The notes below the pieces were generated by a model. The model searched no databases. It saw only the letters and a list, made by a program, of their open reading frames with translations, and was not told the DNA's origin. A program made the position numbers and the translations under genes. Positions 1 to 53,273 of a stretch of 53,273 nt of DNA are shown here, in pieces. Origin of the DNA: Desulfamplus sp. (GTDB lineage: Bacteria > Desulfobacterota > Desulfobacteria > Desulfobacterales > Desulfobacteraceae); assembly GCA_015232555.1 (NCBI GenBank), contig JADFZJ010000029.1, forward strand, positions 1 through 53,273. Direction: 5' to 3'. Numbering within the stretch: position 1 is the stretch's first letter; the number at the start of each line of letters is the position of its first letter.

Positions 1-39
1 ATTTATAAGGAGGTCGCATTAGCACATGCAAGAACCTAA
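1..39 (+). CDS. possible 3' end of an upstream gene (partial)
   Basis: Frame 1 is open from the window edge and ends in TAA at 37-39, giving a tail that reads IYKEVALAHART. The other two plus frames close sooner, and a strong hairpin terminator follows at 149-196. This fits the last codons of a gene that lies outside the window. The stretch is too short to name. A competing reading is a 58-codon frame from an ATG at 26 behind an AGGAGG, but it runs straight through the terminator hairpin and looks unlike protein. Confidence 0.2.
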   Translation: MYKEVALAHART

Positions 40-148
40 CCGGACACTACTGATTATTTTGATGTATAGTGCAATATTTTCCGATTTGACAAAAAAAAAT
101 ATCTATGTTAGGGCATTTAAAAGTAAAAAGACTACCCCAATTGGTAGA

Positions 149-196
149 AAAAACAGAAAGGCTGCTTGGAACTATTCAAGCAGCCTTTCTGTTTTT
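149..196. terminator. perfect 20-bp hairpin, bidirectional intrinsic terminator
   Basis: The arms 149-168 and 177-196 are exactly complementary over 20 bp, with an 8-nt loop (169-176). The stem core is CAGAAAGGCTGCTTG, and the outer end is A-rich on one side and T-rich on the other, so it can end transcription in both directions. It separates whatever lies left of the window from the small gene at 241. Confidence 0.8.
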
Positions 197-240
197 GTAT
201 GAAGAATATTAAACAATCTTTTTTAAAAAAGGAGAAAATT

Positions 241-546
241 ATGTCAAGAACAAATAGCAAAATAAAAGTAACCGAGTGGTATGGTCTAAAGTGCCCAACG
301 TGCTTTCTAAAAACAAAAACATTAAAAAGAGTAATAGAGTCACTGCGAAAAATTCTAACTCATAGCAACCCCAATATTGTATTAAATTTTAAAAACAGTT
401 GGAATGAAAACGTATTTGAGAGATGGATTAACCTATCTGCAGAAGACCGTAAAGACACATTCGCACCAGCAGCCGAACGCTTTGTCATAAAATTTGGAGC
501 GATTCATAACATTACTGGAAATTCTCAATTTCTTAGTTTCATGTAA
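241..546 (+). CDS. small hypothetical protein with a CPTC motif (101 aa)
   Basis: I do not recognise this family. The ATG at 241 is chosen over an upstream in-frame ATG at 166 because an AAAGGAG-type ribosome binding site lies just before it and the upstream start falls inside the terminator hairpin. The predicted 101-aa protein is basic in its first half, carries a CxxC pair in the context WYGLKCPTCFLK that could bind metal or act as a redox pair, and has no signal peptide or membrane segment. It could be a truncated or stand-alone small domain. It sits between a terminator and the defence-type operon, separated from the latter by about 225 bp that include an inverted repeat, so it is probably a separate transcription unit. 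Confidence 0.45.
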   Translation: MSRTNSKIKVTEWYGLKCPTCFLKTKTLKRVIESLRKILTHSNPNIVLNFKNSWNENVFERWINLSAEDRKDTFAPAAERFVIKFGAIHNITGNSQFLSFM

Positions 547-601
547 TAACGTAGGACAAGTTGCCATCTATCTGACTAAAAAATCTATAAAATTTACTAT
601 T

Positions 602-661
602 ACACAGAAACATATTCTCTCTGTTGTTTATTTATTACAAAAATATAATATGTTTCTGTGT
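602..661. repeat. 15-bp perfect inverted repeat upstream of the helicase operon
   Basis: ACACAGAAACATATT at 602-616 is exactly repeated in inverse at 647-661, separated by 30 nt of AT-rich DNA. It lies about 110 bp before the ATG at 772 in an otherwise gene-free stretch (547-771). It could be an operator, the footprint of a two-site regulator, or a weak terminator; there is no T-run directly after it. I see no other gene in this interval. Confidence 0.5.
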
Positions 662-771
662 CAAAACAATCGCTCACAACTTAAACATAAAAATCATGAC
701 ATATCTATCAAATCAATATAATACTATTTCTGTAATGTTCTGAATTTATCTTTTTGAATAAAGGGGTAATC

Positions 772-3678
772 ATGTTTACAACAACATCACAGAAACGAAC
801 TCCAAATCAGAGTCAATGCGAAGCTATTACATTTACAGATGCTCCTCTTCTTATAATAGCGGGACCGGGTTCAGGTAAGACCTTCACCTTAGTTGAAAGA
901 GTGTTATATCTTATTACTCAAAAACAACTTCAACCTGAAAATCTTTTTGTGGCTACATTTACGGAAAAAGCTGCGAGTGAGCTTATAACTCGTATTTCTA
1001 ACCGATTGTTAGAGTCCAATATTAAATTCAATGTATATGATATGTATATTGGCACTATCCATTCTATCTGTCTTAAAATCCTTGAAGATTACCGTGAATA
1101 CACAAGACTCGGGCGTAATTATACAGTTATGGATAGCTTTGACCAACAGTATTTTTTATATCAGAGAATGGCAGATTACGATAATATAGTAGGTATAGAC
1201 AATATTAACGGTGGTGAAGATAACAGTAGATGGCAAAAATCAGAGTATCTGCTTAAATGGATTAACAAAATAAGTGAAGAAAATATTAATATTGATGCAC
1301 TGTTGAAATCTGGAGATATACAGCTTATAGCTTTGGCAAACTGCTATGAATGTTATCAAAAACAGCTTGAAGAAACTAACACCCTCGATTTTTCAACAAT
1401 TCAACTCGAAGCATACCGTTTGCTTGACAGAAATCCAGATGTTCTTAAAAAATTACAAGAAAAAATCAGATATTTAATGATTGACGAATATCAGGACACC
1501 AACACTATACAAGAATCTATTTTATTAAAAATAGCTGGCAATAATAATGACTCTAAAATTTGTGTTGTCGGGGACGATGACCAAGGACTGTATCGTTTCA
1601 GGGGGGCTACCATACGCAATATTCTTGAATTTCCTGCTAACTTTCCTAAAGATGCTTGTAAACAAGTCAAGTTGACTACTAATTACCGCTCCCACCCTGA
1701 TATTATCAATTTTTATAATACATGGATGGATAGTTTAGACTGGAATCATAGAGGTATAACATTTCGGTTTGATAAAACAGTTGAGCCACAACAAAATAAA
1801 AGTTTTCCTGATATACCATCTGTGTTTAAGGTTTCGGGTTATATTGGACAAGATAATTGGAAAGAAGAACTCCTTGATTTTCTGCATCATTTGAGAACCA
1901 ATATTTTAACTGACTTCAATCAGGTCGCCTTCCTTTTTAGTTCCGTTAAAAATGATAAAGTAAAAGACCTCTCGGACTTTCTTGAACAACATTCTATTCC
2001 TGTTTATTCCCCTCGTTCTGATATGTTTTTTGAGCGTCAAGAAATACAGCTTTTAATAGGTTCTTATTTATTTTTATTTCGCAGATATGGTGAGATAAGG
2101 CAATGGGATGATAATATTCATCTTCATATATGGGAATATTACGATAGCTGTTTGAAAAAATTTGCGGACTGTCTAAGACAAAATGAAAACAGAGATTTAC
2201 TTAGATGGTGTCAGATAAAAGCAAAAGAGATTTATAACTTATCCCATAATACAGATTATGGATTCAGTGGGTTATTTTATGAGTTGTTGCAGTTTCCGCT
2301 TTTCAGCAGATATTTAGTTGATGAAACAGCAACAGGAGTAATTGACGGCAGACCTCTAAGAAACATAGCTATATTTTCCAATCTATTAATTAAATTCGAG
2401 TATCTTCACCATATTACAATATTAAATCCTAACTATCTTGATAGAAATTTAATCGCTTTGTTTAATCAGTATATAAGATTCCTTTATGATGGTGGTATTG
2501 GCGAGTATGAAGATAAAGCAGAATATGCACCGAAAGGGTGTATTTCTTTTATGACGATACATCAATCAAAAGGGCTTGAATTTCCTGTTGTTGTCGTTGG
2601 TTCGTTAAATACAGACCCCAGAAAACAATATACTGAGTTAGACGAGAAGTTACAGAAAGATTTTTATCAAAAACCACCTTTTGAGCCAATAGAAAAAACA
2701 AAATATTATGATTTCTGGAGGAAGTTTTATACAGCTTTTTCCAGAGCACAGAATTTTCTTATACTCACCTGTCAAGAAAAAGAACCTGCTGGCAGAGGGA
2801 CAAGACGAGTTCCATCAAAGGCTTTTCAACAATTCTATAATCCGCTGGAGTCATGGCGGAATATCGTATTTGATAAAAATATAATTGAACTTGAAACAGT
2901 TAAAAACGTAAATATAAAAAATGAATACTCATTTACCTCCCATATTCTGCTCTATGAGAACTGCCCTCAACAATATCGCTTTTTTAAAGAACTTGAATTT
3001 TCACCAGTTCGTCAAAGTCCTATGCTATTTGGATCGTTAGTGCATCAAACCATAGAAGATGTTCATAAAGCTGTATTAAGAGGAGAAGAACACATTATAT
3101 GTAATGAAAAAATTGAAAACTGGTTTCATACCAATTATATCAACCTAACCAAAAAAGAGCGTGTTTATCTTGCTCCATTAACACAAGAAGCAGCTTTAAA
3201 GCATATAAAACGCTACGTTGAAAGACAAAATGATAACTGGGCAAGCATCAAAGAGGCAGAGGTTGAAGTCGCACTTGTTAAAGATAGCTATATACTGAAA
3301 GGACAGGTTGACCTTATCAGAGGTGAACATGATACTGTTGAGATTATTGATTTTAAATCAGAAAAGAAACCAGATTTGCATAATGGTAGAGATGCTTTAG
3401 AGAAATACCGAAGGCAGTTGGAAATATATGCTCATCTGGTAGAAGAAAAATATGGTCATAATGTAAGCCAGATGCACCTTTATTATACATCGGAAAAAGA
3501 CGGTAATCCTATGGTGAGCTTTAAGAAGGATACCAAGAACATTGATAAAACTATTGAAGTGATTGACCAAACTGTTGCAAAAATTGAAAAAAAAGACTTT
3601 ACTCTCTCCCCTGAAAACAGACAGGGGAAGCTATGTGGTGATTGTGATATGCGACATTATTGTAATGCGATAATATAA
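772..3678 (+). CDS. UvrD/PcrA-like SF1 helicase fused to an iron-sulfur PD-(D/E)XK nuclease
   Basis: A 968-aa protein that should unwind and cut DNA. The start is the ATG at 772 (preceded by AAAGGGG) rather than a TTG 18 nt earlier. SF1 motifs appear in order: Walker A GPGSGKT at residues 31-37, the Q-motif region before it, DEYQDT, VGDDDQGLYRFRGA, TTNYRS, MTIHQSKGLEF and the YTAFSRA arginine motif. The C-terminal quarter is a RecB/AddB/Cas4-type nuclease: D847 in GQVDLI, D860 and K862 in IIDFKS, and a later Q-rich helix. One cysteine before the nuclease core (C731, YENCPQQYRF) and C955-x2-C958-x5-C964 after it match the 4Fe-4S 'iron staple' of AddB and Cas4. The mod gene starts 11 bp downstream, so this is the first gene of a three-gene operon with a type III restriction-modification pair. 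A defence role, perhaps processing DNA ends made by Res, is inferred from context. Confidence 0.9.
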   Translation: MFTTTSQKRTPNQSQCEAITFTDAPLLIIAGPGSGKTFTLVERVLYLITQKQLQPENLFVATFTEKAASELITRISNRLLESNIKFNVYDMYIGTIHSICLKILEDYREYTRLGRNYTVMDSFDQQYFLYQRMADYDNIVGIDNINGGEDNSRWQKSEYLLKWINKISEENINIDALLKSGDIQLIALANCYECYQKQLEETNTLDFSTIQLEAYRLLDRNPDVLKKLQEKIRYLMIDEYQDTNTIQESILLKIAGNNNDSKICVVGDDDQGLYRFRGATIRNILEFPANFPKDACKQVKLTTNYRSHPDIINFYNTWMDSLDWNHRGITFRFDKTVEPQQNKSFPDIPSVFKVSGYIGQDNWKEELLDFLHHLRTNILTDFNQVAFLFSSVKNDKVKDLSDFLEQHSIPVYSPRSDMFFERQEIQLLIGSYLFLFRRYGEIRQWDDNIHLHIWEYYDSCLKKFADCLRQNENRDLLRWCQIKAKEIYNLSHNTDYGFSGLFYELLQFPLFSRYLVDETATGVIDGRPLRNIAIFSNLLIKFEYLHHITILNPNYLDRNLIALFNQYIRFLYDGGIGEYEDKAEYAPKGCISFMTIHQSKGLEFPVVVVGSLNTDPRKQYTELDEKLQKDFYQKPPFEPIEKTKYYDFWRKFYTAFSRAQNFLILTCQEKEPAGRGTRRVPSKAFQQFYNPLESWRNIVFDKNIIELETVKNVNIKNEYSFTSHILLYENCPQQYRFFKELEFSPVRQSPMLFGSLVHQTIEDVHKAVLRGEEHIICNEKIENWFHTNYINLTKKERVYLAPLTQEAALKHIKRYVERQNDNWASIKEAEVEVALVKDSYILKGQVDLIRGEHDTVEIIDFKSEKKPDLHNGRDALEKYRRQLEIYAHLVEEKYGHNVSQMHLYYTSEKDGNPMVSFKKDTKNIDKTIEVIDQTVAKIEKKDFTLSPENRQGKLCGDCDMRHYCNAII

Positions 3679-3689
3679 AAGGCTGAAAT

Positions 3690-5501
3690 ATGGAAGAGCA
3701 ACAAAAACTTTTTAAAGACAAACAACCTGAAACAGAACCAATACAATCAATTGAAAAATACGAGTTTGATGAGCCAATAAAAGGTTATCCTGAACTAAGA
3801 TGGCAAGGTAAGAGACCTTTCAGGTCAACACAGTATTATCCTGCACAGTTAAAAGAAATACATGGTGAACCTGTTGATGGTTGGCTTAACCGTATTTATT
3901 GGGGTGATAATTTACAGGTGATGAGCCACTTGCTTAAAGAGTTCAGGGGTAAAGTTCAGTTAGTATATATTGACCCTCCTTTTGATAGTAAAGCTGATTA
4001 TAAGAAAAAAATAAGTTTACATGGACAACAAGCAACTAATGACCACACAGCTTTTGAGGAAAAGCAATATACAGATATTTGGAATAATGATGAATATTTG
4101 CAGTTTATGTATGAACGCTTGATATTATTAAGAGAACTATTGTCTGAAGAAGGTACAATATATTTACATTGCGACTACCATAAAGTTCACCATTTGCGAT
4201 GTATTTTAGATGAAATTTTTGGGTCAGACAACTTTGTTAATGAAATCACTTGGTATTATTATAATAAAATGGCTCCTGATTCTAAATGCTTTCCACGAGC
4301 CTCAGATAAAATTTTATCGTATGCAAAATCTATTGGGAATCAGATTTTTCATAAGCAGGTTGAAAAAAGGGATACGCCTGTAAAACAACTTGTAAGAAAG
4401 TTTGTAGGTGGTAAAGCGATAAATGCAAGAGATGAAGACGGTAAAGTAATGTACAGAATAACAGATACAAAAAGAGTTGATGATGTATGGCGTTTATCAA
4501 TGTTACAACCAGCAGATAAAATTGAACCTCTTGGTTACCCCACTCAAAAACCCGAAGCCCTTTTAGAACGTATCGTCAAAGCATCTTCTAATCCAGACGA
4601 CCTCATTTTAGACTGCTTCATGGGTTCAGGAACAACCCAAGCAGTAGCCATGAAACTTGGCAGACGATTCATTGGTGCAGACATTAATCTTGGTGCTGTT
4701 CAAATTACTACAAAAAGACTTCTTAATATCGCAAATGAAATAAAATCCAAAAATACTCAGCCAACTATTTTTAATGACGAATCAGATGATACTCCTATGT
4801 ATTACACAGGATTTTCAGTATATAACGTCAACAACTATGACGTTTTCCGTAATCCTGTTGAAGCTAAAGACCTCCTTATGCAAGCCTTAGAAATCCAGCA
4901 GTTACCGCATAATAAAATATATGATGGTGAGAAAGATGGGCGTATGGTTAAAATCATGCCAATCAACCGTATAGCCACTAAAGCAGACCTGAATGAGCTA
5001 ATCTCAAATCTTGACTACAAAACCTTTGAAAAAAGAAAGGCGGAGCATCCTAACCAACCAGTTGAGCGTATCAGTCTTATCTGTATGGGACACGAACCTG
5101 ATTTAGGTGCTGCACTCTCACAAGAGTCTGGCTATAAACTTGATGTTGAAGTTGTTGATATATATAGAGATAAAGCTCACCTTGAATTTAAGCGAGATTC
5201 CGAAGCAAAGGTTGTTATTCGTGATAAAAACCTTGTCATAGAAAACTTCTACCCTATGAACCTACTCCAAAAGTTCAGTATGTTTAAAGAAAATGTTCAA
5301 AATTGGAAGGAACTGGCTGAATCAATAATGATTGATTGGGATTATGATGGTCAAGTTTTAAAACCAGCAATAATAGATATACCTGAAAAAAACAAAACAG
5401 TTACTGGAACATATCCTTTACCTGATAAAACAGGAGCTATTCGTGTAAAAATAACTGACCTTCTTTCAGAGAGTTGGGAAGGTGAGGTTTATAATGGCTA
5501 A
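3690..5501 (+). CDS. type III restriction-modification system DNA methyltransferase subunit (Mod)
   Basis: A 603-aa N6-adenine/N4-cytosine-type DNA methyltransferase of the beta class. The catalytic motif IV is DPPF at residues 95-98, and the SAM-binding motif I, DCFMGSGTT, follows at about 308-316. That order (IV, target recognition, I) is the one used by type III Mod proteins. TQKPEALLERI before motif I is also typical. The region from about 370 to 603 is an extra C-terminal domain I cannot name. It lies 11 bp after the helicase-nuclease gene, and its last 8 nt overlap the start of res, so the three are likely translated from one message. Family knowledge says Mod modifies one strand of an asymmetric site and gives the specificity for Res. 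Confidence 0.93.
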   Translation: MEEQQKLFKDKQPETEPIQSIEKYEFDEPIKGYPELRWQGKRPFRSTQYYPAQLKEIHGEPVDGWLNRIYWGDNLQVMSHLLKEFRGKVQLVYIDPPFDSKADYKKKISLHGQQATNDHTAFEEKQYTDIWNNDEYLQFMYERLILLRELLSEEGTIYLHCDYHKVHHLRCILDEIFGSDNFVNEITWYYYNKMAPDSKCFPRASDKILSYAKSIGNQIFHKQVEKRDTPVKQLVRKFVGGKAINARDEDGKVMYRITDTKRVDDVWRLSMLQPADKIEPLGYPTQKPEALLERIVKASSNPDDLILDCFMGSGTTQAVAMKLGRRFIGADINLGAVQITTKRLLNIANEIKSKNTQPTIFNDESDDTPMYYTGFSVYNVNNYDVFRNPVEAKDLLMQALEIQQLPHNKIYDGEKDGRMVKIMPINRIATKADLNELISNLDYKTFEKRKAEHPNQPVERISLICMGHEPDLGAALSQESGYKLDVEVVDIYRDKAHLEFKRDSEAKVVIRDKNLVIENFYPMNLLQKFSMFKENVQNWKELAESIMIDWDYDGQVLKPAIIDIPEKNKTVTGTYPLPDKTGAIRVKITDLLSESWEGEVYNG

Positions 5502-8160
5502 AAAAACTCAAACAGCAATTGACATTGATTTTGCTTTTTTTGAATACCTACATCTGTTTTATACTGAAAATAAAAAAGCTATACGAAGACATTACAGAGA
5601 ACCTACTAAGCTATTTCTTGATTTCAACGATATTGAAAAAAATACAAATGCTTATCTTAGAATACCGCAATTTGAAGCTCTTGAGATGTATGTCTTTCTA
5701 AAAGAATATCTTAAACATAAACCAGTCCATCAAATATTCGATGACTGGTATCATAAAAATAAGAAATTTGAAAAGCGGTCAGATGCTGGCTTACATTCGG
5801 GAGAACAGATTGACCTTTTTGGTGTCCTTGATGAAAAATCATATAAAAGACTTTTTTCTAAAATGCAGTCCAGCAGCAGAACCTATCCTAATTATATCTT
5901 TGCTCTTACTATGGGAACTGGTAAGACAATACTCATGGCAACATGTATATTCTATGAATTTATACTTGCATCAAAGTTTCCAGATGATCCTCTTTACTGC
6001 AATAATGCTTTGGTATTTGCCCCTGACAAAACTGTATTACAGTCATTAAGAGAGATAGAAGAATTTGATAAATCCAAAGTTATCCCTCCTGAATATTTCA
6101 ACTTTCTCAATACTCATCTTCAATTCCATTATCTTGAGGACTCTGGTGTAACGCTTAACACTTTAGACAGGTCTCAATTCAACATCATAGTGTCAAATGC
6201 CCAAAAAATCATATTGAAGAAAAAACATAAAGAGAAGCTGGCTCAAGATATGCTTTTTGATTCTGACAAAAAACATACGGTCAAGATGTCAGATGTTTAT
6301 AGCGAAATACAAGACCTTTATGGAGATGATACCCCTGAAGATGAAACTGAATTAACCACAAACCAACGATTTAACAAACTATGTCGTCTTGAAAATATGG
6401 GTATTTATGTTGATGAAGCTCATCACGCATTTGGTGAACAACTTGCTAAGGATATGGGGGTTGCAAAGTCATCATCACAAACCAGTCTTAGAATCACCAT
6501 TGATACTTTAGCTGTCAATCTGCAAAAAGCAGGAACTCAAGTAGTCAGCTGCTTTAATTACACAGGCACACCTTATGTTAAAAGGGATATTCTACCAGAA
6601 GTTGTTTATGCTTACGGTCTCAGGAAAGCTATAGATAAAAGATATTTGAAAACCGTCAAACTTAACGCTTACAGTAATCCAAAAGCATTTGAATTTATAA
6701 AATTGGTTATTAATGATTTCTGGAAGAACTATGGTGAAAATAGGAGAGAAGGTATATTACCAAAAATAGCTTTTTTTGCTGCAACTATAAGCGAAATTAC
6801 AGACGACCTAAGACCTATGGTTGAACAAGTATTAGTTGAACTAAATATACCTGTTAATAAAGTGCTTGTAAATGTAGGGGACACCACCGTAACAACTAAT
6901 GATGATATTCGTGAGTTTAACCGTCTTGACAAACCTGATTCTGAAAAGCAATTTATTTTATTAGTCAATAAAGGACGTGAAGGCTGGAATTGTCGGTCTT
7001 TATTCAGTGTAGCTATGTTCAGACAACCAAAGTCAAGGGTTTTTGTATTACAAGCTACTATGAGATGCTTAAGAGAAATTGGTGATATACAAGAGGAAGC
7101 TAATATATATCTGTCTGAGGAAAACAGGCAAATACTTGATGATGAACTACAACAGAATTTTAGAATAAGTGCAGAAGAATTTGAACGAAAATCCAATACT
7201 GAAAAAAGACAAGAAACTGTTACTCCAGTGCCACCACCAATTAAAATTAAAATCAATAGAGTTAGACGATTATATGACATCAAAAAGAAAGAACCTGAAT
7301 TTGGTATGTCATTTGAATTGGAAAATGCTGATACTGAAAAATACAGAATTATTCATACTCAAAGGTTAGGATTAGAAACGTCAACTAATTACAAGGTATA
7401 TGAAACACAAAATGATGTATCATATATCAAAGACAAAAGAATATTCAGCCCTCTTACTTTGACATCAGAAATAGCACGGTATATGAACCATTCAGCCATT
7501 GAAATTGAGGATATACTCGTACCTTCTAAAGAAGGTATGGACACAATACTATCAGCCGTTAATGAATTTAACGAGCTGATTTATGACTGGATTATACCAA
7601 AGCTGTTTAATGCTTTATATTCTCTTATAAAAACAGAAACCGTAGAAACAGAAGATATTGACTTAGTAAAAATCCCTGAGAGTGGCAATTTTACAATATC
7701 AGCTAACCCTGAACTTATTGTCAGCATTAATGATACTGTTTTTAAACAATTTAAAGATAAGAGCTTTCACCTTGATAAATATTGTTTTGACTCACGACCT
7801 GAAAAAGATTTTTTTGAGAATATAATTAAAAGTGATGAAATAAATAAAATATGGTTCACTGGTATGTTGACTCACGGTCAAAGTGATTTTTACATTCATT
7901 ATATTGATCATGAAGTATCTGCTGTCCGCACATATTATCCTGATTTCCTTATTCAAAAAAAAGACGGCACTTATATTATTGTTGAAGTCAAAGGAGACCA
8001 CCAGATTGATGACCCTATTGTCCAATCCAAGAAGGAATTTGCTCAACAGATGGCTACTGACAACAACATGATATATTATATGATACCAAGCACACAAGTA
8101 AACACAGCACGAAGTCAAATTGGTCTTGAGGAGTATTTTATACAAGAAGCTATATTTTAG
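5494..8160 (+). CDS. type III restriction enzyme Res subunit (SF2 helicase plus PD-(D/E)XK nuclease)
   Basis: An 888-aa protein. The ATG at 5494 overlaps the mod stop and has a GGTGAGG ribosome site, so I prefer it to a GTG four codons upstream. The SF2 motor is complete: MGTGKT (K144), DEAH at 307-310, motif III-like YTGTPY, and motif VI-like QATMRCLR after GREGWNC. The C-terminal endonuclease shows D817 in YYPDF and E831-x-K833 in IVEVKGDH, the classic PD...ExK site, so cleavage should be active. Together with Mod it should cut DNA with pairs of unmethylated sites after ATP-driven communication along DNA. A decayed copy of its last 50 codons lies just downstream at 8366-8512. Confidence 0.93.
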   Translation: MAKKTQTAIDIDFAFFEYLHLFYTENKKAIRRHYREPTKLFLDFNDIEKNTNAYLRIPQFEALEMYVFLKEYLKHKPVHQIFDDWYHKNKKFEKRSDAGLHSGEQIDLFGVLDEKSYKRLFSKMQSSSRTYPNYIFALTMGTGKTILMATCIFYEFILASKFPDDPLYCNNALVFAPDKTVLQSLREIEEFDKSKVIPPEYFNFLNTHLQFHYLEDSGVTLNTLDRSQFNIIVSNAQKIILKKKHKEKLAQDMLFDSDKKHTVKMSDVYSEIQDLYGDDTPEDETELTTNQRFNKLCRLENMGIYVDEAHHAFGEQLAKDMGVAKSSSQTSLRITIDTLAVNLQKAGTQVVSCFNYTGTPYVKRDILPEVVYAYGLRKAIDKRYLKTVKLNAYSNPKAFEFIKLVINDFWKNYGENRREGILPKIAFFAATISEITDDLRPMVEQVLVELNIPVNKVLVNVGDTTVTTNDDIREFNRLDKPDSEKQFILLVNKGREGWNCRSLFSVAMFRQPKSRVFVLQATMRCLREIGDIQEEANIYLSEENRQILDDELQQNFRISAEEFERKSNTEKRQETVTPVPPPIKIKINRVRRLYDIKKKEPEFGMSFELENADTEKYRIIHTQRLGLETSTNYKVYETQNDVSYIKDKRIFSPLTLTSEIARYMNHSAIEIEDILVPSKEGMDTILSAVNEFNELIYDWIIPKLFNALYSLIKTETVETEDIDLVKIPESGNFTISANPELIVSINDTVFKQFKDKSFHLDKYCFDSRPEKDFFENIIKSDEINKIWFTGMLTHGQSDFYIHYIDHEVSAVRTYYPDFLIQKKDGTYIIVEVKGDHQIDDPIVQSKKEFAQQMATDNNMIYYMIPSTQVNTARSQIGLEEYFIQEAIF

Positions 8161-8171
8161 CTAATTACTTA

Positions 8172-8312
8172 TTAAATATTTAATACAAAATCGGTTTTTA
8201 TTTTAGTGATAATGTCAATTATTGTTTTCAAATCAAGCTCAGTAATTACAACATAATAGTGTTCATGGTCGTTATGATTATCTATATTGTATTTTTTACG
8301 CCAAGTTTTGGG
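8172..8312 (-). pseudogene. possible short coding remnant, minus strand
   Basis: On the minus strand a 46-codon open stretch ends in TAA at 8172. It reads like the tail of a real soluble protein, with charged and aliphatic alternation (for example HEHYYVVITELDLKTII), but it has no start codon and is closed upstream by a stop at 8313. It lies in the 370-bp gap between res and the GHKL gene, beside the res fragment, so it may be debris from the same rearrangement. I cannot name the family. Confidence 0.25.
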
Positions 8313-8365
8313 TTAAAATAAAACATGCTGATTTGATGAGCTATAAAGAAAGGTTGTATTACCCC

Positions 8366-8512
8366 ATCAAAGGCGACCATCAAATGGATGATCCAGTTGT
8401 ACTTGCAAAACAGGATTTTGCCAAACAAATGGCATCTGAAAATAATATGACATATTACATGATACCTGGCACTAAAGCGATCTTGGCAAAAAGCATATTG
8501 GGTTTAAACTAA
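8366..8512 (+). pseudogene. 3' fragment of a second res gene
   Basis: The 48 codons here read IKGDHQMDDPVVLAKQ onward and end ILGLN-stop. They align without gaps to the C-terminus of the intact Res just upstream (VKGDHQIDDPIVQSKK...), with about 60 percent identical residues by eye, including ASENNMTYYMIPGT against ATDNNMIYYMIPST. Directly before the fragment the frame reads LYYP, which also occurs in Res sixteen residues earlier, so the PD...ExK core may have been deleted precisely. It is too diverged to be a recent tandem duplication; more likely it is what remains of an older type III system replaced at this spot. Confidence 0.75.
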
Positions 8513-8529
8513 AAAAACTTGGTGTTTAA

Positions 8530-11500
8530 TTGAACAGTAAAAAAGATCAAACTGGGAACACATTCTTATCCAGAGGTATCGATTACCTTGGTGACTTAGG
8601 GGCTAAACTTCGAGACTTGCGAGGATATAAAACACTTGCCCATGAACTAATTCAAAATGCCGATGATGTCCCAGATGCGACAAGCATGGTGTTTGATGTT
8701 CGCGATGAAGAACTTATTGTAGACAATGACGGTGTTTTTAGTGATTGTGGTCAGATTGAAGAGATGGATTGTCCATGGAGAGAAGATTCTAATAAAAAGC
8801 ATAAGTGTGACTTTCATCGTTTTAGAGTTATCGCATCTGGAGATAAGCGTGCAGAGAAGGGAACCACTGGTGCATTTGGAATTGGATTTATTTCATCTTA
8901 TCAGATTACAGACAAACCAGAATTGATTTCTGCTAACCGTCATTGGATCTTGCATGAAGATCGGCCAGAACAAGAGCGAATAGAAGCATGTTGTGGTTGC
9001 AAAAAATGCAACGAACAACAACTTCCTGGAACCAGATTTATTTTTCCATGGGCAATAAATAAAAATTCCAATCTCCGAAGCAAACTTCGTGTGGAATCTA
9101 TTACAGATGAGAACATTGAAGAGTTCTTTATTGAACTTAAAAATTCATTGTCAGCTTCGATGCTTTTTTTAAAACGTTTGCGGTCTATCAAGTTGAAACG
9201 AAATGGAAAAATATATCATGAATTTCAAAGACTCGACGATGACCAAAACAATAGCTTGATTTTGAGTGATGGAAATATTGAAACTGACAAGATTTGGCAT
9301 ATCCTAACTGGAGATTTTTCTACAGAAGCAACCCAATTGAAAAATCAGCATCCTGGGAGAATTGAAAGTAAACGATCTTCCAAAGTAATGCTGGCTATTC
9401 CAGAACAAAATGATTGCATAGGGCTTTTTTGTGCATTCCTACCTACAGAACAACAAATCGACTTACCATTTCATATTAATGCAGACTTCTTCCCATCAAA
9501 TGATAGAAAGCGTTTAAACTTTACAGATAGCTTTGAAGGTGAATGGAATTCTGCAGCAATAAAGGCGGCTGCGAAAATTCTTGCTCAAAACATTGAACAG
9601 TTGCCTAATCTCATGGGACATATAGCATTTTGGAAACTACTTGATAGTATTAAAAAAGTATCTCAAAACAACAATGCAAAGCCTAATCTTGCCGAGTTCT
9701 GGGAACAAGTATCTCCAAACCTCCAAATCGCAAAAATTATATTCACAACGTCAGGTAAATGGTTAACACCCGAACAGTGTTATTTTTTATTAAAAAGTGA
9801 GGAGTCCTTAGCCATAAAAGTTTTAGAAAAACTCGGAATCAATATAGTCAATGAGAATTTAAGACCATTTCAAACCCTACTGAGAGACAAGGCTGTAGGT
9901 GCTAAACCTCTGAACATACCAGTTTTATGCGATGCACTATCTCTTAAAGGTTTTAACGCCCCTTATCAAGAAAACGCATGGAAGAGCATTTTACCCTGCA
10001 AAACAGATTTGAAGATTCTTTGGGGCGAAATTTCCTTATTGCGGAATCAAGTTCCAGAAAAAAATAAAATGAGATCTGAGCATGACACCAGACTAAAACT
10101 CATAGCTATTGCGCCTGCAAAAGAGTTTGCACTTTTTCCATGTGGGAGTGCGTATAACGCTGATGAGCTAACTGTAAGTTTATTTTCGCTCATATGCCCG
10201 GATATTCCTTTTATTTTAGAGGATAAGGATTTTGAACCTCTCCTGGATATTTGTCCATTATTTGATGCAAAAGTAGCCATTGATAAGCTAAATTCCCTTG
10301 AAGATAAAACTATTGAAACTGCCTGGACAGAAGAAAAACTTGATCTCAATAGCCTACTTAACTGGTTTGAAGTTCGAAAAGAAGAGATTCTGGAAAATCC
10401 CAATTTAATTCAAAAATTTAAAACACTTACTATTTTTCCAAGCTCAGGTCGGCTGCATAAGATAGATGCTCTTGCTCTTCCAGGGAATTTTGATGATGAT
10501 ATAGGTTTGGCTGAAATTGTTGATTTAAAAATTCTTAATGGCAAGAGGGTGGTTTCATTTCTCCGTGAACTTGGGATGAAAATATTGGATTTCAAAACCT
10601 ATGCTTCTCGTTTGCCAGAAACCTTAGTGGAAAAAAATATTTCCATTGATAAGCGTAAGCTCGCCGTGTCTCTTTTAGCAAAACGTATAGGAGAAATTAG
10701 AGATGAAACCACAATCAAGAAAGCTTTAGCTCACATTCCCTTGGTGGAATGTACCGATGGTTCATTCCAAAAACCTATAGAATGTTATTTTGACAAATCT
10801 ATTATATCTGATTGCCTTGGAATATCTGTATTTGCTAAATGCCATGATAGTGCTCATAACGAACTATATGAATGGTTAGGTGTGAAAAGTGAACCAAGTA
10901 TTACAGATATTATTAAACGTGTAAATGAGTTCTCTACACATGGTTATTCTAAAGATTCATCTGTAATAGAAAAAATCTTCTCTTACCTTGGAACAAAATT
11001 TAGTAATAATGAGCCGCCACCAGAGTTGAAATATTTATGCCATATTAATTGGCTTCCTGCTAAGGGTAAAGTTGACCGTTGGTATAAACCTACTGAGCTT
11101 TATGCTGTATTTCAAGAGTATCTCTTTGAAAGCCAGGCGACATTTCTGGCCTTACCTCATAAAATCCAACAGGAATCAACAGATATTCTTAAGTTTTTTG
11201 GAGTTAATATAGCACCCTCTACAAATTTGATTGTGTCACATCTTTTATATTGTGCCGATAATAATCTAAAAGTTAATAAACAAGTCTATAATTTTCTCAA
11301 TAACAAATCAGACGAAAAGGAAGTCCTTAGGTTAAAAGGGAAAAAGTGTTTATTAATAAGAAACACTTTTCTGTCCCCAAATCATATTTTCTGGGGAGAG
11401 CATCCCTTTGGTAGTTACAGGATACGGCTTAGTGATGATCTCCGTGAATTTACAAATTTATTCGATAAGCTTGGAGTGCGTGAAGTACCTGACTATACAG

Positions 11501-13437
11501 ATGCTTTGTCAGTGATGAAAGAAATTGAATCCGAATTTCAAAAAACAAGACAAGCTCTCAACGATAATCAATTAGAAGTGATATTGGAATGCTGGCAAAT
11601 TTTAGAGAAAGCAATTGATAATGGCCAATGCAATTTATCCGAGATCAAAAATTTGCGAGAACGTCATTGTATTCCGAGTAATAATAGAATGTTATATCCT
11701 CCAAAATGGATATTTTTTAAAAACAGAGCAGGACTATCTGAAAAATTCGGAGCGTATCTTGTCAATAATGTTATTTCTAAATATTTAGGTCATCGAGCCA
11801 TGGCGGAGGCAGGAGTACGCCCTATAAGTAAGGCAGTAGAAATTGAATTGTTGAAACGGGAAAACCATATTAAAGAGCCTGAAATTACTAAACGTATACG
11901 TTCTCGTCTCAAGTCTTTTATGCGCATCCTGGATGCTGCTATAATGCCGTCTGAACAAATAAAAGAAGCCATAACTCGTTTAGAGAATACTACTTTTCAA
12001 TCTGCAGAATCGTTAGAGATTAAATACAAACTGCACTTTATGGATAAAGATTATGAAAGTGAACCAGAGCAAACTCCAGCTCTTTATTTAAATAGCGAGA
12101 ATAGTATTATATATCTCTATATTGAAGGTCAAATGAGCTGGTCAGCCATAGCCAGAGAGCTATCGATTGTCTTGCTTCCTGATGAAGACCCTGGAAAAAT
12201 TGCTGCAGGTATCAAGGAAGTCCTTGTGGCAGATAATGCGGATCAAGCATCTCAAACATTGGATCAACTTGGGTACTCGATTGTTGACATTACGCATCAA
12301 AGCGGTTCAACATGTAATGAATATACAACCACATTAGGAGTTGAAGAACCGTTTTATGATTTTAAGAACAGTGACGAATCCAATAAAATTGAAAAACTTT
12401 TTGAACCAGAAAATAAAAAAACTTCTAACGATCCTAAAATACTACCAAATTATCATACCTCAGATATTAATGTATCGTCAAATACGGTGAGGGCACTATC
12501 TGAAAACGACTCTCATGAAAATGAGTGTACAGATAATTCATTAAGAGAAGTTGATATTTATGATCAAATTGATGATCTCTATGATTTTGATGTGCAGAAA
12601 CCGGAAGATGAAATTGAATTTCCTTCAAACTCCAAAATCAATAACAATATAGATTCATTCAAAGCTTCCATTACTGGAATTCTTGGTCATGAGCAACAAG
12701 GTAATAATAAGAAAAGCGATTCGAGTGGAGATAACTCAACTGAGCCTCTAACTAAATTAAACGATACACATGTAAGTATAGATAAAAGGAATAAATCTCA
12801 ACATAAACTTATTTCATACGTCCATTTCGATAAAGAAGACGAGAAGGATGACGAGGCCAGTAATGTAGAAAACACAAAGCAAAAAATGCTCACTGAAAAG
12901 AGTGCTGTACAATTCGTAATGGAGTATGAAAAACAACACCGTAGTTCTTTACCTGAGGAAATGCCTTCAGGTAATAAAGGCTTCGATATAAAATCAGTAG
13001 GTCCGAATAATGAAATTCGATATATAGAAGTTAAGGGTATTGATGGCCCTTGGGGGGATATGGGAGTCTCTCTTTCCCCCGCTCAATTTAAATTCTCTCG
13101 TGAAAATCCAGACAAAGATTTTTGGTTATACGTTGTTGAATATGCACAAAACCCATCAAAAAGTCAGCTTTATACTATTAACTCCCCTGCGGAGAAGGTA
13201 AATCATTTCTACTTTGATTACGGATGGAAATCTCTTGCTACGTCAAGCCAACAACAATCAACTCAACCAGTTGTCGGCAAGTATATAAGAAGCAATGGTC
13301 AAATATTAGGAAAGATTATAGCGATTGATAAATATGGTTCGCTTGATCGAGTAACGATTGAGGATATTGATGGCAAAACTAAAATCTTAGTTTTTAAACC
13401 AAGTTCTATGACAGTTGTTGAAAATATTAGTAGATAG
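8530..13437 (+). CDS. giant GHKL-ATPase (sacsin/Hsp90-like) with C-terminal DUF3883 nuclease-like domain
   Basis: A 1,635-aa protein. A TTG directly after an in-frame TAA is the only start that keeps the ATPase complete. The N-terminal GHKL fold shows the N-box ELIQNADD (39-46), DNDG (65-68) and the lid glycines GAFGIGF (114-120); a CCGCKKC cluster at 154-160 may bind zinc. The middle 1,200 residues have no motif I can name. An acidic, low-complexity linker (about 1,250-1,450) leads to a DUF3883 domain with GFDIK (D1486) and YIEVKG (E1500, K1502), the D...ExK pattern of restriction-type nucleases. The NERD helicase gene starts 9 bp downstream, so the two are a pair. GHKL-DUF3883 proteins are common in defence islands; the role in defence is inferred. 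The target and reaction are unknown. Confidence 0.85.
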   Translation: MNSKKDQTGNTFLSRGIDYLGDLGAKLRDLRGYKTLAHELIQNADDVPDATSMVFDVRDEELIVDNDGVFSDCGQIEEMDCPWREDSNKKHKCDFHRFRVIASGDKRAEKGTTGAFGIGFISSYQITDKPELISANRHWILHEDRPEQERIEACCGCKKCNEQQLPGTRFIFPWAINKNSNLRSKLRVESITDENIEEFFIELKNSLSASMLFLKRLRSIKLKRNGKIYHEFQRLDDDQNNSLILSDGNIETDKIWHILTGDFSTEATQLKNQHPGRIESKRSSKVMLAIPEQNDCIGLFCAFLPTEQQIDLPFHINADFFPSNDRKRLNFTDSFEGEWNSAAIKAAAKILAQNIEQLPNLMGHIAFWKLLDSIKKVSQNNNAKPNLAEFWEQVSPNLQIAKIIFTTSGKWLTPEQCYFLLKSEESLAIKVLEKLGINIVNENLRPFQTLLRDKAVGAKPLNIPVLCDALSLKGFNAPYQENAWKSILPCKTDLKILWGEISLLRNQVPEKNKMRSEHDTRLKLIAIAPAKEFALFPCGSAYNADELTVSLFSLICPDIPFILEDKDFEPLLDICPLFDAKVAIDKLNSLEDKTIETAWTEEKLDLNSLLNWFEVRKEEILENPNLIQKFKTLTIFPSSGRLHKIDALALPGNFDDDIGLAEIVDLKILNGKRVVSFLRELGMKILDFKTYASRLPETLVEKNISIDKRKLAVSLLAKRIGEIRDETTIKKALAHIPLVECTDGSFQKPIECYFDKSIISDCLGISVFAKCHDSAHNELYEWLGVKSEPSITDIIKRVNEFSTHGYSKDSSVIEKIFSYLGTKFSNNEPPPELKYLCHINWLPAKGKVDRWYKPTELYAVFQEYLFESQATFLALPHKIQQESTDILKFFGVNIAPSTNLIVSHLLYCADNNLKVNKQVYNFLNNKSDEKEVLRLKGKKCLLIRNTFLSPNHIFWGEHPFGSYRIRLSDDLREFTNLFDKLGVREVPDYTDALSVMKEIESEFQKTRQALNDNQLEVILECWQILEKAIDNGQCNLSEIKNLRERHCIPSNNRMLYPPKWIFFKNRAGLSEKFGAYLVNNVISKYLGHRAMAEAGVRPISKAVEIELLKRENHIKEPEITKRIRSRLKSFMRILDAAIMPSEQIKEAITRLENTTFQSAESLEIKYKLHFMDKDYESEPEQTPALYLNSENSIIYLYIEGQMSWSAIARELSIVLLPDEDPGKIAAGIKEVLVADNADQASQTLDQLGYSIVDITHQSGSTCNEYTTTLGVEEPFYDFKNSDESNKIEKLFEPENKKTSNDPKILPNYHTSDINVSSNTVRALSENDSHENECTDNSLREVDIYDQIDDLYDFDVQKPEDEIEFPSNSKINNNIDSFKASITGILGHEQQGNNKKSDSSGDNSTEPLTKLNDTHVSIDKRNKSQHKLISYVHFDKEDEKDDEASNVENTKQKMLTEKSAVQFVMEYEKQHRSSLPEEMPSGNKGFDIKSVGPNNEIRYIEVKGIDGPWGDMGVSLSPAQFKFSRENPDKDFWLYVVEYAQNPSKSQLYTINSPAEKVNHFYFDYGWKSLATSSQQQSTQPVVGKYIRSNGQILGKIIAIDKYGSLDRVTIEDIDGKTKILVFKPSSMTVVENISR

Positions 13438-13446
13438 CGTGCCTAT

Positions 13447-14823
13447 ATGAGTCGAATGATACCAGAATTAAACTCGAGAGAGTTGAAAGCATTAATGTCA
13501 ACTGCTGAGTCTAAATTATACTCTTGTTTGCATGAACAGTTGGACGCAGATATACTTGTGCTGCACTCTCAGTGCTTTATTCGAGAAACTAACAACAAAG
13601 CTCGTATTGACGGAGAAGCTGATTTTGTAATTTTTGATCAAGATTTTGGTGTTGTGGTTATAGAAGTAAAAGGTGGGGGAATTAGTTTTGACCCGCAATA
13701 TAGAACTTGGAACTCTATAGATAAAAATGGGGAAAAACATATAATTAAAGATCCGTTCTTACAAGCTAAAAATGAAAAATTTGCTATCTTAAAAACACTT
13801 TCAGAGGATGAAGAATGGAGTAAACTTAATCTTAATATTTCCAGAGGACATGCTGTTTTTTTTCCAGATGTTGATAATATCTCTTCACTTGTCAAACCCG
13901 ATTCTCCTATAGAAATTATTGGAGGACGCATACATCTTGCTGACATTAACTATTGGTACAAAACACTGAAGAAATATTGGAGTGGCAATAAAGAGAGATA
14001 TGACCGACCTATAAATTTAAGGGGTATGAAGGTCATTGAACGTTTATTTTTAACACAGATATTTGTAATGCCGCTTATAGTCAAAACTCTTCAAGATGAA
14101 GAAATAGAACGTATTACTCTTACAAACCAGCAGGCTCAATTATTACGAGCATTAAGAAACAGAAAAAAAGCTGGTATTTGTGGCGGAGCTGGAACAGGCA
14201 AGACTCTATTAGCTATAGAAAAGGCTCGTGCTCTTGCAGAAGAAGGATTAAACACTCTTCTTTTGTGTTATAATCGCCCTCTCTCAGACCATCTTCAAAG
14301 AATAATTGGTGAAGTACAAAACCTATTTGTTATGAATTTTCATCAATTTTGCACAAGGTGTCTATTTGAATTTAAAAAAGCAACAGGGCGTGACTTATTA
14401 ATGGAAGCTGAATTTGATTTTCCTGGTGAAGACAAATTTGACGTTCTCTATCCTTTTGCATTGACAGTTGCACAAGAGGAAAGACCAATTCTTTTTGATG
14501 CAATTATTATTGATGAAGGGCAAGATTTTGCAGATGAATATTGGTTGCCTATAACAGTGTCTTTAAATGATGATAAAGATAGTGTGCTGTATATTTTTTT
14601 TGATTATAATCAGAACCTCTATACGAAAAGCAAATATTTTCCAATTGAATTAGAAGATATTTATTTCCTATCTAACAATTGTAGAAATACACGTCAAATT
14701 CATAACTTGATATCTAAGTTTTTTAACGGATATGATTTTTTTCCCCCCCTATTGACGGTGCTCCAATTCAACAAATACATGGACATTCACTATCTTCTCA
14801 AGCGAAACGAATTTATGCTATAG
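13447..14823 (+). CDS. NERD nuclease-domain / SF1 helicase, frame interrupted near its 3' end
   Basis: 458 codons before the stop. The N-terminal NERD domain has GEAD (D59) and VIEVKGG (E73, K75), a PD-(D/E)XK-like site. A SF1 helicase core follows: Walker A GGAGTGKT at 246-253, DEGQDF at 356-361, then DYNQNLY and NNCRNTRQI. After residue about 435 the frame becomes nonsense (LLTVLQFNKYMDI...) and stops. The correct continuation is in the -1 frame from the T8-C7 run at 14,735-14,749 through to 15,167 (next entry). The full protein would be about 573 aa. One base has been lost in the C or T run, or the gene is phase-variable, or the base was missed in sequencing. It follows the GHKL-DUF3883 gene by 9 bp and is probably its functional partner. 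Confidence 0.85.
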   Translation: MSRMIPELNSRELKALMSTAESKLYSCLHEQLDADILVLHSQCFIRETNNKARIDGEADFVIFDQDFGVVVIEVKGGGISFDPQYRTWNSIDKNGEKHIIKDPFLQAKNEKFAILKTLSEDEEWSKLNLNISRGHAVFFPDVDNISSLVKPDSPIEIIGGRIHLADINYWYKTLKKYWSGNKERYDRPINLRGMKVIERLFLTQIFVMPLIVKTLQDEEIERITLTNQQAQLLRALRNRKKAGICGGAGTGKTLLAIEKARALAEEGLNTLLLCYNRPLSDHLQRIIGEVQNLFVMNFHQFCTRCLFEFKKATGRDLLMEAEFDFPGEDKFDVLYPFALTVAQEERPILFDAIIIDEGQDFADEYWLPITVSLNDDKDSVLYIFFDYNQNLYTKSKYFPIELEDIYFLSNNCRNTRQIHNLISKFFNGYDFFPPLLTVLQFNKYMDIHYLLKRNEFML

Positions 14824-15167
14824 TTGTAAACCTCATCAATGAGGAATGGGTAAACCCAAATGATATTGCTATTCTGATAGCAGGACAGCCAAAAGAAGAA
14901 TTTTATACATTATTAGAAACACTTCCATTGCCTCGTCAAATTAAATGGGTAAAAGAAAGACATGGTGTGTCTAACACTGTCCTGATAGAAACTGTGAGTC
15001 GCTTCAAAGGGCTAGAGTCTCCAATAATTTTTTTATGGGTTAATGAAGAGATCAAGAAATCAAAATATTATGAATTGTTATACGTTGGTATTTCCAGAGC
15101 GAAATCTCGACTTTATATTGTTGGAACACACATAGCTACCAGTTTTATACTTGATAGCGACTCTTGA
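14748..15167 (+). pseudogene. out-of-frame C-terminal part of the NERD helicase
   Basis: Reading in frame from 14,748 gives PIDGAPIQQIHGHSLSSQ and continues without a stop to 15,167. It includes ETVSRFKGLESPIIFLWV and YELLYVGISRAKSRLYIV, the motif V and VI region that every SF1 helicase needs and that the preceding frame lacks. Its first good start codon (14,928) is in the middle of the domain, so it is not a separate gene. Frame restoration needs one extra base in the T8-C7 tract. Confidence 0.8.
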
Positions 15168-15443
15168 GTGCCCCCGTTTTAAGATGAAAAGCGACCTTCG
15201 AACTTAAAAAACCGAATTTTAATAAATAATATAACCATATCAATGACTTAGACCCAAAAACGTGTGAAGTGAAAAATTATTTGAACCTTTTTATGAAAAA
15301 TTAAATGAGCTTTTTTAACATATGTCTACATGATTCCAATTACAAGGCTTTCTCTTAATGAGTAAATAAAACGGTCGTTTATTTAACTTGTCATGAATTC
15401 CAATAATAGAATTAAATTTCAAGTGGTTTTAAGTAAATTATTT

Positions 15444-17100
15444 GGGTGCGTTTCATCTGAGTTAAGAGCTAAAGACCTCAAGCCGCTGCCTTTAGTTTTT
15501 GGTAACAGTCTGGTTTGCATGAGGAAACCGATTCAAGAACTGCCAAGTCGTTGTTAAGAGACTGGACTTGGAGCAATTCAGGGTTGAAACCTGTGTAGCC
15601 ATACAATCGGATATGACGTTGTTGTCTGCGGTATTTGTGGTAGTTATCCCAATCACCGTTTTCAGCCACCGCACGTAACCGGAGCAGATTTTCAGCCCCA
15701 TCCTGATTCCACCGCATTCCGGAAAGTTCACAACGGTCTTTGACAAAATGACGACATGCACCTTCAATAACGCCTGATGCAATAGGCCAGCCATTTGCGA
15801 GATATGTCGAGTAATCCATGAACGGCAGATTTCGCTTAAAGTATTCTGCTGTTTTTTTCAACTGCTCCTTTTGTAGTGCTGTTGTGGTGCTTTTCTTTGC
15901 AATTTCGAGAAACTCATCAATGAGTTGTTGAGTCTCTCCCGATAGAATACGCAAGGTCTGCTTAGCCATCCAGTCAAGACGCTCCGCACTTTTCTCGCCA
16001 AGCAGACGATTGGCTACATCCCACAAATATTCACTTGCGTGAATGAAGTCTAATATCAGGGTGAAGTTTGGAAAATGCGTATTTATGCGGGTCTGTAGAG
16101 CTTCACACCCATCACACAAGGCGACTCTGTGCTTGATGTGAGAACCATCATATTTTGCTGCTTGAGTCGATAGGCGGGATAACGCTGTATCTTTCCCGTC
16201 TAATGTAGCCCAAATTTGCTTATTTGCAGGTTTGAAATATTCGATTTTAGACTCTTCTGCTTCAACAGGGAGTTTGAAGAAGCTTGCTACAACCTCTTTT
16301 GCTTTCCGAATTGCAGGCTTAATAGAGTAAATTGCTGTCACAATAGACTCCTTTTTCTGTCCATGTTTTTGACCTTTACCTAAACGGACGTTTGCCTCAG
16401 CAGCTTCCTCTAATATTATAGGAACTCCTTTGCCGTCTGCCTGTATTACCAGAATCTCTGATTCATCTACTGCTAAAGGAGCCAATTTTTGCTCATAGTA
16501 GGCTTCAACGTCTGTTGAATCTTCACATATAGTATGCTTTAATACACGTGTAGATATGGAAATGCCAAGAATACGTTCTAAAATATCTACACCTTTGCCA
16601 TAAACATTATAAACTCCAAGGTATTCTAATATTTCTCGCAGAAAATCCGAATAACAATCTTTACCAAGGCTCAGCTCTCCATCAAGCGGAATTTGACCAC
16701 CAACGCCTTGCTTATAAAAATATGGACGTTTAAAAGAAATTTTACCAAAAATCGAAAAATAGTTATGATATGTATCACGATGATAAGGTAGAGTCTCACC
16801 TTTTTCTGTCTGAATTGACTCTCGTGAACACAAATTTGAACGCATTGTAAAAAAAAGCAGTAGAAGTTTAGCTCCCATGCTCAACAAAAGCTTGAACAAA
16901 TTGCGTTCAACGTGGTCTGCCGTAGATTTAGCAGCAGCTTCACCGGAAACAAAGTCCAATATATTTTCAAGCTTTGCACGAATATCTTTTATAAGCTCTT
17001 CTGAGTCGCAATTCATACTTTCTCTCCTTTAAATTTGAGTGATTGGATAGTTCACTCTACATTCAGAAAGCATGGGGTTCAACTCAGATGAAACACACCC
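15444..17100. mobile_element. complete ISKra4-family insertion sequence (1,657 bp)
   Basis: The ends are an imperfect 20-bp inverted repeat: GGGTGCGTTTCATCTGAGTT at 15,444 and, on the other strand from 17,100, GGGTGTGTTTCATCTGAGTT (one mismatch). They are flanked by an exact 9-bp direct repeat, AAATTATTT, at 15,435-15,443 and 17,101-17,109, which is the target duplication. The single transposase gene fills the element. Intact ends, intact gene and perfect target repeats point to a fairly recent insertion into the older inverted-repeat element. Confidence 0.9.
15478..17016 (-). CDS. ISKra4-family transposase
   Basis: 512 aa, starting at an ATG with an AAAGGAGAG ribosome site. The C-terminal signature WPIASGVIEGACRHFVKDRC, followed by SGMRWNQDGAENLLRLRA, is typical of ISKra4 transposases. 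The DDE residues are plausibly D in VIQADGKG (about 193), D in LILDFIHASEYLW, and E in GVIEGACRH. Full length, no frameshift; the gene lies between the terminal repeats of the same IS. Confidence 0.9.
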   Translation of the reverse strand: MNCDSEELIKDIRAKLENILDFVSGEAAAKSTADHVERNLFKLLLSMGAKLLLLFFTMRSNLCSRESIQTEKGETLPYHRDTYHNYFSIFGKISFKRPYFYKQGVGGQIPLDGELSLGKDCYSDFLREILEYLGVYNVYGKGVDILERILGISISTRVLKHTICEDSTDVEAYYEQKLAPLAVDESEILVIQADGKGVPIILEEAAEANVRLGKGQKHGQKKESIVTAIYSIKPAIRKAKEVVASFFKLPVEAEESKIEYFKPANKQIWATLDGKDTALSRLSTQAAKYDGSHIKHRVALCDGCEALQTRINTHFPNFTLILDFIHASEYLWDVANRLLGEKSAERLDWMAKQTLRILSGETQQLIDEFLEIAKKSTTTALQKEQLKKTAEYFKRNLPFMDYSTYLANGWPIASGVIEGACRHFVKDRCELSGMRWNQDGAENLLRLRAVAENGDWDNYHKYRRQQRHIRLYGYTGFNPELLQVQSLNNDLAVLESVSSCKPDCYQKLKAAA

Positions 17101-17298
17101 AAATTATTTCTGTAAATAAATCAAAGTAATGTTTCTTTCATAAATAATGAGTTTTTATACACATAATCAACTTAAATTTAAAGATAAGATTTGCAATATG
17201 GATACAGCTCCTCTTTAAATAGGGAGCTGGGATTATCCAAAGCTAAAAGGCTCATTTAATTTTTCAAATAAAGGCTCAAATAATTTTTCACTTCACAC

Positions 17299-17659
17299 CT
17301 TTACTGGCAGGGTTCTCCGTATTTCGTCCATAGTTAGTTATAGGCATAAATAACTATTGGATGGTCTGCAATTTTTAAAAAGTCTCAATGTTGATGGAAA
17401 AAAATGGGTAGGAGATGAGTCTGGAATAGTTTGTCTTATGGTTAGGTTGATGAACTGGTCTTAAATAGCACTGTTTTTTGACAGTGTTTACTTTATTGTA
17501 GAGACATTAAATATTACAATATACACTATCATTATTTATATTGACATTATGCTTAATTTATAAGAAGGATTCAAATTATGGATTTCAGATTGTTCATTAT
17601 GCCTTGATAATTCAGTCAATATTTCGCTCTCAACCGAACCGTAGGAAAATATCGAAAAT
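17299..17659. other. gene-free stretch before the glycosyltransferase
   Basis: No supported gene. It holds a small hairpin CACTG-N8-CAGTG near 17,469-17,486 and a nine-codon open frame (MDFRLFIMP) at 17,578 behind an AGAAGGA. That frame could be a leader peptide, but there is nothing to support expression. The rest is AT-rich sequence with no recognisable feature. Confidence 0.4.
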
Positions 17660-18826
17660 ATGTTGGATATACTTTTAGCTCTATTTTGCCTTATTTGGGT
17701 AATTGTCGCTCTTAATGTAGTTAGAGAGATTAAATCAATTTCAATTTTTGAGAGCATAATTCCTACAAGAACTATTGTTGCTCCAAAGTTAAGTATTGTT
17801 ATCGCTGCATGCAATGAAGAACTAACAATAAAAGATGCAGTAAATACAATTTCTCAACAAAGCTATCCAGATATTGAGATCATCGTTGTTAATGATCGTT
17901 CAAAGGATAACACAGGTAAAATTATTGACGAACTATCTACCATAGATTCAAGAATAAAGGCTGTTCATGTTGAATCATTACCAAGTGGCTGGCTTGGGAA
18001 GGTTCACGCTCTTCACAAGGGCGTGTCAATTGCTACTGGTGAGTGGATTTTATTTACTGATGCAGATGTTCATTTTCAAGTTACTGCCCTTCAACGAGCT
18101 GTTGACTATTCTATTGAACGAAATCTTGATCACTTAGCAATAGTTCCAAAGATTCTCAATCCCAATAAAAATTTTTGGCTTGATGTGACGCTGATAACTT
18201 CATTAACAACCTTCATCCAAATAGTAAAACCATCGAGTATTGAAAACATAGGCAGCTCTGCATATGCTGGCTCAGGTGGGTTTAACTTGGTTCGTCGTTC
18301 AGCTTTCGATAAAACACTAGGTTTTGAATGGCTCAAAATGGAAGTTATTGATGATGTAGGGCTTGGGCTAATGTTGAAAAGGCAAGGTTGCTCTACATCA
18401 CTCTTGATTTCTAATAGGGACATTTCTGTAGTTTGGTATCACACTTTAAATGAAATGATAAAAGGACTGGAGAAAAATAGTTTTCTTGGTTCTACGCAAG
18501 GTAAACTTTCAAAGCTTTTGGCTTTGCTGTTTTTCTTACTTCTATATATCTCAGCTCCAATATTAGCTTTCTTGTTAGGGGCTGGCTATGCCAAAATTAC
18601 TGGTGTTATAGCATTGCTATTTTTTGCTATATCAGCAATTTATACGGCTAATCGCTTAAAGCTAAATGTTTTTCATCTAATGCTTCGTCCTATAGGGTTA
18701 TTAATTCTTTCCGTAATTCTCTGTCGCTCGGCTTTTAAAAATTTGAAACAAGGAGGAATTTACTGGCGGGGAACCTTCTATTCAATGAAGGAGTTGCTAA
18801 ATGGGCAACGTGTTAAGAAATTTTAA
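17660..18826 (+). CDS. family 2 glycosyltransferase, membrane-anchored
   Basis: 388 aa. An N-terminal transmembrane helix (about 2-22) is followed by a GT-A fold: LSIVIAACNEE, IIVVNDRSKDNTG, GWLGKVHALHKG and the metal-binding DAD at 134-136 (FTDADVHF). EVIDDVGLGLMLKRQG fits the ED-type acceptor motif, and three or more hydrophobic helices end the protein (about 285-360). The layout resembles the HpnB-like/processive GT2 proteins that put sugars on lipid carriers at the inner membrane; the donor and acceptor cannot be told from sequence. It stands alone in the island with 400-500 bp of gene-free DNA on each side, and its ribosome site is weak (TAGGAA). Confidence 0.85.
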   Translation: MLDILLALFCLIWVIVALNVVREIKSISIFESIIPTRTIVAPKLSIVIAACNEELTIKDAVNTISQQSYPDIEIIVVNDRSKDNTGKIIDELSTIDSRIKAVHVESLPSGWLGKVHALHKGVSIATGEWILFTDADVHFQVTALQRAVDYSIERNLDHLAIVPKILNPNKNFWLDVTLITSLTTFIQIVKPSSIENIGSSAYAGSGGFNLVRRSAFDKTLGFEWLKMEVIDDVGLGLMLKRQGCSTSLLISNRDISVVWYHTLNEMIKGLEKNSFLGSTQGKLSKLLALLFFLLLYISAPILAFLLGAGYAKITGVIALLFFAISAIYTANRLKLNVFHLMLRPIGLLILSVILCRSAFKNLKQGGIYWRGTFYSMKELLNGQRVKKF

Positions 18827-19311
18827 TATGTTGAGATGCGGGCATCTAAAAATGAATAACAAGTCGTTGCATCAGCAGTCGCTACTTGGACAGTTTTTAA
18901 GCCTTCGGTAGGATCAGAAGTTGTTTTTAGGGGTTATAATGCTCAATGGAATTAAAATGTACGATAAGAAAATTTGAAGTCTATTAAATAACATTTAACG
19001 ACTTAATAGACACGATTTAAGCCTCCTGATAGCAAATAAGAAAAAACATTAAGAGTTTGGGATAAAACAACAACAACATTTTCCTCACACCTTCCTTCCA
19101 GTATTTCATTATCCATCAAGGTATACCTTGATGACAGTATAGAGAATTAAACCTTATTTTACATTTTAGAGGCATTGTGCAAAAATACCCATTCAGAATT
19201 AAGGTTAATATTAGATGAAACAACGGTAATTGATAATGGTTGCTCATGGGATATTGCATTTCAAGGCTTACCAGCAGACTCATTCACAATATCGAAAAAA
19301 GGAGATTTATT
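18827..19311. other. gene-free stretch between glycosyltransferase and thermonuclease
   Basis: I see no gene. The segment near 18,855-18,900 (ATAACAAGTCGTTGCATC) superficially resembles the left half of an integron attC site, but the paired core boxes do not match the consensus. Around 18,980-19,010 short direct and inverted matches (TCTATTAAATAAC / GACTTAATAGAC) could form a weak hairpin. Confidence 0.35.
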
Positions 19312-19986
19312 ATGAAATTATTTGTCCATCTACTTATATTTTGTTTACTTATTACAGTTCAAGCATCAGCTTTTGAGGGTAAGGTAGTCAAGGTTTCTGA
19401 TGGCGACACTGTGGAGGTGCTTGATTCGAGTAATAAGCTCACAAAGGTTAGATTATACGGTATTGATTGCCCAGAAAAAGCTCAGGACTTCGGGCAGAAG
19501 GCTAAACAATTTGTTTTGGATATGGTTGCAGATAAAACTGTTGAAGTTGAAGCTATCGACACAGATCGTTATGGTCGAACTGTAGGAGTAATCAAAATTA
19601 ATGGCTCTATCCTAAACTCTGAAATATTGAAATCTGGATTAGCTTGGTATTATGCTCAATATTGTAAGAAATCTTTTTGTGGTGAGTGGCAACAAATAGA
19701 ATCTCAAGCAAGGTCAAGTAAGATTGGTTTGTGGTCAATAGCGAATCCTCAGCCCCCTTGGGACTTTAGACATGGAGCTAAAGAATCAAGAGCAAATGGC
19801 AAGACTGATAACATCAAACAAAATAGTTCAATATCTGTTGGTAATTTTCACGGTAATGTGAGCAGTAAGAAATTTCATAGGCAGGGTTGCAAGCATTATG
19901 ATTGTAAATCATGCACTGCAATATTCAGTAGCAGAGATGAAGCTGTAAATGCGGGGTATGAGCCTTGTGGACTCTGTAAACCATAG
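19312..19986 (+). CDS. secreted thermonuclease (SNase-like) with a C-terminal cysteine-rich domain
   Basis: 224 aa from an ATG with an AAAGGAG site at the right distance; the longer in-frame start at 19,240 would bury the signal peptide. Residues 1-20 are a signal peptide ending ASA-F. The SNase domain (about 22-135) carries the three catalytic residues of staphylococcal nuclease: R47 and E55 in RLYGIDCPE and R89 in DRYGR, with matching spacing. The tail (about 175-224) reads FHRQGCKHYDCKSCTAIF ... EPCGLCKP, an Ada-like zinc or cysteine module often joined to these nucleases. It probably degrades DNA or RNA outside the inner membrane. Two small secreted paralogues follow on the same strand. 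Confidence 0.9.
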   Translation: MKLFVHLLIFCLLITVQASAFEGKVVKVSDGDTVEVLDSSNKLTKVRLYGIDCPEKAQDFGQKAKQFVLDMVADKTVEVEAIDTDRYGRTVGVIKINGSILNSEILKSGLAWYYAQYCKKSFCGEWQQIESQARSSKIGLWSIANPQPPWDFRHGAKESRANGKTDNIKQNSSISVGNFHGNVSSKKFHRQGCKHYDCKSCTAIFSSRDEAVNAGYEPCGLCKP

Positions 19987-19998
19987 CAGGTATAATCT

Positions 19999-20304
19999 AT
20001 GCGTTATTTATTAACTATAATTATTGTATTATTAATCTATCCATCTATCATACTGGCTCAGGACAACAAGAATTACTGCAATGATAAACAATCTTGGAAA
20101 GAATGGTCTGAACTCGCAGCAAAGTATCCGCATGATATGGAATTACAAACACTCCATGCAATCAGAATAGGGCTATGCAAAAAAATTGAAGAAAAGACTA
20201 TCTCTTTTGAGACAGCAAAGAAAATTTTTAATCAACTGCATGATTCAGTTATTAAAAATACAGAAACAAAATATAAGATACGTAAAGACAATTCAAAACT
20301 ATGA
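19999..20304 (+). CDS. small secreted protein of unknown family, copy 1 (101 aa)
   Basis: It has a clean signal peptide (about 1-20, IYPSIILA-Q) and a short mature part with two cysteines (NYCNDKQSW..., GLCKK) that could form a disulfide. WxEWxxLAxKYPxDxxLQxLHAxRIGLCKKIEEK is shared with the gene that follows, so the pair arose by tandem duplication. It starts 12 bp after the thermonuclease stop and overlaps the second copy by 4 nt, so all three are probably co-transcribed. I do not recognise the family; a role linked to the secreted nuclease, such as an inhibitor or partner, is only a guess from position. Confidence 0.7.
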   Translation: MRYLLTIIIVLLIYPSIILAQDNKNYCNDKQSWKEWSELAAKYPHDMELQTLHAIRIGLCKKIEEKTISFETAKKIFNQLHDSVIKNTETKYKIRKDNSKL

Positions 20305-20587
20305 AAAAAGTTATTGCCGTTATCATATTTATTCTATTAATTAAAGCATCTTATGTAAAAGCTGATGAGCAAGACAATTATTGCCATGACGTTGAATCAT
20401 GGGCAGAATGGAATGCAATGGTTAAAAAATATCCTGATGATATTCCATTGCAGATTCTACATGCTCTAAGAATAGGGCTGTGCAAGAAAATCGAAGAAAA
20501 AGTATCACATTTGAAGAAGCAAACCAGTTGATGAATGACATGAGTGATAAGTTGATTGAAGAAAGAAAAAAAGAAAAACAACATTAG
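20301..20587 (+). pseudogene. small secreted protein, copy 2, frameshifted
   Basis: Signal peptide (about 1-22) and the same NYCHDVESWAEW ... LRIGLCKKIEEK core as copy 1. The frame then turns into KVSHLKKQTS and stops at 20,531. Adding one A to the A5 run at about 20,499-20,503 restores the homologous end, SITFEEANQLMNDMSDKLIE, to a stop at 20,587, matching TISFETAKKIFNQLHDSVIK of copy 1. So this is a single-base deletion in a homopolymer, either real decay or a sequencing miss. Confidence 0.7.
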
Positions 20588-20828
20588 GAGTTCAACCAGA
20601 TATGATATTTTACCGATTTTGGTCTAATAAGTTGACTTCTTCTTATTTCTTGTTTGTCTTTTGATATAAGAATTATTATTCTTGCTTTCAATTTATTACG
20701 TTTTCTTTTTTGAATATGATTTTGTTCCACTAATGCCCCCTCATCCTTATATTGTTTATGTTTTTAATATAGATAGGCTTTATTTTGATGAAAAAAATAA
20801 ACAAACAAAATAAAAAAATATATGATTT

Positions 20829-21488
20829 TTATCTATGCTCTCTGGAACTCCATAATATCCTTCCTATAATTCGTGTTTTTTCCATATCATTGTCGTTAAG
20901 GTAAATAGGAGCATACGCTCTATTATCACTGCATAGCACTATCCGTCCTGGATGTTTTTCAAGTCTTTTTATAAAAATCGAATCGTCAAAACCAACTGCA
21001 TAAATCTTGCGATTAATAATTTCTTGTTGAGACTTATCAATTAACACTACATCACCATCTCTAATTTCTGGCTCCATGCTGTCGCCAGATACATCCATAG
21101 CCACCATATCACTAACACTACCCTTTAATCTCAGCCACTTTGCAGCAAAAGCAATATAACCGTTCACGTTAGAATTTACATCGAATGAACCACTCCCCGC
21201 AGATAATATTGCACTTACTTTTGGAATATAATCAAACTCTACTTCTGAACATGATGATTTATTTATGAAAGTCTTACCTGTCCCAAACTCAACCCATTCT
21301 GGATTTAAATTGAATTTTCGATATAACTGTAAAATCCATCTATCAGGTATCTTATTATTATTTCTGGCATGAGTTATGGCTGACCTATTGATATTAAGAA
21401 CTTCTGCAAGTTCTGTTTGAGTAGTAATACCAGTGGCAGAAAGAATCCGTTGAAGCAGCTTGTCTATTATATTGCCAGAACCTAACAT
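20829..21488 (-). CDS. phage-type CI/LexA-like repressor (HTH plus S24 peptidase)
   Basis: 219 aa from the ATG at 21,488, which has an AGAGG ribosome site; a longer start 66 nt upstream lacks one. The N-terminal HTH is of the CI-repressor type (TQTELAEVLNINRSAITHARNN). The C-terminal S24 domain has SGDSMEP with nucleophile S137, the general base K174 (IFIKRLEK), and an AG cleavage pair in ILSAGSG (A97-G98). RecA-stimulated self-cleavage upon DNA damage is expected from the family. It is divergent from the serine recombinase with a 205-bp intergenic region, so it probably holds the recombinase promoter off and links excision of the island to the SOS response. Confidence 0.9.
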   Translation of the reverse strand: MLGSGNIIDKLLQRILSATGITTQTELAEVLNINRSAITHARNNNKIPDRWILQLYRKFNLNPEWVEFGTGKTFINKSSCSEVEFDYIPKVSAILSAGSGSFDVNSNVNGYIAFAAKWLRLKGSVSDMVAMDVSGDSMEPEIRDGDVVLIDKSQQEIINRKIYAVGFDDSIFIKRLEKHPGRIVLCSDNRAYAPIYLNDNDMEKTRIIGRILWSSREHR

Positions 21489-21693
21489 ACTAACCTCTGT
21501 GTTATAGTCATAAGTTGATATAAAAAAATCATGTATGATGAAAAAAGTCAACAATAAAAATTAAACCCAATTTTAAACCTCAGATTTGAAGAGCATCTTT
21601 AATTTATGCTCTCATTTTGATATATCCTTTTTAATAAGGTTTTGAGGAAGTATATAACATCGTGAATCATTTATCTATTGAGGATCAACTCTA
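21489..21693. promoter_or_regulatory. divergent control region between repressor and recombinase
   Basis: This 205-bp AT-rich gap must hold the promoters of both genes. Two candidate operators are visible: ATCAT-GT-ATGAT at 21,528-21,539 and GAGCAT-N9-ATGCTC at 21,591-21,611. On the minus strand TTGACT (21,546-21,551) is a reasonable -35 for the repressor. Assignment to the repressor is inference from position. Confidence 0.4.
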
Positions 21694-23337
21694 TTGAATC
21701 TATTGAACAAAGAAAAGAATAAAAAAGCTGGGCTATATATTCGTGTTTCAACCGAGCTTCAAGTTGATAAAGATTCTTTAACAACCCAAGCAGAACGCTT
21801 AAAGACCTACTGTAAACAAACAGGCTATCAAATTGTTAGAATCTATAAAGATGCTGGTTTAAGTGCGAAAAACACAAATCGTCCAGCACTAACTGAATTA
21901 ATGCACGATATTGAGTCTGGACAAATAGACGTTGTATTAGTTACAAAACTTGATAGAATAACACGGTCTATTAGAGATTTATGTCAATTAATGGATTTCT
22001 TTGCCTCTCATCAAGTTCATTTTACATCATTATCTGAGAGTATTGACACTAAAACGGCAATGGGTCGTTTTTTTTATCAACTTTTAGGTCTTTTAGCTCA
22101 ATTAGAAAGAGAGGTTACTGCCGAAAGGGTAGCTACAGATATGCGTCATAGAGCAGAAAAAGGGAAATGGACTGGTGGAGTTGTTCCTTTTGGGTATACC
22201 ACTCAGTCTTTAGCTATAAAAAAAGCTAAACAAAAAGATACAAACCAAAAAGATACTTTTGAACAAGTAGTAAATAATTATCCTGATGCAAAAAAGTTAT
22301 ATATTGACCCCGATGAGGCTGAAACTATTAGATGGATATTTGAGAAATATATTGAAAATAATAGTGTAAGGAAAGTTGCCATACTCTTAAATTCAAAGGG
22401 AATTAAAACTCGACAAGGGGAATTATGGCCACAAACTACGATTCATAGAATTTTAAAATCTCCTATTTATATTGGCAAAACATATTATGGTAAAAGAAAG
22501 ACAGACCCTGTTAGTAATAAACTTGTGAAACAAGAAGAATCCAGTTGGACAATAGTAGAAGCGGAGCATGAGCCCATAATATCAGAGGACGTATTTAACA
22601 AAATACAAGAACTATTATCATCGAATGCACAAAAGCCTACTAAAACTGGAAGAACTTATCTTTTATCAGGTTTATTAAAATGCGGTTTGTGTGGTGGTGG
22701 AATGAATGGTTATACTTTTACCAAAAAAGGAGAGGAGAAATCCTATTCTTATTATAAGTGTTGGAATAAGTTACAAAAAGGAGATGTTGCCTGTAAAGGT
22801 TTAAGTATACCTGCCATTGCATTAGAGAATTTCATTGTTGACCAGTTAAAGCAACTTTCTGAAAATCATGAATTTTTATCTGATAAACAGAAAATCATCA
22901 TTGAGTTAAAAGAAAATTTCAAAAAGCAAGATACAACAAAGGAAGTTCAACAACTGGAAGAAACAATAGTAAGTCTAAAAGCAAAACTAAACAATCTATT
23001 AGATAAATTAGAAGATGGTTTAATAGAAGATGAAGACTTCAAACCAAGATATAAAAAAATCAAATCAGATATTAAGGTCTTGGAAGATGAAAAATGTAAA
23101 ATAATTGGTTTGATTGATAACGAACAAATTGTGATAAATAATCTCAATGCCAGTTTCGAGGAAATAAGTTCTTTTGGAAGTAACTGGGAATTTTTAGACG
23201 ATATTGGAAAGTCAATGAGGATTAAATCTATAGTTAAAAATGTCAGGGTCACTAAGGAAAAAGTTGAGCTTTTTCTCTATCTAGATGTTGTTAATCTGTC
23301 CCGCACGGACAGGGATTCATCGCAGCGACAAGCATAA
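21694..23337 (+). CDS. large serine recombinase (site-specific integrase of the island)
   Basis: 547 aa; TTG start behind GAGG. The resolvase domain has the nucleophile S19 (YIRVSTELQ) and the arginine motif KLDRITRS. The recombinase domain (about 160-300) includes GVVPFGY, and a zinc ribbon shows CGLCGGGM ... CWNK ... ACKG (about 330-370). A coiled-coil region (about 400-470) precedes the C-terminal segment, as in phage and ICE integrases. The last codons and the stop lie in DNA that also codes for ComM on the other strand, so the gene runs across the attachment junction. It should catalyse integration and, with a directionality factor not recognised here, excision. Confidence 0.93.
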
Positions 23338-24370
23338 ATACCGATGGATAGGCGAATTTTGCACCTGCTCTTGAAATTCTGACCACTCCATCTTCCATTG
23401 GCTGGCGAAGAACCTCAAGCACATTTCTCTTAAACTCTGGCAGCTCATCTAAAAAGAGAAGCCCGTTGTGTGCAAGGCTCACCTCCCCTGGTTCTGGTCT
23501 TGCTCCTCCTCCAACAAGCCCGGGGGCAGAGATTGTGTGATGAGGGGCACGAAACGGTCTTTGAGTTACTAAAGGCATCTGCTCTTTTAACAGCCCTGCA
23601 ACTGAATATACTTGAGTTGTTTCAAGAGACTCCTCAAACGATAAAGGGGGCAAAATAGATGCAACCCGTTTGGCAAGCATGGTTTTGCCTGAACCAGGAG
23701 GACCTGACATGCAGAGATTATGACCTCCAGCAGCAGCAATTTCAAGTGCCCGTTTGGCATGATTTTGACCCGCAACATCGCAGTAATCAAGATCAGACAG
23801 TCCAAAATTCTCCTGTCCAAGCAGATCATCAAGATTGCCAGAAAACGGCTCGATTTTTCGCATTCCAGTGAAAAAATCGACCACCTGACGTAATGTTTCA
23901 ACTGGAAGAATCTCAATCTCTTTTACCATTGAAGCCTCTCCACGATTTTCCATAGGCACAAGAAAACCGCGTGCTCCATTTTTTTTGGCACACAGAACAG
24001 CAGGCAGAACCCCGTTCACAGGTTTTATCCTGCCGTCAAGCGATAGTTCTCCCATCATAAAGTAACCGTTAAAGCGGTCTTGAGGCACGATTGCAGATGC
24101 AGACAAAATCGCCATTGCAACAGGCAGATCAAAGCAGGTACCCTCTTTTTTAACATCAGCAGGGGCAAGATTTACTGTGATTCTGTCCATTGGAAAGGCA
24201 TAACCTGAGTTTTTGATAGCAGTTTTGACCCGCTCACGGCTCTCTTTAACAGCAATTTCAGGAAGACCAACAATATTAAACACAGGAAGACCTAATGATA
24301 CATCAACCTCAACTTCCACAACATAGCCTGCTATTCCAGCGACTGCACTGCAATTAATCCTTGCTAACAA
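23291..24370 (-). pseudogene. comM: comM/yifB, 5' part only, cut by island insertion
   Basis: 359 codons of a Mg-chelatase-like AAA+ protein (ComM, normally about 500 aa; a hexameric helicase aiding branch migration in natural transformation). It begins at a TTG with an AAGGAGGA site. The N-terminal LonC-like domain is present ([13 protein letters not shown]), Walker A is GPPGSGKT, and LFLDELPEF marks Walker B. The protein then stops four residues after the strictly conserved MNPCPCG, exactly where the serine recombinase gene runs in from the other side. The missing C-terminal third (sensor and arginine motifs) should lie beyond the left end of the island, outside the window. So ComM is inactive here while the island stays integrated. 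Confidence 0.9.
23297..23335. other. attachment site (right junction) of the island in comM
   Basis: Homology to comM continues down to the codons for NPCPCG (23,300-23,317) and ends at about 23,299. The recombinase stop codon at 23,335-23,337 lies inside comM sequence. The crossover therefore falls near 23,297-23,320. No second copy of this core (for example GACAGGGATTCAT) is found elsewhere in the window, so the left junction is outside. Confidence 0.65.
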
Positions 24371-24411
24371 AAGCGATCCTCCTTATTTATGAAGGTTAAA
24401 TTTATATTAAG

Positions 24412-24440
24412 GTAGAGACGCATGTCCATCAAGTCTCTAC
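24412..24440. repeat. dispersed palindrome, GTAGAGAC...GTCTCTAC
   Basis: GTAGAGAC (24,412-24,419) is inverted at 24,433-24,440. A related unit lies at 31,135-31,162 (GTAGA ... TCTCTAC). Both resemble the family of short 'GTAGGGGCG' hairpins that are scattered in intergenic DNA of many bacteria. It sits between comM and lpxC and could also act as a terminator-like structure. Confidence 0.5.
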
Positions 24441-24553
24441 GGTATTTCTTATTATTAGCGGTTTTTTATGTTATCTGTCCATTTTTACACTGTTTTACTA
24501 TCATTACAGTTTGATAAAAACTATAATTGAAGTAAAGAAAATTCTCAATTCTT

Positions 24554-24582
24554 TTGATTTCATTACTATAATTCGCTATAGA
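24554..24582 (+). promoter_or_regulatory. candidate sigma-70 promoter for lpxC
   Basis: TTGATT (24,554-24,559) and TATAGA (24,577-24,582) are 17 bp apart, about 48 bp before the lpxC start. The match to consensus is moderate (4 of 6 in each box). Confidence 0.35.
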
Positions 24583-24629
24583 TGAAAAAAACAAATTAAA
24601 TCAGCTTGATTAAATATGGAGTAATATGG

Positions 24630-25526
24630 ATGGAAAAATATTATCCACAACAGACCATTGAACGAGCAGTCTCATGTGCTGGTATTGGAGTTCACTCGGG
24701 AAAAGAGACAAGCATTACTATAAAACCCGCACCGGAAAATCATGGCATAAGGTTCAGACGGATCGATCTTCCAGGAACATCTGATATTCCTGCTCTTTTC
24801 AATATGGTGGTTGATACAAGCCTTGCCACTGTAATTGGCAGTCAAGGTGCTATTGTCTCCACAATTGAACATCTTATGGCTTCATTTACAGGGCTTGCCA
24901 TTGATAACGCATTGGTGGAGATTAACGGTTATGAGATGCCGATTATGGACGGAAGTGCTCGTGAGTTTGCAAAGATTCTTAATCAGGCTGGTATTCTTCA
25001 ACAGAAGAGACCAAGATGGTTTTTTGTGGTCACAGAACCTATAACTATTCAAGACAATGACAAATATGTTACTGTAACTCCCCACTCCCACTTTAAAATA
25101 TCCTGCTCCATACAATTTTCCAATCCTGTAATTGGCAATCAAGAACTCTCATTTGATCTATCACCTGAAAATTTTACCAAAGATATCTGCGGTGCCAGAA
25201 CATTCGGATTTGTTCAAGACCTTCAATACCTTAAAATGTTCAGCCTTGGCAGGGGTGGAAGCCTTGATAATGCAATTGTAATTGACAACAACAAGATTTT
25301 AAACGAGAGCGGGCTTCGTTATCCTGATGAGTTTGTCAGGCACAAGCTGCTTGACTGTCTTGGCGATTTTGCTCTGCTTGGTATGCCTATTTTGGGGCAT
25401 ATAAAAACGCATAAATCAGGACATGAGTTAAATCACAAGTTTATAAATAAATTTTTATCTCAAAAAGAGTCATGGGAGACAAGACCTGTTGAAATTAACA
25501 AAACAGTGGAGATGGAGAGAAATTGA
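24630..25526 (+). CDS. lpxC: UDP-3-O-acyl-N-acetylglucosamine deacetylase
   Basis: 298 aa, the usual LpxC length. The ATG at 24,630 has a GGAG site 8 nt upstream; a TTG eight codons earlier is less likely. LpxC removes the acetyl group in the committed step of lipid A synthesis in the cytoplasm. The zinc ligands are H81 (STIEHLMASF), H238 and D242 (HKLLDCLGD); GARTFGF, GGSLDNAIV and the late SGHELNHKF histidine motif are all present. Its stop overlaps the start of the DUF4390 gene by 4 nt. The gene shows that the organism makes a lipopolysaccharide outer membrane. Confidence 0.97.
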   Translation: MEKYYPQQTIERAVSCAGIGVHSGKETSITIKPAPENHGIRFRRIDLPGTSDIPALFNMVVDTSLATVIGSQGAIVSTIEHLMASFTGLAIDNALVEINGYEMPIMDGSAREFAKILNQAGILQQKRPRWFFVVTEPITIQDNDKYVTVTPHSHFKISCSIQFSNPVIGNQELSFDLSPENFTKDICGARTFGFVQDLQYLKMFSLGRGGSLDNAIVIDNNKILNESGLRYPDEFVRHKLLDCLGDFALLGMPILGHIKTHKSGHELNHKFINKFLSQKESWETRPVEINKTVEMERN

Positions 25527-26113
25527 GGCTATTTAAGAGCCATATTATAAGGCAGATTCTATCGTTGCTACTGTGTGTAATATCAATACAGGCAACCGTA
25601 CCGTCATCTGCAATCGCCAGAAGAAGATGTGAGCTTGAAAATATCGTTATTACAAACACACGAGACGATCTGTTAGCATATTTTACTGTAACTGGTGCCT
25701 TTACCGATAAAATGAGCGAGGCTGTGCTCAAAGGTGTTCCTGCCTCATTCGCATTTTTTGTATCTGTCTATCGTAAAAGAGATGCATGGTTTGATAAAAA
25801 GATTGCTGATGTGAGTGTCTCATCTACACTAAAATACAACAGCTTGAAGCAAGATTTCACTGTGATAAGACCATGGAAAAGCGACAAACCTTTTACCACA
25901 ACATCGTTTGAGCAGGCAAAAGAGACTGCTTCCACTATCTATAATCTCAAAATTCTTCCGCTTGAACAGCTTCAAAAAGGTGAACAGTACCAGATACGCA
26001 TCAAGGCAGAGATGAACAAGGCAACGCTTCCTCTATATCTGCATTATGTATTCTTTTTTATATCATACTGGGATTTTGAAACTGAATGGTATTCTATTAA
26101 TATGATATATTAA
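25523..26113 (+). CDS. DUF4390 domain protein
   Basis: 196 aa from a TTG within the lpxC stop (TTGA overlap), so translation is coupled. An N-terminal hydrophobic segment (about 8-28) is a signal or anchor. The DUF4390 pattern is visible: VTGAFTDKMSEAVLKGVPASFAFFVSVYR, then TSTIYNLKILPL, and an end at WDFETEWYSINMIY. Family members sit in the envelope, often next to two-component genes in Desulfobacterota; their molecular role is unknown. Confidence 0.85.
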   Translation: MRLFKSHIIRQILSLLLCVISIQATVPSSAIARRRCELENIVITNTRDDLLAYFTVTGAFTDKMSEAVLKGVPASFAFFVSVYRKRDAWFDKKIADVSVSSTLKYNSLKQDFTVIRPWKSDKPFTTTSFEQAKETASTIYNLKILPLEQLQKGEQYQIRIKAEMNKATLPLYLHYVFFFISYWDFETEWYSINMIY

Positions 26114-26116
26114 TAG
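26094..26116. terminator. hairpin over the end of the DUF4390 gene
   Basis: CTATTAATAT-GAT-ATATTAATAG has exact 10-bp arms and a 3-nt loop, lies across the stop codon, and is placed between two convergent genes. It is AT-only and has no T-run, so it would be a weak terminator. Confidence 0.35.
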
Positions 26117-26136
26117 AGTTGGTAAGCTGGTATTCA

Positions 26137-27039
26137 TCAAACCGCTTCCTGCTCTCTATTTTTTGCGATTGTTATGATAACAAGCCCGCAAAAGATAAGA
26201 GATGAGCCAGCAGCAGATGTTAAGGTAAACTGCTCCCCAAGCAGCAACACTCCGAGCAGACAGCCCGTAAGCGGTTCTACCAACATAATTATTGAGGTGT
26301 GGGAAACCGGAACTGTAGAAAGTCCTTTGGCAAGCAGAAGATATGGTGCTGCTGTGGCAATAATTCCTAAATAGATTATTACAGTAATTCCTTCACGAGT
26401 CATAACCTGCGTTAAATCCTCAGTCGCTATTTTCGGTATTACTAAGAGAGCACCCATACAGAGAATTATTGCTATACCAACCGCTGGAGAGCGATCAGCA
26501 ATAACCTTTTTGCTCCCAACAAGCGAGACCGCATAGCCAAATCCTGCACCTGCTGCTAAGACAATGCCAACCATATCAATTTTAATCTCACCACTTCCAC
26601 TTCCAAGAATAATGCAACCTGAAATGGCAAGAGCTGAGGCAAATACCCAGCTTGCACTAAGACGCTCTTTATGAAAAACTGCACTTAACAAGCCCGCAAA
26701 TACAGGGGCAATACAGATAGCCACTATAGTGCCAAGAGCGACACCTGTTCTTGCTACAGCATCAAAAAAGCAGAGTTGAAACATAACGACACCAGAGGCT
26801 GCAAAAAAAGTTGGAATAAATGGAGGCTTAAAGGAGAGTGGATTTGTTTTGTTAAACAAAGAGGTCAAGAGAAGCAGTGCAGGACCTCCTATAATAAGCC
26901 TTAAACAGCCAATTGCAGCAGACGATATACCTTCTGGTGCAAGTGCCTGAGAAGTTCCTGTTGTGCCAAAAAGAATTGCTGAAAAGACAATCAGAATTAC
27001 CCCTTTATTAAGTGCTGCATCTTTGCCCTTTCTGCTCAT
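26137..27039 (-). CDS. EamA/DMT-family transporter
   Basis: 300 aa with ten predicted membrane helices in two EamA repeats. ATG with AAGGAG. The conserved second-half pattern HTSIIMLVEPLTGCLLGVLLLGEQFT is a clear EamA signature. It probably exports a small metabolite or amino acid; the substrate is not predictable. It begins 22 bp after the LysR gene on the same strand, so it may be co-transcribed with it and be its target. Confidence 0.92.
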   Translation of the reverse strand: MSRKGKDAALNKGVILIVFSAILFGTTGTSQALAPEGISSAAIGCLRLIIGGPALLLLTSLFNKTNPLSFKPPFIPTFFAASGVVMFQLCFFDAVARTGVALGTIVAICIAPVFAGLLSAVFHKERLSASWVFASALAISGCIILGSGSGEIKIDMVGIVLAAGAGFGYAVSLVGSKKVIADRSPAVGIAIILCMGALLVIPKIATEDLTQVMTREGITVIIYLGIIATAAPYLLLAKGLSTVPVSHTSIIMLVEPLTGCLLGVLLLGEQFTLTSAAGSSLIFCGLVIITIAKNREQEAV

Positions 27040-27061
27040 TAAAATAGTCTCCTTAATTTAA

Positions 27062-28006
27062 TCATAAAATCAGTTCACTTTGTATAAACTTAATAAAAAC
27101 AGTTGCTAATGGGGAGATAGTTCTTTTTTTATGAGTGGTTAGAAAAAAGTGGCGTTTAAGATTTAGTCCGTTTACAGAAAGAGCCTTGAGCCGTCCAGCA
27201 TCAATGTAATCTTGGACAGCAATTGTAGATATTATGGAAACCCCAGCACCGTGTAAAATCCCCTGAATAACCGATGCGTTGCTCCCAAACCTTACAGATA
27301 TATTGAGGTCTTCACAGGCGTATTTAATACCGTGGCTGTCTGTTTTTGCGTTTGAATTAGAGATTGTGTTGCAGCTTGCAATTGACTTTGCAATAGAAGC
27401 CCATGTTCCTGATCCTCTCTCTCTTCCAATAAACGGCTCTTTTAACAGACTTTCAATATCAATACTCGCTTTATCTGCCCATCTGTGAGATGCAGGCACA
27501 ATCAGCCGCATCTCATCATCAATCAGCTTTTCCTGTTTTAGAAGTGTGTTATCCTTAATCTCTGCACCAACAATACCAGCTTCTACTCCGCCGTTTGCAA
27601 TTGCCTCAACTATCTCTGATGTGTCGCCCGTCATAACAGATAGTGAGATTTGCGGGTATTGTTTAGTAAATCTGCCGATTATTTTTGGAATGATATAGGT
27701 TGACGGAATAGAGCTTGCACCAATCGTAAGATTACCCTGTGCGTTGCCTAAAAATGCTGAGATACCTGATTCTGTCTTATCTTTGAGCGACAGCAGTTGT
27801 TTTGCATAATCGTAAAGTATCGCTCCTGCCTTTGTGGGTATCGCCTCTCTGCCAAGTCTGTCAATGAGTCGGCATTTAAAATGTTCTTCTAATTCTTTGA
27901 TATGGCTGCTAACCGTTGGCTGTGAAAGAAAAACAGCCTCGCCTGCTTTGGAAAAGCTCTTCTGGTCAACTACGCTTACAAACACTTTGAGCTGCCATAA
28001 ATCCAT
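27062..28006 (-). CDS. LysR-family transcriptional regulator
   Basis: 314 aa. The N-terminal winged HTH is typical: MDLWQLKVFVSVVDQKSFSKAGE then LSQPTVSSHIKELEEHF. A periplasmic-binding-like effector domain follows from about 90 (LTIGASSIPSTYIIPKII). The sequence style, including MDLWQLKVFV and GDTSEIVEAI, resembles the group annotated as selenium-metabolism-associated LysR or CysB-like in Desulfobacterota, but no selenium gene is near. Likely regulates the adjacent EamA exporter. Confidence 0.92.
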   Translation of the reverse strand: MDLWQLKVFVSVVDQKSFSKAGEAVFLSQPTVSSHIKELEEHFKCRLIDRLGREAIPTKAGAILYDYAKQLLSLKDKTESGISAFLGNAQGNLTIGASSIPSTYIIPKIIGRFTKQYPQISLSVMTGDTSEIVEAIANGGVEAGIVGAEIKDNTLLKQEKLIDDEMRLIVPASHRWADKASIDIESLLKEPFIGRERGSGTWASIAKSIASCNTISNSNAKTDSHGIKYACEDLNISVRFGSNASVIQGILHGAGVSIISTIAVQDYIDAGRLKALSVNGLNLKRHFFLTTHKKRTISPLATVFIKFIQSELIL

Positions 28007-28101
28007 CTAAGGTCTATCTCCCGTACTTTTTTAATGGAAACTGATCTCTTGGTATCAAGGTTAAGCTACCCTCTGCTGCAATACTGTTTATCCATGAACG
28101 G

Positions 28102-28617
28102 CTATTTTCCCATAAGCAGGGGGAACTTCTCTTTCATCTTACATTTAACAGGATGAGGTGCCATGCCTGAAATATCACCGCCAAATCGTGCAACCTCCTT
28201 GATAATAGAAGAGCTTATAAATATCCATCTCAAACCTGTCATAAGAAATATGGTCTGTACATCACGGTTTAGACGGCGGTTCATCAGTGCCATCTGAAAC
28301 TCATTTTCAAAATCAGAGATTGCTCTCATTCCCCGTATAATAGCAGCAGCATTCTTCATTCGTGCATAATCAACAAGCAGTCCATCAAAAGAATCAATCA
28401 TTATACTATCCTGATTGCTGTGGGTAAGAAAACTTTTTTGAATCATATCAATCCTCTCTTCCACAGAAAAGAGTGCTTTTTTTGATGGGTTATAAAGAAC
28501 AGCAATAATGACCTTATCAAAAATTTTAAGTCCCCGCTCAATTATATCTACATGCCCGTTCGTAAGAGGATCAAAAGACCCAGGATAAATCGCTATACGC
28601 TCTCCTTTTTCTATCAT
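28102..28617 (-). CDS. coaD: phosphopantetheine adenylyltransferase
   Basis: 171 aa, ATG with AAAAGGAG. The nucleotidyltransferase motif is YPGSFDPLTNGH (the T/HxGH type), then ISDFENEFQMALMNRRL and the late FISSSIIKEVARFGGD, all standard for CoaD. It makes dephospho-CoA from 4'-phosphopantetheine, the fourth step of CoA synthesis. It follows rsmD by 24 bp, the usual bacterial pair. The CoA route also supplies the prosthetic group needed by the carrier domains of the synthase at 34.7-39.5 kb. Confidence 0.96.
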   Translation of the reverse strand: MIEKGERIAIYPGSFDPLTNGHVDIIERGLKIFDKVIIAVLYNPSKKALFSVEERIDMIQKSFLTHSNQDSIMIDSFDGLLVDYARMKNAAAIIRGMRAISDFENEFQMALMNRRLNRDVQTIFLMTGLRWIFISSSIIKEVARFGGDISGMAPHPVKCKMKEKFPLLMGK

Positions 28618-28641
28618 CTTTACTCCTTTTAGTAAAAAATA

Positions 28642-29238
28642 TTAACTGCTCTGCTTGAAAAATGAAATAAGGGTCTTTCCGTATTGTCTTTGATCATAAA
28701 TGTCAAGCATTTCAATGTCATCTGGAATTTTTTCTTTTAAAGTGTGTTCTAAAATCATAAGAGAGTCAGAGCCAAGAGATTTCAATATAGCCTTGTTTTT
28801 CAAGATTTTTGCAACAAATCCCATTTCATAAGGCGGATCTGCAAAAATAAGATCAAATTGTTTTGACAATATATCAGTTTGTTTGGATTTTATATTAGAT
28901 TGTGTTAATGTTATATTTTCTGCCGAATTCAATTTTACAGCATCATACTGAAATACCACAGACTGATTTGTAAATCCGCACAGTTCAATATTCTGCCTTA
29001 TAACAGAACATGAATCTCTTGCAATATCTACAAAAACCGCACCGCTTGCTCCTCTGCTCAAGCATTCAATACCAAACGCACCTGTACCTGCAAAAAGATC
29101 AAGCACTTCTGCTCCATCAAGCGTCTGTCCTATAATATTGAAAATTGACTCTCTGACCTTATCTGATGTGGGTCTGATATTTATTCCTTTTAGTGCGGCA
29201 AGCCTTCTGCCCCTGCATGTTCCGCTTATTATTCTCAT
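28642..29238 (-). CDS. rsmD: 16S rRNA (guanine966-N2)-methyltransferase
   Basis: 198 aa from the ATG that gives the usual start MRIISGTCRGRRL; a TTG 14 codons upstream is possible. The SAM motif is LDLFAGTGAFGIECLSRG and the catalytic motif is FADPPY. It methylates G966 of 16S rRNA. It is directly upstream of coaD in one operon. Confidence 0.95.
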   Translation of the reverse strand: MRIISGTCRGRRLAALKGINIRPTSDKVRESIFNIIGQTLDGAEVLDLFAGTGAFGIECLSRGASGAVFVDIARDSCSVIRQNIELCGFTNQSVVFQYDAVKLNSAENITLTQSNIKSKQTDILSKQFDLIFADPPYEMGFVAKILKNKAILKSLGSDSLMILEHTLKEKIPDDIEMLDIYDQRQYGKTLISFFKQSS

Positions 29239-29323
29239 AGTCGTATTCTGTTGTTCATTTGCCGTTAAGATACCATTCAATCTTTGTCATTATTAAGTCA
29301 TGTTACGCACTAATCTGCCCCAT

Positions 29324-29360
29324 CCCCTTGTCCCCACCCCATAAGGAGAAGGGGAATAAT
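29324..29360. repeat. C-rich/G-rich dispersed repeat, copy 1
   Basis: CCCCTTGTCCCCACCCCATA then AGGAGAAGGGGAATAAT. The same unit occurs at 45,334-45,378 upstream of the chemoreceptor gene. The C-rich and G-rich halves can pair to form a short hairpin. Its setting, between rsmD and the gntR remnant, fits a REP-like intergenic element. Confidence 0.5.
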
Positions 29361-29380
29361 CATTCAATTTTTACCATTAT

Positions 29381-29686
29381 TTATCTTATCCTGTTTTTGA
29401 ACAACCAGCCCATAGTTACAAGCCTCTGGACAGCATCGCGGATTGTGGTTCTACTGACCTTCATCGCCTCTGCAAGCTCACACTCGGGCATCATTTTTTC
29501 ACCGGGCTTTAGATTGCCTTTGTAGATTAGTTCTCTTATCTGGTCAAAGACCTGATCTGATTGTGTCACCAGTGGCGACAAAATTTCATTGTCTGCGTAT
29601 GCTTCATAAAATTGCTTCATTCTGTAAAGATTTATACGGTTAAAACCTTTATAATCAGCTCCGCAATTTTTTTGCATAAAGCTCAA
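29381..29686 (-). pseudogene. chimeric remnant: DUF1016 fragment joined to GntR-family N-terminus
   Basis: The 101-codon frame is made of two unrelated pieces. Residues about 12-42 (KGFNRINLYRMKQFYEAYAD) match the N-terminal domain of DUF1016/YhcG-type PD-(D/E)XK proteins. Residues 43-101 are the winged helix of a FadR/GntR regulator (SDQVFDQIRELIYKGNLKPG ... VSRTTIRDAVQRL), cut off before the effector domain. The frame starts inside the 3' end of glcF and has no ribosome site of note. GntR regulators often precede lactate or glycolate oxidase genes, so the second half may be the relic of the glcF regulator. Expression as a fusion is possible but unlikely. Confidence 0.6.
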
Positions 29687-31085
29687 TCGGGTGGCAAACC
29701 TTTATATCAAGATTTTTCTTTGCAAGCATATCAGAAATCTGAACCATGCAGGCAGGGCAGCCAGTTGCCACAACATCACAGTTTGTATCTGCAATATTTT
29801 TGCTCTTAATCTGTCCAATTTCAGAAGATATATCATAATGATAAAGGTTAAAACTTCCGCCCATTCCGCAGCATTTATCAGAACCCTCCATCTCAACAAG
29901 CCTGTTTCCTGATGCTTCTATCAAAATTCTCGGCTCTTTGAATACACCAAGAGATTTTTTAAGGTGGCATGGATCGTGGTAGGTTACAGTTTTAATATTA
30001 TCGTCATTATTGCAATCTATATCATCACCATTATTGACATCTAATTTATCACCAATATCTTTCTTACCATCTAAACCGTTCAAAAGGTTCACTTTATTAA
30101 CTAAAAACTGATTTATATCAAGGGTTTTATTAGATAACTCTTGGATTTTCTCCCTTGTTTTGCTTGCACTGCCTTTATAAATTGAACTCCATAATTTTTT
30201 GATTGTTGATGTGCAGGTTGCACAAGCTGTAACAAGATAGTCAAATTTTTCTTCAGAAAACAGATCGATATGATATTCAACAAGTTTTTCAAAACTCTTC
30301 ATATCACCAGAGGCAAGAGCTGGAATGCCGCAGCAGCCTTGATCTTTTGGAATATAAAGACCCACTCCGTGAAATTCAAACACATAAATTACATCTTGTC
30401 CAATGCGTGGAAAGATTTTATCAATAATGCAGCCAGTGAAAAAAGCGACCTTTAAGCCCGATTTTCCTGCAGGGGTATTTATGATAAATGTAGGCTTCAT
30501 AGATGCGGGCTTAATAATAGATATGTTTTGTTCACCATTACTAATAATTGGTGATGATGTTGATGTTGATTTGCGAAAAGGTTTGTCTGACATCGGCAGA
30601 AAATGGCGATCTCCAAAAAGAGGCGACACAACTCTTGCACAAGATGTTCCTTGAGCATTTTTATCTTTTTTTGTAAATATATTTTGAAACTTGCCTGCCC
30701 ATTCGGTCAAATGGTCAAATGTTGCAGGATTGGAGAGCATCTTTCTGAAAATCAGTTTTTTAGCAGGAGAGAACCCCTTGAACTCTGCAAGAATAGCCCT
30801 TGCCTTAATAAATATTTCCACAACATTCACGCCGCTTGGGCAGTTTGCAGCACATGAGCCACACAGCAGACAGCGGTTTAAACGCTCGCTCACTCCGTCA
30901 GGATTGGTAAAGAGATTTTTTCCAAGACCATCAAGCAGAGCAAGTTTTCCCCTTGCAACATCAGCCTCTTTTCTGGTTCGATCAAAGAGAGGACAGACAG
31001 ATTGACACATGCCGCATCTAATACATACTACCAACTGCTCTTCAAGCTCTTTTAAACTGTTTGCAAGTTCTTTCATTTTATCCAT
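29655..31085 (-). CDS. glcF: glycolate/lactate oxidase iron-sulfur subunit (GlcF/LutA type)
   Basis: 476 aa. Two 4Fe-4S clusters are given by CIRCGMCQSVCP and CLLCGSCAANCP in the first 80 residues. Two cysteine-rich CCG domains follow: FFTGCI ... DQGCCGIPALAS and YHDPCHLKKSLG ... SDKCCGMGGSF, with CPACMVQI near the end. It passes electrons from a flavin dehydrogenase to the quinone pool or another acceptor at the inner membrane. An insertion of about 30 residues rich in D, N and K (VNLLNGLDGKKDIGDKLDVN) lies between the CCG domains. The usual partner, an FAD-binding GlcD, is not next to it; only debris flanks the gene. Confidence 0.85.
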   Translation of the reverse strand: MDKMKELANSLKELEEQLVVCIRCGMCQSVCPLFDRTRKEADVARGKLALLDGLGKNLFTNPDGVSERLNRCLLCGSCAANCPSGVNVVEIFIKARAILAEFKGFSPAKKLIFRKMLSNPATFDHLTEWAGKFQNIFTKKDKNAQGTSCARVVSPLFGDRHFLPMSDKPFRKSTSTSSPIISNGEQNISIIKPASMKPTFIINTPAGKSGLKVAFFTGCIIDKIFPRIGQDVIYVFEFHGVGLYIPKDQGCCGIPALASGDMKSFEKLVEYHIDLFSEEKFDYLVTACATCTSTIKKLWSSIYKGSASKTREKIQELSNKTLDINQFLVNKVNLLNGLDGKKDIGDKLDVNNGDDIDCNNDDNIKTVTYHDPCHLKKSLGVFKEPRILIEASGNRLVEMEGSDKCCGMGGSFNLYHYDISSEIGQIKSKNIADTNCDVVATGCPACMVQISDMLAKKNLDIKVCHPIELYAKKLRS

Positions 31086-31134
31086 AAATATATTGCTCCA
31101 TTAGGTTCTTTACTTTAAAATAATTTTTGTAAAA

Positions 31135-31162
31135 GTAGATGTGCAGGGCTGTGCGTCTCTAC
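31135..31162. repeat. dispersed palindrome, second copy
   Basis: GTAGATGTGCAGGGC then TGTGCGTCTCTAC. It is related to the element at 24,412-24,440 and lies in the short interval upstream of glcF. Confidence 0.45.
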
Positions 31163-31211
31163 AGTTTTATTTTTGGTTGTGCCTATCAGATAGCTCTAAT
31201 TTGTTCCTGCC

Positions 31212-31445
31212 GTGCGAACTGTCATAGGTATTCTAAAGAATTCTCTAAATCTATCACCGTCAGACAATTTTCCAGCAATATCAAGAGAGATTCTTACGCG
31301 TAAATTAGATGACGTTGAAAATACAGGTGCAGATTTACTTGTAACAGAGTGTCCTGGCTGCGTGATGCAGTTGAGAGGCGGAGCGTTAAATCAAAATCGC
31401 AAATTTAAGGTTATTCATCTGGCAGAGCTGCTGACAGGAGAATAA
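31212..31445 (+). pseudogene. C-terminal fragment of a second CCG-domain (GlcF/LutA-like) protein
   Basis: From about codon 20 the frame reads SREILTRKLDDVENTGADLL, then VTECPGCVMQLRGGAL and KVIHLAELL, which is the last 55 residues of a LutA/GlcF-type CCG protein (the CPGCxxQ cysteine motif and the HLAELL end). No N-terminal part is present and the start at 31,212 falls in unrelated sequence. It is on the strand opposite to glcF, so it is a remnant of another operon, not a duplication in place. Confidence 0.75.
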
Positions 31446-31595
31446 ATTCAGTGATAAAGGACAGTTGTTGGAACGAGAGCTTAAGCAGTTGCCCTTCTAT
31501 AATTTGGGCTAATATTTAGTATGGACGATTTTCAAATTCGCCCATACTAATATAACTATCTGATTATTATCTTAAATCTTGGTAAAATTATACAT

Positions 31596-34439
31596 CTATC
31601 TTTTGACTAACTCCATACTGAAATCTTCCATCTGATAGATACACAAGCCATCTACATAGAGAAGACCATCTGCTGTAATCTTAGTCGAATTATTAGTAAT
31701 ATCCTTGACATGGGCACAGATTTCAATTTTTTTGCATGACGGGATAATCTGTCCCCTGTAAATCCATTTATGAGTGTGAGAAGCCATTACCAAATCGTAT
31801 TTATCAGGGTCATACTGCCATACGTTTAGTGCGTAAAACTTAACAATTTGAAGAAAAGACTCCACGCCAAGAGAACCGGGACATACAGGGTCCTGATAAA
31901 AATGGGCTTTAAAAAACCACTCTTCAGGATTTACCTTTTTAATTCCCTTTATAAAACCTTTTCCATACGTTCCACCATCAGGTAACAGAAGCTCAATAGA
32001 GTCAACCATACGAAGTGCTTTTTCGGGCATACCATAACAACCTTCAATATCAACTTTATAATCTTCTAATTCGGAGAGAATATCGTCATTTTGTGGTAGA
32101 TTGTAGCTCATCAAGGCAGCGTTCTGTATTCCAGCCTGATTTGCAAAAGCATGAGCCGTAAAAAATCCAAAATTGGTTTTTCCCTTATAGATGTAATTAT
32201 TACCAAGCAGAACTTCCATAAGAAAATTTTGGATAATCATTCCCCCTGCTTGAGATACAGAGGTCATTTTTGCACGCATGGTGAGAGTTATAAAATCTCT
32301 ATCCATTGATATTAAACCTGTTTGCTCCTTATCAGTAGTTATCTTTTGCTCTGTGATGCTGACACTTGAACGTTTAATTCTCTTTACAGGTTCAAAAATT
32401 TGAGCTTCACCTCCAAGATTTCTGAAAAATAACCGCTCTTTACTTTTGAGGGCAGAACCGCTGTATGCTGCAAGCCATCCGCAAGGTTGAAGAGCAATTT
32501 CAAGCAAAATAGAGAACGGCAGATAATCTGTATGACCTGCTCTGAAATACCAGCCATCGCAAGGCATATCAAACTGAGCCTCTATCCATCCTCCTGGAGC
32601 CATCTCCCACTGTTTTGCATCTGCTTTTATAACTCTGTCCATAAAAAAATACGGAGGACCTGGAAGTCTTGCAATTTCACGTTCTGTGTCAAATTCCCTG
32701 TATCGCTCCCCAAACGCTTTTGATGGGCTACCAATGGCAAATTCAAGTATCTGTTCTCTGCTAAATAGAATGGGTTGAGACTGCCTGTTTTGTGTATCAT
32801 TTTTTATATCGTGTTTTTTATAATCGCTTGATATTTCAGTTGTGGAATTGCTTTTTTCTGGATTTTGATAAGATTTAACATCACCAAAAAGAGAGGCACC
32901 AATAACTACTTCAACATCAGGTGGAGTGTTTTTTTGATCCGTTGTGGTTTTTTGATCTGTTTTTGATAGACTTATACAAATTTCATCAACAAAACTTTCT
33001 GCACCCTCTTTTAATGGAATCAGATCAATTCCCCGTTTAAGAAAAGCATTTTTAAGAGATGGAGAGACCATTCCTCCTTCCCACGGTCCCCAATTTATCG
33101 AGATAAACTGGCATTTATCATGATTGCCGTTTTTATTATTTTGTTGTTTTGAATAATATTGAGCTGTTTTATTTAGCACCTCATTTGCCATTGCATAATC
33201 AACTTGACCCGCATTGCCATATCTTGCTGCAACTGATGAAAAAAAGACCACATATTTAAGCTCGTCATGGATAGTGACATTTAACAGATTCTCCATGCCA
33301 ACAACCTTTGTATCAAACACTGATGAAAATTGAGCTTCTGTTTTATCAATAATCAGCTTATCCTCAAGAGTACCTGCACCATGAACAATGGCGGTTATTT
33401 TGCCAAATTTTTTCCTTACATCTTCAATGGCTTTATTTACATCTTCAAAATTTCTGATATCCACACTGTAATATTCAACAACAGACCCTGCATCACTTAT
33501 TCTCTCAAGAGTTTGACTAATTTCTCTGTTGGCAATTATAGTTCTACAGATTTTTTGAAGTTCCATTGGAGTAGGAGAAGAGAGAGGCAAAGTGTCTATA
33601 TCTACTGATTTATATTGAGCAAAATTGGCAAGAACCGCTTTTTTAATATCTGCTTCTGAGACAACACCGTTCAACCATGCTGGTTCTGGTTCTGGTAAAG
33701 GCGATCTTCCAATGAGTATTATTACAGGAGAAAATCTTGATGCAAGTTCAATCGCACACTCAGCAGTAACTCCTCTTGCACCGCCTGTAATGATAACAAT
33801 ATCTTTGGTTTTAGAATATTTATAATTACCATGCTCTGACAGCATTGAAGATTTAACTGAAGATATGTCAGAATCAAATTTTTCTGGAACAGATGATAAG
33901 GATAGAAGGGGTTGATTGGTCATTTCAGGTATAAGGCAAAATCTATCTTTTATCCCAATTTCTACAGCATTATGCAAAACTGAGTTTGTACTGTAACGAG
34001 TAAGCATAAGAGAAACAGCAGCCTGAATTTCAGATTTAAGATCAAAGTCAGACGGCTCTTTATAAGATTTAAAGGATAGGTCAACATTAACATTTGTAGT
34101 TTCAATGTTTGATGAAAAATCAAAAGCTCTGCATAAAACACCACTCCATTCAAGTGCAGCAGTTTTGGTAAGTCCTGCAAGTCCGCCTTGTATGGGATCA
34201 GAAATATTTTCATCTCCAAAACCAAAACTTCCGCCAATAAAAGAGATTGTAGCAAAGAAAGAACTTGTATTTGTTAGATATCTGCCGCTTTGTTTTGCAA
34301 GAAGAAAGGCTTTTTTTAGAAACGATTTTGTATTATTTATATCGAATTTACTATTAGTAGTATTGATAAGATTGGAGGTGTCGGGATTCTGTTTATGGTC
34401 AGAAGTTATATTCGGAGCGACCATAACAAGACCTGCCAT
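31596..34439 (-). CDS. Pfa-like synthase, second half: KR and double-hotdog dehydratase
   Basis: 947 codons from the first ATG, but that ATG lies inside a domain. The same frame is open upstream to the A10 run at 34,701-34,710, giving about 90 extra residues that continue the preceding gene. Contents: an N-terminal inactive KR half (SFIGGSFGFGDE), an active KR with TGGARGVTAECAIELASRF and SSVAARYGNAGQVDYAMANE (Ser, Tyr and Asn in place), a linker, then a PfaC-type dehydratase from about 590 on. The dehydratase has two hotdog folds, FRAGHTDYLPFSILLEIALQ and KAHFYQDPVCPGSLGVESF; the latter is the FabA-like His/acid motif. It would reduce and dehydrate beta-keto intermediates. Most likely one 2,630-aa polypeptide with the gene upstream, if the frame is joined. 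Confidence 0.85.
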   Translation of the reverse strand: MAGLVMVAPNITSDHKQNPDTSNLINTTNSKFDINNTKSFLKKAFLLAKQSGRYLTNTSSFFATISFIGGSFGFGDENISDPIQGGLAGLTKTAALEWSGVLCRAFDFSSNIETTNVNVDLSFKSYKEPSDFDLKSEIQAAVSLMLTRYSTNSVLHNAVEIGIKDRFCLIPEMTNQPLLSLSSVPEKFDSDISSVKSSMLSEHGNYKYSKTKDIVIITGGARGVTAECAIELASRFSPVIILIGRSPLPEPEPAWLNGVVSEADIKKAVLANFAQYKSVDIDTLPLSSPTPMELQKICRTIIANREISQTLERISDAGSVVEYYSVDIRNFEDVNKAIEDVRKKFGKITAIVHGAGTLEDKLIIDKTEAQFSSVFDTKVVGMENLLNVTIHDELKYVVFFSSVAARYGNAGQVDYAMANEVLNKTAQYYSKQQNNKNGNHDKCQFISINWGPWEGGMVSPSLKNAFLKRGIDLIPLKEGAESFVDEICISLSKTDQKTTTDQKNTPPDVEVVIGASLFGDVKSYQNPEKSNSTTEISSDYKKHDIKNDTQNRQSQPILFSREQILEFAIGSPSKAFGERYREFDTEREIARLPGPPYFFMDRVIKADAKQWEMAPGGWIEAQFDMPCDGWYFRAGHTDYLPFSILLEIALQPCGWLAAYSGSALKSKERLFFRNLGGEAQIFEPVKRIKRSSVSITEQKITTDKEQTGLISMDRDFITLTMRAKMTSVSQAGGMIIQNFLMEVLLGNNYIYKGKTNFGFFTAHAFANQAGIQNAALMSYNLPQNDDILSELEDYKVDIEGCYGMPEKALRMVDSIELLLPDGGTYGKGFIKGIKKVNPEEWFFKAHFYQDPVCPGSLGVESFLQIVKFYALNVWQYDPDKYDLVMASHTHKWIYRGQIIPSCKKIEICAHVKDITNNSTKITADGLLYVDGLCIYQMEDFSMELVKR

Positions 34440-34693
34440 GTCAGACAGGTCTCTATTTAAGGCATCATCAATTCCAATTATCTCGGATTTAATGTTGTTT
34501 TTTATAAATGCAGATTGAAAAAGCAGGGTGATATCAGTAGCGTATGGGTGGAGTGAACTTTTGCCGATATCTGAATTATCAACATATCCATCTAATACGA
34601 TATATATCTTTTTACTGCTATCAATTGTAATTTTTTCTCCATCTTCTAACTCAATCGTATCAAATAAAATCTTTTTAAGAGATATTACCTGTC

Positions 34694-37600
34694 TTAAAAG
34701 TTTTTTTTTTGACAGCCACCAGTCTCATCGCAACCCACTGTCTCAGCTTGCATTGTGTTTTGATGATGGTCAGAACTATCTATTTGAGAACCACTTAGAT
34801 GATTGTCAGAATTATCTATTTGAGAACCACCTAAAAGATGCTGTGCAATCTGCTCAATTGTTTTGAGTCGTCCAAGATCATCAGGCGATATCTGCTCTGC
34901 TTCGGGCAGCTTCTCCTCAAGTTTGGATAGAATTTCAACCCGTTTGATAGAGTCAATACCAAGATCAGACTCTATATCCATATCAGGCGTGAGCATCTCC
35001 ACAGGAAAGCCTGTTAAAGTGCTGATTGTTTCCATCAAAATTGCCATCACATCTGAATGGCTGTTTGAATTTGTATTTACATCTGAATCGCTGTTTGAAT
35101 TTGTATTTACATCTGAATCGCTGTTTGAATTTGTATTTACATCTGAATCGCTGTTTGAATTTTTAGTTAAACTTGTATTTACAGACGAATGTGTATTCAA
35201 AGACAAATGTGTATTCGCAGGAATAGGCGAAACAGCCTGTTTTGTTTCGTTAGCTGCCTGATGCGAAGGGATAAATGTATTGATTACTGGAGCAGCAACG
35301 CTATTTACCGGCTCAAGTGCATCGCAGATATCTTTAAGAGTTCTTAAAGTGCCCATATTTTCAGGTGTAAGGGCATCTGCACCCGGGATAGATTTTTCAA
35401 GCTCTGAGACAATCTCCACCCGTTTGATTGAGTCAATGCCAAGATCAGACTCAATATCCATATCAAGGGTCAACATCTCCACAGGAAAACCTGTTAGTTT
35501 GCTGACAGTCTCAAGAAGAACTGTTTGAGCGTTTACGACATTTTCACTCTTGCACATAGCACTTTTGCAGGTATCGCTCTTGCAGATATCGGGATTAGCA
35601 TTGCTCATAACAGGCTGGGTATGCTGGTGCTGGACAGGAGCGGGGTTGTATTGATTAGCCTGCTGATTATGGTTCGTTTGTGACTGTTGTTTAAGCACAT
35701 CTCTGTTGTGCTGATTAAGCGTAACACTTTGTGAAGATATGTTATGAACTGCTGCATTATTTTTGCCATTATTCTTTGAAGGTATAGGTATAGCAACGTT
35801 CTCAGCAATTTTAACTTTTGGAGTTTCAGGCTCTTTAAATCTTACCTGTTCTGAATGGATAGATGAGTAGATCGCATTTTCTGCAAAAAAACGGGTCTGC
35901 TCCATCATTGCCTGCAATGTTCTACTTGCAGTGGCTTGAGTATCAAGAAATTTTTCGTGGGCAAGAGCTGTCCGCGTCTGAAGCTCCTGCATTGACTCCA
36001 TACCTTTTTGAACCATCTGCATGGCAGCATAAACAAGCGGAGAGGGCTGATTATTCATAAAAGGCTGCTCAGTTGATGCTGTGTGGCTTTGCATCAATTG
36101 CTGTGGTGAGTGCTGAGTCGCTGTGATAATAGATATGTTTTGTTCTGTCTCTACATGGCTGTAATTTTTCTTCATATCAGTTCCTTTTTGCTTTGGGCTG
36201 TATGACGCAAGGGTTTGTTTCTGAATTATTCTATTTTGAACGGTTGGATTCTGTATGGTCTCTTTCTGAACGGTTTGGTTATATTTAATAACTGTTTTGT
36301 TATATTTAGGTTTTACATTTGCACCTGTCAAAGGAATCCTCATCATCTTTTTGGGCGGCTCTTCAACTGGATTTTCCCACCTGTCAAGATTAACTTTAAC
36401 TCCAGATGCTGCAAGAGAGCAGATAAGAGAGGCTAAATCCTCAATAGCTCTTCGTTTGCCAGCAGATGAATCTACTGAAAAGGAGTTGATATTTTTTGTG
36501 TTTTTTGATGAAGCATTATCTTTTTCTGAGGAGTTTTTACCATCCTTGCAATCTGCCATGTAAACATCACTATGCTTGATATCAAATTCTAAAATAGAGC
36601 GGGTAAGCCCTGTTAAAACTGTTTTTGGACCAACTTCAATAAAGGTTGTGATCTTCTCTTCAAGCAATGATTCAATATTTGGCATAAAACGAACTGGATT
36701 TATAAGCTGCTCACCAAGAAGTTTTTTTGCATCTTCTATCTCTCGGGGATAGGCTTTGCCAGTTGTATTAGAAAAAACAGATATCTTAGATTTTGCACAA
36801 CCTTTGATATCAATAGAAGAGACGCTCTCTTTAAACGGAGCAACCGCATTTTCAACAAGTCTGCTGTGAAACGCTGCTGCAACAGTCAGTTGAACTCCTC
36901 TGAGTTTTTTGCTTTTAAATATTTTGGCAGCCCGTTTTATCTCGTCATTTTTTCCAGATAAAACCACCTGATTCGGGCTGTTTATATTGGCAATCACAAG
37001 GTCAAGATTTTCAGATTTTATAAGATGTTCAATCTCGTCTGATGATGCTTTTACAGCAAACATGGTTCCGGGGTCTTCACCTTCACCAGCAGCATCTGCC
37101 ATGAACTTGCCTCTTGCAGATGCCAAATAGAAAAAGGTTTTGTCATCTATCCAATTTGCTGCACAAAGTGCTGTCAACTCTCCAAAACTATGACCACAAA
37201 CTGCATCTGGTTTGATGCCAAATCTTGCAAGAATCTTTGTCATTGCAAGGCTCACAGCTCCAATTGCAGGTTGGGCAATATCAGTGCTTCTTAACTTATC
37301 TTCTGATAGTTTTTCATCTTGAACATATAAAGGAGGAGCAAAAAGATAATCTTTTAATCTGCCCTTTTGGGTGTTAATTTTTCCAAACATCTCTTCTGCC
37401 AACTCAAGAGTCTCAAGAGCTTCAGGAAACATGGAGATAAGTTCTCTACCCATTCCTGTATATTGGCTACCCTGACCAGGAAATAGAAAAGCAATTTTAT
37501 GTTTGTGCTGAATTTGTTTCTCTTTTGAATCCTCTTTCTGCTCTTTTAAATCTGAAACTTTTTTATCTGTTACACCGTAAAATATTCCTGATTTGTCTTC

Positions 37601-39493
37601 TGGCGAATTTGCCTCCATATCCAGACAAGTTAGTGCCTCTAATGCTTTGTCTGCTGGCTCATCGTTTTCATTTAGCACAATCAAAAGTCTGTATGGGTCA
37701 GATGGCATAAACTCTTTTCTTAATCGGGCTGTCTCCCATGCTATTTTATGAGCTTTTTCTGCTGAATCCAGCTCGTTAGACGAGCTTTTTTTATTCTCTG
37801 ATACGCTGTTTTTATAAGAGGGGGCATTTGTGCATAGCTCCATTGACTCTTTAAATTTTATGATACTATCTTGCAGCTTCTCTTTTGTTTTGGCTGAAAA
37901 AGCTGCAATCTGCACTGTTCCGTCCCATGAAACATGCTCTTTTCGTTCGTTCTGCTCTTCAAGAACCAAATGAAAATTGCTGCCTCCAAATCCAAAAGCA
38001 CTGACTCCGCATCTTCTTGGATGATTTGGAGATTTAACCCACGGTTTTGCAATGTGATTGAAATAAAATGGGGAGTTGATGATGTCAATTTCAGGATCAG
38101 GATTTTCTGCTTTAAGTGTCGGTGGAATAACCTTGTGATAAAGGCTTAAGACAGCCTTGATAAGACCAGCAGCACCAGCAGCAGCTTTTGCATGTCCAAT
38201 CATTGATTTGACAGAGCCAACAGCAGCGTAATTTCTATGTTTATTAATATCATCTATATTTGTAAGTGACTGTGTAGTTGAAGTCGTAATCATTGCATCA
38301 GAATCAGCAGAATTATCTGCGAACAGAGATTTAAGTGCAGTCAGTTCAATTTTATCTCCAACACGCGTGCCTGTTCCGTGAGCCTCAAAAAGCTCAACTG
38401 TGTGTGGGTCAATTGCAGCCCGTGTATATGCATCTTTGAGTGCCCGTAGCTGTCCTCCTGCATCAGGTGCATATATTCCGCCTGTTTTCCCGTCACTTGA
38501 AGTTCCAATCCCTTTTATGACTGCATAGATTTTGTCACTATCTTTTATTGCATCTTCAAGTCTTTTGAGCACAACCATGCCGATGCCTTCACCTAAAACG
38601 GTACCGTCTGCATCCTTTGAAAAGGGTTTTGCATCGCTTGTGTGTGATAAAACTCCTGTTTTGGAGAAACACATGTGCATAAAAATATCGTTTAAAGTAT
38701 CAACTCCACCAGAGACAGAGAGATCGCATCGTCCTGATGCAAGCTCTAAACAGGCTGTATGAATGGCACTCAATGAACTTGCACACGCTGCATCAACAAC
38801 TGTATTTGTGCCGCCAAGATTGAGTCTATTGGCGATTCTGCCTGCAACCACATTGCCAAGAAGCCCGGGAAATGAGTTCTCCTGCCACTTTGGGAAACCG
38901 TCAGAAATCCTCTGGATAATCTCGTCATATTTTTCGCCTGTTATTCCAGATGCTTCAAGTGCTCTTTTCCATACAGGGTGATAGAGACGGGCACCAAGTG
39001 GAATTACAAGCTCCTGAGTACCTGTCACACCTAAAATTACACTTGTTCTATTTAAAACTAATTCTGATGAACTATTTGGAGGATAACCTGCATCTGCAAG
39101 TGCCATTTCAGCAACCATAAGCCCTAAAAGCTGCGAGGTGTCGGTTGCTTCAAGATTGTTTGGAGGAAATCCATATTGGGCAGGGTCAAAGTTGATTTTT
39201 GGAATAAATCCGCCACGTTTGCAGTAGGTATAGTCAGGAGTTGAGGGATTTTCATCAAAATAGTCTTTTAACGACCAGTGAGTATCTTCAGGAATTTCAG
39301 TAATGGCATCTTTACCATTAAAAATTAATCTCCAGTAGGCTTTAAGTCCGTTCGACTCAGGAAAAATAGCTCCCATACCTATTATGGCGATAGAGCTATT
39401 TTGCGGCATAACAGCCTGAGCTTGTGGCAAAATATCATCCATATCTTTAATCCCCTTTAAATTCCCTGTATTTTGGCTGTAATCTCTTCTCAT
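34694..39493 (-). CDS. Pfa-like polyketide/PUFA-type synthase, first half: KS-AT-ACP-ACP
   Basis: 1,599 codons before a stop just past an A10 run. The ketosynthase has C237 (VDAACASS), H372 (EAHGTGT) and H434 (MIGHAKAAAG). The malonyl/acyltransferase has FPGQGSQYTG and S769 (GHSFGE) with H876. Two acyl carrier domains follow with phosphopantetheine serines S1355 and S1515, both in the motif LGIDSIKRVE typical of PfaA carriers. Linkers are Gln/Asn/Ser-rich with tandem repeats. This is the PfaA order; the KR and DH come from the next frame. PfaB, an enoyl reductase (PfaD) and a phosphopantetheinyl transferase are not in the window. A related set in Desulfobacterota makes unidentified secondary lipids, so polyunsaturated fatty acid is only one possible product. 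Confidence 0.92.
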   Translation of the reverse strand: MRRDYSQNTGNLKGIKDMDDILPQAQAVMPQNSSIAIIGMGAIFPESNGLKAYWRLIFNGKDAITEIPEDTHWSLKDYFDENPSTPDYTYCKRGGFIPKINFDPAQYGFPPNNLEATDTSQLLGLMVAEMALADAGYPPNSSSELVLNRTSVILGVTGTQELVIPLGARLYHPVWKRALEASGITGEKYDEIIQRISDGFPKWQENSFPGLLGNVVAGRIANRLNLGGTNTVVDAACASSLSAIHTACLELASGRCDLSVSGGVDTLNDIFMHMCFSKTGVLSHTSDAKPFSKDADGTVLGEGIGMVVLKRLEDAIKDSDKIYAVIKGIGTSSDGKTGGIYAPDAGGQLRALKDAYTRAAIDPHTVELFEAHGTGTRVGDKIELTALKSLFADNSADSDAMITTSTTQSLTNIDDINKHRNYAAVGSVKSMIGHAKAAAGAAGLIKAVLSLYHKVIPPTLKAENPDPEIDIINSPFYFNHIAKPWVKSPNHPRRCGVSAFGFGGSNFHLVLEEQNERKEHVSWDGTVQIAAFSAKTKEKLQDSIIKFKESMELCTNAPSYKNSVSENKKSSSNELDSAEKAHKIAWETARLRKEFMPSDPYRLLIVLNENDEPADKALEALTCLDMEANSPEDKSGIFYGVTDKKVSDLKEQKEDSKEKQIQHKHKIAFLFPGQGSQYTGMGRELISMFPEALETLELAEEMFGKINTQKGRLKDYLFAPPLYVQDEKLSEDKLRSTDIAQPAIGAVSLAMTKILARFGIKPDAVCGHSFGELTALCAANWIDDKTFFYLASARGKFMADAAGEGEDPGTMFAVKASSDEIEHLIKSENLDLVIANINSPNQVVLSGKNDEIKRAAKIFKSKKLRGVQLTVAAAFHSRLVENAVAPFKESVSSIDIKGCAKSKISVFSNTTGKAYPREIEDAKKLLGEQLINPVRFMPNIESLLEEKITTFIEVGPKTVLTGLTRSILEFDIKHSDVYMADCKDGKNSSEKDNASSKNTKNINSFSVDSSAGKRRAIEDLASLICSLAASGVKVNLDRWENPVEEPPKKMMRIPLTGANVKPKYNKTVIKYNQTVQKETIQNPTVQNRIIQKQTLASYSPKQKGTDMKKNYSHVETEQNISIITATQHSPQQLMQSHTASTEQPFMNNQPSPLVYAAMQMVQKGMESMQELQTRTALAHEKFLDTQATASRTLQAMMEQTRFFAENAIYSSIHSEQVRFKEPETPKVKIAENVAIPIPSKNNGKNNAAVHNISSQSVTLNQHNRDVLKQQSQTNHNQQANQYNPAPVQHQHTQPVMSNANPDICKSDTCKSAMCKSENVVNAQTVLLETVSKLTGFPVEMLTLDMDIESDLGIDSIKRVEIVSELEKSIPGADALTPENMGTLRTLKDICDALEPVNSVAAPVINTFIPSHQAANETKQAVSPIPANTHLSLNTHSSVNTSLTKNSNSDSDVNTNSNSDSDVNTNSNSDSDVNTNSNSHSDVMAILMETISTLTGFPVEMLTPDMDIESDLGIDSIKRVEILSKLEEKLPEAEQISPDDLGRLKTIEQIAQHLLGGSQIDNSDNHLSGSQIDSSDHHQNTMQAETVGCDETGGCQKKNF
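34701..34710 (-). other. A10 run: frame junction in the Pfa-like synthase
   Basis: On the coding strand TGT-CAA-AAA-AAA-AAC-TTT-TAA ends the first frame. A -1 step (or one extra A in the mRNA) gives CAA-AAA-AAA-AAA-CTT-TTA-AGA and stays open for more than 1,030 codons through KR and DH. The frame between the run and the first ATG of the second half (34,440-34,710) has no ATG, GTG or TTG with a ribosome site. Possible readings: RNA polymerase slippage, ribosomal frameshifting on A-AAA-AAA, true gene decay, or a miscounted homopolymer. Confidence 0.75.
34762..34833 (-). repeat. 36-bp tandem repeat x2 after ACP2
   Basis: Two 36-bp units (34,762-34,797 and 34,798-34,833) differ at about three positions and encode LSGSQIDSSDHH-like segments. 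They lie between the second carrier domain and the frame junction. Confidence 0.7.
35049..35168 (-). repeat. 30-bp tandem repeat x4 between the two ACP domains
   Basis: Four in-frame units of 30 bp (ACATCTGAATCGCTGTTTGA plus ATTTGTATTT on the plus strand) encode a repeating NSDSDVNTNS linker. The inner copies are identical and the outer ones carry single changes. Just beyond, at 35,180-35,220, two 18-bp units (encoding LSLNTHSSVNT-like sequence) form a second small array. Such linkers keep carrier domains mobile and tend to vary in copy number. Confidence 0.8.
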
Positions 39494-39582
39494 TGCCCTC
39501 TTTTAAATTTTAAGCTATATATTGTAAGTTTTAAAAAAGAATATATTAATATGATTATTTTGTATAGGTAGGAGGTTGTGAT

Positions 39583-41004
39583 TTGACAAACATTTTACAT
39601 TGTCTGGCTGTAAGGCAAAAAATTTTTATATTCTCATTATTTCTGGTTTTACCATCTGTTTTCCTGATTCTTCCTGTTTCAGTTTCCGCACAGGAATATT
39701 CCCTTGAGGAGCTTTACAGGCTTGCACTCAGTCGATCCGAGAGAATAAAACTGTCCGAGGAAAACCTGCTTATTTCAAAAATTAACAGGGATAAGGCTTT
39801 TGCAGCACTAATCCCCACTCTTTCTGCAGTCGGCAATTATACGCAATATCAAGAAGACAAGAAAAGCAGCACAGGCTCAATCATGCAGCCGGATTACAAT
39901 AATTCATGGGGTTTAAAAATAGAGAAAAGCCTTTCGTTAAGCGGCAGAGAATTCACGGCACTTCAAGGGGCAACCGATAACATTGAAAAAAATCTTTATG
40001 ATCTTATGTCTGTGCAGGAAGAATATCTCTCCAGTGTAAGCGAGTCCTTTTACAGTGTATTACAGGCAAGGCAGGCTGTACAGATTGCCAATGCAAATCT
40101 TGAACGTCTTAAAAAATACCAGGATGCTGCTCAAAAAAGACTTCGTATCGGTGAAGTGACAAAAACAGCTTTGCTGCGTGCAAATGGCGAGGTATCAGGG
40201 GCATTGTCTGATCAGATAAAGGCGAAAAACAGGTTGTCTATGGCAAAGGTACTTCTTGCCAGAATAGTTGGTATTGATAATGACTTTGATCTGATTGATA
40301 AAGAATTTAATACTAATGCTTCGGATGCAGAGGTGATAACTCCGCAGTTGGGAATGGTCGGAAAAGATGGGCAGGACACTTCATCATCTATTGATAGCGA
40401 AACGGCTTCTTTGCCCATACTTCAGGAGATGGCAGAAAAGAACAGATATGAACTTAAGAGTCTCAAAGCTCAGCGAGAGATGGCGGAAAAGCAGATAAAA
40501 TACACCAAAGGTGCTCTGTGGCCAACGGCAACCGTTTCCGGAGTTTACAACAGATTAAATCAGGAACCGAAATCAGTATCAGGCTATAATGATGAAGCCA
40601 TTTCCGCCTCACTCTCCTTGAATTTTCCATTCTACGATGGCGGCTTGAGAAGATTGGATATAAAGGAAGCAGAAGCCCAGAAACGTCAGATTGATCTTAT
40701 GTATAGAGATCAAGAAAAGATAATCAAGGTGGAGGTTGAAAACGCATGGTTAGATGTGAGTGCACAAAAGAGTGTAATAAAATACCTTGAGGATCAAGTT
40801 GTTTTTGCCACTAATAATTATTATGCGATCTCAAAGCAGTTTGAATTTGGTCTGTCCGACAGCATGGATATAATTGATGCTAACAATTTACTTTTAACGT
40901 CGCAACTTAAATTATCTGATGCAAAATACAATTATCAGCTATCGGTATTAAAGCTGAAAAGAGCTGCCGGCAGCCTGCTTGAAGAGGTGGAAAAGCAGTC
41001 TTAG
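39583..41004 (+). CDS. TolC-family outer membrane efflux protein
   Basis: 473 aa from a TTG with a strong AGGAGG site. A signal peptide (about 1-36, ending VSA-Q) precedes two OEP repeats rich in heptads, with the pairs EELYRLALSRSERIKLSEEN and AEKNRYELKSLKAQREMAEK marking the repeat starts. It forms the outer membrane channel of the tripartite pump encoded by the next two genes. It is divergent from the Pfa-like synthase across an 89-bp interval that must hold both promoters. Confidence 0.92.
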   Translation: MTNILHCLAVRQKIFIFSLFLVLPSVFLILPVSVSAQEYSLEELYRLALSRSERIKLSEENLLISKINRDKAFAALIPTLSAVGNYTQYQEDKKSSTGSIMQPDYNNSWGLKIEKSLSLSGREFTALQGATDNIEKNLYDLMSVQEEYLSSVSESFYSVLQARQAVQIANANLERLKKYQDAAQKRLRIGEVTKTALLRANGEVSGALSDQIKAKNRLSMAKVLLARIVGIDNDFDLIDKEFNTNASDAEVITPQLGMVGKDGQDTSSSIDSETASLPILQEMAEKNRYELKSLKAQREMAEKQIKYTKGALWPTATVSGVYNRLNQEPKSVSGYNDEAISASLSLNFPFYDGGLRRLDIKEAEAQKRQIDLMYRDQEKIIKVEVENAWLDVSAQKSVIKYLEDQVVFATNNYYAISKQFEFGLSDSMDIIDANNLLLTSQLKLSDAKYNYQLSVLKLKRAAGSLLEEVEKQS

Positions 41005-41095
41005 TGTTTTAACATCTGCAATATCTTTAGAGCCTGTTTAAATATTCAGGCTCTATTTAATGCCTCAAAGTCTTTTTGTTGGAGAACCTTTATTC

Positions 41096-42238
41096 ATGGA
41101 GAAAAAAATATTGTTGAAAAGATGTGGTGTTATTTTTGTTATGTTCCTTTTTATCTCTCTCTTGTTCTCCTTTGCATCTCCTGGCTGCAAGGGTAAAAAG
41201 AGCGAAGAGAACCAGGGAAAGGGGAAAGAGAGACCCAAAGAGAAGATACTCAACGTAAAAGTACAGCCTGTTGAAAAAAAATCGTTGCGGCCTTTTATCA
41301 AGACACACGGCAGTCTGAATGCTTTTGATGAAGTTATCGTAAGCAGTGAAATTGACGGTATTTTAAAAACTGTTGTTGTTGAAGAAGGTTCTGTGGTGAC
41401 TAAAGGCATGTTGCTTGCTGCCATCAATGAGAGCGATTATAAATTGCAGGTACAGCAGGCTAAAGCTGTATTGAAACAGGCAGCAGCCACTTTTCAGAAT
41501 GCATCTGTTGATTACAGGCGAAAGCAGTCTCTTGCTAAAGAGGAGCTGCTGACAAACCAGCAGTTTGACGATGCTTCCACTAAATTGTCTCTTGCTGAAG
41601 CTGATGTGGAGAGAGCTAAGGCAACTCTTGACATGGCTTTGGACAAGACAGCCAAAACATCCATACATTCTCCGCTTTCCGGCGTAATCAAGGAGAAGAA
41701 AATTTCAGCAGGCAGTTATGTGAAAAGTGCTACACCTCTTTTTACCATCATTCAGATTCATCCTTTGAAACTCTTTTTTACAATAACTGAGAAAGAGATC
41801 GGCAGGATAAAGCAGGGGCAGGATGTAAATTTTACAGTTGATAGTTTTACGGAGCAAACATTTACAGGCAAGGTGAAGACCATATATCCCAACCTTGAAG
41901 AATCAACCCGCACCTTGAAAATAGATGCCACTGTACCCAACAGTGACAGCATTCTCAAACCAGGTCTTTTCGCAAATGTCATTTTGTATACCGGCGATCT
42001 AAAAGATGTTTTGCTCGTGCCTGTTGTATCCATTGTTTACGATGACTCAAAGACAAAGGTTTTTGTAGTTGAAAAGTCGGTGGGTGTGGATAATATGGTA
42101 AGGGAAAGAGAAGTGGTTGCAGGTGCTCAATACGGTGATTTAATGGAGATAACAGATGGAATTGCGGAAAAAGAGATTGTAGTGACTGCTGGACATCAGA
42201 ATCTTTCAGAAGGGGTAAAGGTGCATGTGGATCGCTGA
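41096..42238 (+). CDS. HlyD/AcrA-family periplasmic adaptor lipoprotein of an RND pump
   Basis: 380 aa from the ATG at 41,096 (GGAG upstream); an in-frame ATG twelve codons earlier is possible. A membrane segment ends in FASPGC, a plausible lipobox, so the protein may be lipid-anchored. The barrel-sandwich halves (VSSEIDGILKTVVVEEGSVV and IHSPLSGVIKEKKISAGSYV) enclose an alpha-hairpin, followed by beta-barrel and membrane-proximal domains. It links the RND pump to the TolC-like channel. The last 14 nt overlap the pump gene. Confidence 0.92.
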   Translation: MEKKILLKRCGVIFVMFLFISLLFSFASPGCKGKKSEENQGKGKERPKEKILNVKVQPVEKKSLRPFIKTHGSLNAFDEVIVSSEIDGILKTVVVEEGSVVTKGMLLAAINESDYKLQVQQAKAVLKQAAATFQNASVDYRRKQSLAKEELLTNQQFDDASTKLSLAEADVERAKATLDMALDKTAKTSIHSPLSGVIKEKKISAGSYVKSATPLFTIIQIHPLKLFFTITEKEIGRIKQGQDVNFTVDSFTEQTFTGKVKTIYPNLEESTRTLKIDATVPNSDSILKPGLFANVILYTGDLKDVLLVPVVSIVYDDSKTKVFVVEKSVGVDNMVREREVVAGAQYGDLMEITDGIAEKEIVVTAGHQNLSEGVKVHVDR

Positions 42239-45200
42239 TACTTCAATCAGGCGGCCTGTAATGGCCACAATGTTCATTCTTTCTTTGGTCGTGATGGGGG
42301 CTATCTGCTATCCTGAAATAGGAGTCGATCTTTTTCCTAAAGTCGATTACCCTATCGTCAATATCACCACTGCGTTAAAAGGTGCAAGTCCTGAAATTAT
42401 GGACACCGATATTACGGATAAAATCGAGGAGTCCGTCAGTTCGATAAATGGAGTAAAATCAATAAGTTCTGCAAGCATTGAGGGCAATTCAACAGTTACC
42501 GTGGAATTCGTCCTTGAACGCAATATCGATTTAGCTGCCCAAGATATACGAGAAAAGGTGGCAGGCATAATATCAAAGCTGCCGGAAGACATAAGTGATC
42601 CCGTGATCGAAAAGGTCGATCCTGATGCAAGCCCTGTGCTCTGGCTCAATCTGGCCGATAATAAATCCATCCGTGAGCTTTCAATGTATGCAGATGAAGT
42701 GCTCAAGGAGCAGATTCAGAAGATAGAAGGAGTTGGTGCGATCAACATAGGGGGATTGCGTCAACGTCAGATCAGAATCTGGCTTGACTCCCAGAAACTC
42801 GTAGCCTATCAGATTGCGGCAAGTGACGTGTTAAACGCCTTGAAACGCCAGAACATTGAACTTCCTGCCGGAAGAATCGAAAGCCGGTCAATGGAATACA
42901 CTATTAAAGTTAAGGGTGAAATTACAAGGGTATCGGAGTTCAATGATATTATTATTGCGTATTATAATGGTGCTCCAATACGGATCAAGGATATCGGACG
43001 GGCAGAGGACGGCATGGCAGAAAAGAGATCTCTTGCCCGTTTCAATGGTGTTCCTGCCGTGGGTATGGGTATCCAGAAGCAGTCAGGTTCCAATACAGTT
43101 GAAATTATCGAACGAATAAAAAAGGAGCTGCCTGCAATCAAGGATACACTACCTCCTGGAATGACCATCAATATTGCGTTTGATCAATCCACATTCATCA
43201 AACGCTCAATCGAGGAGGTGCAGTTTCATCTTATTTTAGGGAGTCTCTTCGCTGTTCTGGTTGTTTTCATCTTTTTGCGTAATCTTCGTACAACCCTTAT
43301 AACATCTGTAGCTTTGCCTGTTTCCATAATTTCAACCTTTGCCCTGATCAGGGTCTTTGACTTTACTTTCAACAATATGACCATGCTTGCCCTTTCCCTG
43401 TCTGTAGGTCTTCTGATTGATGATGCCATTATTGTCATTGAAAATATCTACCGCCATATTGAAGAGGGTATGTCTCCGCGGGAAGCCTCCTCGTTTGCAA
43501 CAGAAGAGATCGGAATGGCTGTCATGGCAACCACGTTTGCTGTTGTGGCCATCTTTCTGCCAGTGGCTTTTATGAAGGGGATTATGGGTAGATTTTTCCT
43601 TCAGTTTGCCCTTACTGTTGTGTTTGCTGTCATGATCTCCATGATCGTCTCATTTACGCTGACACCAATGATGGCATCCATCTTTTTAAAAGATATTGCT
43701 ACCCATAAAGACTCCGTTACGCATAAAAACAGAATCGGGTTTTTAGGTGCAATGTTTGAAGGCGGGTATAAAATATTTGAAAATATCTACACAATACTAC
43801 TGAAATTGTCCCTGCGATTCAGAATTACTGTTTTACTTGTTGCACTTATTATTTTTGTCTCAAGTCTCTATATCGCAAAACAGTTGGGAAGGGAGTTCAT
43901 TCCTACCGAGGATCAGGGGCAGTTTATTGTGCGTTTGGAAGCACCCATGGGCTATTCTCTTGAAGCTTCGGACAAACTGTCTCAACAGGTTGAAACTATT
44001 GCCATGTCGCTGCCGGAGGTTAAATCAGTCTATTATATAGGGGGGTTCGGACGAAGCGGAGTCAACAACTCAAGAATGATGATAACACTTAAACCAAAGG
44101 GTGAGCGGAAAAAATCACAAGAACAGATCAAGGGTGAAATAAGAAAAAAATCAAAGGGGATCGCAGGGCTAAAGGTTACTGCCGAAGATGTCTCTCTTGT
44201 TGGCAGGGGGCAGCGATCAGTGCCTATTCAGTATAGCATCAGAGGACGAGACATGGAGAATCTCAAGAAATACACCCGTCAGATTGTTGCCGAATTCTCA
44301 AAACTTCCTGGAATTGTCGATGTTGACACATCTCTTCAAGAGGGGAAGCCGGAGTTAAAGGTTATTATTGACAGGGATAAAGCCGCTGATCTGGGCGTGG
44401 ATGTTGCAGGCATTGCGGAGGCTGTTAATCTTCTGGTCAGCGGAGAAGTTGATGTCACTCGCTTCAAGGATCAATCAAGGGGTAAAAGATATGATGTTCG
44501 CGTAAGATTGAATTCCGAAGACAGGGCAAATCCTACTGATCTCGGCAGGATATATGTCCGTTCAAAGGATCAGAAATTAGTTGAAATATCAAATATAGTT
44601 AAGGTTATAGCAGGCGGAGGTCCAAGTCAGATTAACCGCGTGGACAGGCAGAAGGCAGTCAGTGTTTTTGCAAACCTTGACGGAAAACCTTTAGGTAAGG
44701 CAGTTGAAGAACTCAACGCTATCTCAGACCGTGTGCTCACACCGGATTTTTCTCCTAAATATAAAGGTATGGCAGAAACAATGAGCGAGTCTTTTGACTC
44801 CCTTATGTTTGCCCTTTTCTTAGGGATTGTTATGGCTTATATGGTTTTAGCTGCCCAGTTTGAAAGTTTTTCACATCCGTTTATCGTGCTTTTGTCCATG
44901 CCGCTCTCTTTTATCGGTGCTTTTGGCGGACTTTATCTGATGGGCATGACTCTGAATATTTTCAGTTTCATTGGCTTGATTCTTCTTATGGGGCTGGTAA
45001 AAAAGAATGCGATTCTTATAGTCGATTATACAAATACTTTAAGGGCTGGCGGTATGTCGAAACGTGATGCACTCATGAAAGCATGTCCAATCCGCATGAG
45101 ACCGATTCTTATGACAACTCTTGCAATGGTTTTTGGAATGCTTCCAATTGCTTTCGGTCTTGGTGAAGGCTCTGAAACCCGTGCACCAATGGGAATAGGT

Positions 45201-45308
45201 GTTATAGGCGGGCTTCTGACATCGCTTTTTTTAACGCTGCTGGTGGTTCCAGCAGCGTATGATTTGTTAGATGAAGTTAAAAACTGGTTGACACGTAAAG
45301 TCTATTAA
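42225..45308 (+). CDS. RND-family efflux permease (HAE-1/AcrB type)
   Basis: 1,027 aa, full length for the family, with twelve expected helices and two large periplasmic loops. It begins MWIADTSIRRPVMATMFIL. The proton-relay aspartates are D399 and D400 in GLLIDDAIIVIENIYRH, and a matching lysine lies in helix 10 (GLVKKNAILIVDYTN). GEGSETRAPMGIGVIGG closes the second half. It exports drugs, lipids or other hydrophobic compounds using proton flow. Because the operon is divergent from a lipid-type synthase, export of that product is possible, but nothing in the sequence proves it. Confidence 0.95.
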   Translation: MWIADTSIRRPVMATMFILSLVVMGAICYPEIGVDLFPKVDYPIVNITTALKGASPEIMDTDITDKIEESVSSINGVKSISSASIEGNSTVTVEFVLERNIDLAAQDIREKVAGIISKLPEDISDPVIEKVDPDASPVLWLNLADNKSIRELSMYADEVLKEQIQKIEGVGAINIGGLRQRQIRIWLDSQKLVAYQIAASDVLNALKRQNIELPAGRIESRSMEYTIKVKGEITRVSEFNDIIIAYYNGAPIRIKDIGRAEDGMAEKRSLARFNGVPAVGMGIQKQSGSNTVEIIERIKKELPAIKDTLPPGMTINIAFDQSTFIKRSIEEVQFHLILGSLFAVLVVFIFLRNLRTTLITSVALPVSIISTFALIRVFDFTFNNMTMLALSLSVGLLIDDAIIVIENIYRHIEEGMSPREASSFATEEIGMAVMATTFAVVAIFLPVAFMKGIMGRFFLQFALTVVFAVMISMIVSFTLTPMMASIFLKDIATHKDSVTHKNRIGFLGAMFEGGYKIFENIYTILLKLSLRFRITVLLVALIIFVSSLYIAKQLGREFIPTEDQGQFIVRLEAPMGYSLEASDKLSQQVETIAMSLPEVKSVYYIGGFGRSGVNNSRMMITLKPKGERKKSQEQIKGEIRKKSKGIAGLKVTAEDVSLVGRGQRSVPIQYSIRGRDMENLKKYTRQIVAEFSKLPGIVDVDTSLQEGKPELKVIIDRDKAADLGVDVAGIAEAVNLLVSGEVDVTRFKDQSRGKRYDVRVRLNSEDRANPTDLGRIYVRSKDQKLVEISNIVKVIAGGGPSQINRVDRQKAVSVFANLDGKPLGKAVEELNAISDRVLTPDFSPKYKGMAETMSESFDSLMFALFLGIVMAYMVLAAQFESFSHPFIVLLSMPLSFIGAFGGLYLMGMTLNIFSFIGLILLMGLVKKNAILIVDYTNTLRAGGMSKRDALMKACPIRMRPILMTTLAMVFGMLPIAFGLGEGSETRAPMGIGVIGGLLTSLFLTLLVVPAAYDLLDEVKNWLTRKVY

Positions 45309-45333
45309 ATTGGAAGTCAATATTAGCTATTAG

Positions 45334-45378
45334 CCCCACTCCCCTGCCCCCTCCCCATTAAGGAGAGGGGGAATAATA
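45334..45378. repeat. C-rich/G-rich dispersed repeat, copy 2
   Basis: CCCACTCCCCTGCCCCCTCC then CCATTAAGGAGAGGGGGAAT. It matches the unit at 29,324-29,360. It lies between the RND gene and the chemoreceptor and can fold as CCCCCTCC / GGAGAGGGGG. Confidence 0.5.
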
Positions 45379-45431
45379 TTACTCCCTCGCCCGTGTTAAA
45401 TAAAAATGATCAAAATAAGGAGATATTACGT

Positions 45432-47483
45432 ATGTTCAAAAATTTTAAGTTGGGTTCAAAACTTATGCTCGGATTTGGAACAGTTGCAATGATAGCACTG
45501 ATACTTGGCATTATAGGTTATTATGGAGCAGTAAAAAACGGTGAAGCAATTAATGAAATTGGAGCTGTCAGACTGCCAAGCGTAGAATCTACGCTTGATA
45601 TGGAGATGGCAATACACAAGATCATAAGGCATGTAAGAAATCTGCTTATACCAAGCCTTACAGTAGAGGATTATGAGCGTCAATATAATGGTATCGCAGA
45701 ATCTGCAAAAGATTACCAAAAGGCTTTTGAGATTTACGAGCCTCTGCCTCAAACCTCTGAAGAGAGAATAGAGTGGGAGGCTTTTATGAAAATTATGCCT
45801 GAATGGACAAGTATCAACGATCAAGTTGTTCAAAAACATCGCGAAATCAGCCAGATTGGTATTTTCAATCCTGAAGAGCTGATCAGTCAATTACAGCAGT
45901 TTCGAGGTGATCATCTTCAGCTTGAGCTTAATGTCATTAGGCTTATCGTTTCAGTAGCACAATTTGAGGGGGGCGAAGATTATACATCTTGTAATTTTGG
46001 ACTCTGGCTAAAAACATTTACAACCACAAATCAGCAGATAAATGATCTTATAAAAAAAGTTGGAGATCACCATAAACAGTTTCACAGCCATGTGCCTTCA
46101 ATTCGTAAAGCTATGGAGGTTAGCAATAAAGAAGAGGCTATTCAAATATTTGAAAACAGCATGAAACCAGCAGCAGAAGATGTGTTTAAGATTTTTGATC
46201 TTATGATTACTGAAGCTAACAAAGCAGAAAAACTTCAAAAAACTATGCAGTATATGGTTCTAAATGACGCAAGACCAATCCAAAATAGAGCACTTGAACA
46301 TCTTGAAAAGGTTGTTCATATTAATTCTAAAATTGGAGCAGATGAAGTTAAAAAAGCAGAAAGTCAGGCTCAATTTTTAAAAACAGCCTCATTGATTGCA
46401 ATGTTCTCTGGCATTTTTATCTCTTTGGTTCTTGCTGTTCTACTAACCAGATCAATTACCCGCCCTATTCTTCAAGGAGTTAATTTTGCAAAGAAGATGT
46501 CAGAAGGCGACATGACTCAGCAAATAGCCATTGACCGTAATGATGAGGTGGGAACTCTAATAAAATCCCTTAATCAAATGTCATCAGATTTAAGAGGCAT
46601 GTTTAAGGCAATTATAACAGGAGTAGAGACACTTTCCTCGTCAGCTACACAGCTTAACTCAATTTCTGATCAGATGGCAGTCGGTTCCGAACATACGGCG
46701 AGTAAAGCACATACAGTTGCAGCAGCAGCCGAAGAGTTAAGTTCAAACGTCAATTCAGTTGCAGCAGCAATGGAGCAGACCAACGCCAATATGAGCGTGG
46801 TGGCATCAGCAGCAGAGGAGATGACCTCTACCATAAATGAAATCGCAGGTAATGCACAAAAGGCTCACAATATTACAGACAAGGCTGAACGGCAGGCTCA
46901 GACCGCCTCTGGAAGAGTGCAAAATCTTGGTCAAGCTGCACAAGAGATTGGAAAAGTTACCCAGGCAATCGCAGAGATTTCGAGCCAAACAAACCTTCTT
47001 GCCCTTAATGCAACTATTGAAGCAGCAAGAGCTGGAGATGCTGGCAAAGGTTTTGCTGTTGTAGCAAGTGAGATCAAAGAGCTTGCAAAACAGACAGCCG
47101 CCGCTACAGAAGAGATTAAAACGCGTGTCAAAGGTATTCAGGACGCTACAGGTAGTGCAGTTGATGAAATTGTACAAATTACAGGTGTTATTACTCAAGT
47201 AAACGAAGGAGTATCCACTATTGCTGCGGCGGTTGAAGAGCAATCTGCTACCACAAGAGAGATTGCAGATAATGTTGCTCAGGCTTCTTTGGCAGTCAAT
47301 GATGTTGGTAAAAATGTTGTTGAAAGTTCGTCTGTTACTGCTGAGATTGCAAAAGATATAGCAGACGTAAACCAATCTGCCTCACAGATGGCTCAAAGCA
47401 GCTCTGAAGTAACCGCAAGTGCAAAGGAGCTTGCAAGACTTTCAAATCAGCTTAAAAATATGATTAGTAAATTCAAGGTTTAA
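45432..47483 (+). CDS. methyl-accepting chemotaxis protein with periplasmic CZB-like zinc motif
   Basis: 683 aa from the ATG at 45,432, which has AAGGAG; an upstream GTG lacks one. One helix (about 10-33) leads to a periplasmic helical-bundle sensor up to about 315, then a second helix, a HAMP domain (about 335-390, [20 protein letters not shown]) and a signalling domain with the hairpin [21 protein letters not shown]. The sensor contains C187-N-F-G-L-W and H213/H214 with H218 (GDHHKQFH), the pattern of chemoreceptor zinc-binding (CZB) domains, which are usually cytoplasmic. It may sense zinc or a zinc-reactive oxidant outside the inner membrane. No other chemotaxis gene is near. Confidence 0.93.
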
Positions 47484-47558
47484 GTCTGCCAAGCAGACCA
47501 CGGGGAAGAATTTATGTTCTTGAAAATCAATTAGAATCATAAAATTGTTATAAACATC

Positions 47559-47587
47559 TTGACACTCTGAGGGATTTAAAATATAAA
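47559..47587 (+). promoter_or_regulatory. near-consensus sigma-70 promoter of tRNA-Phe
   Basis: TTGACA (47,559-47,564) and TATAAA (47,582-47,587) with exactly 17 bp between them; the tRNA begins 15 bp after the -10 box. This is the best promoter in the window. Confidence 0.8.
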
Positions 47588-47602
47588 GGCTCTGTTTTTT
47601 AA

Positions 47603-47678
<76 letters not shown>

Positions 47679-47686
47679 CAGAAATC

Positions 47687-47720
47687 AAGGGTTTAACCAA
47701 ATCGGTTAGACCCTTTTTTT
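47687..47720 (+). terminator. intrinsic terminator of tRNA-Phe
   Basis: AAGGGTTTAACC pairs with GGTTAGACCCTT with one G-T pair and a short loop, and is followed directly by a run of seven T. It lies 9 nt after the CCA end. Confidence 0.85.
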
Positions 47721-47863
47721 GTTGGGCGTGCCCGAAATTGTGCCCATCTGAGAATTAAGGTATCATTGCTCTTATGCAAATCCTCAAGCTGCAAATTAAT
47801 CTTGCTCTCCTCCTCCTCAATTTCCGTAATTTTTGAAATATTGCCGTATAATTCATTATCCAT
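47693..47863 (-). CDS. possible small coiled-coil protein or remnant downstream of tRNA-Phe (56 aa)
   Basis: On the minus strand an ATG at 47,863 opens 56 codons: an acidic helix with heptads (ISKITEIEEEESKINLQLED) and a basic tail (RWAQFRARPTKKGSNRFG) that ends inside the tRNA terminator. There is no ribosome site. tRNA 3' flanks are common landing sites for integrating elements, so this may be the scar of one. The rest of 47,721-47,994 is gene-free. Confidence 0.25.
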   Translation of the reverse strand: MDNELYGNISKITEIEEEESKINLQLEDLHKSNDTLILRWAQFRARPTKKGSNRFG

Positions 47864-47994
47864 GTTCTGTAGCTTTGTATTATCAATGCTTTAGTCTGGA
47901 CTCTTTATAAAATGCATAAGGTAAATTTTATTTTAAGTAACCGATAAAAGACTCATGGTTAATGACGTTAATAATAATAGAACGGAGTGTATTT

Positions 47995-49074
47995 ATGTCT
48001 GACAATACAGAACTTATTCAGCTTATCCTTAACAGAGATGAACTGAACGAGAAAGATCAGGAAAAATATTTCAATACAATCAATGGAGTTATAAAACAGA
48101 CAGCAAAGTCTCTTAAGATAAAATACGATACATTTAGTATTATGAATGTGGACTCTATTATCACCGAAGATGATTTTTTAAACCTTTGCTGGGATATAGT
48201 TGAAGGAAGCGATGATAATGAACATAGGCTTATTGATAAATTACAATCGAAGTTACAAGATATTGACTTTCCAGATGATAATCGTTTGAAAAGTTATCTA
48301 AGAAAGACATTTGAGAGGCTTTTTCTTGATAAAATATATGGGATATTTCCTGATTTTCAGACTCGCATAAAACAGGTGAGCAGGGTTATGAAGCCGTTAT
48401 GTATAAAAACAAAAGGAAAAGAGTCATCGTCAAAAGGAGATGTGTGGCAATTGAAAGATTATGACGATGCCGTGAACATTCCAACACTGGCTCAGTTAAA
48501 AGAATACACATCAAAAATCGCCATGCCTGATATAACTTACCCCAAGTCAGAAGATGGGCAGAGAGGAGCAAGCATTAAAGATAATGATATGAAAAATTAT
48601 ATGGTTGAAATCTTTCGTGCAGCAGGCGGGGTAATTTACAAAAAAGACATTGATAGCCTGATTTCTCATCTGTTTTGTATGGAGCAGATAAGCTCTTCAA
48701 AATCAGACATCAGTAACCAGAGTGATGGAGATAACGAAAAAGCTAATCAGGAAGACTCTTTTAATGCTCCTTTTTCAACAGATACCGTTATGCCTCCCTG
48801 CTGTTATATTATTATGGCGGAGCAGTGCATAAACACTATGGATGAACAGATGAAAGAGATACTCTATTATATTTATGTTAAAGAGCTTGATCAGGGAGTA
48901 GTTGCAAAAAAAATTGGAAAAAGCGAAAGCTCTGTTACCAAGATAAAACAGAAGGTTGAAAAGCATATAGGCAAATATATTCAAAATGACTCGTCTGAAT
49001 TTTCATATCAAGAGGGTAAGATTATTTTTAAATTAATAATAGAGTTAATCATTGAGAAAAGGCAGGTATTATGA
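47995..49074 (+). CDS. divergent sigma-70-family-like regulator (first gene of sigma/anti-sigma/Lon module)
   Basis: 359 aa from the ATG at 47,995, which has CGGAG 8 nt upstream; an ATG eleven codons earlier is possible. The clearest domain is a sigma region 4-type HTH at about 283-330: DEQMKEILYYIYVKELDQGV then VAKKIGKSESSVTKIKQKVE. The N-terminal half is helical and could be a degenerate region 2 (LKSYLRKTFERLFLDKIYG), separated from region 4 by a long insert of about 100 residues with a Ser/Asp-rich loop. Its stop overlaps the start of the zinc-finger gene (ATGA), and such coupling is usual for sigma/anti-sigma pairs. I infer that it redirects RNA polymerase to a set of genes that may include its own operon. 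Confidence 0.7.
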   Translation: MSDNTELIQLILNRDELNEKDQEKYFNTINGVIKQTAKSLKIKYDTFSIMNVDSIITEDDFLNLCWDIVEGSDDNEHRLIDKLQSKLQDIDFPDDNRLKSYLRKTFERLFLDKIYGIFPDFQTRIKQVSRVMKPLCIKTKGKESSSKGDVWQLKDYDDAVNIPTLAQLKEYTSKIAMPDITYPKSEDGQRGASIKDNDMKNYMVEIFRAAGGVIYKKDIDSLISHLFCMEQISSSKSDISNQSDGDNEKANQEDSFNAPFSTDTVMPPCCYIIMAEQCINTMDEQMKEILYYIYVKELDQGVVAKKIGKSESSVTKIKQKVEKHIGKYIQNDSSEFSYQEGKIIFKLIIELIIEKRQVL

Positions 49075-50369
49075 TGAAAAACAGAGAGATAAAAACAGAA
49101 TACAAAAAAAATCCAGCATCTCTTCAGAACCGTTTTTGTTATACAGGTGAAGAGATAAATGAATATATAAATGGAACGATATTGCCAGCAAAAAGGGCAG
49201 AAATTTCACTACATCTCAATATAGAAAAGTGTTCAAGATGTCGTCAGCTTTTCACATTGATAGCCTCAAGCAATTATAAGGTAAACAGTATTGAAGATTT
49301 TGATGGTAAAGACCAGAATTTCACTAAATATAGCCCTACAGAATATACTCCTACAGAGCAGAAAATATTTGAACGTATTAAAAGCAGGAAGAAAAGAGAG
49401 AGGACAAATCCTGTTCCATTTAATATAAAAAATCGTGTGGAAAGAAGTCAGATATGGACAACTTCCCCAAAACCAAAAAACATGCAGGGGCAGCAGCTTG
49501 AAACAGTTGAAGCTGGAGTCCCTGTTTTGATTGTAGATAATGGTAATGGAGATAAAAAACTATCCAACATTATCAGGGTTATGCCATTGAGCTTTGATAC
49601 TGATTTTCATAAAGAGGGCGAAACTTTCTGTTTTAATTTATCTTACAACTCATCTAATCCATCTGTCTCTTCTGATAAGCCTCCACATTCAAATCCTCTT
49701 GGCTATCCTTTTCTTGTAGAGATATTTAATGAGCGTCCCATGTTAGCTGGTAATCTTTCCCGTTTCAGAAGCATAGTTTCAAAGGCAGATATGGATATGA
49801 TTGATGGGCTACTAAAACAGTATCGTTATGGAGAAGATACAAATAGGATCGGTGATAATTTTGCGAAAGGTAAAGATGCCATCAATAGAGGCAGAGATGA
49901 AAACAATACAGATTCGTATTTAGACATATCAGAACAAGAGAGGTTGGAGCAGATAAAAGCATGGCAGCAAAAAGAGAGAGAACTGTGCGAATATCTCACC
50001 TTGCCAGCGAATGAGAGCCTTCAAGATGAGGATGATATAGCAATAATAAAGGTATCGGAATATAAAAGGGCAGCAGATGGTTCTGGTCTATCAAGGATAG
50101 AAGAGAAACAAATCCTTATAGATAACGATGATTACCGTTTTGTTGTTATACAAAAACAGGAAAAAATTATTCTAAGGTTTGATTCTTCTACTATTAAACC
50201 TGACTCTATTCTGATTGATGGTAATGCAGCAGAGATTCAGATGAGTGATTATGGAGAGTATGATGTTGAGATTGGGAATGCTCGCTACCTGCCAGAAAAA
50301 ATTGCTGTTATTCTTATGCTTGATGAGGATAGTTTTGAGTTTCAGCTAACCTTTAATCATAAAGATTAA
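49071..50369 (+). CDS. putative soluble zinc-finger anti-sigma factor
   Basis: 432 aa. The N-terminal 65 residues look like an anti-sigma zinc finger: EEINEYINGTILPAKRAEIS followed by H48-x5-C54-x2-C57 (LHLNIEKCSRCRQL), with C23 a possible fourth ligand. The usual spacing is Hx3CxxC, so this is a variant. There is no transmembrane helix, so it should be cytoplasmic. The middle is charged and probably flexible (RIKSRKKRERTN; later KAWQQKERELCEYL), and the last 110 residues are beta-rich. It starts inside the sigma-like gene's stop and ends 4 bp before the Lon-TPR gene. I infer that it holds the sigma-like protein inactive and is the natural substrate of the protease. Confidence 0.65.
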   Translation: MMKNREIKTEYKKNPASLQNRFCYTGEEINEYINGTILPAKRAEISLHLNIEKCSRCRQLFTLIASSNYKVNSIEDFDGKDQNFTKYSPTEYTPTEQKIFERIKSRKKRERTNPVPFNIKNRVERSQIWTTSPKPKNMQGQQLETVEAGVPVLIVDNGNGDKKLSNIIRVMPLSFDTDFHKEGETFCFNLSYNSSNPSVSSDKPPHSNPLGYPFLVEIFNERPMLAGNLSRFRSIVSKADMDMIDGLLKQYRYGEDTNRIGDNFAKGKDAINRGRDENNTDSYLDISEQERLEQIKAWQQKERELCEYLTLPANESLQDEDDIAIIKVSEYKRAADGSGLSRIEEKQILIDNDDYRFVVIQKQEKIILRFDSSTIKPDSILIDGNAAEIQMSDYGEYDVEIGNARYLPEKIAVILMLDEDSFEFQLTFNHKD

Positions 50370-50373
50370 CGCC

Positions 50374-52599
50374 ATGATTCAACAGCTTTATTCAATATAC
50401 GATTCTGGCAATTTTAATGCATGTCTGCAAACAGCATTAAGTAGTTTTGATAGCAAGATGAGGAATAAATCTGATGTTATGGTTCTCGTGATAAATATTA
50501 TATCTAACCATAACAGATTTCTAACTCAAAAAACTGTTCAAACAATTTATTGGTTCAGAAAAGGCTATGCTAACAACGATACTCTTATACAGTCGTTTGA
50601 TAGGGCAATTGAAAATATTTTTGGGCTATTACCCGTTAATAATGATAAGGCAATTGAAAACGTTTTGGGGATACTGCCTGTTAATCTAAATGAGTTTGAA
50701 CAGACTATTGAATCTTACAAACAACCATTTTTACCAGAAGGGGTCGAGACCATTTGTGGTCAATCTTGCTTTCCAGCAGTAAATTCAACAGACGGTGCTG
50801 TTTATATGCTCAAAATTCTGGATACTTGTCACTTTGGAACAGTAGTATCACCATCACGAATCCTCAATCAATCCGAAAAACATCTGCTTGACATTACTGT
50901 CTCTGCTTTTTTTTCATATCTAAATCAAACCTCAAAAAACTCTTCTGAACAGCAAAGCCATAAGCTATCAATACCGATATCGTTCCCTTTGATTGGGAAC
51001 CCATCACGCTATACTTTTCTAATTGAGGACTCGTTTGGAAAAGAGGTAAACAACAAAGTAGAGGGCAATTCAATGGGCGTTGCCATGCTCATATCATTGG
51101 CTTCTCTGATTTACGGTCAACCTGTACCTATTGAAATCGCATCAAGTGCAAGAATCAATAGGCACGGTGACGTGTTGCCTGTCCAATCAATAGATAAAAA
51201 ACTAAAAGCAATTAAAACAGAGAGGGATTATATCAAGCAGGTTCTTATTTCAGATAAGCAGATTCTGCCTGAAAATAGAGATTTACCAGAATTTGAATAT
51301 ATACAGGTCAGAAATATAGCAGATGTGATGAAAGTTATTTTTCCTAACTCTTCTAACCATTTTTCATCTGAACCCTTTTGTTCTCATATCCAAATTGACC
51401 TGCAACATGCTATTGAGATTATGGAGAGGCAGTATAAAGATTATATGGTTGATACCTGTATTGATAATTGCCGTCTGCTCATTGATTATATTGATAAAAA
51501 AATCAATTCAGAGTCCAAAAATATACGAGGGACAGATAAACGGTTAGAATATCTGTTCCGCTGCTACTGGAAGTTGGGGGCGTGTTATTGCCATAAAGGC
51601 AATATAACTGAATCTGAAAAATATCTGAAAAAGGCAGAGGAGCTTTACAAGAAAAATAGGTCGATTATAGAACCCAGAGATTACTATAACTCCAGAAATA
51701 ACTATGCGGTATTATTAAAAGATATCTTCTGCTATGAAAAAGCTGAAGCATTGCACCGTAAAATTGAGAAGGAACTGAAAACAAAAGAGTCTCCCCGAAA
51801 CAATGTCAGTGAAAATCTAAGTTCTTTGAGTCAATTGTATCTTGCTCAACAGCGATATAAAGATGCAGCAACCCGTCAAAAAGAGGCGATAAAATGGATA
51901 GCAACAGATGAGCTGCATCGCAACTACGGCTATCTTGCACAGATATATGCAAGAATGGGGGCATTTGATAAAGCTAAAAACTCTCTTGAACAAGCTCAAA
52001 ATCGTATTGAGAATATTCAAGATTTATCGACAAAAAAGATTCAACTTAGTTACTTTCACTGGATAGAGTCAGAATATCTCTATAGAAGAGCTATTTTCCT
52101 TAAACGTAATTCAAGCAAATATTACGAAAAATTAAACCTGCTCTCTAAACAATACGAAAATATTACACATTTTACACATGGATTGATTAATAAATTCTGC
52201 GGTTTAGCAATGCTATATTTTGAAGAATCAGAAAAAGGATTAGAGCTTTTACAAAAGGCTCAAGACTATTTTGACGCACAGATTGCTCCAATGATGGCAC
52301 TTCTTGGAGCTACAGTCCGCATTGGAAAACTATCTGCAATGTGCAAGTTAGAATCGTCATTAAATCAAGAAATGATCAGTCAACAAATAATAGAAGAAAT
52401 TGAAAAGATTATAAATGCTCTTTCTGTTCAGACAAATATCAGAGAGTTTTTTCATAAGGATATTAAAATTCTGCAAAAATCGTTGTCATGCAGACGTGAA
52501 TCTGTCAGGGATTGCTATCCAGCTTCTGGCGGAATATCTGAAACGTGGCAGCCTGTTCTTGAAATATTACAATCCATTAATCAAAAGATTCCATATTGA
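50374..52599 (+). CDS. Lon-family (S16) Ser-Lys protease domain with C-terminal TPR repeats
   Basis: 741 aa. Residues about 155-325 are a Lon proteolytic domain without the AAA+ motor: VEGNSMGVAMLISLASLIYG carries the nucleophile S233, and HGDVLPVQSIDKKLKAIK carries K276, the same 43-residue spacing as S679/K722 of E. coli Lon; LISDKQ ... FEYIQVRNIADVMKVIF matches the end of the fold. Residues about 395-550 contain at least four TPR units (YWKLGACYCHKGNITESEKY; NYGYLAQIYARMGAFDKAKN), perhaps more up to 640. The N-terminus (1-120) is unknown and holds a duplicated segment, AIENIFGLLPVNN/AIENVLGILPVN. With no ATPase, unfolding is unlikely, so it should cut an exposed loop. The TPR part probably senses a partner. 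It ends a coupled three-gene operon. Confidence 0.82.
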   Translation: MIQQLYSIYDSGNFNACLQTALSSFDSKMRNKSDVMVLVINIISNHNRFLTQKTVQTIYWFRKGYANNDTLIQSFDRAIENIFGLLPVNNDKAIENVLGILPVNLNEFEQTIESYKQPFLPEGVETICGQSCFPAVNSTDGAVYMLKILDTCHFGTVVSPSRILNQSEKHLLDITVSAFFSYLNQTSKNSSEQQSHKLSIPISFPLIGNPSRYTFLIEDSFGKEVNNKVEGNSMGVAMLISLASLIYGQPVPIEIASSARINRHGDVLPVQSIDKKLKAIKTERDYIKQVLISDKQILPENRDLPEFEYIQVRNIADVMKVIFPNSSNHFSSEPFCSHIQIDLQHAIEIMERQYKDYMVDTCIDNCRLLIDYIDKKINSESKNIRGTDKRLEYLFRCYWKLGACYCHKGNITESEKYLKKAEELYKKNRSIIEPRDYYNSRNNYAVLLKDIFCYEKAEALHRKIEKELKTKESPRNNVSENLSSLSQLYLAQQRYKDAATRQKEAIKWIATDELHRNYGYLAQIYARMGAFDKAKNSLEQAQNRIENIQDLSTKKIQLSYFHWIESEYLYRRAIFLKRNSSKYYEKLNLLSKQYENITHFTHGLINKFCGLAMLYFEESEKGLELLQKAQDYFDAQIAPMMALLGATVRIGKLSAMCKLESSLNQEMISQQIIEEIEKIINALSVQTNIREFFHKDIKILQKSLSCRRESVRDCYPASGGISETWQPVLEILQSINQKIPY

Positions 52600-52720
52600 T
52601 GGCAAAACTACGAGATCAGCCTGTTCTACTCTTCGTAACTATCCCCATCCCAGTCGTCATCATTTATAGCCTCATTTATACTCTGAACCGTCAGAAATTT
52701 AGTTTTTATTCAATATTGCA

Positions 52721-52813
52721 GCCGTTGGGCTAAAGCCCTCGGCTACCTATAAAAGAAGCCCGCTTAAGCGGGCTTGGATTGGGGAATAGCCCAGAGCTTT
52801 CGCTCTTGGGCTA
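52721..52813. repeat. cluster of three palindromes after the Lon-TPR gene
   Basis: In a gene-free stretch (52,600-52,989): GCC-GTT-GGGC-TAAA-GCCC-TC-GGC at 52,721-52,743; a perfect 20-bp palindrome AAGCCCGCTTAAGCGGGCTT at 52,756-52,775; and TAGCCCAGAGC-TTTC-GCTCTTGGGCTA at 52,787-52,813. They look like REP-type units and may also stop or stabilise the operon transcript. Confidence 0.6.
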
Positions 52814-52860
52814 TAAAGAATTAAAAGCTCAAATTAAGACCGTGTAAAGTATATTTGTAT

Positions 52861-52889
52861 GGACGTAGCGTGCTACGCCCTTTTTTTTT
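52861..52889 (+). terminator. hairpin with T9, likely intrinsic terminator
   Basis: GGACGTAGC-GT-GCTACGCCC is followed directly by nine T. It is on the strand of the sigma/anti-sigma/Lon operon and about 260 bp after its last stop. Its sequence also resembles the dispersed GTAG-type palindromes. Confidence 0.6.
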
Positions 52890-52989
52890 AGTTGTAATGG
52901 CGTTCTCTACTACAAACCATAATCATCTTTCAAGCCAAATCCATAGAAGTCTCAATCCCCTCTAATCGGGGCGGTGTTTCTGACAGTTA

Positions 52990-53163
52990 TCATAATAATA
53001 GCAAATCCATAACATGTTTAAGTTCATCATTGGTTAAATTCTTTTTATTTAGAAAAGAAGCAATAACCTTATCTCTTTCCTGAATAAAACTTCTTCTATC
53101 TCCTACTCTCCTATCAGATTGTCGTCTCTCACACTGTCTTTTCTCAATTAGTAATTTGTTCAT
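52990..53163 (-). CDS. small RR/DRR-motif protein (57 aa)
   Basis: Begins at an ATG (53,163) with AAGGAG 11 nt upstream; two in-frame TTGs lie closer to that site and could be the true start. ERRQSDRRVGDRRSF is the Arg-rich repeat seen in short and PilZ-associated proteins of Desulfobacterota, followed by a helix (NLTNDELKHVMDLLLL). Function unknown. Both the motif and the ribosome site support a real gene. The last 100 bp of the window (53,173-53,273) hold nothing I can identify. Confidence 0.6.
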   Translation of the reverse strand: MNKLLIEKRQCERRQSDRRVGDRRSFIQERDKVIASFLNKKNLTNDELKHVMDLLLL

Positions 53164-53273
53164 AACCAACAATTCTCCTTGTATATTTTCATTCTTGCCT
53201 TAAAGTGATTTTCAAAATAAGTATGACACGTATCTTAAAAATCAACAATTTCAACCTCCTTTTTAGTAGAAGT

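Follow-up and report, generated by a model that had tools for sequence, protein, structure and literature searches.

The window, i.e., the whole 53,273-nucleotide stretch of Desulfamplus DNA that was analysed, carries near its end a row of three genes on the forward strand. The first (47995..49074) encodes a sigma-like protein of 359 aa with a region-4 HTH at about residues 275–330; the second (49071..50369) encodes a soluble zinc-finger protein of 432 aa, which we propose to be an anti-sigma factor and protease substrate; and the third (50374..52599) encodes a protease of 741 aa that joins a Lon domain to TPRs (Lon-TPR). All three frames are open, and their coupling, a 4-nt overlap between the first two genes followed by a 4-bp gap before the third, is as an earlier, sequence-only reading of this DNA had described it. 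A start of the sigma-like gene at 47962 is also readable, but the start at 47995 is favoured because a GGAG lies upstream of it and because of the alignment with the homologue in another Desulfamplus genome (G009), both proteins beginning MSD. Given best 19-residue Kyte-Doolittle means of 0.96, 0.87 and 1.49, no membrane segment is predicted in any of the three proteins. Between the window and G009, dN/dS is about 0.23 for the sigma-like gene, 0.28 for the zinc-finger gene (first 345 residues) and 0.19 for the Lon-TPR gene, values that average both lineages and for which dS is near saturation. All three are genuine, coupled genes on which purifying selection acts. Their G+C content is 0.350 versus 0.371 for positions 1–47600 of the window, and lies inside the range of the latter (0.329–0.423); as for the borders of an island, the 3' end of a tRNA-Phe has no second copy in the window.

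The module is known from four genomes of one phylum. In all four genomes in which a full-length Lon-TPR homologue was found, the zinc-finger and sigma-like genes stay beside it, which answers a question that the earlier reading had raised; the gene order is identical, the overlap of the first two genes is exactly 4 nt in each locus, and no full-length Lon-TPR occurred without the other two genes among the genomes sampled. Each of the two profile searches with Lon-TPR scored no more than two first-look candidates per listed genome, so that a divergent homologue could have been missed. Scans of genome contigs and viral contigs with the Lon-TPR protein returned no relative; because the G009 contig was among the scanned sequences yet went unmatched, relatives that are about 55% identical escape such scans. 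Viral contigs contained no match to a three-row zinc-finger alignment, and plasmids contained none to the Lon-TPR and sigma-like queries by tblastn. Among genome contigs, the G009 contig (identical to L028) was the sole match to zinc-finger alignment A4, and BLAST with the zinc-finger protein retrieved the window's own genome alone (1 of 194). Two further genomes fall outside the set: G002 has broken zinc-finger and Lon-TPR pieces only, with no sigma match, and in G324 (six ORFs listed in the neighbourhood) an ECF sigma gene, a zf-HC2-like gene and a CHAT gene lie in a row. The weak sigma match in G324 was rejected as a member of the triad, as it is an ECF sigma factor beside zf-HC2-like and CHAT genes.

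For the protease, the Lon domain fused to TPRs stands as first read. The window protein matches Lon_C (E 8.6e-7, residues 230–322) and TPR_12 (E 2.1e-10, best stretch 439–507), both over the cut-off, with the TPRs making up its C-terminal half. A four-row Lon-TPR profile matched Lon proteases in the PDB at E 1.2e-9, and the catalytic dyad S233 (51070–51072) and K276 (51199–51201), which spans 51070..51201 on the forward strand, is invariant in all four homologues and aligns with the Ser and Lys of Lon 8dvh. The TPR part alone had the TPRs of kinesin light chain as its best match (E 8.1e-5) and matched no protease. At E≤1, the window protein has no CHAT match in Pfam and no match to any PADLOC model; a SAVED or CARF sensor went undetected by sequence. 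For the protease of G764, the best PADLOC match was CRISPR-Lon (E 3.2e-5, Lon part only), and the SAVED-Lon and CARF-Lon models matched it only within residues 166–279.

The zinc-finger segment (49137..49241, forward strand) runs from C23 to C57 in the form C-x24-H-x5-C-x2-C, and its four putative ligands (C23, H48, C54 and C57) are invariant in the four homologues. The window protein had no zinc-finger match in Pfam at E≤1, and, searched against the PDB, the zinc-finger profile returned nothing below E 0.8. Compared with the G324 protein, which itself matches zf-HC2 weakly (E 0.0029, under the cut-off), the profile reached an hhalign probability of 76%, as against 0.1–0.4% when the partner was one of two other proteins or of five shuffles. 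The invariant ligands and the hhalign match agree with the zinc-finger N-terminus that had been read from the letters, and suggest a zf-HC2-like finger for which we propose an anti-sigma role and binding to the sigma-like protein. Members of the zf-HC2 anti-sigma family have a finger of the form H-x3-C-x2-C; the module's protein shares with them an N-terminal C, H, C, C finger and a gene that overlaps the sigma-like gene, but differs in the H-x5-C-x2-C spacing and in its long extra domains. A structure model of the protein was poor (mean pLDDT 40), with only residues of about 340–430 well modelled (pLDDT about 75–85). This C-terminal domain is predicted to be a beta sandwich, with middling matches to FetP (the best, Z 6.8) and then to NEAT and MALT1 domains, which may reflect merely a common arrangement. 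No functional conclusion was drawn from this model or from that of the sigma-like protein.

The sigma assignment of the first gene rests mainly on region 4. There, the window protein matches PF08281 (E 3.8e-4) and TIGR02937 (E 1.8e-5), both under the cut-off, and a four-row profile matched region 4 of SigF in the PDB (1l0o, E 0.0011), in keeping with the region-4 HTH noted at the outset. The G009 homologue, 59% identical, gives a partial match to TIGR02937 (E 1.5e-6, under the cut-off) that starts at model position 45. For region 2, on which this partial match also bears, residues 1–140 of the window protein scored no better by hhalign than controls. No sigma match was obtained for the G764 protein in Pfam or NCBIfam, or for the G795 protein in NCBIfam, at the limits used, and a poor structure model of the sigma-like protein (mean pLDDT 46) had no PDB match at E≤0.001. 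The G009 genome contains CCAATTCCGTTTATA sites, which are putative sites for the sigma-like protein.

The sequence-only reading had supposed that the module follows the logic of known CRISPR proteases without CRISPR itself, and this part did not stand: CRISPR genes adjoin the triad in three of the four loci, and in the window a 36-nt orphan CRISPR repeat (52949..52984, forward strand), identical to the array repeat of G009, lies 349 bp downstream of the module. In G009, a MAG of the same genus, the order is CARF-ADA, CARF-DUF2103, triad, PrimPol and cas2, with the zinc-finger and Lon-TPR genes naturally fused into one ORF of 983 aa. In G764, which belongs to another class, the triad is followed by cas6, cmr1, cmr2 and cmr3 of a type III-B system, and in G795, of that same other class, by cas6 and the start of a Cas10 whose best subtype model is III-A. 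The module's neighbours in the latter two genomes are type III cas genes of two Cas10 kinds (III-B and III-A-like), which is the setting of a type III ancillary module, and CRISPR neighbours played no part in finding any of the four loci. The repeat has one copy in the window genome (up to 3 mismatches), 138 in G009, whose genome has large CRISPR arrays, and one in G002 (2 mismatches), and the backward pattern, used as a control, gave 0 in all three genomes. Near the module, the window contig has no recognised cas gene, and its one repeat copy is not accompanied by an array in the window; the type III-A operon of this genome is on another contig. The window genome and G764 both have a Cas10 that retains its GGDD. 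The G009 assembly (85% complete) has no Cas10 or RAMP match, and because of this its CRISPR type is inferred from the CARF genes.

We consider it probable that the three genes form a module of protease, anti-sigma and sigma factor associated with type III CRISPR, whose biochemical steps would run as follows. In the resting cell, the sigma-like protein would be held by the zinc-finger protein; when foreign RNA is met by the type III complex, the Lon-TPR protease would be switched on and would cut the zinc-finger protein, and the sigma-like protein so freed would guide the transcription of defence genes. Since the protease carries TPRs, and neither a SAVED nor a CARF domain can be detected in its sequence, its TPR part most likely takes the signal by protein contact, either from the type III complex or from a CARF partner. 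In the window genome, where the type III-A operon is on the other contig, the module would work with it in trans.

Two systems invite comparison, and the likeness to both that had been pointed out earlier is apt. CalpL, CalpT and CalpS are the Lon-SAVED protease, anti-sigma factor and ECF sigma factor of a type III CRISPR system. The present module likewise sets a Lon-family Ser-Lys protease beside an inhibitor gene and a sigma-like gene, with a type III CRISPR link, a soluble (here proposed) substrate and, in G764, a protease whose best PADLOC match is CRISPR-Lon; however, to judge by sequence it has TPRs where CalpL has SAVED, its putative inhibitor has a zinc finger and is fused to the protease in one genome, and its sigma-like protein is divergent with a long middle part. 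The TPR-CHAT protease Csx29 gets its signal by protein contact with Cas7-11, the mode proposed here for the Lon-TPR protease. Passages of PMC10028731 describe this type III-E system (Csx29/Csx30/CASP-sigma) as a TPR-bearing protease with a separate inhibitor, a sigma factor and a CRISPR locus. The module has all of these in common with it, the inhibitor being putative and the sigma gene sigma-like, but its protease is of the Lon Ser-Lys type rather than CHAT, and it is linked to Cas10-type loci (III-A, III-B) rather than to Cas7-11. Our best reading is of a rare module parallel to both, with Lon fused to TPRs. The earlier statement that no named system has exactly these three genes agrees with the main texts of open-licence papers, where no Lon-TPR or TPR-Lon CRISPR module was found and matches were only to 'CRISPR-associated Lon'; Lon or CHAT effectors, but no Lon-TPR, are named in the available passages of a type III survey from 2024 and of a classification from 2025.

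A rather unlikely alternative is that the genes constitute a stress cassette of a general kind, with sigma, zinc-finger and peptidase parts, that defence neighbourhoods just happen to carry, in which case the signal would be unrelated to CRISPR and the TPRs would sense some other partner. The row of genes in G324 is analogous in having sigma-like, zinc-finger and peptidase genes, although its peptidase is CHAT without Lon, its sigma factor an ordinary ECF type with regions 2 and 4, and its zinc-finger protein short; and the window module does stand alone save for one repeat. Against it, CRISPR genes adjoin the triad at three of four loci, with two Cas10 kinds and with CRISPR being no search criterion, and the window repeat is identical to that of the G009 array. 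That lone repeat could also mark the window copy as a decaying remnant of a lost CRISPR locus, without present function, much as G002 has its broken pieces and mismatched repeat. We regard this as improbable: the three frames are open, the dN/dS values of about 0.2–0.3 (averaged over both lineages) indicate constraint, the zinc and catalytic residues are retained, and the genome has its own type III-A operon.

Still less probable is that the zinc-finger protein bears a MazF-like toxin which the protease frees, the output then being RNA cleavage instead of, or besides, transcription. A CalpT fragment of about 23 kDa is said, in a passage of PMC9704534, to resemble MazF, and by hhalign a PemK profile (17 of 23 loci) scored 24.1 (15.5%) against the middle domain one way and 18.2 (2.5%) the other way, where controls scored 8.9–14.2. 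The probabilities are low, however, no PemK match was found in Pfam with four pieces of the middle domain at E≤10, and the sigma-like gene overlaps the zinc-finger gene in every locus. A MazF-like middle domain is a weak lead.

The preferred reading, of a CRISPR-associated protease, anti-sigma and sigma module, looks like an undescribed route by which bacterial immunity alters gene expression upon virus detection. More tentatively, and with the balance of belief against it, the module may represent a new class of RNA-guided protease, in which III-A and III-B complexes would activate Lon by way of bound TPRs and not of a SAVED or CARF ligand, the substrate would be an anti-sigma factor, and, in the single chain of G009, the protease would let go of the sigma factor by cleaving itself. 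If these readings are true, CRISPR-controlled proteolysis ending in a sigma factor has two protease folds (CHAT and Lon) and uses ligand sensors (SAVED) as well as TPRs, and it becomes directly testable how type III complexes activate a protease lacking any recognisable cOA-binding domain, the natural G009 fusion itself pointing to the protease's partner. A further gain would be a programmable protease that senses RNA and has a Ser-Lys active site.

The three plus-strand genes at the end of the window's contig, which encode a sigma-like protein (47995-49074), a zinc-finger protein (49071-50369) and a Lon-TPR protease (50374-52599), are best explained as a proposed signal chain leading from type III CRISPR through the protease to transcription. 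On re-check, the positions, open frames and coupling described in the sequence-only reading agreed for all three genes, and its view that a membrane anchor is missing was borne out by the absence of any membrane-kind hydrophobic segment from the three proteins. Between the window and G009, a relative of the same genus, dN/dS is about 0.23 for the sigma-like gene, 0.28 for the zinc-finger gene and 0.19 for Lon-TPR. A tRNA-Phe gene lies 316 bp upstream of the triad (47603-47678); tRNA genes are common sites of island insertion, and its 3' end is not repeated within the window.

Complete triads are scarce. A BLAST search of 58 relatives with Lon-TPR gave some match at E≤0.001 in 51 genomes, and one full homologue beyond the window, in G009 (55% identity over the best segment). 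In G002, another Desulfamplus genome, it yielded an N-terminal scrap; that genome has broken remnants of both the Lon-TPR N-terminus and the zinc-finger middle domain (L029 5552-5926 and 5959-6213, minus strand of G002:C233). The remaining matches began at residue 229 or 230 and covered the Lon part; most lay in frames 780-870 aa long, a size typical of ordinary Lon proteases. Profile searches, run on overlapping genome samples, were similarly sparse. The two-row sigma profile matched three of 389 class genomes (the window's own, G009 and, by a weak region-4 match, G324); the zinc-finger profile matched two of 395 phylum genomes with two rows (the window's own and G764, from another class) and two of 85 genomes of G764's class with three (G764 and G795); and the four-row Lon-TPR profile, with just two candidates scored per listed genome, matched at E≤1e-15 two of 395 (the window's own and G764) and two of 389 (the window's own and G009). 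In all four genomes found to have a full-length homologue, which belong to a single phylum and include two contigs of just 7-11 kb, the genes stay together in the order sigma-like, zinc-finger, Lon-TPR; the Lon-TPR frame of G795 is split into 458-aa and 125-aa pieces. Identities to the window proteins in G009, G764 and G795 are 59%, 24% and 25% for the sigma-like protein, 57%, 36% and 38% for the zinc-finger protein, and 53%, 31% and 35% for Lon-TPR.

The link to CRISPR comes from the neighbourhoods of these triads. The G009 locus reads CARF-adenosine deaminase (PADLOC E = 3.7e-204), CARF-DUF2103 (5.1e-112), sigma-like, a single 983-aa zinc-finger/Lon/TPR frame, PrimPol (3.4e-104) and Cas2 (3.9e-24), in a genome with 138 copies of a 36-nt CRISPR repeat at up to three mismatches; because neither Cas10 (PF22335) nor RAMP (PF03787) was matched in G009, its type III label derives from the CARF genes. 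Downstream of the triad, G764 has cas6, starting 135 bp on, then cmr1, cmr2 and cmr3, while G795 has cas6 and a Cas10 that the contig end truncates to its first 260 residues and for which III-A is the best subtype model. The window itself holds one copy of the G009 repeat, 36/36 identical, 349 bp beyond the protease gene, which is the sole copy found in its genome at up to three mismatches (the backward pattern gave 0). Two further single repeats in G009 (L028 309-344 and 875-910, with 1 and 2 mismatches) flank antitoxin-like genes upstream of the CARF-adenosine deaminase gene, and a differing CRISPR-like repeat (L058 1-35) precedes a common-repeat array by about 115 bp. Immediately upstream of the sigma-like gene, G764 and G795 carry genes of 273 aa (L068 9753-10574) and 264 aa (L071 5980-6774), 50% identical to each other and with no Pfam match, which are absent from the window and G009 loci.

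Elsewhere in the window's genome, contig C12 (G000:C12:6000-25000) bears a type III-A operon (L056 1808-12419) comprising cas6, Cas10/Csm1 with GGDD, Csm2, Csx20, CARF-DUF2103 (75% identical to that of G009), a CARF-HEPN protein, RAMP genes where Csm3 and Csm5 would stand, and a 344-aa gene with no Pfam match at the Csm4 position; no CRISPR array was seen within this 19-kb stretch. A dispersed element, 86% identical between its copies, lies 3' of the triad (52695-52817) and between csm2 and cas10 (L056 8635-8756).

The earlier assignment of a Lon protease domain fused to TPRs holds, both Lon_C and the TPRs scoring above Pfam cut-offs, and S233 and K276, unchanged in all four homologues, correspond in alignment to the Ser-Lys pair of Lon in PDB 8dvh. 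A Cys/His cluster where the TPR part begins (C397, C404, C406 and H407; 51562-51594), likewise unchanged in all four, is a possible metal or redox site. The HTH, previously read as region 4, drew matches that are significant but all under curated cut-offs, and it is mainly by region 4 that the protein is sigma-like; for its more divergent counterparts in G764 and G795, NCBIfam gave no sigma match at E≤0.01, nor did Pfam at E≤0.1 for that of G764.

The zinc-finger protein has no zinc-finger match in Pfam; its C23, H48, C54 and C57 are unchanged in four of four homologues, and residues 1-80 align with a zf-HC2-like protein of G324 at 76% probability (controls, 0.1-0.4%), the latter's own zf-HC2 match (E = 0.0029) being under the cut-off. 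That protein belongs to a look-alike row (L045 64-3278, G324:C41) of an ECF sigma with regions 2 and 4, the zf-HC2-like protein and a CHAT protein (E = 5.5e-27). In the G009 fusion, whose junction falls near the Lon-TPR start, about 88 C-terminal residues of the window protein are absent, corresponding to the C-terminal beta domain of its model. This domain may be a tether between substrate and protease, needless once the chains are fused. In the Calp system, a 10-kDa piece of CalpT, the anti-sigma, binds the Lon-SAVED protease CalpL. The CalpL-CalpT complex is reported to form beforehand (PMC12751052).

As a putative target of the sigma-like protein, we offer only as a lead the promoter-like 15-mer CCAATTCCGTTTATA, with matches counted in G009 stretches: it is exact 83 bp upstream of the PrimPol start (L028 8519-8533) and just past cas2 near the contig end (L028 10560-10574), adjoins a CRISPR array with one mismatch (L058 53-67, minus strand), and occurs with two mismatches inside a spacer (L057 1937-1951). 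When L028 was shuffled base by base five times, no match appeared at up to two mismatches, and none was found in the window or its genome's Csm stretch.

CalpL is reported to cut CalpT and thereby free the sigma factor CalpS (PMC11417357), and in type III-E the TPR-CHAT protease Csx29, in complex with Cas7-11, is reported to cleave Csx30, a protein that binds CASP-sigma (PMC10028731). The triad shares a Lon protease with the former and a TPR accessory part with the latter, but is a member of neither: its protease has no CHAT match in Pfam at E≤1, and a CARF or SAVED domain is undetected in Lon-TPR by sequence, because the PADLOC CRISPR-Lon, CARF-Lon and SAVED-Lon models matched the G764 protease within residues 166-279 only and the window protein not at all at E≤1. 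Since GGDD is kept in the Cas10 of G764 and of the window's genome, a second messenger is probably made by both, which Lon-TPR might use either directly or by way of a CARF partner, or might disregard. No Lon-TPR CRISPR module was found in the literature searched, and the triad is a new variant on the theme of CRISPR-associated proteases and sigma factors.
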